The notes below the pieces were generated by a model that worked only from the letters and a program-made list of their open reading frames with translations, did no database searches and had not been told where the DNA came from. The translations under genes and the position numbers were made by a program. A DNA stretch of 64,000 bases from Comamonas suwonensis (GTDB lineage Bacteria > Pseudomonadota > Gammaproteobacteria > Burkholderiales > Burkholderiaceae_C), in NCBI RefSeq assembly GCF_012844455.2, contig NZ_JABBCQ020000002.1, positions 248,001-312,000 of the forward strand. The letters are read 5' to 3'. Below, one piece after another: positions 1-64,000 of the stretch (its first letter is position 1; every line of letters begins with the position of its first letter).

Positions 1-340
1 AAATTTCCAGGATCAGCATGGTCCGGTCGTTGACCGGCATCTGGATATGTCGCTCAAGATTGCGCTGCTGCGCCGGGCTCAGGGACTGGTCAAACCAGAC
101 CTCCTTGGCGCCGTGCATCTGGGCCAGCATGCGGATTTCATCCGCCTTGCCGCTGCCCACAAACAGTGCTGGATCAGGAGCTTTGCGCTTGCAGGTCAAG
201 CGCGCCACGGGTTGCAAGCCAGCAGTCTGAGCCAGCAGGCCCAGCTCTTCCAGCTCGTCGTCGAAATGGGGAACGCCAAAATCCACGCCCACCAGCAACA
301 CTGGCGCAGACGCGGAACGTTCAAAGGATTCAGAACTCAA
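1..340 (-). CDS. hflX: GTPase HflX, N-terminal part (cut by window edge)
   Basis: The first 113 codons of the ribosome-associated GTPase HflX, which rescues or splits stalled ribosomes in the cytosol. The reading frame gives the family's N-terminal domain: a beta-strand 'VLLVGVDFG', the acidic 'DDELEELGLLAQTAG' stretch, 'LFVGSGKADEI', and the 'FDQSLSPAQQRNLE' motif just before the GTPase domain. The G domain lies outside the window. No ATG is available, so I chose TTG at 340 (protein begins MSSESFERS) with a purine-rich GGGACAGG about five bases upstream. It lies 59 bases downstream of hfq, the usual hfq-hflX pair, so it is probably co-transcribed with it. Identity is secure; the start is less so. 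Confidence 0.88.
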   Translation of the reverse strand, partial: MSSESFERSASAPVLLVGVDFGVPHFDDELEELGLLAQTAGLQPVARLTCKRKAPDPALFVGSGKADEIRMLAQMHGAKEVWFDQSLSPAQQRNLERHIQMPVNDRTMLILEI

Positions 341-399
341 ATACCTGTCCCGTAGGGTAAGCCGCGCCGGGCAAGCCGGCGGGCGTTGACGCAAAAAAC

Positions 400-660
400 T
401 TAAGAAGCAGTGGCTTCGGCGTCGTTATCAGCCGGAGTAGCGGCCGAGAAGTTCACGGCACGGCCGGGAACGATGGTGGAGATGGCGTGCTTGTAAACCA
501 TCTGGGTGACGGTGTTACGCAGCAGCACCACGTATTGGTCAAACGACTCAATCTGGCCCTGCAGCTTGATACCGTTCACCAGATAGATGGAAACCGGCAC
601 ATGTTCACGACGCAGTGCGTTCAGGAACGGATCTTGGAGGAGTTGACCTTTGTTGCTCAC
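400..660 (-). CDS. hfq: RNA chaperone Hfq
   Basis: An 86-residue Sm-like protein that forms a hexameric ring and pairs small RNAs with mRNAs. The Sm1 core '[21 protein letters not shown]' region (residues 22-42) and the Sm2 signature YKHAIST (56-62) are intact. Gln9 and Lys57 of the proximal U-binding face are present, and the rim patch reads RREH. The C-terminal tail after residue 66 is short and acidic (ends EATAS), as is common in betaproteobacteria. It sits between der and hflX, the standard neighbourhood. The roughly 100-base gap from der leaves room for its own promoter, but I cannot point to a clear -35/-10. Confidence 0.98.
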
Positions 661-764
661 GATATTCTCCGTGTTCGAGGAGTGTTGTTGTAAACCGACA
701 CGTTACCACAGGCCCTGAGAAAACCATTCAAAAAAGGGTTTTCCCTAGGGTTTCGCGACAACAG

Positions 765-2105
765 TTAATCCTTGTCGGCGTAAGGATTATGGGAGGTTTT
801 CAAGTCAATGCGCAACGGGGTTCCCACAAGATTGAATTCCTTGCGGAAACGACCTTCCAGAAAGCGTTTGTACGCTTCGGTGACATGCTCCAGCGAGTTG
901 CCATGAATCACGATGATGGGTGGATTCATGCCGCCTTGGTGGGCGTAACGCATCTTGGGACGGTACGCGCCAACCTTCTTGGGCGTCTGGAACTGGATGG
1001 ACTCCAGCAGAATGCGCGTCAGCACAGGCGTAGGCATCTTGCAGGTGGCTGCACGGTGCGCCTGAATGATGGACTTCCACAGCGGCTCGATACCCTGGCG
1101 CTTTTGCGCAGAGATGAAGTGCATGGGAGCGAACTTCAAGAAGGACAGCCGCGTCTCGATGGAGCGCTCCAGCATCTGGCGCTGGTAATCGTCCACGGCA
1201 TCCCACTTATTGATGGCTAACACCACCGAGCGACCGCTTTCGAGAATAAAGCCCGCAATGTGCGCATCCTGATCGGTCACGCCAGCCGTGGCGTCAATCA
1301 GCAGCAGCACCACGTTGGCACCTTCAATGGCCTGTAGTGTCTTGACCACCGAGAACTTCTCGATCGCCTCAAACACCTTGCCCTTGCGGCGCAGACCCGC
1401 CGTGTCGATCAGTTCAAACTTCTGACCATTGCGCTCAAACGGTACAGTGATCGCATCACGCGTGGTACCCGGCATGTCAAAGGCCACCAGACGCTCTTCA
1501 CCCAGCCAGGTGTTGATCAGTGTGGACTTGCCTGCATTGGGGCGACCAGCAACGGCCAAACGCACGGGGCGCTGGTCATCATCTCCAAAGACTTCTTCTT
1601 CAGGCTCTGGCAGATTGAGCAGACCCAGAGCCATATCAACCAGATCGCGCACACCTTGGCCATGAGCCGCAGACACCGCCTGAACCTCGCCCAGACCCAG
1701 TTCATAGAACTCAGTGAGCTGAAGGCCGTCCTTCATGCCTTCGGCCTTGTTGGCCACCAGCAGCGTGGGCTTCCCCAGACGGCGCAGGTAATTGGCGATC
1801 TCATGGTCCTGACCGGCAAGACCGGCACGGGCATCCAGCACAAAGATCACCACATCGGCTTCGGCGACTGCCTGCTGCGTCTGCTTTGCCATCTCCTTGA
1901 AGATGCCGCGCGATGCGTCAGGCTCGAAACCACCGGTATCGATGACGATGTACTCATGCTTGCCCTGACGACCCTGGCCGTAATGGCGGTCACGCGTCAG
2001 CCCTGCAAAGTCAGCGACGATGGCATCTCTCGACTTGGTGAGTCGATTGAACAGCGTCGACTTGCCCACATTGGGGCGCCCTACCAGGGCAATAACTGGC
2101 TTCAT
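765..2105 (-). CDS. der: Ribosome biogenesis GTPase Der (EngA)
   Basis: A 446-residue GTPase with two G domains in tandem, needed for 50S subunit maturation. Domain 1 has the P-loop GRPNVGKST (9-17), DTGG (56-59) and NKAE near 119. Domain 2 has GRPNAGKST (187-195), DTAG (234-237) and NKWD. The last 100 residues form the KH-like domain with the typical ending around '[15 protein letters not shown]'. An acidic linker ([11 protein letters not shown], about 167-177) joins the two G domains. Length matches the family. It follows bamB with a 15-base gap, as in many proteobacteria, so bamB-der are likely one transcript. Confidence 0.98.
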
Positions 2106-2120
2106 TCCAAAAACAATCTA

Positions 2121-3296
2121 TCAATCAGGCTTGAAGCCATACACCGTGCCGCTACGGCTGACGACGACCAAAGTATTGGCAGCGACAACCGGCGACGTGG
2201 CGACTCCCGCCTTGTCAGTTTCCAAACGGGCCAGTGCAGAGCCATCTTCACGCGAGAGCATGTGCACTGTCCCAAAATCATCAGCCAGCACCACCGAGCG
2301 GCCCAGCACCAGTGGTGCGGTCAGCTTGCGGTACTGCAATTTGTCAATGGACCACAGGCGCTGACCATCATTGCGGCTCCATGCCTGCACCGTGCCATTG
2401 CTTTCAGCGCCAAACACGGCCTGCGCATCGCCAGCCACGCCATCACTGCCCTTGGAGCTTTGAGTCCAGCGCACGTTGGCATTGCTGACATCCACACAGC
2501 CAACCGACGCCTGGAACGCGCGAGCACAGACACTGCCGTCAACACGGCTGACGGGGCCTACCAGATCAACCAGTCGCTCCACATCGTTCGTGCCACGCGG
2601 TGCGGCCAGAGGCGCCATCCAGCGCACGGAACCATTGTCAGGATCAACTCCGGCCAGACGGCCAGAGACGCCTACAACCAGATTATTACCAACAGCCTGC
2701 AAAACGCCGGGCTGCCGCAAAATAAGCGGTTCGTTGCTGGGGCCTTCAACCGACCACAACTCGCGGCCGTTATTGCCATCAAATGCGGCCAGCGAGCGAT
2801 CCGCAGACATCACAAACACGCGGCCACCAGCCACCAGCGGTGGCGTATAAACCGCGGCATTCAACGTCTGCTTCCACAGCTGCTTGCCTTCCGCAAACAC
2901 CATGAGCTGGTTGCTGCGTGTGACGACAGCGGTGCGCTGGCCATCACTGCCAACGCCCGTGGTCAGCGCTTCGCCCACGTTGAACTTGCCCACCTGGCTG
3001 CCCGTGCTGCCATCCAGCGTCGTGACGCTGCCATCCTTGGTCACCACGGTCACGTTATTGCCCTGCACCAGAGCCGGCATGGCCAAAGGCACTTCGCTGC
3101 CCAGCTTGACAGTCCACGCCTGATGCACCGCAATCTTGGCGGGGTTAGGACCCAAATCCATAGGCTTGGGCTTGTCCTTGCCGCTGAACATGGAGCAGGC
3201 GGCCAGCGATGCCGTCAACGCAGTCAACATCAGCACGCGGGCTGCAGATTTCGCTGCGGGAGCAGCCGATTTCATGGGATGGGCAAAAGTCTTCAA
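2121..3296 (-). CDS. bamB: Outer membrane assembly lipoprotein BamB
   Basis: A 391-residue lipoprotein of the BAM complex, which folds beta-barrel proteins into the outer membrane. A signal peptide with lipobox SLAAC places the lipidated cysteine at residue 34. The rest is made of PQQ-like beta-propeller repeats, for example 'VTTLDGSTGSQVGKF', 'LAAFDGNNGRELWSV' and 'VSRSGTVYGFKPD' at the C terminus. Methionine 8 is an alternative start that would give a more usual signal length. The start lies two bases past the stop of the upstream TPR gene, so translation is probably coupled. The order yfgM-bamB-der is conserved across beta- and gammaproteobacteria. Confidence 0.96.
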   Translation of the reverse strand: MKTFAHPMKSAAPAAKSAARVLMLTALTASLAACSMFSGKDKPKPMDLGPNPAKIAVHQAWTVKLGSEVPLAMPALVQGNNVTVVTKDGSVTTLDGSTGSQVGKFNVGEALTTGVGSDGQRTAVVTRSNQLMVFAEGKQLWKQTLNAAVYTPPLVAGGRVFVMSADRSLAAFDGNNGRELWSVEGPSNEPLILRQPGVLQAVGNNLVVGVSGRLAGVDPDNGSVRWMAPLAAPRGTNDVERLVDLVGPVSRVDGSVCARAFQASVGCVDVSNANVRWTQSSKGSDGVAGDAQAVFGAESNGTVQAWSRNDGQRLWSIDKLQYRKLTAPLVLGRSVVLADDFGTVHMLSREDGSALARLETDKAGVATSPVVAANTLVVVSRSGTVYGFKPD

Positions 3297-3298
3297 GA

Positions 3299-3976
3299 TT
3301 ATTTCTCCGACGACGTTGTCTTGACCAGAGTGGCAGCTTCAGGAGCAGCACCCAGCGCATTGAGCTTGAACTCCACCAGATGACGGTAGTCCAGTTCTTT
3401 GTCCATCGCCTTATAGGCAGACTGGTACTGAGTGATTGCCTCGGCCTGCTTGCCCAGAGCGGCATACAGGTCACCACGGCGATCGGCCTGCAGACCGGCA
3501 AAGGACTCAGGCATGGAAGCCTCGAGCACCTTCAGACCTTCGTCGTAGTTTTTTTGCTCTTCCAGCACAGCCGACAGACGCAGGCGGGCCAGAGCCTTGT
3601 AGCCCTCATCACCCTTTTCTGCCACCCAGCTCAGCTGAGCCTTGGCGTCATCGAGCTTGCCCGCCTCTACCGAGGCCTTGGCCATCTGCAGTGCGGTTTG
3701 TGTCGCCTGGATAGTGCCAGCGAACTTTTCCTTGAGCTCGGCAAACGCATGGTCAGCACGCCCAGCATCCTTGGCAAGCAAGGCCTCATCGACCGCATAC
3801 TCCAGCGCCGAGGCCTGAACGGCCTGACGCTTTTGCCAGTACTGCCAGCCATTCCAGCCAGCCAGAGCGGCGAAGACCACCACCAGAATGGCGGTGATCA
3901 GAGTCCCCCAGGAGTTCCAAAAATGCTTGAGCTGCTCAATTTGCTCTTGTTCTTCAAGATCTAGATGGTTTGCCAT
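3299..3976 (-). CDS. YfgM-like TPR protein (periplasmic chaperone-type, membrane anchored)
   Basis: A 225-residue protein with a cytosolic N terminus (acidic 'LDLEEQEQIEQLKHFW'), one membrane segment at about residues 24-46, and a helical TPR-like periplasmic domain with repeated 'AKASVEAGKLDDAKAQL'-type helices. This matches the YfgM/UPF0070 family, known in E. coli to associate with the SecYEG-PpiD translocon. The context agrees: it is directly between hisS and bamB. It is two bases from the bamB start, which points to one operon. Family assignment is firm; the translocon role is inferred from the family. Confidence 0.92.
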   Translation of the reverse strand: MANHLDLEEQEQIEQLKHFWNSWGTLITAILVVVFAALAGWNGWQYWQKRQAVQASALEYAVDEALLAKDAGRADHAFAELKEKFAGTIQATQTALQMAKASVEAGKLDDAKAQLSWVAEKGDEGYKALARLRLSAVLEEQKNYDEGLKVLEASMPESFAGLQADRRGDLYAALGKQAEAITQYQSAYKAMDKELDYRHLVEFKLNALGAAPEAATLVKTTSSEK

Positions 3977-4025
3977 GGCTACTTTGGTTGAATGGAACGC
4001 TGGTCAGAAAACGAGAAGCGGAGAA

Positions 4026-5330
4026 TCAAACCGCTGATTTTAGGCTGTCAGCCCACTGGGCCACATCCGCCAGCGATTGCTGGGATTGCAGGCCTTCGCC
4101 GTCGCGCAGCGACTTTACGGTGACCTTGCCCTGAGCCAGTTCATCGCTGCCGAAGATCAGCGCAAAGCGTGCGCCCGATCCGTCGGCCTTTTTGAACTGA
4201 GATTTCATGGAGCCCATGCCTTCAGCCGAGCCACCTGCGGCAGCGTGCATCTGCACAGCCACGCCGGCGGTGCGCAGCTGCTGCACGGTCCTGAAGACCT
4301 GAGGCAGCGAAGAGGCATCGGGAATGATGGCGTAAACATCAGCGGCAGGCGCAGGGATCTCGGTGCCAATTTCCTTGAGCACTTCGAGCACGCGCTCAAC
4401 ACCCATGCCCCAGCCCACGGCCGGAGCGGGCTTGCCGCCAATTTCTTCGATCAGATAGTCGTAACGACCGCCGCCGCAGATGGTGCCTTGGGAGCCAAGC
4501 TTGTCAGTGATGAACTCGAAAACGGTGAGGTTGTAGTAATCCATGCCGCGCACCAGACGCGGGTTCAGCGACCAGGCCACATCGTTGGCATCCAGAATGT
4601 CCTGCACCGCCTTCAAGTGCGCCTTGGAGGCATCACCCAGATAGTCCATCAGCTTGGGCGCCGCATTGACCATCTCCTGCATGGCAGGGTTTTTGGTGTC
4701 CAGAACGCGCAGCGGGTTGCTGTGCATGCGGCGCTTGGCTTCTTCATCCATTGCATCGGTGTGCTGCTCGAAGTAGGCAATCAATGCCGCGCGATGCGCC
4801 TTGCGCTCGTCGGGCTGACCGAGGCTATTGAGTTCTAGGCGCACATCATTAATGCCCAGCTCTTTCCACAGCTGCGCAGCCAGCAAAATCACTTCCGCAT
4901 CCAGCTCAGGGCCCGCAAAGCCCATGGCTTCAACACCGACCTGGTGGAACTGACGATAGCGACCGCGCTGGGGGCGCTCGTGGCGGAACATCTGACCAAT
5001 GTAGAACAGGCGTTTGCCGCCTTCGTACAGCAGATTGTTCTCCACTACAGAGCGCACCACACCGGCTGTGCCTTCAGGGCGCAGAGTCAGGTGCTCGCCA
5101 TTGAGTTTGTCTTCAAAGGAGTACATCTCCTTTTCGACGATATCGGTCACTTCGCCAAGACCACGCACAAACAGGGCTGTGGGCTCCACGATGGGCGTGC
5201 GGATATTGCGATAGGCAAAGCGGCCCATCAGGTCGCGCACCTTGGATTCAAACCATTCCCAGCGCGCCGAATCGGGCGGGAGGATGTCGTTCATGCCTTT
5301 GACGGCAGTCAATTTTTCGTTCTTGGCCAC
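4026..5330 (-). CDS. hisS: Histidyl-tRNA synthetase
   Basis: A 434-residue class II synthetase that charges tRNA-His. Visible signatures are '[19 protein letters not shown]' at the N terminus, motif 2 '[19 protein letters not shown]', histidine-specific '[15 protein letters not shown]', and motif 3-adjacent '[12 protein letters not shown]'. The C-terminal anticodon-binding domain follows. I chose the GTG at 5330 because it starts '[15 protein letters not shown]', the family's usual beginning. An in-frame ATG at 5384 adds 18 residues with no family similarity (rich in Cys/Ser) and is unlikely. The ribosome-binding site before the GTG is weak. A 207-base gap to ispG contains an interspersed repeat. 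Confidence 0.97.
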
Positions 5331-5420
5331 GTGAAATCTCACATTGGAGTTACTAGCAAAACAAGAGCAAGTTGCGCTCGGCAATCAAGCTTTTTGCCTA
5401 GAAACCTTATTCAAATCCAT

Positions 5421-5480
5421 ACAGATAGCGCGCTAGCAGCTATCAATTCCAAAGTCTTAACTCGCTGGCATTGTGCCAGC
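5421..5480. repeat. Interspersed AGCTGCTAGCGC element and hairpin
   Basis: In the ispG-hisS gap, the core GCGCGCTAGCAGCTATC (5428-5444) is a reverse-oriented copy of the family seen at eight other places in this window. Just beyond it is a perfect hairpin, GCTGGCA-ttg-TGCCAGC (5464-5480), without a T-run in either direction, so it is not an obvious intrinsic terminator. Confidence 0.6.
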
Positions 5481-5537
5481 AAGCCCAATGACCAGCCGAT
5501 TTCAGGCGGCTATTGATGCAGCCTGACCCCTGATGAC

Positions 5538-6821
5538 TCAGGTTTTCGCGCCGTAGCGGCGCTGCACATACTCCAGCACCAGCGTCTGAAACTCTTCCGC
5601 AATATGCTCGCCGCGCAGGGTCAGCGCTTTTTCACCGTCGATAAACACCGGTGCAGCAGGCGCCTCGCCATTGCCGGGCAGACTGATACCGATATCAGCA
5701 TGCTTGCTCTCGCCAGGACCATTGACGATGCAGCCCATCACAGCCACCTTCATCGCCTCCACACCGGGGAACTGGGTGCGCCACACGGGCATTTCACCGC
5801 GCAGAAAATCGTCGATCTTCTTGGCCAGTTCCTGGAACGTGGTGCTGGTCGTGCGACCGCAGCCGGGGCAGGCCGTGACGCTGGGCACAAACACGCGCAG
5901 ACCCAGAGCCTGCAAGATTTCGGAAGCAACCACCACCTCTTGCGTGCGTGCCTCGCCCGGCAGGGGCGTGAGCGAGACACGAATCGTGTCGCCAATCCCC
6001 TCTTGCAGCAGCACAGACAGCGCAGCAGTCGATGCCACCGTGCCCTTGGTGGCCATGCCCGCCTCGGTCAGGCCCAGATGCAACGCATAGTCGCAGCGGC
6101 GAGCCAGCTCGCGGTAGACAGAGATCAAATCCTGCACACCACTGACCTTGCAGGACAGGATGATGTTGTCGGGGTTCAGACCGATATTCTTGGCCAGCTC
6201 TGCAGAGGTGATGGCCGAGGTAATCAGCGCCTCGTACATGACCTGGCGCGTTTCCCAGGGCTTGGCGCGGCGCGAATTCTGATCCATCAGCTCGGCCATG
6301 ATTTCCTGGTCCAGCGAGCCCCAATTCACGCCAATGCGCACGGCCTTATCGTACTTGGCAGCAATCTCGATCATCTGACCGAACTGCTTGTCCTTTTTGT
6401 CGCCCTTACCCACGTTACCGGGGTTGATGCGGTACTTGGACAGCGCTTGCGCGCAATCGGGGTAATCGGTCAGCAGGCGGTGGCCGTTGTAGTGAAAATC
6501 CCCCACCAGCGGCACGTACTCGCCCATGCGATCAAGTTGCTCGCGGATGTAGGGCACCGCCGCCGCCGCTTCAGGCGTGTTCACGGTGATGCGCACCATC
6601 TCCGAGCCAGCTTGCGCCAGCTGACGCACCTGAATGGCGGTCTCTACCGCATCCACGGTGTCGGTATTGGTCATGGACTGCACGCGAACGGGCGCATCGC
6701 CCCCCACAGTGACCACGTTGTTGCGCCATACCACTTTGGCCTGACGCGACTTGCGCGGCAGCGGGCTGGCTATGGCAATGCCCTGCTCGGCTGGCTGCTG
6801 CAAATTTTGAGAATCTTGCAC
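5538..6821 (-). CDS. ispG: 4-hydroxy-3-methylbut-2-en-1-yl diphosphate synthase IspG (GcpE)
   Basis: A 427-residue iron-sulfur enzyme of the MEP isoprenoid pathway; it converts MEcPP to HMBPP in the cytosol. The N-terminal TIM barrel starts around '[13 protein letters not shown]'. The three cluster cysteines are in '[11 protein letters not shown]' and '[13 protein letters not shown]', both intact. Length is typical of the beta/gamma form. It is 20 bases downstream of the rodZ-like gene, the same order as E. coli rodZ-ispG-hisS. Confidence 0.98.
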
Positions 6822-6841
6822 TCTTGTTTACCTCGAATGGT

Positions 6842-7828
6842 TTACTTCACCTCGAAGCGAGCCACGTTGTCACGCGTGGTCGAAATATCGAGCGGTTCAC
6901 CACGTACTGTTACTTGCGTGCCCTTGGCATTGCCCACAATCACAGTCAGGGGCACCTGACCTTCAGCAGTCGCGGACTCATCTTTGGCCAAGGTTTTTTC
7001 CAGCACCACCTTGCCCGTCGCATCCTTGACCTTGACCCAGGATTGACCAGTACTCACCTTCAGGGCGAGTAATGCACCGGTGCTTGCTACGGGCGTCGCC
7101 ACGGCTGAAGCAGACGCTGCGGTTGCTGCAGCAGCGGGAGTTGCGCCTTCAGGAGTCAACGCAGCAGTGGCGGGCGCAACCGCTGGTGCTGCACCATGGG
7201 CCACGGGTTCAGCCGATGGCTCTGTCACCACCGTTTCAGCCTCGGCACTATTAGACGCCTGACCCAGAGGCACTGCGGCAGTCGGGTCTGAGGCATCAGA
7301 ATGATTTGCAGCTTCGGACTGCTGCGCGCCTGCAACACCACCCTCTGCACCATCCACCGACGGATGGAATGGCACGAAATAGACAGCCGCAGCTGCGGCC
7401 AGCAGTACCAGCACACCAGCAGCAATCTTGCGTGAACTGCCACTGCCAGAGCCCAACGGCGCAGCCGAAGACTTGAAGTTGCTGCGCACCTTCACCGTCT
7501 CATTGATACCAGGGCCGGTCTTGGCGAGGCTTTTCAGCGCTCTTTGCGGCAGCAGAGCCAGTACAGGCTCGGCATCGATATGCAAAGCTCGGCACATGCC
7601 CATGGCCAGAGCGCGCATGAACACATGGTCCGGGAAGGACTCATGGTCATCGGCCTCCAGCGCTTCCAGCTTGCGCTGCGGCACTTTCAGTGTGGCTGCC
7701 ATGGTGGGCAGTTGTATACGGGCCGCTTCCCGCGCCTGGCGCAGCATGGTCCCCGCTGTGGCATGGACCGGCGTTTGCACCTGCTCTTCGCTTTGCATAG
7801 TTTCCTCTTCCACCGCACCGTCACTCAT
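6842..7828 (-). CDS. RodZ-like helix-turn-helix membrane protein (DUF4115)
   Basis: A 328-residue protein with the RodZ layout: a cytosolic Xre-type HTH (about 25-90, including 'TMLRQAREAARIQLPTM' and 'KLEALEADDHESFPD'), one membrane segment (about 135-154), a long Ala/Thr/Pro-rich periplasmic linker, and a C-terminal DUF4115 domain ('SWVKVKDATGKVVLEKTL'). RodZ ties MreB to the cell-elongation machinery. I chose ATG 7828 because GGAG sits six bases upstream and because its ATGAGTGA overlaps the pilW stop by eight bases, typical of coupling. A second ATG at 7846 is possible. Family assignment is good; a role in cell shape is inferred. Confidence 0.9.
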   Translation of the reverse strand: MSDGAVEEETMQSEEQVQTPVHATAGTMLRQAREAARIQLPTMAATLKVPQRKLEALEADDHESFPDHVFMRALAMGMCRALHIDAEPVLALLPQRALKSLAKTGPGINETVKVRSNFKSSAAPLGSGSGSSRKIAAGVLVLLAAAAAVYFVPFHPSVDGAEGGVAGAQQSEAANHSDASDPTAAVPLGQASNSAEAETVVTEPSAEPVAHGAAPAVAPATAALTPEGATPAAAATAASASAVATPVASTGALLALKVSTGQSWVKVKDATGKVVLEKTLAKDESATAEGQVPLTVIVGNAKGTQVTVRGEPLDISTTRDNVARFEVK

Positions 7829-8672
7829 TGAAGGCTCCGCGTTCATAGGCCAACCACTGGCGCGATTGCGGGAAGCGATCACGCAGTTGATTGGCCTGTT
7901 GACGCACTCCAATGTCGTCGTGCAATGCCCTGTCTATCTTGATACCCAGCCAGAGGCTGTCTGCGCTGGCCTGGTTGCTATTGTTATTCAAGCGGTGGAT
8001 GTAAAACTGGGCTTTTTTCAGATCACCCTTGAGCCAGAGCACATTTGCCAAGTTGTAGCCAGCAGCGGGGTTGCCCACATCCATCTCATAGGCGCGAAAC
8101 ATGTTCTCATAGGCCTGCTCCAGCTGCCCTGCCTGCTGGTAGCACATGCCCTTGGCCAGCAAGGTCTTAGGCTGCTCACGATAGCCAGGGGCCTGCAAAG
8201 CCTTGTCAAACCACTGGTTGGCAATGTCAAAGTTCTTTTGCTGGCACTGCATCCAGCCGTAGTTGTGCAGCTGGTTGCCATCGCGCGGGTTGAGGTCGAT
8301 CGCCTTGCGCATGGCAATTTCGGCCTGCGTCCAGTCCCGGTTCTGCATGAGGATCAGAGCCAGCAAGCCGTAGGCATCGGCGTAATCAGGGCGGGCACTC
8401 AGAGCCTGACCGACTTCATCCTGAGCGATGTCAAGGCGTCCGGCCTGAAAGTAGCTGGCCGCCAGTTCAAGCCGGATTTGCGCACGGCGATGCGCATCCG
8501 CAATCTGAGCCCCCCCGGTCCCGACTACCGAAGCCTGAGGCACCGAGGTCGAAGACGTGGTTGTCGTCGTTGTCGTGGTACAGCCCATCAGCGCTGCAAC
8601 CGCAACCGGTACTCCCCACCGGGCCATCAAGCCCCAATGTTGCCAAACCGATCGCTGTGCCACTGCCCGCAT
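7821..8672 (-). CDS. pilW: Type IV pilus biogenesis/stability lipoprotein PilW (PilF)
   Basis: A 283-residue lipoprotein with a lipobox ending at Cys31 (AALMGC) and about six TPR helices ('RLDIAQDEVGQALSARPDY', 'AEIAMRKAIDLNPRDG', 'NYGWMQCQQKNFDIA'). In Neisseria and Pseudomonas this outer-membrane protein is needed for assembly of the PilQ secretin and pilus stability. Its position between rlmN and rodZ is the conserved one. Right after the lipidated cysteine are eight consecutive threonines (codons at 8556-8579), an unusual linker. An internal Met at residue 16 would give a shorter signal peptide. Confidence 0.93.
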   Translation of the reverse strand: MRAVAQRSVWQHWGLMARWGVPVAVAALMGCTTTTTTTTSSTSVPQASVVGTGGAQIADAHRRAQIRLELAASYFQAGRLDIAQDEVGQALSARPDYADAYGLLALILMQNRDWTQAEIAMRKAIDLNPRDGNQLHNYGWMQCQQKNFDIANQWFDKALQAPGYREQPKTLLAKGMCYQQAGQLEQAYENMFRAYEMDVGNPAAGYNLANVLWLKGDLKKAQFYIHRLNNNSNQASADSLWLGIKIDRALHDDIGVRQQANQLRDRFPQSRQWLAYERGAFNE

Positions 8673-8700
8673 GTACTGTCCCTTATGTATTCAAACTCCG

Positions 8701-9822
8701 TCAAGACACCTGCTTGAGCGGGATGATGCGCTGCTTGGCCATACGCTCAGCAGCGCGCGTTCTGTCTTTCACGTCACCGGCCAGCTGACCGCAGGCGGCG
8801 TCAATATCATCGCCACGGGTCTTGCGAACCGTCGTCACAATGCCAGCATTGCTGAGCATGGCAGCGAACTCGGTCACACGCGCCGAAGGCGAACGCAGCA
8901 ACCCTGAAGCTGGGAACGGATTGAACGGAATCAGGTTGAACTTGCACCAGTTCTTGCCGTCGCCGCGCGCGCGCACCAACTCTATCAGCTGACGCGCATG
9001 CTCAGGCTGATCATTGACGCCGTCGAGCATGCAGTATTCAAAGGTCAGAAAATCGCGCGGCGCGAATTCCAGATAGCGCACGCAAGAATCCAGCAGCTCG
9101 GCAATCGGGTACTTCTTGTTCAGCGGCACCAGGTTGTCACGCAGCGGGTCGTTGGGTGCATGCAGCGACACGGCCAGCGCCACCGCGCAGTCCTGGGACA
9201 AGCGATCCATCATGGGCACCACGCCGGAGGTGGATACCGTCACGCGGCGGCGCGACATGCCATAGGCATGGTCGTCCAGCATCACGCGCAGCGCTGGCAC
9301 CAGCGCACTGTAGTTCTGCAGGGGCTCGCCCATGCCCATCATCACCACGTTGGAGATGACACGTTCCTCGGTGCCCAAGCGCTTGCGCAGCGAATGCTCT
9401 GCAAACCACAGCTGGGCGAGGATTTCGCCCGTGGTCAGATTGCGGCTGAAGCCCTGATGCCCGGTCGAGCAAAAGCGGCAACCTACGGCGCAACCTGCCT
9501 GAGACGAGACACACAAGGTACCGCGGTCGTCTTCAGGAATAAAAACGGTTTCAACGGCATTGCCGTCACCCACATCAAACAACCACTTCACGGTGCCGTC
9601 GGTCGAGACATGCTCGGACACCACAGGCAAAGCAGTGACATGGGCCCGGCCTTTAAGCTTTTCACGCAAGGACTTGGCCAGATCGGTCATCTGGTCAAAA
9701 TCGGATGCGCCACGCTGGTGAATCCAGCGGAACAGCTGCGTTGCACGGAAACGTTTCTCCCCGAGCTGCTCGCAATAAGCGGTCAGTCCTTCGAGGTCAA
9801 AATCAAGCAAATTTGTATTCAT
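8701..9822 (-). CDS. rlmN: Dual-specificity 23S rRNA/tRNA methyltransferase RlmN
   Basis: A 373-residue radical SAM enzyme that makes 2-methyladenosine at 23S A2503 and in some tRNAs. The cluster motif CAVGCRFC gives cysteines 111, 115 and 118. The methyl-carrying cysteine is most likely Cys344 in '[10 protein letters not shown]'. The family block '[10 protein letters not shown]' and '[15 protein letters not shown]' are present. It heads the rlmN-pilW-rodZ-ispG-hisS chain, with 28 bases to pilW. Confidence 0.98.
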
Positions 9823-9953
9823 ATCGGCATGTGGCGAGGCGTCTTGCGAACGGGATTTGCCACGCCGTGGCCAGCAATTTCAGATGCTGACACCGGCTTC
9901 GCGAAAGCAAAGCACTGGCGTCAGCGAGAGCATGCTGTGAGGCTAGCGTGGAA

Positions 9954-10379
9954 TTAACGTGTGTACACGTTCATGCCGGGGAAGAAGAAAGCGATTTCCA
10001 CAGCAGCAGTTTCAGCAGCGTCAGAACCGTGCACGGCGTTGGCGTCGATGCTGTCGGCGAAGTCGGCGCGGATGGTGCCCTTCTCAGCCTTCTTAGGATC
10101 GGTAGCGCCCATCAGTTCGCGGTTAGTCAGGATGGCGTTTTCGCCTTCCAGAGCCTGGATCATCACGGGGCCGGAGATCATGAAGTCCACCAGATCCTTG
10201 AAGAAAGGACGGGCAGCGTGCACAGCGTAGAACTGTTCAGCTTCCAGGCGGGACAGGTGAGCCATCTTGGAGGCCACAACCTTCAGGCCAGCGCCTTCGA
10301 AACGAGAGTAGATCTGGCCGATCACGTTCTTGGCAACTGCGTCGGGCTTGATGATGGAGAGAGTGCGTTCGATAGCCAT
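9954..10379 (-). CDS. ndk: Nucleoside diphosphate kinase
   Basis: A 141-residue enzyme that balances NTP pools by phosphotransfer through a histidine. The active site reads NAVHGSD with His117. The N terminus '[15 protein letters not shown]' is canonical, so I place the start at 10379; the frame is open 25 codons further upstream but that stretch is not family-like. Length is exactly that of the tetrameric bacterial form. It precedes rlmN by 131 bases, the common beta/gamma order ndk-rlmN. Confidence 0.98.
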
Positions 10380-10499
10380 GATGATTTTCCTAGTCAGGGT
10401 TACTATGGGTTTTTGCCAAAAAAGCAAAACACTTGATTTTAGCGGTGCCGCCATAGACCTTGAAGCCCGGGCACCACTGAAATGCTTTCAGCCGTCGAT

Positions 10500-12041
10500 T
10501 TAACGACCGCCGCGGCGACCGCCACCGCTGGGGCGACGCTTGGCGTTCTGGCGCGCACGCGAGAGACTATCGCTACCGATATAGCTAGCAGCGGTACGCA
10601 TTGGGTCTGGCTGATTGCCTGCAGCTTGCGAGCGACCAGCGCCAGCACCCGAGCGGTTGGCGCCCTTGTTGCCACGCTGACCATCACGGCCATCGCCAAA
10701 AATGCCCGTAGGCGCGGGACGGTTGCCATCCCACTCACCACGGCGCTGACCACCGCCTTCGCGGCGACCCTGAGGCGCGGGGGGATTCGCGCCTTCACCG
10801 CGAGAAATGCTGCGACCGGTCGCGCGAGCGCCGCCTCGGTTGTTGGCGCCACGGGCGCCGGCATTGGTGCGCTCAACCGGTGCGCGCTCCTTCATGCCTG
10901 CAGCCGACATCAGAGCCTTGATATCGGCCTGATCCAGCTCCACCCAAGCGCCGCGCTTCAGGCCGCGGGGCAGCATCATCGCGCCATAGCGAATACGGAT
11001 CAGGCGGCTGACCGCGTGACCCACGGCTTCAAACATGCGGCGCACTTCGCGGTTGCGGCCTTCGGAGATGGTGACGCGGTACCAGCAATTGGCACCTTCG
11101 CCGCCGCCGTCTTCCACCGCGCCGAAGCTGGCTTCGCCGTCTTCCAGCTGCACGCCATCGAGCAGGCGCTGCTTCTCTTCCTTGTCCAACTTGCCCAGCA
11201 CGCGGGCGGCATACTCACGCTCCAAACCGAAGCGGGGGTGCATCAGAGAGTTCGCCAGCTCACCGGAGCTCGTGAACAACAGCAGGCCTTCGGTGTTCAA
11301 GTCCAGACGGCCCACCGACTGCCACTTTCCGTGTTGCAGCTTAGGCAGCTTGCGGAACACGGTGGGACGGTTCTGAGGATCGTCATGCGTCACCACTTCA
11401 CCCACGGGCTTGTGATAGGCAATCACGCGTGCGGGTGGTGGATCGATACGGAAGCGAATGGGCTCGCCATTGACCTTGACAGTATCGCCAAACTGAACGC
11501 GCTGGCCCACGTGGGCTGGCTCGTTGTTGACCGAGATACGGCCTTCCAGAATGAGCTGCTCCATCTCCAGACGCGAGCCCATGCCGGCTTGCGCCAGCAC
11601 CTTGTGCAGCTTGGGCGAGTCGACTTGGGGAGCCAGCACGCGCTTGCTGGGCGCTTCGGTGCCGTTTTCTTCTTCGTCGTCGAAGTCACCCGAGATCACA
11701 TCGGCAAAGTCGATGTTCTGACCCTTAGCGGCTTTTTGCGCCACAGTGCTCACGACGCCTGCGTCATCAGCTATAAGTTCTGCAGCATTCAGCGACTCCT
11801 CATCAGAGGCTTCCAGTGCTTGAGTGGCCTCAAATTCGGCAGCACGTGCTTCAGCACGCTTGCGGGCCAGCTTGGCCTCAGCCGCATTGGTCTTCTTTTT
11901 GCCTTGCTTGCGCGTTGCGCCGGGCTTGGGCGCTTCAGCGACGGGCTTGGGCGCGCGAGGCTTGCGGGCCTTCTTGACCGGCTCGGCTTCAGGTGAAGCG
12001 TCTGCGGGTTCAGGCATCTGGTTCGATGTCTCGTTGTTCAT
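10500..12041 (-). CDS. rluB: 23S rRNA pseudouridine synthase RluB with long low-complexity tails
   Basis: A 513-residue RsuA-family enzyme expected to make pseudouridine at 23S position 2605. An S4 RNA-binding domain lies at about 142-195 ('[21 protein letters not shown]') and the catalytic motif [13 protein letters not shown] carries Asp247. '[16 protein letters not shown]' is also typical. The core is flanked by extensions that E. coli RluB does not have in this form: residues 1-140 are Lys/Ala/Glu-rich, then acidic, and the last 120 residues are Arg/Gly-rich, ending GGGRRGGR. Its start overlaps the scpB stop by four bases (ATGA). RluE/RsuA specificity cannot be excluded, but the scpB pairing supports RluB. 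Confidence 0.93.
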
Positions 12042-13150
12042 TCCGGTTTTCCTTCGGGGATGACTACATCGTCATCCTCCACAATTCGCTCGTTTGCTGG
12101 CTCGGCTTGCAATGCAACATCGACCAGCGCAGTGTTCTTGTCTTCTACGGTCTCGTCTTCTTCGGCGCCGTAGTCATCATCGAGAAATGCCTTCAGCCCC
12201 ACCCATTCAGGTCGGCCAGACTTCTTGACCACCGGCTTTTCCTCAGGCACCGCCGCCTTGGCGGGCCTTGCAGGCTTGACCGGTCTGGCCTGGCGGGATT
12301 TCACCTGCTCGGGCTCTCCCCTCTCAACCACGTCAATGTCGGGCGTTTCAGTCTCAGGCGCTTCAACCTCTATCGTTTCAATAGCAATCTGCGCTTGCTC
12401 CTCATGGGCTTGGGGCTGATTTGACTCAAACTCCTGAACCTCAGACTGCGGCAGCAGTTCAGCCTGCCCGACGTCTTCGACCGCAGGCTCTGGCACCTGC
12501 TTCAATGCATTAGCATCGACAGAGACTTCGACATCCGCTTCCGCAGCCGTCTCAGCACCCGCATCCACACTGGCATCTGGCGCAAGCGCTGGCCCACCCT
12601 CTTCGCCATCCAGCGCCTTGAACAGGCTTTGCTGGGCTTGCGTTTCTTCCAGCATGGGCAGCTGATCCAGCGACTGCAGACCCAGATCATCGAGAAACTG
12701 GCGCGTCGTGGCAAACAGCGCAGGCCGACCTACGGTTTCCCGGTGGCCAATCACTTCAATCCAGCCCCGATCTTCCAGCTGCTTGATAAGCAAACTGTTG
12801 ACCGTGACGCCGCGAATATCCTCAATATCCCCGCGCGTGACGGGCTGACGATAGGCGATGATGGCCAGCGTCTCCAGCGTTGCTCGGGTGTACTTGGGCG
12901 GCTTTTCGGGGTGCAACTTGTCCAGATACACACGCATCTCAGGCCGGCTTTGAAAACGCCAGCCTGAAGCCACCTGCACCAGTTCTACGCCTTTGAGGGC
13001 CCAGTCCTTTTGCAAGTCCAGCAGCAAATCCTTAACCGTGTCCGAGCCCAGCACATCATCAAAAAGTGAGCGCATATCCCGCAGCGTTACGGGCTGCGAG
13101 GCACAAATCAATGCTGTTTCAAGAACCCGCTTGGCATCTACCGTATTCAT
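12038..13150 (-). CDS. scpB: Segregation and condensation protein B with acidic C-terminal extension
   Basis: A 370-residue protein whose first about 165 residues match ScpB, the winged-helix kleisin partner of the SMC-ScpAB condensin. '[25 protein letters not shown]' and '[18 protein letters not shown]' are family hallmarks. Residues 166-370 are an acidic, Glu/Ala/Val-rich tail of low complexity with a basic Pro/Lys patch ('[18 protein letters not shown]'). Typical ScpB is about 180-220 residues, so the tail almost doubles it. scpA is not adjacent in this window. It is coupled to rluB by a four-base overlap. Confidence 0.92.
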
Positions 13151-13247
13151 GGGCGCAGCGTTTCGGGAGCGGCTGCCGCACCATGACTGGTGGGTCGCCT
13201 GTTTCTAAGAGAGTGGAAGCGCCCCATCAGTGCCATGCGAGTGATGG

Positions 13248-14306
13248 TCAGAGGCTTTCAGGGCTATTGTAACGCAGCCCCCATAAATCCAGTGCTGCAG
13301 CCATGTCTTGTGGCAGCGGGGCATACAGCACCAGTGGCTTCTTACTCACCGGGTGCTCAAACGCCAGCCTGAAAGCATGCAGTGCTTGCCTCTCCAGCCC
13401 GCCCTCTTGCTGGCCGCCATAGAGCGTGTCGGCAATCAGCGAGTGACCCAGCGATGCCATATGCACCCGGATCTGGTGCGTGCGGCCGGTGTGCAGCGTG
13501 CAGCGCACCAGACTGTGTGTAGCGTCACCATCGAGCAGATCAAAATCAGTGCGAGCCTGCTTTCCGGGGTGCAAATTCAAATCGACCACCGCCATGCGCA
13601 GACGATTGCGCGGGTCGCGACCAATGGGCGCACTGACCTCGCGGTGCTTGCGACTGCCCCAGTCTTTGTGCGCAATGGCCAGATACTGGCGGCTCACGTC
13701 ACGCGCAGCAATCATTTTGATAAGCGCATCCATGGTGCTGCGGTTGCGCGCCACTACCATCAGGCCGCTGGTGTCTTTATCCAGCCGGTGAACAATGCCT
13801 GCACGCGGCACCTGACGCGCTTTTTCATCGCGTGCCAGCAGGCCGTTGAGCAGCGTTCCCGTCCAGTTGCCTGGCGCAGGGTGCACGACCAGACCTGCAG
13901 GCTTGTTGATGATCAGCAGATCGTCGTCTTCATAGACCACCTGCAAATCCATCTCTTCCGGCTGGAAGGCCATGCTCTGCTGGGTGGGGCGCATTTCCAC
14001 GCGCAACAGGTCACCTACGCTGACTTTGGCCGAGGGCTTGCTCAAAACCTTGCCGTTGAGCGTGACGGCACCATCCGCCAGCAACTGCTGCAGATAGCTG
14101 CGCGAGAACTCCGACACACCCAGCGCCAGCACCTTGTCGGCGCGCTGACCATGGTGCTCAGTGGTGGCGGTCAGCTCGCGCTGTTCGACTTCTGCGCCGG
14201 ACATCAGGTCTTCAGCCGCCTCATCCCAGCTTTGCTCGGGGGAGTCAGAAGACACAAGCCCCTGCGGGGCAGGGGCTTGTGAGGTTTTTTTACCTTGCGA
14301 TGCCAT
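13248..14306 (-). CDS. rluD: 23S rRNA pseudouridine synthase RluD
   Basis: A 352-residue enzyme that modifies helix 69 of 23S rRNA (positions 1911/1915/1917 in E. coli). The S4 domain spans about 54-105, and the catalytic signature HRLDKDTSGLM carries Asp176. 'INKPAGLVVHPAPGN' and 'GRTHQIRVHMASLGH' are typical of the RluD/RluC branch. Compared with E. coli (326 residues) there is a 50-residue polar N-terminal extension. It begins two bases after the nlpD stop. In E. coli-type order the gene after nlpD is rpoS, so this arrangement is worth noting. Confidence 0.94.
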   Translation of the reverse strand: MASQGKKTSQAPAPQGLVSSDSPEQSWDEAAEDLMSGAEVEQRELTATTEHHGQRADKVLALGVSEFSRSYLQQLLADGAVTLNGKVLSKPSAKVSVGDLLRVEMRPTQQSMAFQPEEMDLQVVYEDDDLLIINKPAGLVVHPAPGNWTGTLLNGLLARDEKARQVPRAGIVHRLDKDTSGLMVVARNRSTMDALIKMIAARDVSRQYLAIAHKDWGSRKHREVSAPIGRDPRNRLRMAVVDLNLHPGKQARTDFDLLDGDATHSLVRCTLHTGRTHQIRVHMASLGHSLIADTLYGGQQEGGLERQALHAFRLAFEHPVSKKPLVLYAPLPQDMAAALDLWGLRYNSPESL

Positions 14307-14308
14307 GC

Positions 14309-15145
14309 TTAACGAGAGGGCAGGTAACGCGAAGGGTCGACAGGCTTGCCCTGGCGACGCACTTCAAAGTGCAGCTTGACGCGGTCCGCATCGGTGCTGC
14401 CCATTTCGGCAATCTTCTGACCCTTCTTCACGGACTGATCTTCCTTGACCATCAAAGACTGGTTGTGGGCGTAGGCGGTCAGATAGGTGTTGTTGTGCTT
14501 CAGGATGATAAGGTTACCGTAGCCACGCAGGCCAGCGCCCGCATACACCACGCGACCATCCGCAGCAGCTACGACCGAGTCACCGGCCTTGCCGCTGATG
14601 TCATAACCCTTGTTGCGCTGCTCATCAAAACCGGCAATCAGCGAACCACTGGCTGGCCAGATGAAGTCCACATCATCCGCGCCCTTGGCTGCGGGAGCCG
14701 GACTGCTCGAAGGCGCGGGGGTAGGAGCAGGCGTCGGGGTAGCAGCACTGCCACCACCCACCACCACAGGCGCCACACCGCGACCACCACTTGTCGAAGG
14801 TGCAGAAGCCACATCACGACCTGGCGGCACCACGCGCACCACCTGACCGACTTCGATCACATTGGGGTTGTCCAGATTGCTCCAGCGAGCGATGTCTTTC
14901 CAGCTCTGGCCATGCTCCAGACCGACCTTGATCAGCGTGTCACCGGGCTTGATGGTGTAGTAACCAGGCTTGCCTGCGTTTTCTGCGCCGGGCAGAGACT
15001 TGACATCCACACCGGAAGAGGTGGAAGACGACGGCTGTCCGCGATCTTCCACAGGAGCCCTGTTTGCCTGGGTGGAGCAACCAGCCAGGATGACACCTGC
15101 CAGCACTGCCGTTCCCAATGCACCAAGACTTCGCGATACCAACAT
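14309..15145 (-). CDS. nlpD: Amidase activator lipoprotein NlpD (LysM + LytM)
   Basis: A 278-residue outer-membrane lipoprotein: lipobox ILAGC with Cys23, a LysM domain at about 61-107 ('YYTIKPGDTLIKVG'), a Pro/Ala/Ser-rich linker and a C-terminal LytM (M23) domain ('ADGRVVYAGAGLRGYGNLIILKHN'). The first zinc position reads NKGYDIS, with Asn in place of the ligand His, as in E. coli NlpD, so it should be a catalytically dead activator of a cell-separation amidase (AmiC type) and not a peptidase itself. The surE-pcm-nlpD order supports the name. Confidence 0.95.
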   Translation of the reverse strand: MLVSRSLGALGTAVLAGVILAGCSTQANRAPVEDRGQPSSSTSSGVDVKSLPGAENAGKPGYYTIKPGDTLIKVGLEHGQSWKDIARWSNLDNPNVIEVGQVVRVVPPGRDVASAPSTSGGRGVAPVVVGGGSAATPTPAPTPAPSSSPAPAAKGADDVDFIWPASGSLIAGFDEQRNKGYDISGKAGDSVVAAADGRVVYAGAGLRGYGNLIILKHNNTYLTAYAHNQSLMVKEDQSVKKGQKIAEMGSTDADRVKLHFEVRRQGKPVDPSRYLPSR

Positions 15146-15158
15146 AAGCTATTCCCTT

Positions 15159-15944
15159 CTAGGCGATCCCTGATTTTAGAGGGACAAAGTTAACTGCTTC
15201 TAAAACTGTTTGCGTAAAACCGTGTGAACTCTTGTCAATCACCAGCAGTGCCTGCTTACCAGAGGCAATTACGACTGGCGCCACAAGACGCCCACCGATG
15301 GCCAGCTGATCGCACCAAGCCTGTGGCACGGTGTCTCCGCCTGCAGCAGAGATGATGCCCGCATAAGGCGCGCCACTGGCGAATCCCACCATGCCGTCAC
15401 CCAGAATCAGATGGACATTGGACAGGCGCATGGGCCGCAGATTGCTGCGTGCTTTTTCATGCAGGCCACGCAAACGCTCAATCGAATACACCTCTTTGGT
15501 CACCATGGCCAGCACAGCGGCCTGGTAACCACAGCCCGTGCCAATCTCCAGCACACGACCCTGGCCGCTTCTGGCGGCGTCAGAGTCGAGCAACAACTCC
15601 ATCATGCGTGCCACCACGCTGGGCTTGGAGATGGTCTGACCCAGACCAATCGGCAAGCTGGTGTCTTCATAAGCCTGGTTAACCAAGGCGCTATCGACGA
15701 AGCGATGGCGCTCCACCGTCGCCATCGCCTGCAGCACTGCGGGGTTGCTGACGCCTGCCGCGCCAATGCGCTGGGCCATGCGCGCGCGCACTGTCGATGA
15801 ATCAAGCCCTACCCCCACAGGCGAAGCCGCCACACCTAAGGGATTGATGGGCCGTGGAGCCACTGGCGAGCGCGCTGCGCTGACGCCGGTTTGCACGGAG
15901 CGGGCGATCCAGCCAGGCACCTGGGGCGAGCGGCGCTCGCTCAC
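15159..15944 (-). CDS. pcm: Protein-L-isoaspartate O-methyltransferase
   Basis: A 261-residue SAM-dependent repair enzyme that methylates isoaspartyl residues in damaged proteins. The SAM site reads VLEIGTGCGYQAAVL, and 'IGLGQTISKPSVVARM' and 'VERHRFVD' are family motifs. Bacterial Pcm is usually about 210 residues; here the first 50 are an extra Ala/Pro/Val-rich segment without family similarity. The start overlaps the surE stop by four bases (ATGA), so the two are translationally coupled. Confidence 0.95.
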   Translation of the reverse strand: MSERRSPQVPGWIARSVQTGVSAARSPVAPRPINPLGVAASPVGVGLDSSTVRARMAQRIGAAGVSNPAVLQAMATVERHRFVDSALVNQAYEDTSLPIGLGQTISKPSVVARMMELLLDSDAARSGQGRVLEIGTGCGYQAAVLAMVTKEVYSIERLRGLHEKARSNLRPMRLSNVHLILGDGMVGFASGAPYAGIISAAGGDTVPQAWCDQLAIGGRLVAPVVIASGKQALLVIDKSSHGFTQTVLEAVNFVPLKSGIA

Positions 15945-16708
15945 GATGCCACACCCGCTAGTTTGCTGGCGGTCTGAGCCCAGTAACCCAGACTGTCGTA
16001 ATCGGTCAGATCCACCTTGAGCGGCGTCATGGCCACATGACCATGGGCCGTCGCGTGGAAGTCCGTGCCTTCGGAATCATCCTTGCCCGCGCCTGCGCTT
16101 CCGATCCAGTACATGGTCTCGCCACGCGGACTTAGCTGCTGAATAGCCTGCTCAGCCGAGTGGCGGCGCCCCAGACGGCACAGCTTGATGCTCTTGAGTG
16201 CCTCCAGCGGCATATTGGGAATATTCACGTTAAGCAACCAGGGAGCAGTGCCAATCAGTTGCTGCGACTGCATGTCCTGCACCATCTGGCGGGCTGTTGC
16301 GGCTGCGGCTTCAATTTCGGCCCAGCCCTTGTCCACCTGCGAGAAGGCAATGGAAGGAATGCCAAACAAAAAGCCTTCCATGGCCGCACCCACGGTACCA
16401 GAGTAAATCGTGTCGTCGCCCATGTTGGCGCCGTTGTTGATACCGGAGACCACCAGATCGGGCCGGTAGCCCAGCAATCCTGTCAGCGCGATATGCACGC
16501 AGTCAGCCGGTGTGCCGTTCACGTAGCGAAAACCGTTATAGGCCTTGTGCACATACAGCGGCGCGTTCAGCGTCAGGGCGTTGGACTTGGCGCTGTTGTT
16601 GTGCTCCGGGGCCACCACTTCAACGTCTGCCACGGTGCGCAGGGCGTCGTGCAAAGACACGATACCGGGGGCCTGAAAGCCGTCGTCATTGCAAATAAGA
16701 ATCTTCAT
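15941..16708 (-). CDS. surE: 5'/3'-nucleotidase SurE
   Basis: A 255-residue survival protein that removes phosphate from nucleoside monophosphates using a divalent metal. It starts 'MKILICNDDGFQAPG', with the metal-binding Asp pair at residues 8 and 9, and has 'VVAPEHNNSAKSNALTLN' and 'GTPADCVHIAL'. I use ATG 16708, the family start; the open frame upstream to 16789 lacks similarity. It is the first gene of the surE-pcm-nlpD-rluD run and is divergent from the quinone oxidoreductase gene, so promoters for both should lie in 16709-16819. Confidence 0.97.
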   Translation of the reverse strand: MKILICNDDGFQAPGIVSLHDALRTVADVEVVAPEHNNSAKSNALTLNAPLYVHKAYNGFRYVNGTPADCVHIALTGLLGYRPDLVVSGINNGANMGDDTIYSGTVGAAMEGFLFGIPSIAFSQVDKGWAEIEAAAATARQMVQDMQSQQLIGTAPWLLNVNIPNMPLEALKSIKLCRLGRRHSAEQAIQQLSPRGETMYWIGSAGAGKDDSEGTDFHATAHGHVAMTPLKVDLTDYDSLGYWAQTASKLAGVAS

Positions 16709-16819
16709 GGATGAGCGGATTGTAGGCGGCTCCAAGGTCACGGCAGAGACACGCAGCATTCGCACCACACTTCTATCATCAGCGGGCATTCTTCACCCAT
16801 AAAGATCAGGAGACACCCT

Positions 16820-17797
16820 ATGCACGCTTGGCTTTGCACCACCCCCACCGGCGTTGAGACTCTGCAGTGGACCGAGCTACCCACACCCCAGCCCGGCCCC
16901 GGTCAGGTGCTGCTGGAGGTCAAGGCCGCCAGCCTGAACTTTCCCGACCTGCTGATCGTGCAGAACAAATACCAGATCAAGCCGCCGCTGCCCTTTGTGC
17001 CCGGCTCTGAGTACGCTGGCGTGGTGCAGGCCGTGGGCGAAGGCGTCAAGCACCTCAAGGTGGGCCAGCATGTGGCCTGCCTGTCTGGAACCGGCGGATT
17101 TGCGACGCATACACTAGCGCCTGCTGCACTATGCATGCCGCTTCCAGACAATTTTCCCTTTGTAGATGCCGCTGCGTTCATCATGACCTACGCCACCAGC
17201 CACCACGCGCTAATCGACCGGGGTCAGCTCAAGGCGGGAGAAACCGTACTGGTGCTGGGTGCAGCAGGCGGCGTAGGCACGGCAGCCATACAAATTGCCA
17301 AAGCCGCAGGTGCACGCGTGATTGCCGCAGCATCGACCGATGAAAAATGCGCCCTGTGCAAGGCCCAAGGCGCGGACATCACGATCAACTACAGCCAGGG
17401 CGATCTTCGCGAAGCCATCAAAGCTGCCACCGATGGCAAAGGCCCGGATGTCATCTATGACCCCGTGGGCGGCGACTTTGCCGAGCCCGCCTTCCGCTCC
17501 ATCGCCTGGCGCGGGCGTTACCTCATCATCGGTTTTGCATCTGGCCCCATTCCGTCACTGCCGTTGAATCTGGCCTTGCTCAAGGGCGCATCGCTGGTTG
17601 GTGTGTTCTGGGGCGATTTTGCCAAGCGCGAGCCACAGAACAACGCCGCCATGATGCAGGAGCTAGCCCAGTGGTACGCACAGGGCAAGATCAAGCCCGT
17701 CATTGACCGCACCATGCCCATGAGCGAGTTGTTTGCCGCCTACGAACGCATGGGTTCGCGCCAAGTCCAGGGCAAGCTGGTGATGGTCAACGCGTAA
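16820..17797 (+). CDS. NADPH:quinone oxidoreductase family protein (zinc-less MDR)
   Basis: A 325-residue medium-chain dehydrogenase/reductase. The N-terminal GroES-like domain includes 'PGSEYAGVVQAVGEGVKHLKVGQHV', and the Rossmann fold has 'VLVLGAAGGVGTAAIQIAKAAGARVIAA'. No structural zinc cysteines are seen, placing it with the Qor/crotonyl-reductase-like group that reduces quinones or enoyl substrates with NADPH. The true substrate cannot be read from sequence. A purine-rich site (ATCAGGAGACACCCT) precedes the ATG. The phoD-like gene follows after 81 bases. Confidence 0.85.
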   Translation: MHAWLCTTPTGVETLQWTELPTPQPGPGQVLLEVKAASLNFPDLLIVQNKYQIKPPLPFVPGSEYAGVVQAVGEGVKHLKVGQHVACLSGTGGFATHTLAPAALCMPLPDNFPFVDAAAFIMTYATSHHALIDRGQLKAGETVLVLGAAGGVGTAAIQIAKAAGARVIAAASTDEKCALCKAQGADITINYSQGDLREAIKAATDGKGPDVIYDPVGGDFAEPAFRSIAWRGRYLIIGFASGPIPSLPLNLALLKGASLVGVFWGDFAKREPQNNAAMMQELAQWYAQGKIKPVIDRTMPMSELFAAYERMGSRQVQGKLVMVNA

Positions 17798-17878
17798 ATA
17801 AAGGACGCCATGGCGGTGTTCATAAAAACAAGATAAGCGGCGCGCATACTGCCAGCAGACCGTATTCATCACACTGCC

Positions 17879-19486
17879 ATGTCCGCTCTGAAAAACAGCC
17901 CCACGCTGCAACGCCGTCGCTTTCTCATTGCCTCTGGCTTTGCCACGGCGGTGGGCAGCCTGCCGCTCTGGGCCCGTGCCAGCAATGCGCTGGGCTACAA
18001 CCCGTTCACGATAGGCGTGGCCAGCGGGGATGCCCAGAGCAACAACATCCTCATCTGGACCCGGCTGACCACCCCGCCCGAGTCACTGGGCACGACAGAC
18101 GCCCCGCAGTTGCCCCCGCTCAAGGTGCACTGGGAGGTGGCGCATGACGAACAGTTTCGCCAGATCATCGCCAACGGCAACACCAAGGCCACTGCCGAAT
18201 GGGGCCACAGCGTGCGCGTGCAGGTCGATGGGCTGGCGCCAGACCACTGGTACTTCTACCGCTTCATGTGTGGCGATGCCACCAGCATCACAGGCCGCTG
18301 CTGCACAGCGCCGCTGGCCAATGCCGATGTACGCCAGTTACGCCTTGCCGTGGCATCGTGCCAGCGCTGGGAACACGGTTTTTACACCGCATGGCGGCAA
18401 GTCGCGCAGGATGCACCCGACATGGTTCTGTTTCTGGGTGACTACATCTATGAATATGCCCAACCCGAAAAAGCAGAAGGCCTGGCTCGCCCCCAGCCTT
18501 TGCGCACAGCCCACACACTGCAGGATTACCGCGACCGCTATGCCCTGCACAAAAGCGATGCACACCTGCAAGCCGCACATGCCGTGTGCAACTGGTCCGT
18601 TATCTGGGACGACCATGAAGTAGAAAATGACTATGTAGCCCAATATGGACGAGGGGAGCCCGCTCACTTTTTAGAAAGGCGCATGGCAGCATGGCAGGCT
18701 TTTTATGAAAACATGCCGCTGCGCCCAGCCGCCATGCTGCGCAACCAGCAACGGCTGGCGCTGTACCGCACGCTGAACTGGGGGCGACTGGCACGGCTGC
18801 ACATGCTGGATGGGCGCCAGTACCGCGATCTGCAAGCCTGCCGCACACCGGGCCAAGCCAGCACCGGCACGGTCGACATCGAAACCTGCACCGCATTGCA
18901 AGACCCGACGCGCAGCTTTCTGGGCTGGGAACAAGAGCGCTGGCTCGGTCAGCAGCTGAAAACCGATGCACAGAGCGCAGCCACCGCACCGCGCTGGACA
19001 TCGCTGGTGCAGACCACGCTGTTCTCACCGCGCAGCTTCAAGAACGGCAAACAAGCCACCGACAGCTGGGACGGCTACCCTGCCGCCCGCCAGCGGCTGG
19101 TGAGTCAGATCCGCCAAACCCGCCCGCGCAACACCGTGGTGCTGGGCGGCGACATTCACCAGAACTATGTCTGCGCCATTGCCCAGCAAAGTGCGCAAGC
19201 GCCGGGGCGCGACAACCCCATCGTTGCCAGCGAGTTCTGCGGCACCTCCATCAGCTCGCGCAGCGGCACCACGCAGGCCAAGGTCGATGCCATCGTTGCC
19301 CACAACCCGCAGGTGCTTTATGCCCGCAGCGACGAGCGCGGCTACAGCCTGCTCCATATCACGCCGCAAGCCATGAGTTGCGAGCTGCGCGCCGTCACCA
19401 ACCCCTTGCAGGCCGACAGCAGCATCTACACCTTGGCCCGGTTTGTCGTGCAAGACGGCAGGCCCGGCCCCGAAAAAATCGCCTGA
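17879..19486 (+). CDS. PhoD-family alkaline phosphatase (Tat-exported)
   Basis: A 535-residue phosphodiesterase/phosphatase of the PhoD metallophosphatase family. The N terminus 'QRRRFLIASGFATAVGSLPLWARA' is a twin-arginine signal, fitting export of a folded metal enzyme to the periplasm. After it come 'FTIGVASGDAQSNNILIWTRL' (PhoD N domain), metal-site motifs 'FLGDYIYEYA', 'WDDHEVENDY' and 'VVLGGDIHQNYV'. Length is as expected. The next gene, a phospholipase-like lipoprotein, starts 44 bases after its stop; both could act on phosphodiesters or phospholipids in the envelope, but that link is inference. Confidence 0.92.
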   Translation: MSALKNSPTLQRRRFLIASGFATAVGSLPLWARASNALGYNPFTIGVASGDAQSNNILIWTRLTTPPESLGTTDAPQLPPLKVHWEVAHDEQFRQIIANGNTKATAEWGHSVRVQVDGLAPDHWYFYRFMCGDATSITGRCCTAPLANADVRQLRLAVASCQRWEHGFYTAWRQVAQDAPDMVLFLGDYIYEYAQPEKAEGLARPQPLRTAHTLQDYRDRYALHKSDAHLQAAHAVCNWSVIWDDHEVENDYVAQYGRGEPAHFLERRMAAWQAFYENMPLRPAAMLRNQQRLALYRTLNWGRLARLHMLDGRQYRDLQACRTPGQASTGTVDIETCTALQDPTRSFLGWEQERWLGQQLKTDAQSAATAPRWTSLVQTTLFSPRSFKNGKQATDSWDGYPAARQRLVSQIRQTRPRNTVVLGGDIHQNYVCAIAQQSAQAPGRDNPIVASEFCGTSISSRSGTTQAKVDAIVAHNPQVLYARSDERGYSLLHITPQAMSCELRAVTNPLQADSSIYTLARFVVQDGRPGPEKIA

Positions 19487-19530
19487 GAGTTTCCTCAAAG
19501 TCATCGGAAGGCCTGCGGCATACTGGCGCG

Positions 19531-21147
19531 ATGCAACACACACAGGCCCTTCGCTTCGCACTTTCCCTGTGGCCCAGCACGGCCGCCTTGCTGATCGCGG
19601 GCCTGCTCACCGGCTGCAGCCTGCCGCCCATGCCCGAGCGCACCACCACGCAATCACTGAGTACAGAAGCTGCAACCCAGTCACGGCTCGGTCAGGCGCT
19701 GGCACCACTGCAGCAAGCGCACCCCAAGCTGAGCGGCATTCACCCGTTGAGCAATGCCTATGCCGCCTACGCCGCCCGCGCCCTGCTGGCCCGAGCGGCC
19801 CAGCACACGCTGGATGTGCAGTACTACATCTGGCGCAACGACACCACGGGTCACCTACTGCTCAATGAACTGCTGCAGGCAGCCAACCGCGGCGTGCGCG
19901 TGCGACTGCTGCTGGACGACGGCGGCACCGCCGGCATGGATGCCACGCTGGCTGCGCTGGATCAGCATCCCCACATTGAAGTGCGCCTGCTCAACCCCTT
20001 TGCCCTGCGCACACCCAAAGTGCTGGGTTACGTCACAGAGTTCTCGCGCACCCAGCGGCGCATGCACAACAAGGGCTTTACGGCAGATAACCAGGCCTCC
20101 ATCGTCGGGGGCCGCAATATTGGCGACGAGTACTTTGCCGCCACGGATGGCGTGCTATTTGCCGACCTTGATGTGGTCGCTGTCGGCACCGTGGTGCCCG
20201 ATATTGGCCGCGACTTTGATCGTTACTGGAACAGCCAGTCCGCCTATCCCAGCGCCAGCCTTCTGCCACCCATGCCAGAGCAAGCCGTGCAGCAGGTCTA
20301 TAGCAGCCTGCAGGCCGACACCTTGCGACCTGAATCCCAGGCCTATATTCAGGCCGTGCAGCAAAGCCGGTTCAGCCAGGATTTGCTCTCGGGCAATCTG
20401 CCGCTGGAATGGGCTGCCGCCACGCTGGTCAGCGACGACCCCGCCAAGGTTTTGAGCCTGGCAGGCAAAGAAGACTTGATGCTGGCCCAGTTGCAACCGG
20501 CCATTGGCACACCAGCCCAGTCGCTGGACCTGATCTCGCCCTACTTTGTGCCCACACAGGCCGGCATCAACGCCTTTGCACAAATGCGCGCTCAGGGCAT
20601 CAAGGTGCGCATTCTGACCAATAGCCTTGAGGCCACCGACGTCGCCGCCGTGCATGCGGGCTATGAGCAATATCGCAAGCCTCTGCTCAAACTCGGGGTC
20701 GAGCTGTACGAAATGCGCCGCCAGATTGATCTGCAGCCACGCAATGCCCCCAAAGCCTATGGAGAAGCGCCATCGCCCGCCGCATTCAGCGGCAGCAAGG
20801 GCGGAGTGGCTGGCAGCTCCGGTGCCAGCCTGCACGCCAAGACCTTTGCCATTGATGGACAGCGTCTGTTTGTCCGCTCCTTCAATTTCGACCCACGCTC
20901 AGCTCTGCTCAATACCGAGCAGGGGCTGGTCATACTGAACCCCAAACTGGCGCAAGAGGTCAGCCAGACGCTCGATCAGTACCTGCCCATGCTGGCCTAC
21001 AAAGTACAACTGGATGCCAGCGGCAAGCTGCAATGGATCAGTGAAACAGGTCAGCTGCAAACCTTCAGCCACGACCCGGGCACCAGCTGGTTCAAGCGCG
21101 CCATGGTGCGGGTGCTGAGCTGGCTGCCTATAGAAGGCTTTCTGTAG
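19531..21147 (+). CDS. Phospholipase D-family lipoprotein
   Basis: A 538-residue protein with lipobox GLLTGC (Cys29), so probably anchored in the envelope. Two HKD catalytic motifs are present: 'HNKGFTADNQASIVGGRN' and 'HAKTFAIDGQRLFVRSFN'. That is the layout of the cardiolipin synthase-like/phospholipase D superfamily; the closest known type is the ClsC-like or 'phospholipase D family' lipoprotein of beta- and gammaproteobacteria. I chose ATG 19531 because it begins the signal peptide; the frame is open further upstream inside the phosphatase gene. Whether it makes cardiolipin or cleaves phospholipids is not decidable here. Confidence 0.88.
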   Translation: MQHTQALRFALSLWPSTAALLIAGLLTGCSLPPMPERTTTQSLSTEAATQSRLGQALAPLQQAHPKLSGIHPLSNAYAAYAARALLARAAQHTLDVQYYIWRNDTTGHLLLNELLQAANRGVRVRLLLDDGGTAGMDATLAALDQHPHIEVRLLNPFALRTPKVLGYVTEFSRTQRRMHNKGFTADNQASIVGGRNIGDEYFAATDGVLFADLDVVAVGTVVPDIGRDFDRYWNSQSAYPSASLLPPMPEQAVQQVYSSLQADTLRPESQAYIQAVQQSRFSQDLLSGNLPLEWAAATLVSDDPAKVLSLAGKEDLMLAQLQPAIGTPAQSLDLISPYFVPTQAGINAFAQMRAQGIKVRILTNSLEATDVAAVHAGYEQYRKPLLKLGVELYEMRRQIDLQPRNAPKAYGEAPSPAAFSGSKGGVAGSSGASLHAKTFAIDGQRLFVRSFNFDPRSALLNTEQGLVILNPKLAQEVSQTLDQYLPMLAYKVQLDASGKLQWISETGQLQTFSHDPGTSWFKRAMVRVLSWLPIEGFL

Positions 21148-21202
21148 TCAAGTCAGCGCTGTAAAAATCCGCCCGCTCAACCATGCAATTTTCGACTACC
21201 AA

Positions 21203-21227
21203 TATACGAAACGTATACCCGCCGTAT
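21203..21227. promoter_or_regulatory. Candidate operator upstream of the ParD-like gene
   Basis: A perfect inverted repeat TATACG-AAA-CGTATA (21203-21217) is followed six bases later by a third half site CGTAT (21223-21227). It lies 12-36 bases before the ParD-like start, where autoregulated antitoxins usually bind. This is inference from position and symmetry. Confidence 0.5.
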
Positions 21228-21238
21228 GATGCGTGCCC

Positions 21239-21508
21239 ATGGGAATCGTCAAAATTTCAGACCAGCTACACGACCAGATTCGTGTCTCCAGCGCGGCCCT
21301 TGGCCGCTCTATCAATGCTCAGGCCGAACACTGGCTGCGCGTAGGCCAATTGGCCGAGCATCACCCTCAGCTCAATTACGAAGGTATTTGCGCCCTACTG
21401 CTGCAAGAGGCTGAACGCACGCTGCAACTGCAGCCGCTGACAGACTATGAGGTAGAGGCCTCTGCACGCCGCCCCCGCTCTGTGCGCCTGGTGGGAGGCA
21501 TGCAATGA
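21239..21508 (+). CDS. ParD-like antitoxin-family protein
   Basis: An 89-residue protein starting MGIVKISDQLHDQIR with a ribbon-helix-helix-like beginning (strand, then 'HDQIRVSSAALGRSINAQAEHWLRVG'). It belongs to the ParD-like group annotated as toxin-antitoxin antitoxins, but there is no toxin gene next to it: the partner is map, whose ATG overlaps this stop (ATGA). Its tail is basic (SARRPRSVRLVGG). ATG 21239 is preferred over 21233. A symmetric site just upstream may be its operator. Likely a DNA-binding regulator of the map transcript; function inferred. Confidence 0.75.
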   Translation: MGIVKISDQLHDQIRVSSAALGRSINAQAEHWLRVGQLAEHHPQLNYEGICALLLQEAERTLQLQPLTDYEVEASARRPRSVRLVGGMQ

Positions 21509-22311
21509 AGCGCGGCAAACAAAAAATGGTGCCGATTCACGACGCATCCGACATTTTTCTCTCGCGCAAGGCCGGTGGTCTGGCCGCTCAGGTGCTGGCC
21601 ATGCTCACGCCCCATGTGCAAGCCGGCGTCAGCACCGACCAGCTGGACAAAATCTGCCACGACTACATCGTCAATGAGCTCCAATGCACGCCCACCAATG
21701 TGGGCTACCACGGCTTTCCCAAGACCGTCTGCACTTCCGTCAACCATGTGATCTGCCACGGCATCCCGGATGCCAAGCAAATCCTCAAGGAAGGCGACAT
21801 CATCAATGTCGACGTAGCCGTCACCACGCCCGAAGGCTGGATTGGCGACACCAGCCGCATGTACTACGTGGGCCAGCCCAGCAACCTGGCCAAGCGTCTG
21901 GTCAACACAACCTATGAAGCACTGGTCGCCGGCATTCACGCCGTCAAGCCCGGTGCCACGCTGGGTGATGTGGGTCACGCCATTCAAACCGTGGCCCAGC
22001 GCGAGCGCTTTTCCATCGTGCGTGAGTACTGCGGTCACGGCATCAGCAAGGTCTACCACGACGAACCACAGGTGCTGCACTACGGCACGCCCGGCCAAGG
22101 GCTGGTGCTGGAGCCCGGCATGATCTTCACCATCGAGCCCATGCTCAACGCCGGCAAGGCTGCCACACGCGAGCTGGCAGACGGCTGGACGGTCATCACC
22201 AATGACAAATCGCTCTCCGCCCAGTGGGAGCACATGGTGGTGGTGACGGAAACCGGCTTTGATGTGCTGACGCCCTGGCCCGAAGGCACAGGCAGCTACC
22301 CCACGATCTAA
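21505..22311 (+). CDS. map: Type I methionine aminopeptidase
   Basis: A 268-residue metalloenzyme that removes the initiator methionine from new proteins. Metal ligands are visible in 'INVDVAVTTPEGWIGDTSRM' (two Asp), 'YCGHGISKVYHDEP' (His), 'FTIEPML' (Glu) and 'WEHMVVVTETG' (Glu). It overlaps the ParD-like gene by four bases. Many genomes have a second map beside rpsB; this one, in a ParD-like pair, looks like the accessory copy. A perfect 13-bp hairpin follows the stop. Confidence 0.95.
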   Translation: MKRGKQKMVPIHDASDIFLSRKAGGLAAQVLAMLTPHVQAGVSTDQLDKICHDYIVNELQCTPTNVGYHGFPKTVCTSVNHVICHGIPDAKQILKEGDIINVDVAVTTPEGWIGDTSRMYYVGQPSNLAKRLVNTTYEALVAGIHAVKPGATLGDVGHAIQTVAQRERFSIVREYCGHGISKVYHDEPQVLHYGTPGQGLVLEPGMIFTIEPMLNAGKAATRELADGWTVITNDKSLSAQWEHMVVVTETGFDVLTPWPEGTGSYPTI

Positions 22312-22320
22312 GGCAACAAC

Positions 22321-22353
22321 TGCGCACATCGCCCCGTGCTGGCGATGTGCGCA
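22321..22353 (+). terminator. Strong hairpin after map (no T-run)
   Basis: TGCGCACATCGCC (22321-22333), a 7-base loop and GGCGATGTGCGCA (22341-22353) form a perfect 13-bp stem ten bases after the map stop. The T-tract is missing (AGCCATAAAAATTT follows), so it may be an RNA-stabilising hairpin or weak terminator. Confidence 0.5.
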
Positions 22354-22449
22354 CAGCCATAAAAATTTGGCAAGGTGGGCCAGATCCGGCACGGGGTTTT
22401 GGCACAGCGGGTAAAACAGGCAGGACTCACTCGCACTAAAGTGCTTGCC

Positions 22450-22782
22450 ATGAAAAATTACCTGTATCTGGGCCTGGCCATCATCTGCGAGGTGATTGCC
22501 ACCTCATTTCTCGCCAAGTCGGACGGCTTCACCAAACTAATGCCCACGGGCGTGGCGCTGGTCGGCTATGCCATCTCGTTTTACCTGCTGTCGATGACGT
22601 TGCGCACCGTGCCCACGGGCGTGGCCTACGCCATCTGGTCCGGTGTGGGCATCGTGCTGGTATCGGCCGTGGCCTATTTCTGGCAAGGGCAGAAGCTGGA
22701 CGCCCCCGCCCTGGCTGGCATGGCCATGATTGTGGGCGGCGTGCTGGTGATCAATATCTTTTCAAAAACCGCCGGTCATTGA
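22450..22782 (+). CDS. Small multidrug resistance (SMR) family transporter
   Basis: A 110-residue protein with four membrane helices. The essential glutamate in helix 1 is in 'LAIICEVIATSFLAKS' (residue 14), and helix 3 has the 'YAIWSGVGIVLVSAVAYFW' signature of EmrE/QacE-type proton antiporters that export quaternary cations. The guanidinium exporter subtype (SugE/Gdx) differs in these helices, and I see no guanidine riboswitch upstream, so EmrE-like is preferred. ATG 22450 gives the canonical length. Its stop overlaps the convergent carboxylesterase stop by seven bases. Confidence 0.9.
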   Translation: MKNYLYLGLAIICEVIATSFLAKSDGFTKLMPTGVALVGYAISFYLLSMTLRTVPTGVAYAIWSGVGIVLVSAVAYFWQGQKLDAPALAGMAMIVGGVLVINIFSKTAGH

Positions 22783-23462
22783 TCAGCGTCTGGGGCTTGC
22801 GCAGGCTCCGTCAAATCCTGCAGCCACTGCATGCTGGCCTTGAGTTCTTCCGGGCGAATTTCATGCGCACCCGGGTATTCGTGATACGTCAGCTGCATGG
22901 GCAAGGCACCCAGTCTGTCCCGAATGGCATGCGCGCTGGTCAGCGGAATCACATTGTCGTAAGTGCCGTGGCTCACCCAGGCTGACTTGCCCGCAAACGC
23001 GGCAGCGGGCGCATGCAGCGATGCAATCTCAGGCAGCAGGCGACTGTGCCAGATCAGTGCGGCGCGCAGTGTCTGCGGCTGGGTCAGCAGCTGGCTCAGG
23101 CTCATGATGCCGCCTTGGCTAAAGCCGCCCAGTACCACTCGCTCGGGCGGAATATCGAGCTGCTGCGCCGCCTGCTCAATCGTCTGCTGTACAAGCGTGC
23201 GCGCCTGCTGCTCCTGAGGCACGTTGATGTGGCGCGTGCCGTCGGCATCCACCGTGAACTGAAACCACGCATACGCCCCCATGCCCATGGCAAACGGCGC
23301 GCGCAGGCTGATGACATGAAACTGCGGCGGCACATAGCCCGCGAGAGCAAATAGATCTTGCTCGTTGCTGCCCACACCATGCATGAGCACCAGCAACCAT
23401 GCGGGCCGCCCGGCGGCGGGTTGAGCAGGCCGCTCTAAGTAGGTCAAAGGCAGTGTGGTCAT
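22776..23462 (-). CDS. Phospholipase/carboxylesterase family alpha/beta hydrolase
   Basis: A 228-residue serine hydrolase of the carboxylesterase/lysophospholipase (Abhydrolase_2) type. 'LVLMHGVGSNEQDLFALAG' is the oxyanion region, the nucleophile is Ser in 'LGGFSQGGIMS', the acid is Asp in 'SHGTYDNVIPL' and the base is His in 'YPGAHEIRPEEL'. ATG 23462 has GGGAG six bases upstream; a further in-frame TTG is unlikely. Substrate is unknown. It runs against the SMR gene and is preceded by an unusual inverted-repeat element. Confidence 0.88.
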   Translation of the reverse strand: MTTLPLTYLERPAQPAAGRPAWLLVLMHGVGSNEQDLFALAGYVPPQFHVISLRAPFAMGMGAYAWFQFTVDADGTRHINVPQEQQARTLVQQTIEQAAQQLDIPPERVVLGGFSQGGIMSLSQLLTQPQTLRAALIWHSRLLPEIASLHAPAAAFAGKSAWVSHGTYDNVIPLTSAHAIRDRLGALPMQLTYHEYPGAHEIRPEELKASMQWLQDLTEPAQAPDADQ

Positions 23463-23525
23463 GAAAACTCCCAAAGGAGGTAAAAATAAGAGGAAAACCG
23501 CCTGTAGTGCTTTTGTATTCTGCGG

Positions 23526-23623
23526 TGGCAGCTATCAAAAAAATATAGCGCAGACCCGCAGCACGCTATTGTGTGGCGCAAATGGCCACGGCGCTGTAAT
23601 CAAGGACTTTTTGATAGCTGCCA
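23526..23623. repeat. Inverted-repeat element, 16-bp perfect arms
   Basis: TGGCAGCTATCAAAAA (23526-23541) and its exact reverse complement (23608-23623) enclose 66 bases, whose ends also pair in part (ATAGCGC with GCGCTGT). It fills most of the gap between the esterase start and arfB stop. The arms carry the same 'ATAGCTGC' core as the other interspersed repeats here, so this seems to be a full hairpin member. Confidence 0.75.
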
Positions 23624-23660
23624 GCGCTTGCAGTCATTGCGCCAGCGGCCTAAAACAGTA

Positions 23661-24071
23661 TCAATCCTGAACCCGGCCACGCAGTGCCTTGATGCCAGAG
23701 CGCACGCTTTTGCCCTGCAGCCGTCTTTGCTGCGAGCCCCATGTAGGCTTGGTGGCCTTGCGCGGGCGCGGTGGTCTGGCCACGGTGGCAACCAGCGCAT
23801 TGAGCCGCTCCAGTGCATCCCACAGATTGTGCTCTTGCGTGCGGTACTTTTGTGCCTTGATGACCACCACGCCCTCGGTAGTGATGCGCGAATCGCCCAG
23901 CGCCAGCAGGCGCTGCTGCACATCGTCTGGCAAACGCGAGCCACGAATGTCAAAACGCAGGTGTACAGCGCTGGCCACCTTATTTACGTTCTGGCCGCCC
24001 GGCCCTTGGGAGCGCACAGCGCTCCACTGCACATCGGCTTCCGTCAGCACAAAGGCTGCTGCGCTGCTCAT
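23661..24071 (-). CDS. arfB: Alternative ribosome rescue factor ArfB (YaeJ)
   Basis: A 136-residue codon-independent peptidyl-tRNA hydrolase that frees ribosomes stalled at mRNA ends. The catalytic loop 'SQGPGGQNVNKVASAVHLRFD' contains GGQ. The C terminus is strongly basic (RPPRPRKATKPTWGSQQRRLQGKS), the tail that inserts into the empty mRNA channel. ATG 24071 is chosen because it overlaps the upstream hydrolase stop (ATGA) and starts 'MSSAAAFVLTEADVQW'. Confidence 0.95.
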   Translation of the reverse strand: MSSAAAFVLTEADVQWSAVRSQGPGGQNVNKVASAVHLRFDIRGSRLPDDVQQRLLALGDSRITTEGVVVIKAQKYRTQEHNLWDALERLNALVATVARPPRPRKATKPTWGSQQRRLQGKSVRSGIKALRGRVQD

Positions 24072-25021
24072 GGCAGGGCCTGCTGCAGTGCCGCGCAAAA
24101 TTCCGCAGGACTCTCATGCTGCGCCCAATGGCCGGCCTCTTCCATCACCTGCCAGTGCAGCGGGCCAGCGCATTGGCGCTGCATCAGCGCATGCAGTTCG
24201 GGCAAGCGCCCCACGTACAGCGGGTCATGCCGGCCGTAAATGGCCGCCACGGGCACTTTCACATGGGTCAATGCCTGCGCCAGCACATCGGTGCGCGACA
24301 GGCGTCTGCGCGGCAGGCGGTCACGCGCTACGTTGAGCGCATGCAGGGCCAGTGTCTCGTCGTCAATCAGCGATGCATCATGCAGCATCAGCTCGGCAAT
24401 ATTGTGGTGATGCGCCTGCATCTGCGCCTCAAGTCCCGACAGATGGCGCCAGCCTTTGAGGCGCACAGCCCGCCCCTCAGTCATGCCCATACCCGGTGCA
24501 CCCACCATCAGCAGGCGCTGCACCAGCTCTGGGTGAGCTGCGGCCAACAAGCCTGCCGCCATGCCGCCAAAGGAAAAACCCACCAGATCACAGACGGGAC
24601 CCGTGCTTGCACCAGTACTTTCATTACCCAGCAACTGCTTGATGCCATAGGCCAGCGGCTCCAGCATGGTGTCCACATCCATGCCACCGGGCACGCCGTC
24701 GGACTCACCAAAGCCGGGCAAGTCCGCCAGCCACAGGCTGTAACCGGCGGCGGTCAGGGGTTCAATCACACGCAGCCAGTGCGTCCAGCTGCCGCTGCCG
24801 CCATGCAGCATCACCAAAGGCAGTCCGCGCGGCGCCACACCCGCAGGGGGCTGCCAGCCATGCCAGACCATCTGCCCACTGCCCTCTTCTGCGCTGAGTG
24901 AAGTCACCACGCGCTGAGAGCGGGCCTGCAACTGCAGCATCAAAGGCGGCAGGGGCAGCCCCAGCTCCTGCGAGACTTGCTCAAGAGAGCAAGCGCGCTC
25001 AGTACTGAGCGCAATCACCAC
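24068..25021 (-). CDS. Alpha/beta fold hydrolase
   Basis: A 317-residue alpha/beta hydrolase. 'LVMLHGGSGSWTHWLRV' is the oxyanion region, 'ADLPGFGESDG' follows, and the nucleophile elbow is 'LVGFSFGGMAAG'. The acid is probably Asp in 'YGRHDPLYVG' and the base His in 'EAGHWAQHE'. About 60 residues precede the fold and have no recognised motif. It overlaps aroQ by seven bases at its start and arfB by four at its end, so the three form one operon. Substrate unknown; the shikimate and ribosome-rescue neighbours give no direct clue. Confidence 0.85.
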   Translation of the reverse strand: MVIALSTERACSLEQVSQELGLPLPPLMLQLQARSQRVVTSLSAEEGSGQMVWHGWQPPAGVAPRGLPLVMLHGGSGSWTHWLRVIEPLTAAGYSLWLADLPGFGESDGVPGGMDVDTMLEPLAYGIKQLLGNESTGASTGPVCDLVGFSFGGMAAGLLAAAHPELVQRLLMVGAPGMGMTEGRAVRLKGWRHLSGLEAQMQAHHHNIAELMLHDASLIDDETLALHALNVARDRLPRRRLSRTDVLAQALTHVKVPVAAIYGRHDPLYVGRLPELHALMQRQCAGPLHWQVMEEAGHWAQHESPAEFCAALQQALP

Positions 25022-25458
25022 TCCGCCACCGCATCAATGGCCAGGCCATAGCCCGCCACGCCAAAGCCGCACATCACCGCACGGGCAGCAGCAGACAGAT
25101 AGGAATGGTGGCGAAAGCTCTCGCGCGCATGAACATTGCTGATGTGCAGCTCCACCAGCGGCACGGCCGTGCCCTTGATCGCATCCAGAATCGCCACGCT
25201 GGTGTGGGTATAGGCACCGGCATTCATGATGACGGCTGCCAGCTCGCCCTTGGCCTGCAGACGTCCGGCTTCATGCACCCAGTCCACCAGTTCGCCTTCG
25301 TGATTGGTCTGACGGAATACCAGCGCCAGGCCGTGGCGCTGACAGGCGGCTTCGCACAGCTTTTTGACATCGTCGAGCGTGGCCGAGCCATAGATGGCAG
25401 GCTCGCGCATGCCCAGCAGGTTCAGATTGGGGCCATTGAGGACGTAAACGGTTTTCAC
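25015..25458 (-). CDS. aroQ: Type II 3-dehydroquinate dehydratase
   Basis: A 147-residue shikimate-pathway enzyme, forming 3-dehydroshikimate. The family start 'VLNGPNLNLLGMREPAIYGS' contains the catalytic loop with Tyr23; 'QTNHEGELVDWVHEA', 'IMNAGAYTHTSVAILDA' and 'VELHISNVHARESFRHHS' (catalytic His and substrate-binding residues) follow. Length is standard for the dodecameric enzyme. It is the first gene of aroQ-hydrolase-arfB. Confidence 0.98.
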   Translation of the reverse strand: MKTVYVLNGPNLNLLGMREPAIYGSATLDDVKKLCEAACQRHGLALVFRQTNHEGELVDWVHEAGRLQAKGELAAVIMNAGAYTHTSVAILDAIKGTAVPLVELHISNVHARESFRHHSYLSAAARAVMCGFGVAGYGLAIDAVAEW

Positions 25459-25523
25459 GGAAGCACTCTCCTTGTTCTATGACTGCCCCGGATTATGCGA
25501 GCGCTACACCATTGCTGCAGGCA

Positions 25524-25549
25524 TAAAAAACGGCTGCCTGAGCAGCCGT
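25524..25549 (-). terminator. Intrinsic terminator of the Tyr/Pro/His-rich gene
   Basis: ACGGCTGC-ctga-GCAGCCGT (25530-25549) forms an 8-bp stem; read on the minus strand it is followed by TTTTTT. It ends the transcript of the gene at 25594-25956 before aroQ. Confidence 0.85.
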
Positions 25550-25593
25550 GGTTTTGTGAGCGGTGGGCGTAATGCCCAAAACTCAATCCTCCA

Positions 25594-25956
25594 TTAACGG
25601 TGGTGATGGTGGTTGTGACGATGTCCGTGCCTATAGCCATATCCGTAGCCACCGCGGTAATAACCGGGTCCGGGCACCACCATGACGGGAGCAGGACGGT
25701 ACACCGGAGGAGGTGCGTAATACACAGGAGGGGGAGGCGCATAGTACGCAGCGGGAGGTGGTGCGTAATACACAGGACGAGGCGGCATATAAACCGGAGC
25801 CCCCACGCCCACAGCAACGCCGGGCACACCCACGCCAATCGACCAGCTGACGCCGCCGCCATGCGCCTGAGCGCCCGAAGCCGCCATCAAGCCTGCGACA
25901 GCCATGGAAGCAGCCGCCAGCCACTTGGCAATGCGGGGGGAAGTGGTTTTGAACAT
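25594..25956 (-). CDS. Secreted Tyr/Pro/Gly/His-rich small protein
   Basis: A 120-residue protein of unknown function. A signal peptide ('KWLAAASMAVAGLMAASGAQA') is followed by 'HGGGVSWSIGVGVPG', then repeats of YYAPPP (four near-copies) and a C-terminal 'GYGYGYRHGHRHNHHHHR' tail. The DNA also repeats (GGAGGnGGTGCGTAATACACAGGA twice). Similar Pro/Tyr-rich exported proteins are common in Burkholderiales; the His cluster suggests metal binding, which is inference. ATG 25956 is preferred because AGGAGA lies seven bases upstream; the codon before it is GTG. It is flanked by its own terminator. Confidence 0.8.
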   Translation of the reverse strand: MFKTTSPRIAKWLAAASMAVAGLMAASGAQAHGGGVSWSIGVGVPGVAVGVGAPVYMPPRPVYYAPPPAAYYAPPPPVYYAPPPVYRPAPVMVVPGPGYYRGGYGYGYRHGHRHNHHHHR

Positions 25957-26148
25957 CACAATCTCTCCTCTGTTTATGAGTCATCGAGGGCAGAGCTTGC
26001 AGATCTATGCGGAGTCTTCAGCCCTGAGGATATAACGCTTGTGACTCAGATTCGGTTGGCCGGTTCCCGCCAGATATTGTGACCAAATGCACAGCAGCAG
26101 TGTCCGCAGGTCAACACGAGGTCATGGCAGCCAGCCTAAAATGGTGCA

Positions 26149-27966
26149 ATGAGCTCTGTTGACGCCTCCCAATCCACCAACGCCGCCCCCGAGGCGGTCA
26201 AGCCCACCAACTTTCTGCGCCAGATCATTGAATCCGACCTGGACAAGGGCACCTATGCCACCCGCCACTGGGGCGGTACGCCCGGTGATGCCCAGCACCA
26301 CCAAAGCGGTCAGGTCGATCAGGCCAAGATCCGTACCCGCTTTCCGCCGGAGCCCAATGGCTATCTACACATTGGTCATGCCAAGGCCATCTGCCTGAAC
26401 TTTGGTCTGGCCCGCGACTACGGCGGCGTCTGCCACCTGCGCTTTGACGATACCAATCCTGAAAAGGAAGAGCAGGAATACGTAGACAGCATCATCGATG
26501 CCGTCAAATGGCTGGGCTTTGACTGGAAAGATGCCAGCGGCAACGACAACCTGTACTTCGCCAGCAACTACTTCGACTTCATGCACCGCTGTGCGGTCTA
26601 CCTGATCGAGCAAGGCCTGGCCTATGTGGACGAGCAGTCTGCCGACGACATGAAGGCCAACCGCGGCGACTTCACCCGTCCCGGCGTCAACAGCCCCTTC
26701 CGTGATCGCAGCGTGGCAGAAAACCTGCAGCGCTTTGCCGACATGAAGGCCGGCCTGCTGGCCGATGGCGCTGCCGTGCTGCGCGCCAAGATCGACATGG
26801 CTGCGCCCAACATCAACCTGCGTGACCCCGCGATCTACCGCGTGCGCCATGCAGAGCACCACAACACCGGCAACCAGTGGTGCATTTACCCGATGTACAC
26901 CTTCGCGCACCCTATTGAGGACGCGCTGGAGCACATCACCCACTCCATCTGTACGCTGGAGTTTGAAGATCAGCGCCCCTTCTACAACTGGCTGCTCGAC
27001 CACCTGCGCGAAGGCGGCCTGATTGACTCGCCCCAGCCACGCCAGTACGAGTTCTCGCGCCTGAACCTGACCTATGTAATCACCAGCAAGCGCAAGCTCA
27101 AGCATCTGGTGGACAACAACCTGGTCACGGGCTGGGATGACCCCCGCATGCCTACCGTGGTGGGCCTGCGCCGCCGAGGCTATACGCCAGCATCCATCCG
27201 CAACTTCTGCGAACGCATTGGCGTGACCAAGGACTACGCCTGGATCGACTACGGCACGCTGGACGGCTGCCTGCGCGAAGACCTAGAAAACAAGGCCCAC
27301 CGCGCCATGGTCGTGCTGGACCCCGTCAAGCTCGAACTCAGCAACTGGGCCGAAGTATTTGGCAGCGCCGACTATCTGGAGCCTTGCACCCTGCCTGCCC
27401 TGCCTCACCCCGCCGAAGGCGAGCCTGTGGCCGAGCGCCACTTCAGCATCGGCCGTGAAGTGTGGATTGAGCGTGAAGACTTTGTCGAAGAACCACCCAA
27501 GGGCTACAAGCGCCTGTTCCCAGGCAACAAGGTGCGCCTCAAGGGCGGCTATGTGATCGAGTGCACCGGCTGCGAAAAAGACGCTGACGGTCACATCATC
27601 AAGGTGCTGGCCACCGTGGTGCCAGACACCAAGAGCGGCACGCCCGGTGCGGATACCGTCAAGGTCAAGGCCGCCATCACCTGGGTGGGCGTGAGCGACG
27701 GCCTGCAAGCCGAAGTGCGCCTTTACGACCGCCTGTTCACCGACGCCCAGCCTGATGCGGGCGGCAAGGACTTCCTGACGCTGCTGAACCCCAACAGCCT
27801 GAAGGTGGTGACGGCCTACGTGGAGCCTTCGCTCAAAAGCGCCCAGCCCGATGACAAGTTCCAGTTCGAGCGCTTTGGCTACTTTGTGGCTGACCGCAAG
27901 GACCACAGCACTGAAAAGCCCGTGTTCAACAAGATCACCGGCCTCAAGGACAGCTGGGGCAAGTAA
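26149..27966 (+). CDS. glnS: Glutaminyl-tRNA synthetase
   Basis: A 605-residue class I synthetase. 'RFPPEPNGYLHIGHAKAI' gives HIGH at 74-77; the second ATP motif is 'VITSKRKLKHLV'; 'DDTNPEKEEQEYVDSI' is typical. The C-terminal beta-barrels are complete. Compared with E. coli GlnRS (554 residues) there is an extra segment of about 20 residues (around 40-60, 'GGTPGDAQHHQSGQVDQAK') between 'NFLRQIIESDLDKG' and the ATP site, plus a 20-residue polar start. Its presence means Gln-tRNA is made directly. A strong terminator follows. Confidence 0.97.
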   Translation: MSSVDASQSTNAAPEAVKPTNFLRQIIESDLDKGTYATRHWGGTPGDAQHHQSGQVDQAKIRTRFPPEPNGYLHIGHAKAICLNFGLARDYGGVCHLRFDDTNPEKEEQEYVDSIIDAVKWLGFDWKDASGNDNLYFASNYFDFMHRCAVYLIEQGLAYVDEQSADDMKANRGDFTRPGVNSPFRDRSVAENLQRFADMKAGLLADGAAVLRAKIDMAAPNINLRDPAIYRVRHAEHHNTGNQWCIYPMYTFAHPIEDALEHITHSICTLEFEDQRPFYNWLLDHLREGGLIDSPQPRQYEFSRLNLTYVITSKRKLKHLVDNNLVTGWDDPRMPTVVGLRRRGYTPASIRNFCERIGVTKDYAWIDYGTLDGCLREDLENKAHRAMVVLDPVKLELSNWAEVFGSADYLEPCTLPALPHPAEGEPVAERHFSIGREVWIEREDFVEEPPKGYKRLFPGNKVRLKGGYVIECTGCEKDADGHIIKVLATVVPDTKSGTPGADTVKVKAAITWVGVSDGLQAEVRLYDRLFTDAQPDAGGKDFLTLLNPNSLKVVTAYVEPSLKSAQPDDKFQFERFGYFVADRKDHSTEKPVFNKITGLKDSWGK

Positions 27967-27990
27967 AGCTGCTTGCTTTCAAGCATTGAT

Positions 27991-28024
27991 AAAGGCTGCC
28001 GAGGATTCTCGGCAGCCTTTTTTT
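27991..28024 (+). terminator. Intrinsic terminator after glnS
   Basis: AAAGGCTGCCGAG-gatt-CTCGGCAGCCTTT forms a perfect 13-bp stem (27991-28020) and continues into a T-run, 25 bases after the glnS stop. Confidence 0.95.
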
Positions 28025-28295
28025 ATTCAAGCATGCATCGCACGTACCTGAAATACAGACCCGAAGCAGGGTTCTGAGCTTTCTCAGCCATACACAGAAA
28101 TTGACTTTCTCTGAACCCAGATAAAAATCAAATACCAGCGGTATTTAAATTTTGTACTTTCAAAGCAGCGCCATAAAACTTTGTGAAATTGCTTAATTTC
28201 GCCTTTTTCTTTCTAGAATCAATTTCTCTAGATTAACTATCAAAGTTAATCAATTAATTCATTAAAAGCTTTTCATCAATCATCAAAGGGAATCA
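28025..28295. promoter_or_regulatory. AT-rich regulatory gap before the DUF945 gene
   Basis: This region is much richer in A+T than its surroundings and contains four symmetric sites: AAATACC-agc-GGTATTT (28130-28146), GAAATT-gctt-AATTTC (28185-28200), two TCTAGA copies nine bases apart (28212-28217, 28227-28232), and GATTAACT-atcaa-AGTTAATC (28231-28251). A ribosome-binding site (AAAGGGAATCA) precedes the ATG at 28296. It is likely the promoter and operator region of the DUF945 gene. Confidence 0.55.
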
Positions 28296-29708
28296 ATGAA
28301 TAAGAAAGCAGGCATCGGTATTGCAGCGGCGGTAGCCGTGGTCGTCGCAGGCGCTCTGGGCACCAGCTATTACATGGGCGGAAAACTGCAGCAAAGATTT
28401 ACTGAAGGCCTTGCCAAGGGCAGCGACTACGGCGTCAAGGTTCAGATCACCAGCTACGAGCGCGGAGCATTCTCCTCCACCGCCAAAACGGTCTGGACGC
28501 TGGAAAACGATGATGAGCCCACGCAATTCACTGCGGAGCACAAGATCAGCCACGGCCCTTTGCCTCTGGGACATGCTGCCGAAATTCATACCCGCTTCAA
28601 TCTTCCCGACGATGTGGAACCCGCGCTGAAAGCAGCGCTCGATGGTCGCTCACCGCTAGAGGTCGCAACCAAAGTCGGCTGGGGCCGCAGCAGCTCCAAC
28701 GTCATGACCTCGCCCGCCGTGAACGCCAAGGTCAATGACAGCGACATGACCTGGGGCGGCATGAAGATCGACTGGGACATGCCCGCCAACCTGAAGGGCG
28801 CCAAGGGCACAGGCCATTTTGCAGGCCTGGAATTCAAGGATGCCGAAGGCAGCGCAACGATGGACAAGGCCGAGATTCGCTTTGACATCAAGCAGCCCGA
28901 AGGCCAGAAGTTCTGGACCGGCCCGTTTGCCATGAATATTGCCAAGTTTGCAACCAGCAAGATTCAAGACGACAAAACCTCGGTCAGCCATTTCGAGGGC
29001 ATCAGCATGGACTCGGACACCCTGCTCAAGGGTGATGTGGTTGAGATGACACTCAAATCTGGCATCAAGAGCGCCAAGCTGGAAGACAAGCAGGCCAACG
29101 ACCTAGTGCTGGAGATGGCCTTCAACAATGTCGATGCAGGCTGGATCAACCAGGCCATGGAGATGAGCAAGCGCATGAACGCGCAGCGCGCCGAGGGTGA
29201 AGAAGCCACGGACGATGAAGACAAAATGTCTGGCGAAGATTTCCGCGAAAAAATGCTCAAGTCACTGACACAGGCTCTGGCGCGCCAGCCGTCGATTGAA
29301 ATCAAGCGCCTGTCCATGCGCACACCTGAAGGCGTGAGCGAATTTTCTGCCGCCGTTCAATATCTGGGGGATAGCGAAAAAATGGGCAATCTGCTCAAGG
29401 ATCTGAAGGTCAGCGTCAAGGCCGATATACCCAAACCCCTGATGGAAAGCCTGATCCAATCGCGCAAGCGCGCCAGCCTGATCGCCAATCTCGACGATGA
29501 AAGCGATTACCAGCCCGAGGAGATTGACTCCGCCGCCAAGTTCCAGACTCAGGGCAGCCTGGAGTTGCTCACGAAGGAAGGTATTTTTGAAGACCAGGAC
29601 GGAAAAATTCGCACCGAGATTGTCTTTGCCCAAGGTGAAATTCAGGCCAATGGCAAGCCTCTGAGTCAGGAAGGCACGGCCATGCTGATGACCGAGGCCA
29701 TGGAGTAA
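28296..29708 (+). CDS. YdgA-family (DUF945) membrane-anchored protein
   Basis: A 470-residue protein with one N-terminal membrane anchor (residues 6-26, Ala/Val-rich) and a long periplasmic region. 'MGGKLQQRFTEGLAKGSDYGVKVQITSYERGAFSSTAKTVW' is the hallmark start of the YdgA/DUF945 family, whose function is not well known; in E. coli YdgA is an abundant inner-membrane protein. The C-terminal third is acidic. It has its own AT-rich leader with several palindromes, so it is probably tightly regulated. No domain suggests catalysis. Confidence 0.88.
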   Translation: MNKKAGIGIAAAVAVVVAGALGTSYYMGGKLQQRFTEGLAKGSDYGVKVQITSYERGAFSSTAKTVWTLENDDEPTQFTAEHKISHGPLPLGHAAEIHTRFNLPDDVEPALKAALDGRSPLEVATKVGWGRSSSNVMTSPAVNAKVNDSDMTWGGMKIDWDMPANLKGAKGTGHFAGLEFKDAEGSATMDKAEIRFDIKQPEGQKFWTGPFAMNIAKFATSKIQDDKTSVSHFEGISMDSDTLLKGDVVEMTLKSGIKSAKLEDKQANDLVLEMAFNNVDAGWINQAMEMSKRMNAQRAEGEEATDDEDKMSGEDFREKMLKSLTQALARQPSIEIKRLSMRTPEGVSEFSAAVQYLGDSEKMGNLLKDLKVSVKADIPKPLMESLIQSRKRASLIANLDDESDYQPEEIDSAAKFQTQGSLELLTKEGIFEDQDGKIRTEIVFAQGEIQANGKPLSQEGTAMLMTEAME

Positions 29709-29725
29709 ATGGCAAAAGCCAAGGC

Positions 29726-29794
29726 ATGAAGATGGTGACATTGCTCGCCATCGTGGCGGTGATTGCGATCATCGCCTTTCTCATCATGCGTTAA
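29726..29794 (+). CDS. Possible 22-residue membrane peptide
   Basis: An open frame of 22 codons (MKMVTLLAIVAVIAIIAFLIMR) lies 17 bases after the DUF945 stop. It is almost entirely hydrophobic with basic ends, just long enough to cross a membrane once. A six-codon frame (MAKAKA, from 29709) overlaps its ATG by ATGA and might couple translation. The ribosome-binding site is poor. Support is only composition and position. Confidence 0.35.
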   Translation: MKMVTLLAIVAVIAIIAFLIMR

Positions 29795-29925
29795 ACGTCT
29801 GGGCCGTTTTGCCCTGCTGTGCACGCCTCACAAGCGTGCGCAGCTATTCATTCAAGAGCCAATCTTCTGCACACCCTTTGGCCCCACCTGCGCTGACAGC
29901 GGCTTCCCTCGTGCTATCGTTCCTG

Positions 29926-29972
29926 TATCAGCCAGCGCTTGATAGATATGGGCTACAGCCCTTTTTTAATCA
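29926..29972 (+). repeat. Interspersed repeat copy with T-run hairpin
   Basis: TATCAGCCAGCGCTTGATAG is followed by GGGCTACAGCCC and TTTTTT. It is a member of the interspersed family, ending just before the M23 gene start (29976). The small hairpin plus T6 resembles a terminator on the plus strand and would end the DUF945 transcript. Confidence 0.6.
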
Positions 29973-29975
29973 AAG

Positions 29976-30839
29976 ATGAACATGAACATAGCTCTTGAAC
30001 GCCGCCGCCTGTTGCAATGGATGGGCCTGACGGCAAGCATTGCCAGCGCCCCCGCATGGGCTGCCAAAGCCGCACAAAGCGACAGCGTCTGGCCACAAGA
30101 CAGCCGCGTGCCCGGCGGCGTAGCCCGCCTCTCGCTAGGTCCAGCATCGACCCGCCCAAAGTTCAGCTACAACGATGCACCCGCGCTGGTGCTTGGCGAC
30201 ATGATTGAGTGGACGGCGCTGATCGGCATTCCTCTTTCAACCGCTCCCGGTGAATACACCCTGCCCGTGGAAATGGACGGCCAGTTACGCGACAAGCGCC
30301 TCTTGGTGCAAGACAAGAAGTATGTGGAACAGCGCCTCAAGGTCTCGCCCAAGACCGTGGACCTCTCCCCCGAAGACAACGCCCGCTATGAACGCGAGGC
30401 CGCCCACCTCAAAACGGTCATGACCAGCCTGAGCCAGCCGCTGCCCATGGCTGCCAGCCTGCAAATGCAGGTGCCTGTGCCCGGCCGCCGCTCCAGCAGC
30501 TTTGGCCTGCGCCGCATCTTCAATGGCCAGGCCCGCAATCCGCACAGCGGCATGGACATTGCTGCGCCAACGGGCACGCCGGTGAAGGCTCCGCTGCCCG
30601 GCAAGGTCATTGATGTGGGCGATTATTTCTTCAATGGCGGCACGGTCTGGCTGGATCATGGCGGCGGCCTGCTCAGCATGTACTGCCATCTGAGCCAGGT
30701 GAACTGCAAGGTCGGCGACATGCTGCAAACAGGCGACGCATTCTGCAAGGTTGGCGCTACAGGCCGCGTGACCGGCCCACATCTGCACTGGAGCGTGATG
30801 CTCAACCGCGCCATGGTGGACCCGGCTCTGTTTATTTAA
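29976..30839 (+). CDS. M23 family metallopeptidase
   Basis: A 287-residue putative cell-wall endopeptidase. The N terminus 'ERRRLLQWMGLTASIASAPAWA' looks like a twin-arginine or Sec signal. The middle (about 40-165) is a beta-rich region. The LytM domain has intact zinc motifs 'NPHSGMDIAAPTG' (His and Asp) and 'PHLHWSVML' (HxH), so unlike NlpD it should be active. It ends exactly after 'RAMVDPALFI', typical for this group. It probably cuts peptide cross-bridges in peptidoglycan. The transcript ends at a shared hairpin. Confidence 0.9.
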   Translation: MNMNIALERRRLLQWMGLTASIASAPAWAAKAAQSDSVWPQDSRVPGGVARLSLGPASTRPKFSYNDAPALVLGDMIEWTALIGIPLSTAPGEYTLPVEMDGQLRDKRLLVQDKKYVEQRLKVSPKTVDLSPEDNARYEREAAHLKTVMTSLSQPLPMAASLQMQVPVPGRRSSSFGLRRIFNGQARNPHSGMDIAAPTGTPVKAPLPGKVIDVGDYFFNGGTVWLDHGGGLLSMYCHLSQVNCKVGDMLQTGDAFCKVGATGRVTGPHLHWSVMLNRAMVDPALFI

Positions 30840-30856
30840 GCGAAACTCACACCCAC

Positions 30857-30883
30857 AAAAAAGCGGCTTAAAAAGCCGCTTTT
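30857..30883. terminator. Bidirectional terminator (M23 gene / DUF2242 gene)
   Basis: AAAGCGGCTT-aaa-AAGCCGCTTT (30860-30882) lies between convergent genes, with A-runs on the left and T-runs on the right so that it works for both strands. Confidence 0.85.
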
Positions 30884-30950
30884 CGCTATGCATTTGATAT
30901 GACTACCGCAAGCCCATCAAGGGTTGCAAGGCCATTTTATCCTTATGTAC

Positions 30951-31541
30951 TCAAGGCGTTTCCTTGTCCTGTTTGAGATAGCTTTCCAGCAGCTCAAAAA
31001 AGCTGTCGTAGAAACTGCGCCTGGAAATGGTCTCGCTGCCAATCTTGACCAGCGAGTCCGTGCTGGATGAAAACGGCAGAGACAGCGAGCCCAGCGCACT
31101 CACGCCCACACTGGCCGAGTTCGCACTTTTCTTGAGCGTGTACCGATCTTGCAATGCCGTGGCAAAACCCAAACTGACCTGTCCATCGCTGGTCTGCGGC
31201 ACACACACCACACGGAAATTGATTTCCAGATTCGTATCGACATTGGGCTGGAAGTTTTTGCGCCCTTCAATCAGCTCCTGGGTCCTGGCCGTAGCGATAT
31301 AGCCTTGGCTCAGCAAAGCCCGGCGCGCCGCCTCGCAGGTCTGCGCAGGCGTCGCATCAAAGCCGCGAGAGAACGTGGAGCTTGAATCAAAAGTCTCTTG
31401 CAGCGGCTCGTGCACCGTTTGGGAGGTGCCGCAGGCGCTCAACAGACCGACCAGCACACTGGCAAGACCCAGATTCAAAAAACTCTTTGCAGACAAAGCA
31501 ACTCCACCTAAGCGCACACAATTTCCTTGATACCTAGACAT
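30951..31541 (-). CDS. DUF2242-type lipoprotein
   Basis: A 196-residue lipoprotein: hydrophobic signal and lipobox LLSAC followed by GTSQTVHEPL. The mature part ('FDATPAQTCEAARRALLSQGYI', 'ELIEGRKNFQPNVDTNLEINFRVVC') fits the DUF2242 family, common in Burkholderiales, whose function is unknown. The ATG at 31541 is used; an upstream in-frame TTG adds two residues. It is convergent with the M23 gene. Confidence 0.8.
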   Translation of the reverse strand: MSRYQGNCVRLGGVALSAKSFLNLGLASVLVGLLSACGTSQTVHEPLQETFDSSSTFSRGFDATPAQTCEAARRALLSQGYIATARTQELIEGRKNFQPNVDTNLEINFRVVCVPQTSDGQVSLGFATALQDRYTLKKSANSASVGVSALGSLSLPFSSSTDSLVKIGSETISRRSFYDSFFELLESYLKQDKETP

Positions 31542-31849
31542 GCGCAATGCGCACCCTCAGCGCTCAAGGGTAGCAGCTTGACAAGTCCTTGACCGGCGAA
31601 CCAATGCCGGAAATACGGATTTTTGCCATATTTACAGCGCCTTCACGGCATACGCCAAGCTTGCTGACCGCCCCTATAGCCATCGTCGCAGCATTTACTG
31701 ACAATGTGAACGACTCAAATCGCAAAAGCGCTGCCAGCATTCGGTTAAGGTCACAGAGGTACACGGGGAACTGATATCGTCAACACGACTCTGATGCCTC
31801 AGACGCAGCTTGCTGCCATCTCCCCCTATTTCACATTGAAGGAATCCTC
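31542..31849. other. Intergenic gap, divergent genes
   Basis: Promoters of the divergent lipoprotein genes should lie here. I see no strong palindrome or RNA structure. A good ribosome-binding site (GAAGGAATCCTC) is at the right end, before ATG 31850. A 66-codon minus-strand frame inside has no family features and is not called. Confidence 0.4.
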
Positions 31850-32674
31850 ATGAAATTTCGCTGGACCTGGTGCCTCCCTCTAGTTGCCTCCATGACGCTG
31901 GCCGCCTGCGGCACGACTAGCGGTGGTGGCGTCAGCAAGCCGGGCCCCAACGGCCCCGCTGGCGATGCCGCATCTCTGACGGCTTACCACTGGAAGTTGC
32001 AACAAGCCTTCTCCCCTGCTGGCGCTGAAGACCAGAGCTGGTTTCTGAGCGGCAACAATGCGCCTATCGAGCTGGAGTTTGCCGACCAGCGCGTCATGGT
32101 CAAAAACCTGTGCAATGTCATTTCTGCAGGCTATAGCGTTGAAGGCCAGCGCCTGAACGTGCAACGCACCGTGAGCACACTGCGTGCCTGCAACGACAGC
32201 CAGCTCATGATGCTGGAGCAAAAAGTCGCCCGCATCCTGCCCACAAGCAAGCAGTGGAATGTGCAATTGGGTGGAACCACGCAAGAGCAGCCCCGCCTGA
32301 CGGTCCAGTTCATCGATGGCACACGCTGGCAGCTCAGCGGCAAACCCACCCCCCAGACGCAGTACGGCAGCGCTCCCGAACGCATCTTTCTGGAAGTGGC
32401 CCCCGAGCGCAAAGCCTGCAGCCATGGTGTGATGAAGGATTACCAATGCCTGCAAGTGCGTGAAATCCGCTACGGCGAAAACGGCGTCAAGACCTATACC
32501 GGTCCGTGGGAAAATTTCTACAGCGAAATTGAAGGCTACAAGCACGAAGCAGGCGTGAGCAATGTGCTGCGCATCAACCGCTTCAAGCGCCAGAACGTGC
32601 CTGCCGATGCATCCAGCTATGCCTATGTGCTGGACATGGTGGTCTCCTCCGCCATTGCAGACAAACGCAAATAA
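31850..32674 (+). CDS. META and DUF4377 domain lipoprotein
   Basis: A 274-residue lipoprotein with lipobox TLAAC (Cys20). Residues about 40-165 fit a META (HslJ-like) domain: 'AYHWKLQQAFSPAG', 'IELEFADQRVMVKNLCNVISAGY', then a late hydrophobic strand. Residues about 175-270 match DUF4377 ('IFLEVAPERKACSHGVMKDYQCLQVREI'), with paired cysteines. META proteins have been tied to envelope stress or novobiocin resistance in E. coli (HslJ). The same two-domain layout is found in other betaproteobacteria. A strong terminator follows. Confidence 0.82.
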   Translation: MKFRWTWCLPLVASMTLAACGTTSGGGVSKPGPNGPAGDAASLTAYHWKLQQAFSPAGAEDQSWFLSGNNAPIELEFADQRVMVKNLCNVISAGYSVEGQRLNVQRTVSTLRACNDSQLMMLEQKVARILPTSKQWNVQLGGTTQEQPRLTVQFIDGTRWQLSGKPTPQTQYGSAPERIFLEVAPERKACSHGVMKDYQCLQVREIRYGENGVKTYTGPWENFYSEIEGYKHEAGVSNVLRINRFKRQNVPADASSYAYVLDMVVSSAIADKRK

Positions 32675-32691
32675 GTCAGCGCAGCCTGCAC

Positions 32692-32721
32692 AAAAAAGCC
32701 GACCACAGCGTCGGCTTTTTT
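32692..32721. terminator. Intrinsic terminator after META/DUF4377 gene
   Basis: AAAAAAGCCGAC-cacagc-GTCGGCTTTTTT is a perfect 12-bp stem with T-runs on both strands, 17 bases past the stop. Confidence 0.95.
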
Positions 32722-33112
32722 GTTTCCAGGGCGCGTTTCAGGGCGCCAATGTTTCACGCACCCAACTCACATTGAATTGGCGCTCACAAGAAAAAATTCC
32801 CTTTGATCAAAGCGACTTAGCTATTGCTGCTCCATCCATAGCAGAGACATGAGCAGATCTACGGGTTATACCCAATCACTGTGGAGCGTCCTGTGGACAA
32901 GCACCCCTGGAACGCCATAAACCCGCACCACCAATGGCGCTTAGGCACGCGATCAAAAATTACGCAGTGACGCATCTCTGCTCCCATGTTTCACGGACAA
33001 AAAAAGCCAGCACCTTTCAGATGCTGGCAAGAGAGGAGAGACACTGACTTCACACACAAAAAACAGTTCAGACCTCGCCGCTGCCACAAGGCTTTAGCGA
33101 GAGCCGAGAAAT
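32722..33112. other. Gene-free stretch with DnaA-box-like sites and a terminator
   Basis: No credible gene. It contains TTATACCCA (32866-32874, one mismatch to TTATNCACA) and TGTGGACAA (32892-32900, complement TTGTCCACA), and the terminator described at 32994-33028. The rest is unremarkable. Confidence 0.4.
32994..33028 (-). terminator. Intrinsic terminator of the MoaF-like gene
   Basis: On the minus strand GCCAGCA-tctgaaagg-TGCTGGC is followed by seven T. It lies about 85 bases after the end of the gene at 33113-33460. Confidence 0.88.
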
Positions 33113-33460
33113 TCAACGCAGACGGAAGCGGCCTTCCACAAACATGGAAGAGCGATGACCTGTTTCACACTGCTCATCGGCATAGGACCAGAAGGCCTGA
33201 ACCGTGCCCTTGGCGGAGTCGATGACCTGACTGACGGTAAAGCCGGTTTTCTCGATCCAGTTGAGAAAGTGCAGGTGATCGCTGAGCTGCAGATAACTGA
33301 GCTTTTCACAGCCTTTGGACACATGGCCCTGGGAGTCCACCACGCGCCAGCGCATCTGTCCCTTGGCGGTGTAGCGAACTTCGGCATGGCTGTCCGGGAA
33401 TTCAATGACTGCTTCGCGCCCCAGAAGCGTTCCAGCGTATTGCATCGAAAGCATGGACAT
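33113..33460 (-). CDS. Small MoaF-like (calycin/lipocalin-type) protein
   Basis: A 115-residue protein predicted as mostly beta strands: 'AVIEFPDSHAEVRYTAKGQMRWRVVDSQG', 'LSYLQLSDHLHFLNWIEKTGFTVSQVIDSAKGTVQAFWSYAD'. The pattern 'hFLNWIEKTGFTVSQVID...GTVQAFWSY' resembles MoaF and phenolic-acid-decarboxylase-like calycin folds, which bind small organic molecules. No catalytic residue can be named. The start has a very good ribosome-binding site (AAGGAGTCCCATC). A 14-bp perfect palindrome lies just upstream, so a repressor probably controls it. Assignment is tentative. Confidence 0.6.
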   Translation of the reverse strand: MSMLSMQYAGTLLGREAVIEFPDSHAEVRYTAKGQMRWRVVDSQGHVSKGCEKLSYLQLSDHLHFLNWIEKTGFTVSQVIDSAKGTVQAFWSYADEQCETGHRSSMFVEGRFRLR

Positions 33461-33476
33461 GATGGGACTCCTTGAA

Positions 33477-33490
33477 TGAAAACGTTTTCA
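33477..33490. promoter_or_regulatory. Perfect 14-bp palindrome before the MoaF-like gene
   Basis: TGAAAACGTTTTCA has the central CG and half-site look of LacI/GalR-family operators. It sits 17-30 bases before the ATG at 33460 (minus strand), immediately upstream of the ribosome-binding site. Confidence 0.5.
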
Positions 33491-33769
33491 ATCGCAACGC
33501 CAACCTTTTTGCGTATAGCTATGGTGAATCTCCGGCGTTTTTCCAGTTGTGGGAAAGACGCTCATGCCATCGTCGGAAAATATTTTTTAACAAACAGCGG
33601 GATTTCACTCCTCCGTTTTCTCATCATTCGCAGCGTTCAGGTCAGCTCATCGCAAGGCCGACAGTGATCACTTCCTTGCCCATGACTTCTGCACGGCACA
33701 GGGCAATCGCAGATACTCTGATGTCTGATTTTTTACATTGCTCGGCAGGCGCATCAGCGCATATCGGCA
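33491..33769. other. Intergenic gap, divergent MoaF-like and MFS genes
   Basis: AT-richer than the surroundings, presumably holding promoters for both directions. No RNA gene or further symmetric site was seen. Confidence 0.35.
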
Positions 33770-35089
33770 TTGGCCGCCATCACGGAATTCCTCTTGCCTC
33801 GTCCCTCGCCTTCCCCTGAATCTGCGCCTAATGCACCCAGTGCTGCACCACTGCGCGACCCCGCTTTTCTGAGTTTTGTACTGGCGCGCATGCTGACCAT
33901 GTTTGCGCAGCAGATGCAGGCCGTCGTTGTGGCCTGGCAGGTCTACGACATCACGCGCGAGCCACTGTCGCTGGCCTATGTGGGCCTGGCTCAGTTCCTG
34001 CCCATGATGTGTCTGCTGATACCGGCTGGTGACCTCAGCGACCGCATGAGCCGCAAGCGCCTTCTCACCATCAGCTGGCTGCTGGCTTCTGTCTGCTCCG
34101 GCCTGCTATGGCTGCTGTCCCAGAGCGGCACCCATTATGTGAACTGGATTTACGCAGTGCTGGTGCTGTTCGGCTGCAGCCGCGCCTTCAGCGGCCCGGC
34201 ACTGCAAAGCCTGCTGCCGCAAATCGTGGCCCGCGAGCAACTGGCCAAGGCGCTGGCGACCAACAGCATGCTGATGCGCATTTCAGCCATCGCCGCACCA
34301 GTGTTGGGCGGCCTGCTTTATGCGCTGGGCGGAGGTGTATTGACCTATGCGGTCTGCGGCATCAGCCTGATTCTGGGCGCTGCTTTGCTGAGCCAGGTGC
34401 CCGTGCGCTTTGCCAACCTCAAAGCGCCCAGCGCTGATGACCAAAGCACCATGTGGCAGCGCTTTGCCGAAGGGCTGCGCTTTATGCGCACACGGCCCAT
34501 TATTCTGGGCACCATCTCACTGGACCTTTTTGCCGTATTGCTGGGCGGCGTGATTGCGCTGCTACCCGTTTATGCGCACGAAGTGCTCAAGGTCGGCCCG
34601 CAAGGGCTGGGCCTGCTGCGTTCATCCATGGCCGTGGGCGAGGTGTGCATGGGACTGTGGCTGGCTTCGCGCCCCATCAACCGCCGCGTGGGCAAGGTGA
34701 TGTTTGCGGCCGTGGCCGTGTTCGGTCTGGCCAATCTGGTGTTTTCGCTTTCGCACTGGTTTGTGCTGTCCATGCTGGCGCTGGCCGTGGCCGGGGCGGC
34801 CGATATGGTCAGCGTCTACATTCGCAGCGCGCTGGTGCAGTTTTCCACACCCGACCATATGCGCGGCCGCGTGAATGCGGTGAACATGCTGTTCATCGGC
34901 TCCTCCAACGAGCTGGGCGAGTTCCGCGCGGGCAGCAGCGCATCCTGGTTTGGCGTGGTGCCTGCCGCCATTCTGGGCAGCCTGTGCACACTGGGCGTGG
35001 TGGGTGCGTGGATGACACTGTTCAAGCCCCTGCGCGATGTGGACAAACTGGAAGATGCAGCGCGCGTGGGCACTGGCAAGGAGTCCTGA
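33770..35089 (+). CDS. MFS transporter (EntS/MFS_3 type)
   Basis: A membrane protein of up to 439 residues with about 12 helices. The loop 2-3 motif is 'GDLSDRMSRKRLL', and 'FLSFVLARMLTMFAQQMQAVVVAWQVYDIT' plus 'SSNELGEFRAG' match the MFS_3 group, which includes the enterobactin exporter EntS. Substrate unknown; no siderophore genes are nearby. The start is uncertain: the frame begins with TTG at 33770, and another TTG at 33794 has a GGAA upstream. No ATG exists before the first helix. It ends one base before an interspersed repeat, then a terminator. Confidence 0.85.
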   Translation: MAAITEFLLPRPSPSPESAPNAPSAAPLRDPAFLSFVLARMLTMFAQQMQAVVVAWQVYDITREPLSLAYVGLAQFLPMMCLLIPAGDLSDRMSRKRLLTISWLLASVCSGLLWLLSQSGTHYVNWIYAVLVLFGCSRAFSGPALQSLLPQIVAREQLAKALATNSMLMRISAIAAPVLGGLLYALGGGVLTYAVCGISLILGAALLSQVPVRFANLKAPSADDQSTMWQRFAEGLRFMRTRPIILGTISLDLFAVLLGGVIALLPVYAHEVLKVGPQGLGLLRSSMAVGEVCMGLWLASRPINRRVGKVMFAAVAVFGLANLVFSLSHWFVLSMLALAVAGAADMVSVYIRSALVQFSTPDHMRGRVNAVNMLFIGSSNELGEFRAGSSASWFGVVPAAILGSLCTLGVVGAWMTLFKPLRDVDKLEDAARVGTGKES

Positions 35090-35138
35090 TTTGATAGCCG
35101 CTTGCGCTCAATAGACAAAGACCACAGCCATTTTTTGT
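35090..35138 (+). repeat. Interspersed repeat copy after MFS gene
   Basis: TTTGATAGCCGCTTGCGCTCAATAG then ACCACAGCCATTTTTTGTAT. Same order of blocks as the copy at 29926 (core, spacer, CAGCC, T6), at the 3' end of a gene. Confidence 0.6.
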
Positions 35139-35141
35139 ATA

Positions 35142-35172
35142 AAAAAGCCTCGCAACATTGGCGAGGCTTTTT
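35142..35172. terminator. Bidirectional terminator (MFS gene / ddh)
   Basis: AAAAAGCCTCGC-aacattg-GCGAGGCTTTTT, a perfect 12-bp stem between convergent genes. Confidence 0.93.
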
Positions 35173-35191
35173 GACTGAAGGCGCTGAAAAC

Positions 35192-36187
35192 TTACAGCAG
35201 CTCAGCGCGCAGTTCGGCAGCGCTCTTGGGCGAAAGCATGCCGGGAGCCACATCAAACACGGTCTTGCAGCCATGCTGGCCGGCTTGCGCCATGCGGTGC
35301 ACAGCGCGGGCGTAGGCCACGAGCACGCTGGAGGTGAACTCGGGATTGCTGTCCAGCTGCAGGCGGTACTCGATAACCTGCTTGTTTTCGGCGCTGGTAT
35401 TGCCGCTGCGAATCACAAAACCGCCATGGGGCATGGCAGCGTGGTCACGGGCCAGTTCTTCGGCCGTGATGAAGCTCACGGTGGTGTCGTACTGATCGAA
35501 GTAGTGAGGCATTTCCACAATGGTCTTGCGCACGGCTTCGGCGTCAGCCCCGTCTTTCAACACCACATGGCATTCACGCTTGTGCTTTTCGCGGGTGCTC
35601 AGCTCGGGGCGCACGCCAGAGCGTACCTTGTTCACCGCATCTTCCACGGGGATGGTGTACTGCACGCCGCCAGCCACGCCGTCCACACGGCGAATCGCGT
35701 CGGAATGGCCCTGGCTCAAACCCTTGCCCCAGAAGGTGTAGGTCGCGCCATCGGGCAGCAGGGCTTCGCCCATCACGCGGTTGATGGAGAACATGCCGGG
35801 GTCCCAGCCGGCCGAGATCAGCGCCGTGCACTGACTGCCCTGAGCGGCCGAGTCCACATTGGCAAAGTGCTCGGGGATGCGGGCGTGGGTGTCAAAGCTG
35901 TCGATCAGATTGAAGTGAGCTGCCAGTTCGGGGGCTTGCTTGGGCAGGTCGTCCTTGGAGCCACCGCAGAGAATCAGCACGTCGACCTGGCCCTTGTGGG
36001 ACAGCAGTACGTCCATGGCGTGCACGGGTGTGCCGACATTCAGAGGCTGGAGCTGCGAAGGGTTGCGACGTGTGTAAATCCCCGTCAGCTGCATGTCGGG
36101 GTTCTTGGCGACGGCGGCTTCCACGCCGCGCCCCAGATTGCCGTAGCCAACAATGCCAACGCGAATAGGGGATGTGGTCGATGCCAT
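35192..36187 (-). CDS. ddh: meso-Diaminopimelate D-dehydrogenase
   Basis: A 331-residue NADPH enzyme that reductively aminates tetrahydrodipicolinate straight to meso-diaminopimelate, the short-cut route to lysine and peptidoglycan. The nucleotide fold is 'RVGIVGYGNLGRGVEAAV'; 'LILCGGSKDDLPKQAPELAAHFNLIDSFDTHARIPEHF' and 'SAGWDPGMFSINRV' are family signatures. ATG 36187 has AAGGA ten bases upstream; longer frames lack similarity. Ddh has a patchy distribution among bacteria, which suggests exchange between lineages, although base composition here does not stand out. Confidence 0.95.
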   Translation of the reverse strand: MASTTSPIRVGIVGYGNLGRGVEAAVAKNPDMQLTGIYTRRNPSQLQPLNVGTPVHAMDVLLSHKGQVDVLILCGGSKDDLPKQAPELAAHFNLIDSFDTHARIPEHFANVDSAAQGSQCTALISAGWDPGMFSINRVMGEALLPDGATYTFWGKGLSQGHSDAIRRVDGVAGGVQYTIPVEDAVNKVRSGVRPELSTREKHKRECHVVLKDGADAEAVRKTIVEMPHYFDQYDTTVSFITAEELARDHAAMPHGGFVIRSGNTSAENKQVIEYRLQLDSNPEFTSSVLVAYARAVHRMAQAGQHGCKTVFDVAPGMLSPKSAAELRAELL

Positions 36188-36267
36188 GGCGAGCGATTCC
36201 TTCAAAGAGACAAAAAAGCAATTATTGCCGCCCTGCGCACCAAGTTGGGGCAAGGACTGTCTCCATC

Positions 36268-37161
36268 TCAGTGAAGCCTGTGTGAACGCCCACGCCATAA
36301 ATGCCAGATGCCATCGCCGATCAGCAAGCCCACGGCGGCAAAGATCAGGACATAAGTCAGCACCTGCTGCGGCGCAATGCTTTCGCCCAGCAGCCATGCG
36401 ACAACGACCAGCAGGGCTGGCTCGACATACGACAGCAGGCCGAACAGGCCCATGGGCAGCCAGCGGCTGGCAATCATGTAAAGCGCCAGCGCCACAGCGC
36501 TGACCACGCCCAGCACCAGCAGCAAGGGCCACAGCGCCGGATGCTCTGCCACCAGCGGCCAGCTATGGGGTGCACGCAGCGTAAAGGCAATGGCTGCGGG
36601 CAGCAGCAAGGCCATGTCGACCCAGTGCCCGGCCAGCGTATCGGTGTGCAGCCAGCGGCGCAGCGAGAAATAGACGGTGTAGCCCAGCGCGACGACCCAG
36701 GTCTCCCACGACATGCTGCCGGCCTGCCAGATTTCATGGCCCACACCCACGGCCGCCACCAGCGTAGCCAGCGCCTGGGCTCGCGTCAGCCGCTCGGCAA
36801 ACAGCACGCGCCCGGCCACCACCATCACCAGCGGCAGCAGAAAGTAGCCCAGCGACACGGGCAGCGCGCGCCCATTCATGGGCGCCCACATAAAGAGCCA
36901 GAGTTGCACCCCCAACAGCGCCGCGCTCAGCAACAGTTGCAATGCAAACACCGGCTGCTTTAACCCCCGCGCCAGCAGCGCACGCACGGCAGCCACCTCT
37001 TTGACCACGCAAAGCAAAGCGGTGGTGAAGGGCAGCGTGACCAGTACGCGCCAGCCAAAGATTTGCTCGCCATCCAGCGGGGCTAGAAAGGGCGAAAGGT
37101 AATACAGAGACGCGAACAGCACGCACGACAGAACAGAGACGACAACGCCCTTGAAGATCAC
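36268..37161 (-). CDS. rarD: EamA-family transporter RarD
   Basis: A 297-residue inner-membrane protein with about ten helices. 'KGVVVSVLSCVLFASLYYLSPFLAPLDGEQIFGWRV' and 'SLRRWLHTDTLAGHWVDMALLLP' fit the RarD subgroup of DMT transporters, annotated historically as chloramphenicol-sensitive protein; the real substrate is unknown. 'MWAPMNGRALPVSLGYFLLPLVMVVAGRVLFAERL' is another subgroup mark. It lies 80 bases before ddh on the same strand. An interspersed repeat is just upstream of its start. Confidence 0.85.
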   Translation of the reverse strand: MIFKGVVVSVLSCVLFASLYYLSPFLAPLDGEQIFGWRVLVTLPFTTALLCVVKEVAAVRALLARGLKQPVFALQLLLSAALLGVQLWLFMWAPMNGRALPVSLGYFLLPLVMVVAGRVLFAERLTRAQALATLVAAVGVGHEIWQAGSMSWETWVVALGYTVYFSLRRWLHTDTLAGHWVDMALLLPAAIAFTLRAPHSWPLVAEHPALWPLLLVLGVVSAVALALYMIASRWLPMGLFGLLSYVEPALLVVVAWLLGESIAPQQVLTYVLIFAAVGLLIGDGIWHLWRGRSHRLH

Positions 37162-37179
37162 AGCAAAATACCAAGCAAA

Positions 37180-37224
37180 AACAGCCTCAAGCGCTTATCA
37201 ATCAAGCACTAAAAGCTATGAATA
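37180..37224 (-). repeat. Interspersed repeat copy upstream of rarD
   Basis: Read on the minus strand: ATTCATAGCTTTTAGTGCTTGATTGATAAGCGCTTGAGGCTGTTTTT. The blocks AGCTTTTAGTGCTTGAT and AAGCGCTTGAGGCTG are diverged arms of the family hairpin. Confidence 0.55.
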
Positions 37225-37420
37225 AAGAAGCATGACAGTCCATGCAAAGCGCCTGCACCGTCCCGCAGCCATTGTCCGCCAGCCCTGCACTCACCCCCAC
37301 CGTGCGCGGCGCATGACTGCTGCAACTGGCAAAACACAAAGCCCGCCACGGCAAGGTCAGCAACGCTGGGTTAGAGTGCGGCTCGCCCTGTTTTCGCCCT
37401 CTGCTCCTCGTTAGCCTGCC

Positions 37421-38179
37421 ATGACCGAAACCGCCCTGCCCGTCCATCCCCCGTTGCACATCCTCTGGCAGGACGAGCACATGGTCGTGGTCTATAAGCC
37501 CGCAGGCTGGCTGGTGCACCGCACGGGGCTGGATGCGCATGAAACCCGCTTTGTGATGCAGACGCTGCGCGACCAGCTGGGTCGCCATGTCTGGCCCGTG
37601 CACCGGCTGGACAAGGGCACTTGCGGCGTGCTGGTCATGGCGCTGCACAAGGAAGCCGCTCAGGCGCTGGCCGCCAGTTTTGCGGCGCACCAAACCCGCA
37701 AGGAATATCTGGCCCTGGTGCGCGGCTGGCTGCCCGGTGCGCTGGAGGTCGATCACGCCTTGAAACCCGACGACGCCCCAGACGATGCGCCCGTGCAAGA
37801 AGCCCACACCACGCTGCGCTGCCTGTCACAACTGTCATGGCCCGAGAGCTATGACGGCCGCCATGCCGAAACCCGTATCAGCCTGGTACAGGCCCTGCCC
37901 ACCACGGGCCGCAGGCACCAGATTCGCCGCCACCTCAAACACGTGGCTCACCCCATCATTGGCGATGCCACCCACGGCAAAGGCCCGCTGAACCGCTGGT
38001 GGGCAGAACGACTGGGCCAGCAGCGGCTGTGGCTGCATGCCAAGGCCCTGGAGATTGCCCACCCCGTGAGTGGCCAGCCGCTGCGCTTCGAGGCCAACTG
38101 GTCTGCACTGAGCCATGTGCCAGAAGCGCAGGACTGGCAAAAACTGCTGGCCTTGCCGGGCTGGCAGGCTATTACCTAA
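37421..38179 (+). CDS. truC: tRNA pseudouridine synthase TruC-like
   Basis: A 252-residue RluA-family enzyme without an S4 domain. 'ILWQDEHMVVVYKPAGWLVHRTGLDAHE' and the catalytic 'VHRLDKGTCGVLVMAL' (Asp) are present, with Cys in 'KGTCG' as is usual in TruC. 'TGRRHQIRRHLKHVAHPIIGD' supports tRNA position 65 specificity. Length equals E. coli TruC (260). It runs toward a DHH phosphoesterase gene with a large hairpin repeat between. Confidence 0.9.
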   Translation: MTETALPVHPPLHILWQDEHMVVVYKPAGWLVHRTGLDAHETRFVMQTLRDQLGRHVWPVHRLDKGTCGVLVMALHKEAAQALAASFAAHQTRKEYLALVRGWLPGALEVDHALKPDDAPDDAPVQEAHTTLRCLSQLSWPESYDGRHAETRISLVQALPTTGRRHQIRRHLKHVAHPIIGDATHGKGPLNRWWAERLGQQRLWLHAKALEIAHPVSGQPLRFEANWSALSHVPEAQDWQKLLALPGWQAIT

Positions 38180-38180
38180 G

Positions 38181-38246
38181 ATTTCATAAAAAATAGCTGC
38201 TAACGCTTATCCATCAAGCACTCGCAGCTATGATTTTTTATGAATT
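38181..38246. repeat. Full-length interspersed hairpin repeat, likely bidirectional terminator
   Basis: TTCATAAAAAATAGCTGC (38183-38200) pairs with GCAGCTATgatTTTTTATGAA (38224-38244) apart from a 3-base insertion, around a 23-base loop that contains AACGCTTATCCATCAAGCA. It fills the whole gap between two convergent genes, with T-runs on both strands. It is the best-preserved copy of the family. Confidence 0.78.
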
Positions 38247-39267
38247 AAAGCGCAGCCTTGGGCGTTTCACGAATCCACTTACCCTCTTCGTCAAACTGCA
38301 GGCTGGGCGCAGCCACAAACTCATACTCGGTTTCGAGGTCGGCCCTGAGTCCACCCTGCAGCAGCTCGACCAGGCGCTCATTGGGCATCTTGAAACCGCA
38401 GGCCTGTGCGTGACCGCCGCCGCCGAAACTTTCGGCCAGCGGAATGCAGTTGAAGTCCGAACGCGAACGCAGGCCCACCTTGGTGCCCTTGTGATTGGCA
38501 TGCCACATCAGGGCAAAGCTGCCGCTCTTGCGGGCCAGCAGGTCGCCCACCTGGCTGTGGAACATGCCAGGGCAGTTGACCATCAGGCCCTGCTTGCCGT
38601 TGAAGACCAGCACCTGAGCGCCATCGGCAATGTCGGCGCACAGCTTCTGAAACTTCTCGTCCATGGCACCGCCACGGGCCATGTAAACAGCTTCCTGCTC
38701 GGGCGTGAAAGCGGCAATTTCGGCCCAGCGCTCAAAGCTGCGCACCGGCTCCATGTCCAGCGCGGCGAGGAAGGCTGCGCTTTCGGCAAACTCCCACTTC
38801 CAGATGTCGCGGTCTTCGATGTAACGAATCAGGCCTGGCACAGGCTTGTCAGACTGGAAGAACTCCCAGCCCAGGCGAGCGCCGGACTTGTTCATGTCAA
38901 AGTGCACCACACCGCAGCGGCACTGATAGCCACTGAGCTTTTCAGCGGCGCTCTTGTGGTGGTCCAGCACCACCAGCTTGGCCACACGCGATTCGATCTC
39001 GGCCATCAGCACGGGCTCAAAAGCGAAGTCCAGCACATACACCGCGCGGCCTGTCAGGTCGCCGAGGTCATCAGCGGTCTGAATCTCGCCATGATCGAGC
39101 CCCCGGAACTCAGCCTGACCTTCGTAGAACAGCCAGGCAGCCAGCGCTGCACCAAAACCATCGGGGCAGCGGCGGCCATGATAAAGAATGAGTGGGTTGG
39201 GATCATTGCGATCAGGACGCACCAGCAGCTGCTGGAACAGGGGGAGTTTGGCGTTCAGGGCGGTCAT
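38245..39267 (-). CDS. DHH family phosphoesterase
   Basis: A 340-residue predicted phosphodiesterase. 'LYHGRRCPDGFGAALAAWLF' is the first motif, 'VVLDHHKSAAEKL' is the DHH motif and 'FGGGGHAQACGFKMP' the DHHA1 substrate motif. Family members cut nucleic-acid ends or nucleotides (RecJ, NrnA, c-di-AMP enzymes); this short form lacks RecJ domains. Motif one has HGRRCPDG, so one metal-site position differs from the standard ADPDA. Substrate unknown. Confidence 0.85.
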   Translation of the reverse strand: MTALNAKLPLFQQLLVRPDRNDPNPLILYHGRRCPDGFGAALAAWLFYEGQAEFRGLDHGEIQTADDLGDLTGRAVYVLDFAFEPVLMAEIESRVAKLVVLDHHKSAAEKLSGYQCRCGVVHFDMNKSGARLGWEFFQSDKPVPGLIRYIEDRDIWKWEFAESAAFLAALDMEPVRSFERWAEIAAFTPEQEAVYMARGGAMDEKFQKLCADIADGAQVLVFNGKQGLMVNCPGMFHSQVGDLLARKSGSFALMWHANHKGTKVGLRSRSDFNCIPLAESFGGGGHAQACGFKMPNERLVELLQGGLRADLETEYEFVAAPSLQFDEEGKWIRETPKAAL

Positions 39268-39570
39268 ATTCGTCTATTTTCGCCGTTTGCCGTGCAGCGC
39301 GGCATTGCGCGGGCTTTGCCGCAGCCACAGCAGGGTGCGATGAACGCTTCTTGAAGTCCAAAATGGCATGCAATTTTTGGTAAGTCACCACTTGCTACTG
39401 GCTTGGCTAGCACACGCCTTGATGCCCCTGATGTCGGTATCTACCTAAGCCCCCCGCCTTCGCATACGCCTATGATGGGGGTCTTGCTATTGAAATGCTG
39501 CGGTCACCGGCAGGCCCGCCTCGCTCGCTTGCCATGACAGTTATAGCGCTGGGTGCTCCGCGGCCCCTGT
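39268..39570. other. Intergenic gap, divergent DHH and M20 genes
   Basis: No clear promoter or RNA. A 21-residue frame (39472-39537, MMGVLLLKCCGHRQARLARLP) ends 33 bases before the M20 gene and could be a leader peptide, but it has no good ribosome-binding site. Confidence 0.3.
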
Positions 39571-40767
39571 ATGCGATCTACTCCCGATATCACACCTCAC
39601 CTCGGCACCTTGCTCAGTTTCCGTCGCGATCTGCACGCAAATCCTGAGCTCAAGTACGAAGAGCACCGCACAGGCGACAAAGTCGCCGCATACCTCACAG
39701 CCCTCGGTCTGACCGTGCACCGGGGCCTGGGACAGACTGGCATCGTCGCCAGCATTTACGGCAAGGGCCGCAGCAAGGACAACCCCGGTCGCAGCATCGG
39801 TATCCGCGCCGACATGGACGCCCTGCCCGTCACGGAAATCAACACCTTCGGCCACATCAGCCAGAACAAGGGCCGCATGCATGCCTGCGGTCACGACGGT
39901 CATACCACCATGCTGCTGGGCGCAGCGACCACGCTGGCGCAGCACCCCGACTTTGATGGCACGGTGCACCTGATCTTCCAACCCGCCGAAGAAGGCGGAG
40001 CGGGTGCCAAGGCCATGATGGACGACGGCCTGTTCGAGAGATTCCCCTGCGAAGCCGTGTTTGCGCTGCACAACTGGCCCTCGCTTCCCGCAGGTCAAAT
40101 GGCCGTGCGCGTGGGCCCCATCATGGCCTCCACGCTGCGCTTTCAGATCAAGGTCCACGGCAAGGGCGGCCATGCGGCCATGCCCCACACCACGCTGGAC
40201 CCGATTCCCGTGGCCTGCGCCATCGTGACCCAGCTGCAGACCCTGGTTTCGCGCAGCACCGATCCGCTGGACTCGGCCGTGCTCACCGTAGGCAAGATCA
40301 CCAGTGGCACCGTGGAAAACATCATTCCCGATGACGCCATCATTGCGGGCACCGTGCGCACCTTGAAGAAGGAGACGCGCGAGATGTTTATCGAGGGTCT
40401 CAAGCGCATCAGCAGCCATGTCGCCGCCGCCCATCTGTGCACCGCCGAGTTCACGCTGCGTCCCGGCTCCTACCCCAATACCACCAACCACGCCAGAGAA
40501 GCCAAGTTCATGGCTGCCGTGATGCGTGAAGTGGTCGGCAATGACAACGCATTTGACGACGTGCTGCCCGCCATGACCTCCGAAGACTTCGGCTTCATGC
40601 TCGAAGCCGTGCCCGGCGCCTATGGCTGGATTGGCAATGCCAAGGGCGACCAGCCCGGCGTGAGCCTGCACAACCCGGCCTACGACTTCAACGATGACAA
40701 CATCGGTCGCGGCTCCAAGTTCTGGGACTTGCTGGCACGTCGCTACTTCGAGCAGCCAGCCGCTTAA
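39571..40767 (+). CDS. M20 family amidohydrolase (hippurate-hydrolase type)
   Basis: A 398-residue metal-dependent amidase. 'LLSFRRDLHANPELKYEEHRTGDKVAAYL' starts the family; metal-site blocks are 'IRADMDALPVTEIN', 'MHACGHDGHTTMLLGAA' (Cys and His) and 'FQPAEEGGAGAKAMMDDGLF' (Glu pair). 'KVHGKGGHAAMPHTTLDPI' is the dimer-domain His motif. Such enzymes cleave N-acyl amino acids. ATG 39571 is preferred over an upstream GTG. A GC-rich hairpin with T5 follows the stop. Confidence 0.93.
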   Translation: MRSTPDITPHLGTLLSFRRDLHANPELKYEEHRTGDKVAAYLTALGLTVHRGLGQTGIVASIYGKGRSKDNPGRSIGIRADMDALPVTEINTFGHISQNKGRMHACGHDGHTTMLLGAATTLAQHPDFDGTVHLIFQPAEEGGAGAKAMMDDGLFERFPCEAVFALHNWPSLPAGQMAVRVGPIMASTLRFQIKVHGKGGHAAMPHTTLDPIPVACAIVTQLQTLVSRSTDPLDSAVLTVGKITSGTVENIIPDDAIIAGTVRTLKKETREMFIEGLKRISSHVAAAHLCTAEFTLRPGSYPNTTNHAREAKFMAAVMREVVGNDNAFDDVLPAMTSEDFGFMLEAVPGAYGWIGNAKGDQPGVSLHNPAYDFNDDNIGRGSKFWDLLARRYFEQPAA

Positions 40768-40800
40768 GGCATCAGGCCAACTACGCTATTCATAGCCTCC

Positions 40801-40832
40801 AGCCCGCATCCAGCAATGGGTGCGGGCTTTTT
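40801..40832 (+). terminator. Intrinsic terminator after M20 gene
   Basis: AGCCCGCA (40801-40808) pairs with TGCGGGCT (40821-40828) and is followed by TTTTT. Confidence 0.82.
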
Positions 40833-43129
40833 CATGTCTTTTCAGCGGCAGATTGAGTACCGCCTTGGTCAACGCCCAGCACCTTGGACAGCCACTCCTG
40901 CTCTGGCAGGGGCTTGCCGAGCAGCATGCCTTGCAAAACGATGTCCGGGTTCCATTGCGTGAGCTGCAGCGCCTGCTCAGACAACTCCACCCCTTCAGCC
41001 ACGACCCGCAGTTGCAGGCGGCGCGCCATCAGCAGCATGGCCTCAACCAAGGCGGCATCTTTCTCTGATCGGTGGCTGCCGCTCACAAAGCTCTGGTCAA
41101 TCTTGAGCTCCTGAATCGGCAGGCGCTGCAAGCTGTACATGCTGGAGTAGCCGGTACCAAAGTCATCCAGAGAAGCCTCTATGCCCATGCGGGTCAGCGC
41201 CTCGATGCGCGTGCGGGCCTGATCAAGATCACGCACCACCGCGCCTTCGGTAATTTCCAGCGTCAGCTGGTGCGGATTGGCACCGGTCTCTTGCAACACC
41301 TGCTCCAGCGATGACATGAAGTCCTCATGCCCGAACTGAAAAGCGCTGACGTTGACCGACAGCCGCAGCCCGCGCCCGGCCAGTGCGGGCGTTGCCAGCA
41401 GCAAGCAGGCCCGGCGCAGAACCCAGTCACCCAGCCGCACGATCAGCTCAGACTCCTCTGCTACCGGAATGAACTCCGCCGGGCTGACCAGCCCCCACTT
41501 CGGGTGCTGCCAGCGCACCAGCACTTCAGCCCCCACGCAGCGGCCGCGTGCATCGGCCTGGGTCTGCAGATACATGCGCAACTCCCCCTGGGGGATGCCG
41601 TTGTGCAAGTCTTTGGCGATGCGCACGCGGCGGTGCACATCCTGCGCCATGCGGGGCTCAAACAGCACCAGACTGCCCGGCCCTTTTTGCTTGGCCTCGT
41701 GCAGAGCCACACTGGCAAAACGCAGCGCGTCATTGCCATTGCCACCACGGCTGGCGGGCTCCAGCACCACCCCGCCCATACAGCAGCTGACCAGCTCGGT
41801 TTCCACCCAGCTATTGAGACTGAAGGGCTTTTGCAAGGCCTTCTTCAAGGTGTGCGCATATTGCCGCAGTTGCTCTTCCACCCCCTCTGCATGAGGGTGC
41901 AAGCTAGCAAAAACAATAGCAAACTCAGCAGCCGCAATCCGCGCTATCCAGGTATCGTCGGGCAGAACCTCCACCAGTCTGGCTCCCATCGCCTGCACCA
42001 GTTCATCGCTGTGCTGCATGCCATGCACATCGTTGAACACAGAGAAGCGGTCCACATCCAGCAACAGCAAACCATGGCAGTCGCCCTGCTGGGTATGAAT
42101 GAGCTCGCGCAGGTGCAAGGTGAGCGAATGGCGGTTTGGCAGGCCGGTGAGCGAATCCAGATAGACCAGATCGTGAATATGGCGCTCTGCCAGCACGCGC
42201 TCGGACAAGTCGCGCTTGAGTTCCACGTAGTTGACGACCTCGCCCTGTGGCGTGCGAATGGGCACGACCAGTAAGGATTCACGCAGCGCCTCACCATTGC
42301 TGGCGCGATTGGTCATCTCTCCGCGCCAGATCGTGCCCGAGGCCAGCTGCGCCAGCGCACGCTGACGGCTGCCAAGGTCCATGCCAATGGTAGAAACCAG
42401 TTCAGTGGACTGGCCCAACACCTGCTCGCGCTTGTAGCCAGAGCGGACCAGAAAGGCATCGTTGACATAGACCACCTTGAGCTCGGTATCGGTGATAACG
42501 ATGCTCTCAGGGTTTTGCTGGACTGCGAGGTAGAACTTGCGCAGCTCATTCTGGCTGGCTTGAAGAGTGGCCAGCATTGCCTGCCCTTTTTGCACCCGGC
42601 GGCCAAGAATTAATCGCGCCTGCAGGCTGATCATCAGCACCAGCACCAGCATGCCCGGCACATAAATCAAACCCATCTGCGCTGCCGTGGACTGCATGGC
42701 TGCAGGGCGGTCGATCATCGGAAAAAACCACCAGAAAACACCCAGAGCCGTAATAGACGCCGCAAACATCAGCAATGAAGCACGCAGCCCCAACATCCAG
42801 ACCGCAATCACCAGCCAGGCCGGAAAAGCAATCACCGCCGAGCTGTAAAAGCCGCCAGCACGCCAAACCAGCAGCAAGCTCAGCAGCCAGTGCCCCCAGA
42901 CAAAGCAGCGCACCACCCAATCCCACTGCCTGGCGCGCGCCAGTCCCATGCACACCAGTGACAGCACCGTGATGGCCAGCGTAATGACCATTACCTGAGG
43001 ATCAATGGAAGGGCTGAGCCACCCCACCAGCGTCATCAATGCGCCAAGACCCAGCATCCACAGGCAGCCCAGCCACACCATGCGCCGCATGGGTAAGCGG
43101 TATCCGGCCTCGACAAAATGACGCTGCAT
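40832..43129 (-). CDS. Membrane PAS-GGDEF(degenerate)-EAL protein
   Basis: A 765-residue signalling protein. About six membrane helices fill residues 15-185, a PAS domain follows ('VQQNPESIVITDTELKVVYVNDAF'), then a GGDEF domain whose signature has become 'RIAAAEFAIVF', so cyclase activity is unlikely. The EAL domain keeps catalytic motifs: 'GAEVLVRWQHPKWG' (Glu), 'LEITEGAV', 'DDFGTGYSS', 'LKIDQSFV', 'VAEGVE' and 'QGMLLGKPLP'. It should be a c-di-GMP phosphodiesterase controlled by a membrane sensor. Its upstream neighbour is a tandem paralogue with the same layout. Confidence 0.9.
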   Translation of the reverse strand: MQRHFVEAGYRLPMRRMVWLGCLWMLGLGALMTLVGWLSPSIDPQVMVITLAITVLSLVCMGLARARQWDWVVRCFVWGHWLLSLLLVWRAGGFYSSAVIAFPAWLVIAVWMLGLRASLLMFAASITALGVFWWFFPMIDRPAAMQSTAAQMGLIYVPGMLVLVLMISLQARLILGRRVQKGQAMLATLQASQNELRKFYLAVQQNPESIVITDTELKVVYVNDAFLVRSGYKREQVLGQSTELVSTIGMDLGSRQRALAQLASGTIWRGEMTNRASNGEALRESLLVVPIRTPQGEVVNYVELKRDLSERVLAERHIHDLVYLDSLTGLPNRHSLTLHLRELIHTQQGDCHGLLLLDVDRFSVFNDVHGMQHSDELVQAMGARLVEVLPDDTWIARIAAAEFAIVFASLHPHAEGVEEQLRQYAHTLKKALQKPFSLNSWVETELVSCCMGGVVLEPASRGGNGNDALRFASVALHEAKQKGPGSLVLFEPRMAQDVHRRVRIAKDLHNGIPQGELRMYLQTQADARGRCVGAEVLVRWQHPKWGLVSPAEFIPVAEESELIVRLGDWVLRRACLLLATPALAGRGLRLSVNVSAFQFGHEDFMSSLEQVLQETGANPHQLTLEITEGAVVRDLDQARTRIEALTRMGIEASLDDFGTGYSSMYSLQRLPIQELKIDQSFVSGSHRSEKDAALVEAMLLMARRLQLRVVAEGVELSEQALQLTQWNPDIVLQGMLLGKPLPEQEWLSKVLGVDQGGTQSAAEKT

Positions 43130-43186
43130 GCAAGCCCTTTGGCACTCAATGAAGATCTCGAATGCTAGAAGCTGTTCTCGATTATT

Positions 43187-44791
43187 TCAATCGGTCAAGC
43201 AACCTAGAACGGGATTGGGCCCAGGACTCTCAGTGTGAGCCAGAGCAGGATTGGCCATCCACTCCTCGGCTAGCACCGGGCGGCTGAACCAGTAGCCCTG
43301 GCACAGAATGCTGGGTTCAAGCGCTCGCAGCAGCTCGGCCTGCTCCAGCTCTTCCACGCCTTCGGCCACCACTCGCAGGCCTTTGGCCTTGGCCAGCATA
43401 AGGATGGCCTCAACCAGCACCCGGCTTTCTGCATTGACCCGCAGATCGCGGATAAAGACCTGATCGAGCTTGAGCTCCTGAATAGGCAAGCGCATCAGAT
43501 AGGCCAGTGATGAGTAGCCCGTCCCAAAATCATCCAGAGCGAACTGCACACCCAAGGCCACCAGGTTCACCATTTTCTGAATGGCGTGATCCACATCACT
43601 GAGCAGCAAGCTCTCTGTCACTTCCAGCGTCAACTTGCGCGGATCTATGCCAGAGCGCTGTATTGCACTTTTGACCTTCTCCACAAAGTCTGCATGCTGA
43701 AACTGCAGAGGGCTGACATTCACAGAGAGCGAATAGCCCGCGGCCCTCACACGTGGGTCGTTAAGCAGCAAGCACACCTGCTCCAGCATCCAGTCGCCCA
43801 GCGGCACAATCAGGCCGCAGTCCTCGGCCACGGGAATGAATTCACCGGGCGAGACCATGCCTTTTTCAGGATGCTGCCAGCGCACCAAAGCCTCCCCCCC
43901 CAGCACTCGACCATACATATCGACCTGGGGTTGCAAAAAGGCCCGCAACTGCCCCTCTTGAATCGCGACAAACAGCTCTTTTTCAATCGTCATGCGCCGC
44001 TGCATGGTCTCATCCAGTATTTCTGAATACGCATGGACCTGATCCCCCCCCTGATGGCGTGCCTGGCTCAAAGCCACCCCGGCGCGGCGCAGCACATGGT
44101 CGCCGCTGTCAGCCTTCAGCCCCTCCTCCACAAACGGGAACACGGTAAAGCCCACGCTGCAGGCCAGCTGCACCGCTTCAGCCCCCTCAGGCAAGCCGGT
44201 GACCTGAACAAGGCTCAGGCCGCGCTGCAGCTCCTGAGCCACTGCGTAGGCTCCGATACGGGCTTCATGCCGCGCCTTGCCAACGCCTTTAACCACCACG
44301 GCAAACCGGCTACCGCGGATACGGGCCATGATGGCGGCATCTGGCACCAGGGCTTTCATCCGGGCGACAAATGCCTGCAGCAAGGCATCTGTCCAGAGCC
44401 GGGAGCGGGAATTTTCAAAATTCTGAAAGCGGTCAATATCAACGATGAGCAAGCTGTGCCAGTCATGACCGTTGCGGTAGGGGCTGAAGTTGTTGGCGGT
44501 GCCATGCAGCTCCGCCTCACTCTGCGCTTCAAGCATTTCGGTCAACTCGTGCAGCAAGCCTTTGCGATTGGGTAACTGTGTCAGGCCGTCGTAGTGCTGC
44601 AAATGACGGATGCGGTTCTCCGCCTCCATCTTTTCCGTAATGTCCGTACGCGTTTCCACCAAAAAAGCCAGTTGATCGCTTTCGTCCAGCACGGGTGCCA
44701 CGCGCATCTCGTCAATCACAGTGGCCCCGTTCTCGCGCACGAGATACACCACATCTTCCCAGGTCTTGCCGACATTCAGCAGCGTCCACAT
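43187..44791 (-). CDS. C-terminal fragment: half PAS, degenerate GGDEF, EAL
   Basis: 534 residues from an ATG that directly follows the amber codon. The GGDEF signature is replaced by 'RIRGSRFAVVV'. The EAL motifs are complete: 'GGEALVRWQHPEKG', 'LEVTESLL', 'DDFGTGYSS', 'LKLDQVFI', 'VAEGVE', 'CQGYWFSRPV'. No ribosome-binding site precedes the ATG, so independent translation is doubtful; if it occurs, the product is a soluble phosphodiesterase. Confidence 0.75.
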   Translation of the reverse strand: MWTLLNVGKTWEDVVYLVRENGATVIDEMRVAPVLDESDQLAFLVETRTDITEKMEAENRIRHLQHYDGLTQLPNRKGLLHELTEMLEAQSEAELHGTANNFSPYRNGHDWHSLLIVDIDRFQNFENSRSRLWTDALLQAFVARMKALVPDAAIMARIRGSRFAVVVKGVGKARHEARIGAYAVAQELQRGLSLVQVTGLPEGAEAVQLACSVGFTVFPFVEEGLKADSGDHVLRRAGVALSQARHQGGDQVHAYSEILDETMQRRMTIEKELFVAIQEGQLRAFLQPQVDMYGRVLGGEALVRWQHPEKGMVSPGEFIPVAEDCGLIVPLGDWMLEQVCLLLNDPRVRAAGYSLSVNVSPLQFQHADFVEKVKSAIQRSGIDPRKLTLEVTESLLLSDVDHAIQKMVNLVALGVQFALDDFGTGYSSLAYLMRLPIQELKLDQVFIRDLRVNAESRVLVEAILMLAKAKGLRVVAEGVEELEQAELLRALEPSILCQGYWFSRPVLAEEWMANPALAHTESPGPNPVLGCLTD

Positions 44792-45526
44792 CTACACACG
44801 CTGGGCAGCCGTCATGCCTGCGCCGGTAACCCGGCGGCCATGCTCACTTTGGTCATCACGGCCCATGCGCTGACGATATTTCTGGTTGGCATAGACCTCA
44901 GCGCCCTTATCAACGTCGACGATCATGATGCTGGATGTGCTTTGCTCAACCGCTTGAAACAGCACATTCAGCTGACGCTTGTGCTGCTCAAGCGCAATCA
45001 AAGACGACTTCAACTCACTCAGGTGGCGCTTATAGCCCTGCACCATCAGCCAGGTGATGCCCAGCAAGAACAGCATGACATACGTGATCGATAGCACCTG
45101 CTCCCAGCGGGCATGCCCGTTATAGGCCAGCATCAGACCCAGCAGCATGACGCCAATGCCCGCCAGGCTCGCTTCAACAATGCCCAGCGTCCATGCCGCG
45201 AACACCACCAGCACGGTAAGAATCAGCACACTGACCGTCGGCTGAAACACCGTAATCCAAGCCAGAAAGGTCGTCAGAGCCAGCGCTCCGCTCACCAGGC
45301 AGCGCGCGCCCCAGCGCCAATAGCCACGCCAGGTCAGCAGCAAGGTGACTGCCGCAATGGCCGTGGCAATCGGCCCAGCCCAAACTCGCGCATGGCCAGG
45401 GTCCGCAAAAAGAGTGGCAAGCCAGCCCATGGAGCAATACCAGAGACTGACTAGCACCCCCCCCGCCCGGGCATAAGCCAAAGAAGGCGAATTGGCTTTT
45501 TCTATGGATGGCTCAAGTGTGAACAT
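44792..45526 (-). CDS. N-terminal fragment: membrane sensor plus half PAS
   Basis: 244 residues up to the amber codon. There are about six hydrophobic helices (from 'AGGVLVSLWYCSMGWLATLF' to 'YVMLFLLGITWLMVQGY'), a short coiled stretch ('LKSSLIALEQHKRQLNVLFQAVEQS') and the first half of a PAS domain. If it is made alone it would have no output domain. Confidence 0.7.
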   Translation of the reverse strand: MFTLEPSIEKANSPSLAYARAGGVLVSLWYCSMGWLATLFADPGHARVWAGPIATAIAAVTLLLTWRGYWRWGARCLVSGALALTTFLAWITVFQPTVSVLILTVLVVFAAWTLGIVEASLAGIGVMLLGLMLAYNGHARWEQVLSITYVMLFLLGITWLMVQGYKRHLSELKSSLIALEQHKRQLNVLFQAVEQSTSSIMIVDVDKGAEVYANQKYRQRMGRDDQSEHGRRVTGAGMTAAQRV

Positions 45527-45600
45527 CTTGTTTTAGCTATCAACATTTTCATGGGAATAGTTTTAAACAAAATTCATGCTTGAGCACGTAGGCAAAAGTG

Positions 45601-46551
45601 CTAGGTCAAACGTGCTTTACGCCCTTTTTTGCGTGCCAGCGCAGCAGCATCCTTCTTGGCCTGGCGTTCCGCATCCTTGAGCTGACCCGCAGCCAGCCAG
45701 ACTTCAAACTCTGCAGGCGTTTCCAGCGTGATGCGGCCAATGGTCACGTCGCGGAAGTCGGTCAGAACCAGCTCGGCCGCTTTTTGCAGGTTCACACGGC
45801 CACCGCTCATCACCGCGCCGCGCTTTTTGCCAATCAGGGTCAGCAACTCATCGTCGTGAAGCGCTGCAATTTCTTCGTCATTCAGGCCCAGCTTGTAACG
45901 GGCGGCCAGCATACCGGCGTAGTTTTTCTGCAGATACAGCAGCAGCTCCAGTACCACCAGCTCTTCATCGTAGGCATTGCGACCCACGGCACCGCTGGCG
46001 GCCAGGTTGAAGCCGCTTTTCTCGACGATGATGCGCGGCCACAACATGCCGGGCGTATCCCACAGGTAAAAGTCATCGGCCAGCACAATGCGCTGCTCCA
46101 GCTTGGTCACGCCGGCCTCGTTGCCGGTCTTGGCCTGGGTCTTGCCGCTCATGGAGTTGATCAGCGTGGACTTTCCCACGTTGGGCACGCCACAGATCAG
46201 CACGCGCATGGGCTTGGCCAGACCGCCGCGTGTGGGTGCCAGCAGCTTGCACTGCTCGATCAGGCGCTTGGTGGGGGCCGGCTCAGAGGCATCAAGCCCG
46301 ATGGCACGCGTTTCGCTCTGAGCGTTGTACCAGTCAATCCAGGCCTTGGTCTGGGTGGGATCGGCCATATCCTGCTTGTTCAGAATCTTCAGGCGCGGCT
46401 TGTGGCCTGTCATTTCCTGCAGCAGAGGGTTGGCACTGGAGCCCGGCAAGCGCGCATCCAGAACCTCGATGACCACATCAATATCCTTGACGCGCTCCAT
46501 GATGGCCTGACGCGTCAAATGCATGTGACCGGGGAACCATTGGATGGCCAT
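45601..46551 (-). CDS. ylqF: Ribosome biogenesis GTPase YlqF (RbgA)
   Basis: A 316-residue circularly permuted GTPase that helps late 50S assembly. The N terminus 'IQWFPGHMHLTRQAI' is the family mark; the order of G motifs is permuted: 'LNKQD' (G4) first, then the P-loop '[15 protein letters not shown]', then 'DTPGMLWP' (G3). The C-terminal helical RNA-binding domain ends in a basic tail (ARKKGRKARLT). Length agrees with family members (about 280-320). Confidence 0.95.
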   Translation of the reverse strand: MAIQWFPGHMHLTRQAIMERVKDIDVVIEVLDARLPGSSANPLLQEMTGHKPRLKILNKQDMADPTQTKAWIDWYNAQSETRAIGLDASEPAPTKRLIEQCKLLAPTRGGLAKPMRVLICGVPNVGKSTLINSMSGKTQAKTGNEAGVTKLEQRIVLADDFYLWDTPGMLWPRIIVEKSGFNLAASGAVGRNAYDEELVVLELLLYLQKNYAGMLAARYKLGLNDEEIAALHDDELLTLIGKKRGAVMSGGRVNLQKAAELVLTDFRDVTIGRITLETPAEFEVWLAAGQLKDAERQAKKDAAALARKKGRKARLT

Positions 46552-46704
46552 AAGCAGAGATCTTTCTTTATGGTGGGCGTCAGGAACAAGAGTCGGCGCG
46601 CCGCCGCGGCGGGTCGCCTGATTTGCGCAAACACCCTTTTATGTCAGTGAATTCAGGCGCGCAAGGATAATCTCCTCCTGCTTTTCTGACCTGCCTGCTC
46701 GCTT

Positions 46705-46929
46705 ATGCCCCTGCCCTCCGCCCCCCAAAAATCCAAAGCCCGCAACGAAATTCTGATCAAGGGTCTGACGATTGCATTGATCGGCATCATTATTTTGCTG
46801 GCCCCTGTCTTCAAGCCCGAAAGCGGCATTGCCCAGTTGTTTGCCCAGTCGCATATCGTGGGCTGGTTTGCGCTGGTGCTGGGCCTGGCCTTTATCGGTC
46901 AGCATCTGTGGGTGCGCTTCAAAAAGTGA
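46705..46929 (+). CDS. Small two-helix membrane protein
   Basis: A 74-residue protein of unknown function: a basic start (APQKSKARNEILIKG), two membrane helices ('LTIALIGIIILLAPVF' and 'IVGWFALVLGLAFIGQHLWV') and a basic end (RFKK). Its stop overlaps the GTG start of the next gene (GTGA), so the two are translationally coupled. Confidence 0.75.
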   Translation: MPLPSAPQKSKARNEILIKGLTIALIGIIILLAPVFKPESGIAQLFAQSHIVGWFALVLGLAFIGQHLWVRFKK

Positions 46930-47144
46930 GCACCGAGGCTTTGCTTCAGCCTCTGAGCCAGGCCCGCAGCCAGATTGCGCTCTGGCAAGGCCGGGCAACC
47001 CAGGCAGCCGTCACATTGCGCAAGCCGCCGCCAGAGCCCACAAGCTGCTGCGGGCGCGGCTGCAACGGCTGTGTGTGGGAAGGTTATTACGGCGCTCTAG
47101 GCTTCTGGCTGGAAGATGCGGCCGAGGCCCTGGCCGCCGTCTGA
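46926..47144 (+). CDS. Oxidoreductase-like domain protein
   Basis: A 72-residue protein with the short cysteine-rich domain 'PPPEPTSCCGRGCNGCVWEGYYGAL', which matches the 'oxidoreductase-like, N-terminal' family seen in bacteria and in eukaryotic mitochondrial proteins. Four cysteines (CC-x3-C-x2-C) suggest metal or cluster binding. Start is GTG 46926, overlapping the previous stop. Function unknown. Confidence 0.78.
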   Translation: MSTEALLQPLSQARSQIALWQGRATQAAVTLRKPPPEPTSCCGRGCNGCVWEGYYGALGFWLEDAAEALAAV

Positions 47145-47160
47145 GCCCTGACTCATCAAA

Positions 47161-48801
47161 TCAAGCTATTTCAGGCTGCAGCCCAAGCAGAGCGTGCGCT
47201 TGACCATCATTTTTCGTAGCACCTGAAACGCATTCCAGACGCGCCAGATCATCGATGCGAAAGCGTCCGGCTCCCGCCTCCAGTCTTTGTGCCTGATGGA
47301 ATAGCTCGCGCGCAGCGGCGCTGGACTCGGCCACCAGGCCGGCATTCTGGCTGGTCATGTGATCGAGCGCCTGCACGGCATCGCTGATCTGGGCGATGCC
47401 CTGATTCTGGGCCTGTGCCGCCTCGGTGATCGACGCAATCAGGCCACTGACGGTACGCACATCGCGCACGATATGCTCCATGCGCTGGCCGGCCTGCAGC
47501 GCCAGCGACTGACCAGACTTCATCTGCTTGGTGGAGTTCTCCATGAGCTGGCGGATCTGCTTGGCCGCCTCGCTGCTGCGCTGGGCCAGCTCCCGCACCT
47601 CGGCCGCCACCACGGCAAAGCCACGGCCTTGCGATCCGGCACGTGCGGCCTCTACGGCTGCGTTCAGCGCCAGGATATTGGTCTGAAAGGCGATACCGTC
47701 AATCACGCCCACAATCGCCGCCACCTGCTGGCTGCTGTGCGCCATGTGCTCCATATTGCGCACCACTTCCTGCACCACACTGCCGCCGCTGGCTGCGGCT
47801 TCGGCTGCGCTGCGTGCGCTCTGATCGGCATGCCGGGCGCTGTCGGCCGCATGCGTGACCAGGGTGACCATGTTCTCAATGCTGCTGACCGTGGCCTTGA
47901 GCTGCACCGCCGCATGGGCGGTACGGTCCGACAGGTCGCTGTTGTCCTGCGCCATCTGGCTGGATGCAGCCGCTACGGCTTCCACCCCGCCCTGCACCTC
48001 GCCCACCAGTCCGCGCAGCTGCTGGGTCATCTGCGCCAAGGCCTGCATGAGCTGGCCCAGTTCATCCCTGCGGACACTTTGCGGTGCATAGCTCAAATCT
48101 CCCGCCGCAATGGTCTGCGCCAGCTGCACGGCCTCACCCAAGGGCGTGGTGATGGAACGGATCGTCGCCAGCGACAGCAGAGCGCCTAGCAACCCCACGC
48201 ACAGACCCACGCCTGCAGCCATACGCTTGGCAATGGCACTTTGCGCGCGGCCCTGCTGCTCGGCATTCAGGCGCTGCTGCTGCTGGGCGGCGATGAAGGC
48301 ATCTTGTGCCTGCACATAGCGCTTAGCCGCAGGTATCAGCTGCTCGTCCACCAGTTTCTGTGCTTCCCAGGCCTTGCCCAGATCGCGTGCCTGATAGGCC
48401 TGTTCATAAATCCCCAGCACAGCCTTGCGCTCCTGCTCCACCGTGGCGAGTCCGTCGCGGTCCAGCGCGGTCTGGGCATCGGCCTGCACCTGCTGCTGCA
48501 AGCCGCTGGCCTGCGCCATCAGTCCCCGAGCCTTTTGCGAGAGCTGGGCAATCAAATGCTCTTCCGACGAAAGCACGCTGGCCAGGGCCGCCTCTACGCT
48601 TTGCAGCGTCAGGGCCTGCCAGCGCAGGGCCAGGTTGATGCGCTTGTCCGTGGCCTGCACGGCGGCGCTGACACGCTGCTCCACATTCTGCAAATAGCCA
48701 AACAACCCACCCGCCACCAGCACGCTGCACAGCAGCAGGCCCACAAACAAGGCCCACATCTTGTGCGCCACGGAAAGATTCTGGAAATTTTTCAAAGACA
48801 T
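47161..48801 (-). CDS. Methyl-accepting chemotaxis protein
   Basis: A 546-residue chemoreceptor. Helix 1 is about residues 15-37, a four-helix periplasmic sensor follows (about 40-190, Gln/Ala-rich), then helix 2 (about 192-212), HAMP, and a long signalling coiled coil with the hairpin tip '[22 protein letters not shown]'. The C terminus (LLGLQPEIA) lacks the NWETF-type tether for CheR/CheB. The ligand cannot be read from the sequence. It is convergent with the oxidoreductase-like gene. Confidence 0.93.
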
Positions 48802-48903
48802 GCCATATCGCTCATCAAACGCGGGAGCGTGTCGCTACCCGTCGATGGTTACGATATGAAACACAGATGACATCGCGATGACACGGCCGCGCCATCCATA
48901 CAG

Positions 48904-48939
48904 AAAAAGCGCCTGCAACCCAGAGACTGCAAGCGCTTT
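48904..48939 (-). terminator. Intrinsic terminator of gshA
   Basis: On the minus strand AAAGCGCTTGCA pairs with TGCAGGCGCTTT (one G-T pair) around a ten-base loop, then T5. It lies 19 bases after the gshA stop. Confidence 0.82.
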
Positions 48940-48958
48940 CTGCTATCGATTGAATGGA

Positions 48959-50485
48959 TCAGCGCAGGCTGGCCGGGTCCATATAGCGCTGGCGCCACTC
49001 TTCAAAAGTCAGCGTGTCGGCAGCTTCAATGCGCTGCTGCGCGGCCACAGACTCTGCGCTCATCTGTTCAAAGCGTGCCTGCTGCTCAGCCGTCCAGGGC
49101 ATGGCCAGCAAGGTATCGCGCGCCTTGGCGGACTGGGTGGTCATGAACTCGATAAAGCGGCTGTCGTAGCCATCCACCAGCTCTTGCAGCACATGGGCCG
49201 AAGGCGTGGTCTGCGCGTTCTGCACACGGGCCAGCGCCTGCTCCAGCGCTGCGCTGTAATCACCGCTGTTGTGGGCCGCATCCAGCGCCTGTGCATAAGG
49301 GCGGCATTGCTGCAGCACTTCAAGTGCCCAGTCGGTCAGCCGCACCTGCTGGCCATTGCGCTCCAGCGTCAGACCTGGCTCACGGCCTTGCTCGGCGGCC
49401 AGATGCTGGTTGTGCTTGAGGGCATCAATCTCCTGCGGCGTATCCTGAGGGCTGTCTGTGTGCAGGCAGTGCAGCAAGAAGACGTCAATCATGCGCATGG
49501 TGGCCGGGGCAATGCCCACGGTTTCATACGGGTCGATGTCCATCAGGCGCACTTCCACATACTCCACGCCGCGCTCACGCAGGGCATGCAGCGGGCGCTC
49601 GCCGCTTTTCACGGTACGCTTGGGGCGAATGGTTCCGTAGAACTCGTTTTCGATCTGCAGCAGGCCGGTGCCCAGCTGGTTGTAGTCGCCACCGGGGTTG
49701 CGTACGCCCAGTTGCTCATAAGCCGCGTAAGGGCGGGTCAGCGCTTCGTGAAGCGAATCGGCATAGCCTTCCAGCCCGTTGTAGCTGACGCAGATGGTGG
49801 ACTGGGCATCGCTCTGATAGCCCAGTCGCCCCATGCGCAGCGATGTGGCATAGGGCAGATACAGCGCGTCCTTGCCATCGCCGAGCGGCTGCAGGCGGTG
49901 CTCGCGCCCTTCCACAAAGCTGGGGCACAGCGCAGGCGATGCACCATACAGGTACAGCAGCACAAAGGCATTGCGACGGAAGTTGCGAATCAGCGCAAAA
50001 TACTGATCGCTAGTCACACCGGGCAGCGACCAGTTGTAGTGAATGCCGGAAATGGTCTGCATGCGGCGGCCATAGCGGTGACCCAGACCCATGCGGTACA
50101 CGCTCTTGGAGCGGCCCGAGTGCGAGCTGCCGTAGCGGCCCAGGGGAATGGTTTCATCCGTGGGCAAGCGGCAGGGCATGCTGGAGTTCCACATCAGCTC
50201 ACCGCTCTCGCTCAAATTGCGCAGCACAAACTGGTGGACTTCGGTCAGCTCATCCAGACACTCCTGCACGCCCAGACGCGCGCCGGTAATGAGTTCAAGC
50301 TGCGACTCGCTGTAATCGGTGGTGATGTGGGGGTGCGTGAGAGCCGAGCCCAGCTCGGCCGGGTGCGGCGTCAGGGCCAGCGAGCCTGTGCCCAGTGCCC
50401 GCAATCCCTCTTTCTCGATACCGCGACGAATGCCCAGCAGCCGCTCGGCTGAAGGCATGTCCACGGTGGCCTGCGATGTCTTCAT
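48959..50485 (-). CDS. gshA: Glutamate-cysteine ligase
   Basis: A 508-residue enzyme for the first step of glutathione synthesis. 'LLGIRRGIEKEGLRALG' is the start of the E. coli-type (class 1) family; 'TTDYSESQLELITG', 'GLGHRYGRRMQTISGIHYNWSLP' and 'VRLMDIDPYETVGI' hold substrate and metal residues. Length matches (E. coli 518). It has its own terminator and a long upstream gap, so it is probably a single-gene unit. Confidence 0.96.
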   Translation of the reverse strand: MKTSQATVDMPSAERLLGIRRGIEKEGLRALGTGSLALTPHPAELGSALTHPHITTDYSESQLELITGARLGVQECLDELTEVHQFVLRNLSESGELMWNSSMPCRLPTDETIPLGRYGSSHSGRSKSVYRMGLGHRYGRRMQTISGIHYNWSLPGVTSDQYFALIRNFRRNAFVLLYLYGASPALCPSFVEGREHRLQPLGDGKDALYLPYATSLRMGRLGYQSDAQSTICVSYNGLEGYADSLHEALTRPYAAYEQLGVRNPGGDYNQLGTGLLQIENEFYGTIRPKRTVKSGERPLHALRERGVEYVEVRLMDIDPYETVGIAPATMRMIDVFLLHCLHTDSPQDTPQEIDALKHNQHLAAEQGREPGLTLERNGQQVRLTDWALEVLQQCRPYAQALDAAHNSGDYSAALEQALARVQNAQTTPSAHVLQELVDGYDSRFIEFMTTQSAKARDTLLAMPWTAEQQARFEQMSAESVAAQQRIEAADTLTFEEWRQRYMDPASLR

Positions 50486-50798
50486 TCTTGTTTACCTTAT
50501 TGGTGAAGACGCTGACGACAAACTTCGTCTGCCCAATCGCGCCCAGTCGGCGAATGATAGAGAAACCGGACCAAACGCGATGGCGGCTGGCCGCTTAACC
50601 ACGTTTTTCGGCCTGTTGAAGCGCATAAAGCATGCGCACGAGCCAGAAAATTGTCAGTTTAATCAGCAACAAAAAGAGAGCACCTGCTCACTCCCACACA
50701 GAAAAAGCCCTCACAAGAGGGCTTTTTTCAGCTGTGCTAATCGACTATTGATGCACTTCTTACACCGCCAAAGCACGAGCAGATCAGTACAAACCGGC
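50486..50798. other. Gap between gshA and the SDR gene
   Basis: This 313-base gap holds the terminator at 50702-50728 and presumably the gshA promoter. No gene or repeat copy was recognised. Confidence 0.45.
50702..50728. terminator. Intrinsic terminator of the SDR gene
   Basis: AAAAAGCCCTC-acaa-GAGGGCTTTTTT: an 11-bp stem with T-runs on both strands, about 70 bases beyond the SDR gene end. Confidence 0.93.
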
Positions 50799-51710
50799 TC
50801 AATGGCCGTGCGCCTTCATGGCCTTGCCCACTTCAACCTGCCCCTGCACAGCGCCACTGCCCGGCACTTGCTGGCCCTCGCTGGCCGTGACTTCAGCCAG
50901 ACGCGTAGCCAGCTCATCGGGCACCTGATCGCCCATGCCCAGGTAGACACCTTCGGTCATGGTGATATGCGCAGCCTCAAACCCACCCGCACCGGCGCAG
51001 AGAATGGTGCGCGTGGGGGCAGTTTCATGGGCCAGCACCAGCATGGCGGGTACCACGGCTTCGGGCTTCAGGGCCTCAAGCACGGGCTCAGGCAGCAGGC
51101 CCGCCGTCATGCGCGTGGCCGCCGTGGGCGCCAATGCATTGACGCGGATATTGCTCTTGGCGCCTTCAATGGCCAGCGTCTGCATTAAGCCCACCTGCGC
51201 CAGCTTGGCCGCACCGTAGTTGGCCTGACCAAAATTGCCATACAGGCCCGTGGACGAGGTCGTCATCACGATGCGGCCATAGTTCTGCTCTTGCATATAC
51301 GGCCACACGGCCTTGCAGCAGTGGGCAGCGCCCATCAGGTGCACATCGACAACGAGGCGAAAGTCCGCCATGTCCATCTTGGCAAAGCTCTTGTCACGAA
51401 GAATGCCTGCGTTGTTGACCAGAATATCCACGCGGCCCCAGGCCGCGATGGCCTGTTTGACCATGGCCTGCACGGCGTCAAAGTCCGTCACCGATGCGGC
51501 ATTGGCAATCGCCTCGCCACCTGCGGCGCGAATTTCATCGACCACTTTTTGCGCGGCAGTCGCCGAGCCCCCCGAACCATCGACCGAGCCACCCAGATCG
51601 TTGACCAGCACTTTGGCACCGCGCCGGGCCAGCGCCAGCGCATGCAAACGCCCCAGACCACCACCCGCACCCGTCACGATAGCTACACGACCTTGAAAAT
51701 CCATTGCCAT
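50799..51710 (-). CDS. SDR oxidoreductase, 3-hydroxyacyl-CoA dehydrogenase-like
   Basis: A 303-residue short-chain dehydrogenase. The cofactor site is 'AIVTGAGGGLGRLHALALARRGAKVLVNDLGGS', with 'NNAGILRDKSFAKM', catalytic Ser in 'TTSSTGLYGNFGQANYGAAK' and the Tyr/Lys pair. This pattern is the peroxisomal multifunctional enzyme 2 (HSD17B4) type used in fatty acid or steroid side-chain oxidation. Residues 240-303 extend beyond the SDR core. ATG 51710 has AAGGAG nine bases upstream. Exact substrate unknown. Confidence 0.9.
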   Translation of the reverse strand: MAMDFQGRVAIVTGAGGGLGRLHALALARRGAKVLVNDLGGSVDGSGGSATAAQKVVDEIRAAGGEAIANAASVTDFDAVQAMVKQAIAAWGRVDILVNNAGILRDKSFAKMDMADFRLVVDVHLMGAAHCCKAVWPYMQEQNYGRIVMTTSSTGLYGNFGQANYGAAKLAQVGLMQTLAIEGAKSNIRVNALAPTAATRMTAGLLPEPVLEALKPEAVVPAMLVLAHETAPTRTILCAGAGGFEAAHITMTEGVYLGMGDQVPDELATRLAEVTASEGQQVPGSGAVQGQVEVGKAMKAHGH

Positions 51711-52266
51711 GATGTCTTGCTCCTTGCTCAAACCATTGCTTTTAGAGCTTCAATGTACGCGGGCATGTTGCAGCGCAACGTAGCGTTTGCGACTGCTTGC
51801 GGGTAAGTCAGGAGACTGCTATTTATTTCAGAGCTTCTTATGCCTGAATCACATGGCCTCCAGATAGAAAATCGATTGGGAATCATAAAAATCAGGAACA
51901 AGCAGCTTTCAAATAGATAGCAAAAGTGCTCTCTCACTCGCGCCAACCTTGTCCCCATTTTTCAGCAACAAGCCTGTGGACAAGCCTGAATAGCTTTGGC
52001 AATAAAGGCTCAAACCCTTGATCTGGATAATCTTTTTTATATCGCCTATTTTTTAATCAATTTTTTCCACCCAAGCGCTACTTATCCCATCCTGCGCTGA
52101 ACATCCTTGTGAACAACTGAACCTTCCACAGGGATAAGTCACACAAGTCATTGATTTCAAACAACTTGCAAATATCTGATTAAAAAACAGGCAATCCATC
52201 ACCACCCCACGGCCTTGGCAAACCGGCTACAAACACGGGTTTTGCATAGTCCGATTTCTCAACCCC
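51711..52266. other. Long AT-rich gene-free stretch with repeat and DnaA-box-like sites
   Basis: About 555 bases without a gene. It has an interspersed repeat copy (51889-51920), TGTGGACAA (51975-51983) and TGTGAACAA (52108-52116), both complements of TTGTNCACA, and between them a very T-rich tract (52030-52067). It must hold the promoters of the divergent SDR and ferredoxin genes. No replication gene is nearby. Confidence 0.45.
51889..51920 (-). repeat. Interspersed repeat copy
   Basis: ATCAGGAACAAGCAGCTTTCAAATAGATAG; shares ATCAGGnnCAAGCAGCT and a distal GATAG at equal spacing with the copy at 62931-62960. Confidence 0.55.
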
Positions 52267-52566
52267 ATGTCCAACGACTCTCCTTTCGCCCCACCCTTCT
52301 TTATTGCCAAGTGCGAGCCCAGCGGGCAGCAGGTCGACGCATGGGCTGACCAGTCCCTGCTGGACTCTCTGGAAGGCGGCGGCGTGGACTGGCCCAGCTC
52401 CTGTCGCAACGGTACTTGCCGCACCTGTCTGGGCCAGATGGTGTCGGGCAGTGTGCGCTATGACATTGAATGGCCGGGCCTGACACCCGAAGAGAAGGCC
52501 GAGGGCTATGTGCTGCCCTGTTGCGCTTTTCCTGAAAGCGATGTAGTGCTGATGGATGCCTCCTGA
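52267..52566 (+). CDS. 2Fe-2S ferredoxin-like protein
   Basis: A 99-residue plant-type ferredoxin domain. The cluster motif is 'SSCRNGTCRTCLGQM' (C-x4-C-x2-C) with the fourth cysteine in 'LPCCAFPESDVVL'. 'LLDSLEGGGVDWPSSC' matches the family. It is a stand-alone electron carrier; the partner is not visible here. A group of hairpins follows the stop. Confidence 0.9.
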   Translation: MSNDSPFAPPFFIAKCEPSGQQVDAWADQSLLDSLEGGGVDWPSSCRNGTCRTCLGQMVSGSVRYDIEWPGLTPEEKAEGYVLPCCAFPESDVVLMDAS

Positions 52567-52637
52567 GCCGCTTTGCGGCTTCCCCCATTGAAGGGGGACT
52601 GCAGTCTCGCCGCGAGGCAGCTGTTGCTTGCTGCCTC
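52566..52637 (+). repeat. Triple-hairpin cluster after the ferredoxin gene
   Basis: Three small stem-loops in a row: AGCCGC-ttt-GCGGCT (52566-52580), CCCCC-attgaa-GGGGG (52582-52597), GAGGCAGC-tgttgctt-GCTGCCTC (52614-52637). No T-run. The 'AGCCGCtttGCGGCTtCCCCC' part resembles a repeat I recall from other Comamonadaceae intergenic regions. Confidence 0.5.
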
Positions 52638-52909
52638 AACATTGGGTTATGTCCATTTCAGAGCCTGCTTGTACTACATCATGGTTTCATGGGGTAACTA
52701 CTGCACTGAAAGCTCGCACTGCAATAGAATGGATGTTTTCCGCAAGGCCTTGCCCTGCAGAAAGCGGCTTACCCGCTTCACACGTTCTTTGGAAGTCCTG
52801 CCATCGCCCCTCCTCTCTTAGGCGGCACTGGCAATGCCTCACTGGTGCGTGTCGTGCGCCAGCCCTGACTGCTTGCATCGCATCAAGATCACGTCCAAGA
52901 AGGCATTCC
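52638..52909 (+). promoter_or_regulatory. Leader region of ribBA
   Basis: Long leader before ribBA. I searched it for the conserved blocks of the FMN riboswitch and did not find them. A good ribosome-binding site (AGAAGG) lies six bases before ATG 52910. Confidence 0.4.
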
Positions 52910-54031
52910 ATGAACAGCTCCCTCCAACCCGTGCCCATCTCGCCCGTCGAAGACATCGTGGCGGAAATGCGCGCAGGCCGTATGGTCGTTCTCGTTGATG
53001 AGGAAGATCGTGAAAACGAAGGTGATCTGGTGCTGGCATCGGACCATGTCACGCCCGAAGCCATCAACTTCATGGCCCGTTTTGGCCGTGGCCTGATCTG
53101 CCTGACGCTGACCCGCGAGCGCTGCGAATTCTTGAAGCTGCCGCCCATGGCCGCGCGCAATGGCACGGTATACAGCACAGCCTTCACCATTTCCATTGAA
53201 GCCGCCGAAGGCGTGACCACCGGCATCTCCGCCGCTGACCGCGCCCGCACCATTCAAGTGGCCGTGGACAAGAACAGCCAGCCTACCGATCTGGTTCAGC
53301 CCGGCCACATATTCCCGCTGCAAGCCGTTGATGGCGGCGTGCTCATGCGCGCGGGTCACACCGAAGCCGGTTGCGACTTGGCCGCTCTGGCAGGCTGCTC
53401 GCCCTCCTCCGTGATCTGCGAGATCATGAAAGACGACGGCACCATGGCCCGTTTGCCCGATTTGCAGCTGTTCTGCGCCGAGCATGGCATCAAGATAGGC
53501 ACCATTGCCGACCTGATCGAATACCGCAGCCGCAATGAATCGCTGCTGCAAAAGGTGGGCAGCCGCCCCATGCAGACGGCCCACGGCGAGTTCATCGCCC
53601 ACGCCTTCCGCGACGTACCCAGCGGCTCCGTGCACCTGGCGCTGGTCAAGGGCGAATGGCAGACCAACAACACCGTACCCGTTCGCGTCCACGAGCCTCT
53701 GTCGGTGCTGGACGTACTGGAAGTGGGCCGCAACCAGCACTCATGGTGCCTAGATGAAAGCCTGAAATACATTGCCGACAACGGCCAGGGCGTGGCCGTG
53801 CTGCTCAACTGCAGCGAATCCGGCGACGAGTTGCTGACCCAGTTTGAAGGCAAGGCACGATCTGCCCAGGCCCCCGAACGCGGCCGCATGGACCTGCGCA
53901 CCTATGGTGTGGGCGCGCAGATTCTGCGCGAAGTCGGCGTGAGCAAGATGCAGCTGATGGGCCAACCCCGTCGCATGCCCAGCATGGCTGGCTACGGACT
54001 GGAAATCACCGGCTACATCCCCAAAGCATAA
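52910..54031 (+). CDS. ribBA: 3,4-dihydroxy-2-butanone 4-phosphate synthase with degenerate GTP cyclohydrolase II domain
   Basis: A 373-residue riboflavin enzyme. The RibB half (1-205) is intact: '[19 protein letters not shown]', '[15 protein letters not shown]' and '[16 protein letters not shown]'. The C-terminal half has the GTP cyclohydrolase II fold, but where active RibA reads RVHSECLTGD...CDCG, this has '[13 protein letters not shown]' and no zinc cysteines. So only RibB activity is expected, and a separate RibA is needed. ATG 52910 is chosen for its ribosome-binding site. ribH and nusB follow closely. Confidence 0.93.
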
Positions 54032-54048
54032 GAGACGGAAAATACAAG

Positions 54049-54522
54049 ATGCAAAACGCAGAACAAGGCCAAGGCCTGAACATGAACGGCGCTGATCTGA
54101 AGATCGGCATCGTGCAAGCTCGCTTCAACGAAAGCATTACCAACACCCTCTTTGCCTCCTGCCGCGATGAGCTGCTGGCACTGGGTGTGAAGTCCGAGAA
54201 CATCGACCATGTCACAGTCCCCGGCGCATTGGAAGTGCCCGTGGCCCTGCAGACACTGGCCGACACCGATCAGTACGACGCCCTAGTGGCGCTGGGCTGC
54301 ATCATCCGTGGGGAGACATACCACTTCGAGCTGGTAGCCAATGAATCGGGCTCGGGCGTTACACGCCTGTCCCTGGACTACCGCCTGCCGATCGCCAATG
54401 CGATCATCACCACTGAAAACATGGAGCAAGCCATTGCCCGCCAGGTGGACAAGGGTCGCGATGCCGCCCGTGTTGCCGTGGAAATGGCCAATCTGCTCAA
54501 CTCTTACGACAATCATGAGTGA
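54049..54522 (+). CDS. ribH: 6,7-dimethyl-8-ribityllumazine synthase
   Basis: A 157-residue enzyme, the penultimate step to riboflavin; it assembles as a capsid-like or decameric shell. '[17 protein letters not shown]', '[15 protein letters not shown]', '[20 protein letters not shown]' (catalytic His in the last) are intact. It starts 17 bases after ribBA. A later ATG (54082) is a less likely start. Its end overlaps nusB by eight bases. Confidence 0.96.
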
Positions 54523-55060
54523 CGAACAATCCAGCTCGTCGGCCTCCGGCCGACCTACTCGCCAAAGCCGCACGGGCCTGACCAGCACCGGCGCGCGCAA
54601 GGCGGGCTCCAAATCCAACCGCAGCCGCGCACGTGAATTTGCGCTGCAAGGCCTGTACCAGCACATTGTTGGCCGCAACGAAATCCTGGAGATCGACCGA
54701 TTCACGCGCGACCTGGCTGGCTTTCACAAGGCCGACGTGGTGCACTACGACGCCCTGCTTCGCGGCTGTGCCGAAAGCGAAGCCGCTCTGGACGCATTGA
54801 TTGCACCCAAGCTGGACCGTGGCTTGGCCGAAATCTCACCCGTCGAACATGCCTGCATGTGGATTGGCGTGTACGAGTTCCAGAACTGCCTCGACGTGCC
54901 ATGGCGCGTGGTGCTCAACGAGTGCATCGAGCTGGCCAAGGAATTTGGCGGCACCGACGGTCACAAGTATGTGAACGCCGTGCTCAACGGCCTGGCACCA
55001 GAGTTGCGCGCTACAGAAGTGACGCACGACCGCTCGGCCCAGAACAAGTCTGCCAACTAA
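54515..55060 (+). CDS. nusB: Transcription antitermination factor NusB
   Basis: A 181-residue protein that with NusE binds boxA RNA during rRNA transcription. The core is '[17 protein letters not shown]', '[23 protein letters not shown]', '[15 protein letters not shown]' and '[30 protein letters not shown]'. The first 35 residues are an extra Ser/Arg-rich tail. ATG 54515 sits in ATGAGTGA, overlapping the ribH stop by eight bases, the classic ribH-nusB coupling. Confidence 0.96.
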
Positions 55061-55245
55061 GCTGGGCCGACCCATGGGCCGTGCTTACGCGGCCCTGCTG
55101 CCGCCTCATGCATAGTCAATGCAAATACTGCGACCAGGCCACAGGTGCTATCGTGCATCCGCTGGCTGGTTGCAGTTTTTTTATGAGCGCAGCCTTAGAA
55201 CAGGCTGGTGCCCATTGCTGATTGATTGAAAGATTTTCTTCGTCC

Positions 55246-56439
55246 ATGTCCGTTATTGAGCTTTCCCGCCGCGCCCAACGCATAGAGCCTTTTTACGTCA
55301 TGGAAATGGCAAAGCACGCGCAGGAAGTGGCACGCCAGTCCAGCGCCAGCGGCTCGCCCATGATTTATCTCAACATTGGCGAGCCCGACTTCACCGCCCC
55401 GCCTCTGGTGCAGCAAGCCGCTGAACGCGCCATTCGCGCCGGGCGTACCCAGTACACACAGGCCCCCGGCTTGCCCGAGCTACGCGAAAAAATCAGCGGC
55501 TGGTATGCCAGCCGCTTCGGCATCAACGTGCCTGCGCGCCGCATCATCATTACCGCCGGTGCTTCGGCAGCTCTGCAGCTGGCCTGCCTTGCGCTGATTG
55601 ATGAGGGCGACGAGGTACTCATGCCCGATCCCAGTTACCCCTGCAACAGGCATTTTGTCTCGGCCGCCGAAGGCAAGCCGGTACTGATTCCTTCCTCGGC
55701 TGCAGAGCGCTTTCAACTCAGCGCCGCCAAGGTGGAAGCCGCTTGGGGCGAGCGCACACGCGGCGTAATGCTGGCGTCACCGTCCAACCCCACGGGCACC
55801 TCGATTGCACCCGATGAGCTGCGCCGCATTCACGAAGTGGTGCGCGCCAAGGGTGGGCTGACTATCGTCGATGAAATCTATCTGGGCCTGTCTTACGACG
55901 ACGCTTATAGCCAATCGGCCCTTGAGCTGGGTGATGACATCATCTCCATCAATAGCTTCAGCAAATATTTCAATATGACCGGCTGGCGTCTGGGCTGGAT
56001 GGTGGTGCCCGAAGCACTGGTCGCTCCCATCGAGATGCTGGCCCAGCACCTGTTCATCTGCGCCAGCACCATCTCGCAATATGCGGCACTGGCCTGTTTC
56101 GAGCCCGAGAGCATTGCCGAGTACGAACGCCGCCGTGCCGAGTTCAAGGCCCGTCGCGACTATTTCATTCCGGCCCTGGAATCGATTGGCCTGCCCGTGC
56201 CCGTCAAGCCCGATGGAGCCTTCTACGCCTGGGCCGACTGCCGCGCCGCCGCTGAAAAGCTCGGCGTCAAGGGAAGCTGGGACTTTGCCTATGCAGTGAT
56301 GAATCGGGCCCACCTGGCCATTACGCCCGGCCGCGACTTTGGTCATGCCGAGACAGCAAATTATGTGCGCTTTTCCACAGCCAACTCCATGGAGCAGCTG
56401 CAGGAAGCCATTGCGCGCCTGAAGAAGCTTCTGGGCTAA
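55246..56439 (+). CDS. Pyridoxal phosphate-dependent aminotransferase (class I/II)
   Basis: A 397-residue aminotransferase. 'IYLNIGEPDFTAPPLVQQAAERAI', 'TAGASAALQLACLALIDEGDEVLMPDPSYPCNR', 'SNPTGTSIAPDEL', the PLP lysine in 'NSFSKYFNMTGWRLGW' and 'VRFSTANSMEQLQEAI' show the fold I aspartate/alanine group. Substrate is not certain. ATG 55246 is preferred over 55222. It ends six bases before ybgC and may be co-transcribed with the tol genes. Confidence 0.92.
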   Translation: MSVIELSRRAQRIEPFYVMEMAKHAQEVARQSSASGSPMIYLNIGEPDFTAPPLVQQAAERAIRAGRTQYTQAPGLPELREKISGWYASRFGINVPARRIIITAGASAALQLACLALIDEGDEVLMPDPSYPCNRHFVSAAEGKPVLIPSSAAERFQLSAAKVEAAWGERTRGVMLASPSNPTGTSIAPDELRRIHEVVRAKGGLTIVDEIYLGLSYDDAYSQSALELGDDIISINSFSKYFNMTGWRLGWMVVPEALVAPIEMLAQHLFICASTISQYAALACFEPESIAEYERRRAEFKARRDYFIPALESIGLPVPVKPDGAFYAWADCRAAAEKLGVKGSWDFAYAVMNRAHLAITPGRDFGHAETANYVRFSTANSMEQLQEAIARLKKLLG

Positions 56440-56445
56440 TGAACC

Positions 56446-56862
56446 ATGGCTTTTGAGTTCCCCATTCGAGTCTATTGGGAAGACACTGACGCAAGCGGCC
56501 GCGTCTTCCACGTCAACTACCTCAAGTTCTTTGAACGTGCGCGCACCGAATGGCTGCGCTCGCTGGGCATTGCTCAGCAAAATCTGCGGGAACAAACCGG
56601 CGGCATCTTTGTCGTAACCTCTGCGCAGCTTGAATATCTGCGCCCGGCCCGGCTTGATGACCAGCTACGTGTCTCCGCCGCTCTGAAAAGCGCCGGCCGC
56701 GCCTCGCTCGTCATTGAGCAGCAGGCGCTGCTGGCAAACCCCAACAATCAAGCTTTGGAGCCAGCGCTGCTGTGCACGGGCTCCATCCGCATTGGATGGG
56801 TGGATGGCAAGACCATGCGCCCCACGAGAATTCCAAACCATATCCTGGAGCAACTTTCATGA
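56446..56862 (+). CDS. ybgC: Tol-Pal-associated acyl-CoA thioesterase YbgC
   Basis: A 138-residue hot-dog thioesterase; family members hydrolyse short acyl-CoAs. The catalytic aspartate is in 'RVYWEDTDASGRVFHVNYLKFFERARTEWLRSLG'. It opens the tol cluster, as in E. coli, and overlaps tolQ by four bases (ATGA). Confidence 0.95.
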   Translation: MAFEFPIRVYWEDTDASGRVFHVNYLKFFERARTEWLRSLGIAQQNLREQTGGIFVVTSAQLEYLRPARLDDQLRVSAALKSAGRASLVIEQQALLANPNNQALEPALLCTGSIRIGWVDGKTMRPTRIPNHILEQLS

Positions 56863-57563
56863 ACTCCCAAGACATGTCCATCCTCAGCCTCATCCTGCAG
56901 GCCAGCTGGGTGGTTCAACTGGTCATGCTGATTTTGGTGATCGCATCCATCGCCAGCTGGGCCACCATCTTCAACAAGGCCAAAACCTTGAAGCGTGTAC
57001 GCACGCTGAACGACAACTTCGAGCAAGACTTCTGGTCGGGCACCAGCCTCAATGACCTCTACGCCTCTGCGGCGCAGAACGCCAAAACCGGCGGTCCCAT
57101 GGAGCGTATTTTTGCCAGCGGCATGCGCGAGTATCAAAAGCTGCGCGAGCGCCGTATGGATGACGTCGCCACGTTGATGGACGGCACACGCCGGGCCATG
57201 CGCGCCAGCTTCCAGCGCGAGCTCGATGAGAAGGAATCCGGTCTGTCCTTTCTGGGTACCGTGGCCTCGGTCTCGCCTTACGTCGGCCTGTTCGGCACTG
57301 TCTGGGGCGTGATGCACGCCTTCACCGGCTTTGCCAACATGGAGCAAGTCACGCTGGCCACCGTCGCCCCCGGTATTGCCGAAGCGCTGGTAGCCACAGC
57401 CATGGGGCTGTTTGCGGCCATTCCTGCGGTGACGGCTTACAACCGCTACGCCCACAACGTGGACCGCATTGCCAGCCAGGAAGAAACCTTCATCGAAGAG
57501 TTCTCCAATATCTTGCAGCGCAATGTGGGCTCGAGCGCCCATGCATCCGCCTCCGGCCACTGA
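56859..57563 (+). CDS. tolQ: Tol-Pal motor protein TolQ
   Basis: A 234-residue inner-membrane protein with three helices, homologous to ExbB and MotA. Helix 1 is 'ASWVVQLVMLILVIASIASWATIFNKAKTL'; the pore helices are 'PYVGLFGTVWGVMHAF' and 'TVAPGIAEALVATAMGLFAAIPAV', the latter with the conserved Thr/Ala/Gly pattern. It uses the proton gradient with TolR to energise TolA during cell division. Confidence 0.96.
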   Translation: MNSQDMSILSLILQASWVVQLVMLILVIASIASWATIFNKAKTLKRVRTLNDNFEQDFWSGTSLNDLYASAAQNAKTGGPMERIFASGMREYQKLRERRMDDVATLMDGTRRAMRASFQRELDEKESGLSFLGTVASVSPYVGLFGTVWGVMHAFTGFANMEQVTLATVAPGIAEALVATAMGLFAAIPAVTAYNRYAHNVDRIASQEETFIEEFSNILQRNVGSSAHASASGH

Positions 57564-57587
57564 TGACTCAACGCAAGGAGTAAGTCC

Positions 57588-58022
57588 ATGCCAGCCATGA
57601 GTTCACGCGGTGGTCGTAACCGCCGCACCGTCAACGAAATCAATATGGTGCCCTTCATCGACGTGATGCTGGTGCTGCTCATCATCTTCATGGTGACCGC
57701 ACCCATGCTCACGCCGGGCTCCATCAATGTGCCAAGCGCAGGCAAGTCCTCGCGCCCTCCGACCAAGAACATTGCCTATGTGCTGCTCGATAAAGACGGC
57801 AGCATTCAGTTCAAGAACGGCAGCAGTACACAGACCGTCAAGCTCGATGACCTCAAGGGCCTGGCCCAGTCCTGGCAAGAAGGCCAGGGCGAAGACAGCG
57901 CCATTCAGATCATCGCCGACAAAGGCCTGCCCTTCGATGACGTCATGAAGGCACACACCACGCTCTCCAAGGCTGGCGTCAAACGCATCGCCTTTGGCGT
58001 TGTCTCTTCTTCCAGCAATTGA
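57588..58022 (+). CDS. tolR: Tol-Pal protein TolR
   Basis: A 144-residue protein with one membrane helix and a periplasmic domain. 'EINMVPFIDVMLVLLIIFMVTAPML' contains the proton-carrying aspartate (FIDVMLVLL). The rest ('VPSAGKSSRP', 'ALDKDGSIQF'-like) is the ExbD/TolR fold. It starts 24 bases after tolQ. Confidence 0.96.
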   Translation: MPAMSSRGGRNRRTVNEINMVPFIDVMLVLLIIFMVTAPMLTPGSINVPSAGKSSRPPTKNIAYVLLDKDGSIQFKNGSSTQTVKLDDLKGLAQSWQEGQGEDSAIQIIADKGLPFDDVMKAHTTLSKAGVKRIAFGVVSSSSN

Positions 58023-58088
58023 ACCCAGTCATAAAGCTCTGCCCCGCCACGCTTGAGCATGGCCTCCAGAGCAGACCCCTCATTCACC

Positions 58089-59234
58089 ATGCCTAACCAG
58101 CAAGATCGCGATCAGTTTGCGCCCCCCCGCCACCAAGGCCGGGTGCGCTCATGGTCGCTCGCTCTGGCCGCGCACGGGCTGCTGATTGCGGCTCTGCTGT
58201 GGACAGTGCGCACCCCCAAAGAAGCCGAGCAAGCCATGGTCGAAGCCGAGGTCTGGAGCAGTTCTGCCCCAGCTTCTGCCGCCGCGGTAACGCCACCTCC
58301 TCTGCCCGATCCCACGCCCGAGCCGGTACCCGAGCCACCACCTCCTCCGCCCCCTCCACCACCTGAGCCGGTGGTCATGCCGACACCTGCTCCTACGCCC
58401 CCCCCCAAAGCCCAGGCCCATGACGACGATCATGAAGCCGAGGTGGCGCTGGCCAAAAAGAAGAAGCAGGAGCAGCTAAAGAAGGAAAAGGCCGAGCAGG
58501 AAGCCCAGGAGAAGCGAGAGCGCGAGAAGGATCGCAAGGAAAAAGCGGAAAAGGACAGGACTGAAAAGGCGCGCCAGGACAAACTGGACAAGCAAAAAGC
58601 CGAGAAGGCCGAAAAAGCAGAGAAGGAACGCAAGGAAAAAGCGGAAAAGGAAAAGTCCGAGAAAGCCGAAAAAGAGAAAGCGGCCAAGGACAAGGCCGCC
58701 AAGGAAAAATCAGAGAAGGCTGAAAAAGAAAAAGCCGAGAAGGATAAAGCCACTAAGGAAGCCAAAGAGAAGGCTGCCAGGGACGCTAAAGAAAAAGCGG
58801 CCAAAGACGCCAAGGCCGCCGATGACCGCCGCAAGGCCGAACTGGCTCGCCTGCAAGGTCTGGCCGGAGGATCAGGTAATGCCGGCGGAAGCGGTGGCAG
58901 CGACCACAGCGGCACCGGCGGAAGTCGCTCAGGCGGTGCAGCAGGCAGCAGTACCAGCGGCGGCCCATCGGCAGGTTACGGAGCGAAAGTCGCTGCCAAG
59001 GTCAAGCCCAATATCGTCTATCCAGACGCCATCAGCGGCAACCCGCGCGCCGAGGTTCGCGTGCGTACAGCGCCGGACGGCACCATCACTGGAGCAACGA
59101 TTTCCAAGTCCAGCGGCAATGCCGCCTGGGATGAGGCCGTGGTCCGCGCATTGCACAAGACCGACAAACTACCGCGCGATATCGACGGCAAGGTGCCATC
59201 CGACCTGGTTATCGGCTTCAGACCGCAAGATTGA
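58089..59234 (+). CDS. tolA: Tol-Pal protein TolA
   Basis: A 381-residue trans-periplasmic protein. A cytosolic start leads to one membrane helix (about 20-42, 'SLALAAHGLLIAALLWTV'), then a Pro-rich segment, a Lys/Glu/Ala helix of about 140 residues with many 'EKAEKEKAxK' repeats, a Gly/Ser-rich hinge and a TonB-like C-terminal domain ('PRAEVRVRTAPDGTITGATISKSSGNAAWDEAVVRALHKT'). ATG 58089 is favoured; ATG 58059 is an alternative. tolB and pal do not follow. Confidence 0.93.
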   Translation: MPNQQDRDQFAPPRHQGRVRSWSLALAAHGLLIAALLWTVRTPKEAEQAMVEAEVWSSSAPASAAAVTPPPLPDPTPEPVPEPPPPPPPPPPEPVVMPTPAPTPPPKAQAHDDDHEAEVALAKKKKQEQLKKEKAEQEAQEKREREKDRKEKAEKDRTEKARQDKLDKQKAEKAEKAEKERKEKAEKEKSEKAEKEKAAKDKAAKEKSEKAEKEKAEKDKATKEAKEKAARDAKEKAAKDAKAADDRRKAELARLQGLAGGSGNAGGSGGSDHSGTGGSRSGGAAGSSTSGGPSAGYGAKVAAKVKPNIVYPDAISGNPRAEVRVRTAPDGTITGATISKSSGNAAWDEAVVRALHKTDKLPRDIDGKVPSDLVIGFRPQD

Positions 59235-59587
59235 TGCACTGCTCAACGGCGCAGAAACTATGAAATTCATAGCTGCTTGCGCTCAATAGAAAAGGACTTG
59301 AAGGCAAAAAGTCTTCAAGCCCTTTCATTGCGATACCGGTGTTACGCACTGCAGCAGGCGTGAACATAGATGAATGCAAATCACCCATCCTCATCCAGAA
59401 ACAGCACGCGCTTGCCATACACCGCCGGCTCCCGCCATGAACGGGTCAAAACTGAACTCAGGCAACACGCCATAGGACATGACTCCCTCCACGGGCTTGC
59501 CGGCCTCACCGCCTGTTTGGCTAGACGCTTCCCCCCGAAGGCGAGCATTCCCGCGGACCTCGGGTGCATGCAAAGACGCTGGTTCAA
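59235..59587. other. Gap after tolA where tolB/pal might be expected
   Basis: 353 bases. It has an interspersed repeat (59261-59290), a 13-bp stem with one mismatch (AAAGGACTTGAAG, 59291-59303, with 59313-59325) that may end the tol transcript, and then about 200 bases with no recognisable gene or fragment of tolB. Confidence 0.5.
59261..59311 (+). repeat. Interspersed repeat copy after tolA
   Basis: TGAAATTCATAGCTGCTTGCGCTCAATAGAAAAGG; shares 'GCTTGCGCTCAATAGA' exactly with the copy at 35090. Confidence 0.6.
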
Positions 59588-60346
59588 TCACCAACACAGG
59601 TAAGCACCCAAACCCAGCAAACTCAGCATCAGTAGCTTTTTGAAGCCTATTGCCGAAATTTTGTGGCTCAACAACTCCCCCCAATGCATGCCAGCCAGGG
59701 CCGGGATCAACATCAACGCCGACGCCAGCAGACCTGCTGCAGACCCCTCGCCCTGAGGCCCCAGACCTTGCCCCAGCCATAGCAAGCCTACCCCCAGCGC
59801 CAGGGTGGACGTCGTAAAGCACAACCCCATGGCCTGCATTAGCGCTGGCCGCGCCAAGCCTAAAGACTGCAAAAAGGCCACGGCAGGCACTACAAACACA
59901 CCCGTCAGCGCGGTCATGCCACCGGTCAGTAAGCCACATAAAGCTCCCAGCCAGGCCTGATGCCGCAGAGGCACCTGCAGGCTGGGGCCGCATAGACCCC
60001 AGAGCGCATACACCACTAGCGCCAAACCCAGAGCCGTACGTGCCGCAGGCAAGCTCCCCACCCCGCCCCAGAGCGCCATGCCGCCCAGCGTACCCAGCAC
60101 AATGCCCAGTTGCATCCAGCCCAGGCGTTTGAGCAGCGGCAGCAAACCGGCTACAGGCCGCAGTTGCACCAGATTCGTAACCAGTGAAGGCAATAACAAC
60201 AAACCCGCCGCCTGGGCGGGCGGCATGAAAATCGCCAGCAAGGCCATGGATACCGTGGGCAAGCCCAGCCCGACCACGCCCTTCACCAGCCCAGCCAACC
60301 CAAATACGACAATAGCCGCCGCGGCCATCCAGCCTTCATCCCACAT
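59588..60346 (-). CDS. TauE/SafE family sulfite/anion exporter
   Basis: A 252-residue membrane protein with about eight helices. The N-terminal motif 'VFGLAGLVKGVVGLGLPTVSMALLAIFMPP' and its repeat-like 'CGLLTGGMTALTGVFVVPAVAFLQ' are the family's two half motifs. Family members export sulfite, sulfoacetate or other small anions. ATG 60346 is used; a TTG two codons upstream is possible. It is divergent from a LysR gene, which probably controls it. Confidence 0.88.
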   Translation of the reverse strand: MWDEGWMAAAAIVVFGLAGLVKGVVGLGLPTVSMALLAIFMPPAQAAGLLLLPSLVTNLVQLRPVAGLLPLLKRLGWMQLGIVLGTLGGMALWGGVGSLPAARTALGLALVVYALWGLCGPSLQVPLRHQAWLGALCGLLTGGMTALTGVFVVPAVAFLQSLGLARPALMQAMGLCFTTSTLALGVGLLWLGQGLGPQGEGSAAGLLASALMLIPALAGMHWGELLSHKISAIGFKKLLMLSLLGLGAYLCW

Positions 60347-60430
60347 TGTCAATCCTTCGTATTAACCGAACCCTAAAATAAGAAAAAGAATTCAGAAAAC
60401 TCTTTGCATTCCTAATAATCTCTAGATATC

Positions 60431-60484
60431 AGCCAATTGGCTAGCGGGATCTCTTAAACCGAGACTTAGTATCAAACTAAGTCT
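60431..60484. promoter_or_regulatory. Palindromic operators between TauE/SafE and LysR genes
   Basis: AGCCAATTGGCT (60431-60442) is a perfect 12-bp palindrome. AGACTTAG-tatcaaa-CTAAGTCT (60462-60484) has 8-bp arms and contains a T-N11-A arrangement, the LysR-type site. Both are in the 146-base divergent gap, the second ending eight bases before the LysR ATG. Confidence 0.6.
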
Positions 60485-60492
60485 TAAATCTC

Positions 60493-61395
60493 ATGCGCTT
60501 TGACCTCACCGATCTGCAGCTGTTTGTGCACATCCTGGACTGCGGCACCCTGACGGCCGCGGCGCAGCGCTGCCATCTCACCCTGGCATCGGCCAGCGAA
60601 CGCGTTCGCGGCATGGAGGAGTTGCTGGGCTGCGCTCTGCTGCTACGCAAGCCGCGGGGCGTGCAGGCCACAGCGGCCGGCCACACGCTGGTGCAGCACG
60701 CACGCCAGGTGCTGGCGCAAATGCAGCAGCTGCGTGGCGCCATGGGCGAGTTCGGCGCGGGCCTGGCCGGGCAGATCAGGCTGCGCGGCAACACCTCGGC
60801 CATACGCGAGCACCTGCCTCTGGCCATCAGCGGCTTTCTGGGCCAGCACCCGCAGATTGCGCTCGAGCTACAGGAAGGCGCCAGCAGCGCGGTGCTGTCC
60901 AACCTGCGCCAGGGTCTGTGTGATCTGGGTGTGGTCGCCTGGGATATGCAAGATGCAGCAGGCTTGACCGGCCTGCACTGTCAGCCTTGGCGGCCAGACC
61001 CGCTGGCGGCCGTTCTGCCCCTGGGCCATGCCCTGGCAGAGCGGCAACAGCTGCGCCTGCACGAGCTGCAGCATGAGAACTGGGTGGGATTGGCGCGCGA
61101 TTCGGCCTTGCAACAGTTGTTGCAAAAACAGGCGCAGCAGATCAACGGCCAGTTGCTGCGCACCCAGGTACAGCTGCCACATTTTGAAGGCCTGTGCCAG
61201 CTGGTCGGCCAGAAGGTAGGCATTGCCGTGCTGCCGCTGGCGGCGGTCCAGCGTCACTGCGCCAGCACCGGCGTGGTGGCCGTACCGCTGGGCGATGACT
61301 GGGCCCAGCGTCAGCTGCTCCTATGCACAACGGCCATGACAGGCCTGTCCTTGCCCGTGCGGCAGTTACTCACACACCTGAGCCAGTCCGCCTAG
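60493..61395 (+). CDS. LysR-family transcriptional regulator
   Basis: A 300-residue regulator. The winged HTH is at 1-60 ('DLQLFVHILDCGTLTAAAQRCHLTLASASERVRGME'), followed by a linker helix and a periplasmic-binding-like effector domain ('GLAGQIRLRGNTSAIREHLPLAISGFL'). Divergent from the TauE/SafE exporter with symmetric sites in between, so that gene is the probable target and the effector could be the exported anion. Confidence 0.92.
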   Translation: MRFDLTDLQLFVHILDCGTLTAAAQRCHLTLASASERVRGMEELLGCALLLRKPRGVQATAAGHTLVQHARQVLAQMQQLRGAMGEFGAGLAGQIRLRGNTSAIREHLPLAISGFLGQHPQIALELQEGASSAVLSNLRQGLCDLGVVAWDMQDAAGLTGLHCQPWRPDPLAAVLPLGHALAERQQLRLHELQHENWVGLARDSALQQLLQKQAQQINGQLLRTQVQLPHFEGLCQLVGQKVGIAVLPLAAVQRHCASTGVVAVPLGDDWAQRQLLLCTTAMTGLSLPVRQLLTHLSQSA

Positions 61396-61443
61396 CCTTA
61401 TCAAGTCGTAATGAAAAGCGGGATGCAGGACAATAGAGCCATC

Positions 61444-62811
61444 ATGACCCTCAAAGCCCCCGAACTGCTGCTGCCTGCCGGCTCGCTCGACAAGATGCGC
61501 GCCGCCTATGACTTTGGTGCCGACGCTGTGTATGCCGGCCAGCCACGCTACTCGCTGCGAGCGCGCAACAACGAATTCCGCCTGGAGCAGATCGGCCAGG
61601 GCATTGCCGAAGCGCACGCGCGCGGCAAGAAGTTCTTCCTGACCAGCAATCTGATTGCCCACAACGATAAGGTCCGCACCTATCTGCGCGACATCGAACC
61701 CATCATCGCCATGAAGCCCGATGCAATGATCATGGCCGACCCCGGGCTGATCATGATGGTCAAGGAAAAATGGCCAGAGCAGGTCATTCACCTGTCCGTG
61801 CAGGCCAATACCACCAACCACGCCACCGTCAAGTTCTGGCAGAAAATGGGCGTGGAGCGCATCATCCTGTCGCGCGAGCTGAGCCTGGACGAGATCGAAA
61901 AGATCCGCCAGGAATGCCCGGACATGGAGCTGGAAGTCTTTGTGCACGGTGCGCTGTGCATTGCCTACTCCGGTCGTTGTTTGCTGTCGGGCTATTTCAA
62001 CCGCCGCGACCCCAACCAGGGCACTTGTACCAACGCCTGCCGCTGGGATTACAAGACGCACAATGCGGCTGTGGACCCCAACACGGGCGAAGCGCTGGGC
62101 CAGACCATGGAAAACGGCTTCAACTTTGAAGACGCCAAGAACGATCTGGACAACCAGTTCACCAGCACCTGCGGTGACCAACAGCGCCACCCCAAGGCTG
62201 ACGCGATTTACTTGCTGGAAGAAAAAGGCCGCCCTGGCGAGATGATGCCCATCATGGAAGATGAGCATGGCACCTACATCATGAACTCCAAGGACTTGCG
62301 CGCTGTGGAGCATGTGGAGCGCCTGACCAAGATTGGCGTGGACTCGCTCAAGATCGAAGGCCGCACCAAGAGCCTGTACTACGTGGCTCGCACGGCACAA
62401 ACCTACCGCCGCGCGATTGACGACGCCGTGGCTGGTCGTCCCTTCAACCCCGAGCTGATCACCGAACTCGAAGGCCTGGCCAACCGCGGCTACACCGGCG
62501 GCCTGATGGAGCGCCGTCCTGCCAACGATTACCAAAACTACGAAACCGGCCACAGCGTGCTGCAGCGCAGCCACTTTGTGGGTGCGGTGCGTAGCTACGC
62601 CGACGGCATGGCCGAGGTGGAAACCATGAATCGCTTTGCGGTGGGCGACACGATTGAAGTCATTCACCCCCAGGGCAATCGCCAGATCAAGCTGGAAAAA
62701 ATGTTTGACCTGGAAGGCAAGCCCGTGGACGTCGCCCAAGGCAACCCGATCCGCGTGCGCATTCCGCTCGAAGGCCCGGTTGAAGGCGCGCTGATTTCGC
62801 GCCTGCTGTAA
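61444..62811 (+). CDS. trhP: tRNA 5-hydroxyuridine synthesis protein TrhP (YegQ), U32 family
   Basis: A 455-residue U32 'peptidase'-family protein. In E. coli YegQ/TrhP acts in forming 5-hydroxyuridine at tRNA position 34. 'ELLLPAGSLDKMRAAYDFGADAVYAG' starts the barrel; cysteines of a probable Fe-S site are in 'HGALCIAYSGRCLLSGYF', 'GTCTNACRWDY' and 'STCGDQQ'. ATG 61444 is the family start. A clear terminator follows. Confidence 0.93.
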   Translation: MTLKAPELLLPAGSLDKMRAAYDFGADAVYAGQPRYSLRARNNEFRLEQIGQGIAEAHARGKKFFLTSNLIAHNDKVRTYLRDIEPIIAMKPDAMIMADPGLIMMVKEKWPEQVIHLSVQANTTNHATVKFWQKMGVERIILSRELSLDEIEKIRQECPDMELEVFVHGALCIAYSGRCLLSGYFNRRDPNQGTCTNACRWDYKTHNAAVDPNTGEALGQTMENGFNFEDAKNDLDNQFTSTCGDQQRHPKADAIYLLEEKGRPGEMMPIMEDEHGTYIMNSKDLRAVEHVERLTKIGVDSLKIEGRTKSLYYVARTAQTYRRAIDDAVAGRPFNPELITELEGLANRGYTGGLMERRPANDYQNYETGHSVLQRSHFVGAVRSYADGMAEVETMNRFAVGDTIEVIHPQGNRQIKLEKMFDLEGKPVDVAQGNPIRVRIPLEGPVEGALISRLL

Positions 62812-62833
62812 GCTCAACTAGCGTTACCTCTTC

Positions 62834-62868
62834 CAACGCCCCATACGCTGGGGCGTTGCTCTTTTTTC
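62834..62868 (+). terminator. Intrinsic terminator after trhP
   Basis: CAACGCCCCA-tacgc-TGGGGCGTTG, a 10-bp stem, then CTCTTTTTT. Confidence 0.9.
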
Positions 62869-62930
62869 CGTAGCTTCTTGCACCCGTTCTGCTTCAAATT
62901 TCAATGAAATTATTTTTGAAATGCATGAAT

Positions 62931-62960
62931 ATCAGGCGCAAGCAGCTCATTTATTGATAG
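62931..62960 (-). repeat. Interspersed repeat copy
   Basis: ATCAGGCGCAAGCAGCTCATTTATTGATAG, in the gap before the ParB-like gene; closest to the copy at 51889. Confidence 0.55.
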
Positions 62961-63005
62961 TGACCCCCGGCAAACTGCCAGCGGCCACACACGAACAGAC
63001 ACACC

Positions 63006-63866
63006 ATGGATCTCCGCATTGACGAAGGCCTCAAGGCCTATATCGACCCTTTGACCGCTGACGAGCATGAGTCGCTGGAGCGCAGCATCCTCGCCGAAGG
63101 CTGCCGCGATGCGCTGGTGGTCTGGGATGATCTGCTGATCGACGGCCACAACCGCTACGGCATCTGCCAAAAACACGGCCTGCCCTTCAACACCATTCAG
63201 GCCACGCAGTTCAAGAACATAGACGACGTCCACCTGTGGATGATCGACCAGCACCTGGGCCGCCGCTCAGTGTCTGACTTCCAGCGCGGTGTGCTGGCCC
63301 TGCGCAAGCGCGAAATCATTGCCGAGCGCCGTGCTGCTGCGGCCGCTGCGGTGAACGCAGCCAAAGCATCCCAGCCCGCCAGCGAGGAAGCCCCATGGGA
63401 AGGCGATACCGACCCCGCAGTCGCCCAGGCACTCGCCAGCGTGGCCAAGGTCCCCGATGAGGCGTTGGACACACGCGAAGCGCTGGCACGTGCCGCCCGC
63501 CTGTCGGCTGGCCAGGTCAAGATGATCGAGACGATCCAGGAAAAAGCGGCGCCTGAAGTGGTCGCCGCCGTGAAGGCCGGCGAGCTGTCACTCAACGCGG
63601 CTGCCGTCGTTGCCACCCTGCCGGAGGAAGAACAACAGGCCGTGGCCGCCGAAGGTGCCGATGCACTCAAACAAGCCGCCAAGCGCGTGCGCGACGCCAA
63701 GAAAAAGCCCAAGGCTGCCAAGCCCGAAGCCGATGAGTCGGCAGAAGCGGCACCCGCTGCCAGCGCCGAAGAGCTGCAAGCCCGCGTAACCGAGCTGCAA
63801 GCCGAGAACGAGCGCCTGCGCATGCAGGTCAAGACTTTGCAGGAGCTGCTGGCCGAACAGGCTTAA
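63006..63866 (+). CDS. ParB-like nuclease-domain protein (orphan)
   Basis: A 286-residue protein. Residues 1-100 look like a ParB/Srx-type N domain: 'YIDPLTADEHESLERSILAEGCRDALVVWDDLLIDGHNRYGICQKHGL', where GHNRY replaces the usual GERR. The middle is Ala-rich with a helical part ('LSAGQVKMIETIQEKAAPEVVAAVKAGELSLNAAAVVATLP'), and the end is a coiled coil ('EELQARVTELQAENERLRMQVKTLQELL'). No parA, replication gene or phage gene is adjacent. Such proteins are often annotated 'plasmid replication/partition related'. Function unknown. Confidence 0.72.
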   Translation: MDLRIDEGLKAYIDPLTADEHESLERSILAEGCRDALVVWDDLLIDGHNRYGICQKHGLPFNTIQATQFKNIDDVHLWMIDQHLGRRSVSDFQRGVLALRKREIIAERRAAAAAAVNAAKASQPASEEAPWEGDTDPAVAQALASVAKVPDEALDTREALARAARLSAGQVKMIETIQEKAAPEVVAAVKAGELSLNAAAVVATLPEEEQQAVAAEGADALKQAAKRVRDAKKKPKAAKPEADESAEAAPAASAEELQARVTELQAENERLRMQVKTLQELLAEQA

Positions 63867-63892
63867 AGCCAACGCGCCGCAGCAAAAACATG

Positions 63893-63940
63893 CAGCCTCC
63901 CCAACTGGCGAATGCCGGATGGGGAGGCTGTTGTATTTTG
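63893..63940 (+). terminator. Intrinsic terminator after ParB-like gene
   Basis: CAGCCTCCCCA (63893-63903) pairs with TGGGGAGGCTG (63920-63930), with CTGGC/GCCGG partly pairing inside, followed by TTGTATTTT. Confidence 0.82.
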
Positions 63941-64000
63941 CGCAGCCATATAACCACAAACAGCCAAATGACAGCTGTTCTCATTAATATCGGCGCCTGC

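Follow-up and report, generated by a model that had tools for sequence, protein, structure and literature searches.

The closest described cases are interrupted or lost genes of c-di-GMP metabolism. In Shigella flexneri, the degenerate c-di-GMP genes dgcE, dgcQ, dgcN, dgcM, and pdeR were shown experimentally to yield product, and the authors leave the route to this product open (PMC11327459). In Pseudomonas fluorescens, mutations in the PAS-GGDEF-EAL gene PFLU0185/bmo rise quickly in laboratory biofilms, and most of them are predicted to cause a loss of function by introducing stops or by harming the phosphodiesterase or PAS part (PMC13101516). The GGDEF-EAL part of PA0285 (PipA) from Pseudomonas aeruginosa makes pGpG in vitro, and its complementation in the cell is weaker than that of full-length PA0285 (PMC10874727). 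Yersinia pestis has lost PDE2 (Rtn) and PDE3, and both losses are listed as having promoted flea biofilm (PMC7913351). More generally, in-frame stops are reported to be widespread in bacterial genes and to be mostly short-lived on the evolutionary scale (PMC7918605). For Comamonas, no paper on a nonsense mutation in an EAL gene was found in the open-licence literature, where the sole match for Comamonas pseudogenes with GGDEF concerns a Pseudomonas aeruginosa strain. A search of titles and starts of abstracts in the same literature for Comamonas c-di-GMP phosphodiesterases returned none on the gene described here among the matches listed.

In the analyzed 64,000-nucleotide stretch of Comamonas DNA (the window), a minus-strand gene for a membrane-PAS-GGDEF-EAL protein is interrupted by one amber codon. 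Judging from the relatives of this gene, we consider it probable (about 0.82) that the codon arose recently in a single strain of Comamonas, by a nonsense mutation that changed one base and turned CAG into TAG. Translated from 45526 to 43187, the frame has 780 codons, with the terminator counted, and one internal stop: the plus-strand letters CTA at 44792–44794 read as TAG in this frame, at codon 245, and the codon after it is ATG (44791–44789, minus strand). Both the single TAG in one continuous frame and the directly following ATG had been pointed out in the initial annotation, which gave no strand, and both were found as described. The features of the locus are as follows.

43187..45526, minus strand: whole gene frame of a membrane-PAS-GGDEF-EAL protein, 780 codons with the terminator and one internal TAG (translation, genome search, profile of the read-through protein)
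44792..44794, minus strand: in-frame TAG, codon 245, where the closest orthologue has CAG (translation, codon alignment)
44792..45526, minus strand: upstream open reading frame of 244 aa with hydrophobic segments (about residues 46–162) and the first half of PAS, stopping at the TAG (Pfam, hydropathy)
43187..44791, minus strand: downstream open reading frame of 534 aa from the ATG adjoining the TAG, with the remaining PAS, GGDEF, and EAL (Pfam; Shine-Dalgarno evidence before the ATG is weak)
44633..44929, minus strand: PAS domain, read-through residues 200–298, cut by the TAG (Pfam PAS_9)
44042..44596, minus strand: GGDEF domain, read-through residues 311–495, signature RGSRF (Pfam, motif check)
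43277..43978, minus strand: EAL domain, read-through residues 517–750, with the usual motifs (Pfam, motif check, structure-chain alignment)
40832..43129, minus strand: intact tandem paralogue of 765 aa, PAS-GGDEF(AAAEF)-EAL, 35% identical (list of open reading frames, Pfam, motif check)

A frame check over 43187–45526 revealed no frameshift accompanying the TAG. The stop-split frame is more than a chance arrangement, because long open frames lie on both sides, the third-position G+C matches (0.69 before and 0.70 after the TAG), and an unbroken orthologue aligns across the stop. Of the 779 codons (the TAG itself counted), 197 are one base away from a stop, 63 of these by a transition, and the TAG differs from the CAG of the closest orthologue by a single base, which is also a transition. 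Scans for repeats and promoters detected the tandem paralogy alone and nothing bearing on the stop.

The upstream piece contains about five hydrophobic segments within residues 46–162 (19-residue Kyte-Doolittle means >1.6), and no Pfam family was found in its 244 amino acids at E 0.001. On the read-through protein, PAS_9 spans residues 200–298 with 27.3 bits, barely above the cut-off of 27, so that the TAG at codon 245 cuts the PAS domain near its middle, in line with the earlier description of a membrane part and half a PAS domain upstream of the stop. The PAS domain of the unbroken closest orthologue (from genome G029) scores 13.7 bits, which falls short of the Pfam cut-off; the broken copy is therefore not the more decayed one. 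In the downstream piece, GGDEF scored 58.1 bits and EAL (PF00563) 221.7 bits against a cut-off of 31.3. The GGDEF signature reads RGSRF and departs from the GGDEF/GGEEF signature of an active diguanylate cyclase, whereas the EAL motifs, which we take to be the catalytic ones, are present in order (EALVRW, SVNVS, LTLEVTES, DDFGTGYSS, ELKLDQ, VVAEGVE, and CQGYWFS), and the GGDEF-EAL part aligned with the solved GGDEF-EAL chain 5m3c. The reading of this part as the rest of PAS, a degenerate GGDEF, and a complete EAL was thus borne out. By its domains, the gene product is probably a membrane-anchored PAS-GGDEF-EAL phosphodiesterase of c-di-GMP. The best NCBIfam match was NF045675 (phosphodiesterase DibA) with 343.1 bits, scored on the downstream piece and not on the read-through protein, and likewise NF045675 with 388 bits for the tandem paralogue; neither is filed as DibA, because both scores are far under the equivalog cut-off of 980 bits. 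The C-terminal tail (window positions 43187–43234) is longer than in G029, where the terminator comes earlier (779 versus 766 codons).

Compared with the described systems, the locus resembles the Shigella genes in that a premature stop precedes the catalytic part, with a Met a few codons later in some of those genes, and in that the genome has many c-di-GMP genes. It differs in that the Shigella genes mainly encode GGDEF cyclases and some carry other lesions (an IS insertion and a frameshift in dgcE), whereas the gene studied here is of the EAL type and known from sequence alone (PMC11327459). PFLU0185/bmo is also a GGDEF-EAL gene with PAS that is hit by premature stops, but this likeness is one of domains, and the P. 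fluorescens mutations arose under laboratory selection with a known benefit, whereas our case is one natural genome (PMC13101516). PA0285 is likewise comparable by its domains as a membrane-anchored protein with PAS, GGDEF, and EAL, but its two transmembrane segments and two PAS domains contrast with the about five hydrophobic segments and one PAS match found here (PMC10874727). Finally, Yersinia pestis, by losing PDE2 and PDE3, is a lineage from which EAL-type phosphodiesterases disappeared naturally; those losses are listed as favourable to flea biofilm, whereas the stop described here is without known consequence (PMC7913351).

The genus was searched with 53 genomes, one per species and the own genome counted, and all 53 matched somewhere because GGDEF-EAL proteins are common. 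The closest orthologue, in G029, aligned over its full length with 77–78% identity and has CAG (glutamine) at codon 245, followed by the same ATG. At the position of the TAG, the other eight members of a nine-sequence alignment carry Q, E, S, E, D, E, K, and R, the R being that of the own paralogue, with an alignment around codon 245 that is approximate for the remoter homologues (32–37% identity). The stop was shared by none of these eight sequences from other species and the own paralogue, among which are homologues from Comamonas aquatica NBRC 14918 and Comamonas avium Sa2CVA6. The initial annotation had suggested such an alignment, and the sense codons found in all eight support the recent nonsense mutation that it had listed among its explanations. 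Among the best matches in the 13 top-scoring other genomes of the genus, only the G029 match was listed with an internal stop, and this TAA is the ordinary terminator of the G029 gene. A family-wide search of 399 genomes (profile of the downstream part, E 1e-120, three candidates scored per genome) found matches in 38, and the TAG or TGA stops listed for the three genomes G402, G192, and G333, which belong to other genera, were ordinary terminators as well; these candidates for a conserved stop were rejected. An origin from two separate genes, which had been named as an arrangement to look for in the orthologues, was ruled out: the closest relatives have a single gene in a single frame, except for one that is frameshifted elsewhere. 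This exception is the orthologue in G013, a 75% complete genome (L014:1303-3577), whose frameshift lies near residue 525, away from the TAG position, and may be an assembly error.

The pattern of substitutions was compared with G029 by the Nei-Gojobori method in a script of our own. The dN/dS ratio was 0.148 for the whole gene, with 0.198 upstream of the stop and 0.122 downstream of it, and was 0.094 in the final 264 codons with the EAL domain; the neighbouring gene had 0.122 over its first 482 codons. As the synonymous distance to G029 is high (dS about 0.9), these values mainly record the long shared past of the two genes and say less about the period after the stop appeared. In relative-rate counts, the branch of the broken gene had 19 changes versus 37 for G029 with C. 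aquatica as outgroup (p = 0.022, the branch studied here being the slower one), 24 versus 32 with C. avium (p = 0.35), and 19 versus 29 with the first 524 residues of the G013 orthologue (p = 0.19). Neither dN/dS nor the counts with these three outgroups gave any sign of relaxed constraint or acceleration on this branch, and both the absence of frameshifts and the substitution pattern bear out the earlier statement that the gene shows no further decay. The simplest reading of these comparisons would be that the stop is young, and the lack of acceleration would also fit a stop that does little harm.

The window belongs to a draft assembly of 4.72 Mb in 67 contigs, rated 100% complete with 0.08 contamination, and lies on a contig of 383870 bases. 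A comparison with the 85 kb of G029 that surround the gene (query frames of at least 120 aa, identity of at least 55%) gave 34 rows, with antisense frames counted, and nine of these rows had stops. When overlapping frames were reduced by rule to the one with the highest score, 17 frames remained, which cover the window from 37421 to about 59.2 kb. Only two of the 17 had stops within the match, namely this gene and the frame 39478–40764, and both stops of the latter (39535 and 39544) precede its own GTG start at 39553, so that this gene alone is interrupted between its start and its terminator. Its identity to G029 is 78%, compared with 84–97% for the other kept frames except one at 71% (50319–50933), which may be a spurious shadow frame. 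Within window positions 1–37420, no match to the 85 kb of G029 passed the limits, whereas the remainder up to about 59.2 kb matches well, and the gene order may differ from G029 in that first part.

These data bear on whether the strain may in fact have a sense codon and a working gene, the TAG being an assembly or base-call error. The draft state of the genome with its 67 contigs, the single base involved, and the constraint on the rest of the gene would agree with an error, but the length of the contig, the completeness and low contamination of the genome, and the absence of any other stop within a gene among the 17 syntenic frames, which indicates no general excess of errors and rules against general decay or poor assembly, make it unlikely. 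We regard as less likely still that the split gene is kept in use, with TAGATG ending a membrane piece and restarting a soluble, unregulated GGDEF-EAL phosphodiesterase. The ATG adjoins the stop, as in the Shigella-type degenerate genes defined by a start close after the stop, and the Shigella flexneri c-di-GMP genes with stops before GGDEF still yield product (PMC11327459). The GGDEF-EAL part of PA0285 alone turns c-di-GMP into pGpG in vitro (PMC10874727), and the EAL motifs of the gene studied here are intact. Nevertheless, the ATG is an internal Met codon common to G029, whose gene is unbroken, the product would keep half a PAS domain, and among the aligned relatives the arrangement was seen in this genome alone. 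The Shine-Dalgarno energy of the ATG is −2.5, a value equalled or bettered at 63% of the positions of the gene, while the in-frame GTG codons 259, 260, and 263 have energies of −4.2, −4.2, and −6.6; this measure is weak evidence, since the gene's own start, at 0.6, does no better. Given the Shigella precedent, restart downstream of the TAG is possible, and this part of the re-initiation idea in the initial annotation stands, whereas the ATG itself, shared with the closest relative and preceded by no notable ribosome-binding site, does not speak for it.

A regulated read-through, with the TAG decoded at a controlled level that switches the membrane enzyme on or off, had also been proposed, and we consider it the most improbable of the explanations. 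Bacterial in-frame stops followed by sequence under constraint have been described widely, among them a TAG/CAG case from Paenibacillus (PMC7918605), and the RNA around the stop could be structured: the 201 nt surrounding it fold with z = −1.8, 7 of 200 shuffled sequences being at least as good, and a 200-nt stretch folds at −80.0 kcal/mol compared with −63.9 in G029. The 60 nt directly 3′ of the stop, however, fold no better than in G029 (−13.5 versus −15.2 kcal/mol), so that the evidence for a structured read-through element is mixed and at best marginal. Moreover, no aligned homologue has the stop, release factor RF1 (prfA) is present (503.6 bits, cut-off 423.25), and no suppressor tRNA was found, with a CTA anticodon in none of the 68 tRNA matches of the genome. 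ARAGORN called 67 of these matches, all with ordinary anticodons; the remaining one (L100:1-111, contig C9 near 106805) is weak (34.5 bits), has a TTT anticodon by eye, and is perhaps a remnant of a tRNA-Lys. It is also very doubtful that TAGATG is being kept as a one-step, reversible rewiring into a membrane stub and a soluble, unregulated phosphodiesterase, with amber leak giving some full-length enzyme.

As had been noted before, the tandem paralogue is unbroken, with a single frame of 765 aa from 43129 to 40832. Its GGDEF signature is degenerate too (AAAEF) and its EAL motifs are kept, and the pair stands side by side in G029 as well. In the own genome, 15 matches to the read-through protein were found, this gene among them; ten of the others span GGDEF and EAL or most of both, the remaining four are short, and none of these 14 has an internal stop. 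Because of the ten other GGDEF-EAL matches in the genome, the loss of one such protein is likely tolerated.

Under a recent nonsense mutation, ribosomes would mostly stop at codon 245 and release a 244-aa membrane stub that lacks the catalytic domains, so that little or no full-length enzyme would be left. A small amount of GGDEF-EAL protein, detached from the membrane sensor, may arise by restart at the ATG or at the nearby in-frame GTG codons, and the 534-aa piece would, if it is produced, have an EAL domain that looks intact. The calculated masses are about 60 kDa for the restart product and about 86 kDa for the read-through protein. We would expect c-di-GMP to rise slightly, with the intact paralogue and the genome's other GGDEF-EAL proteins cushioning the effect. 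Such a mutation could rise by chance as well as by selection.

Most likely, the strain has thus lost, or retains at a reduced level, one phosphodiesterase-like protein of about eleven. With one nonsense codon, no second lesion, and sense codons in the relatives, the case would represent an ordinary gene loss caught early. If the downstream part is translated, it would add an EAL-type example to the Shigella cases in which c-di-GMP "pseudogenes" still work, and it would be a warning against declaring such genes dead from annotation alone.
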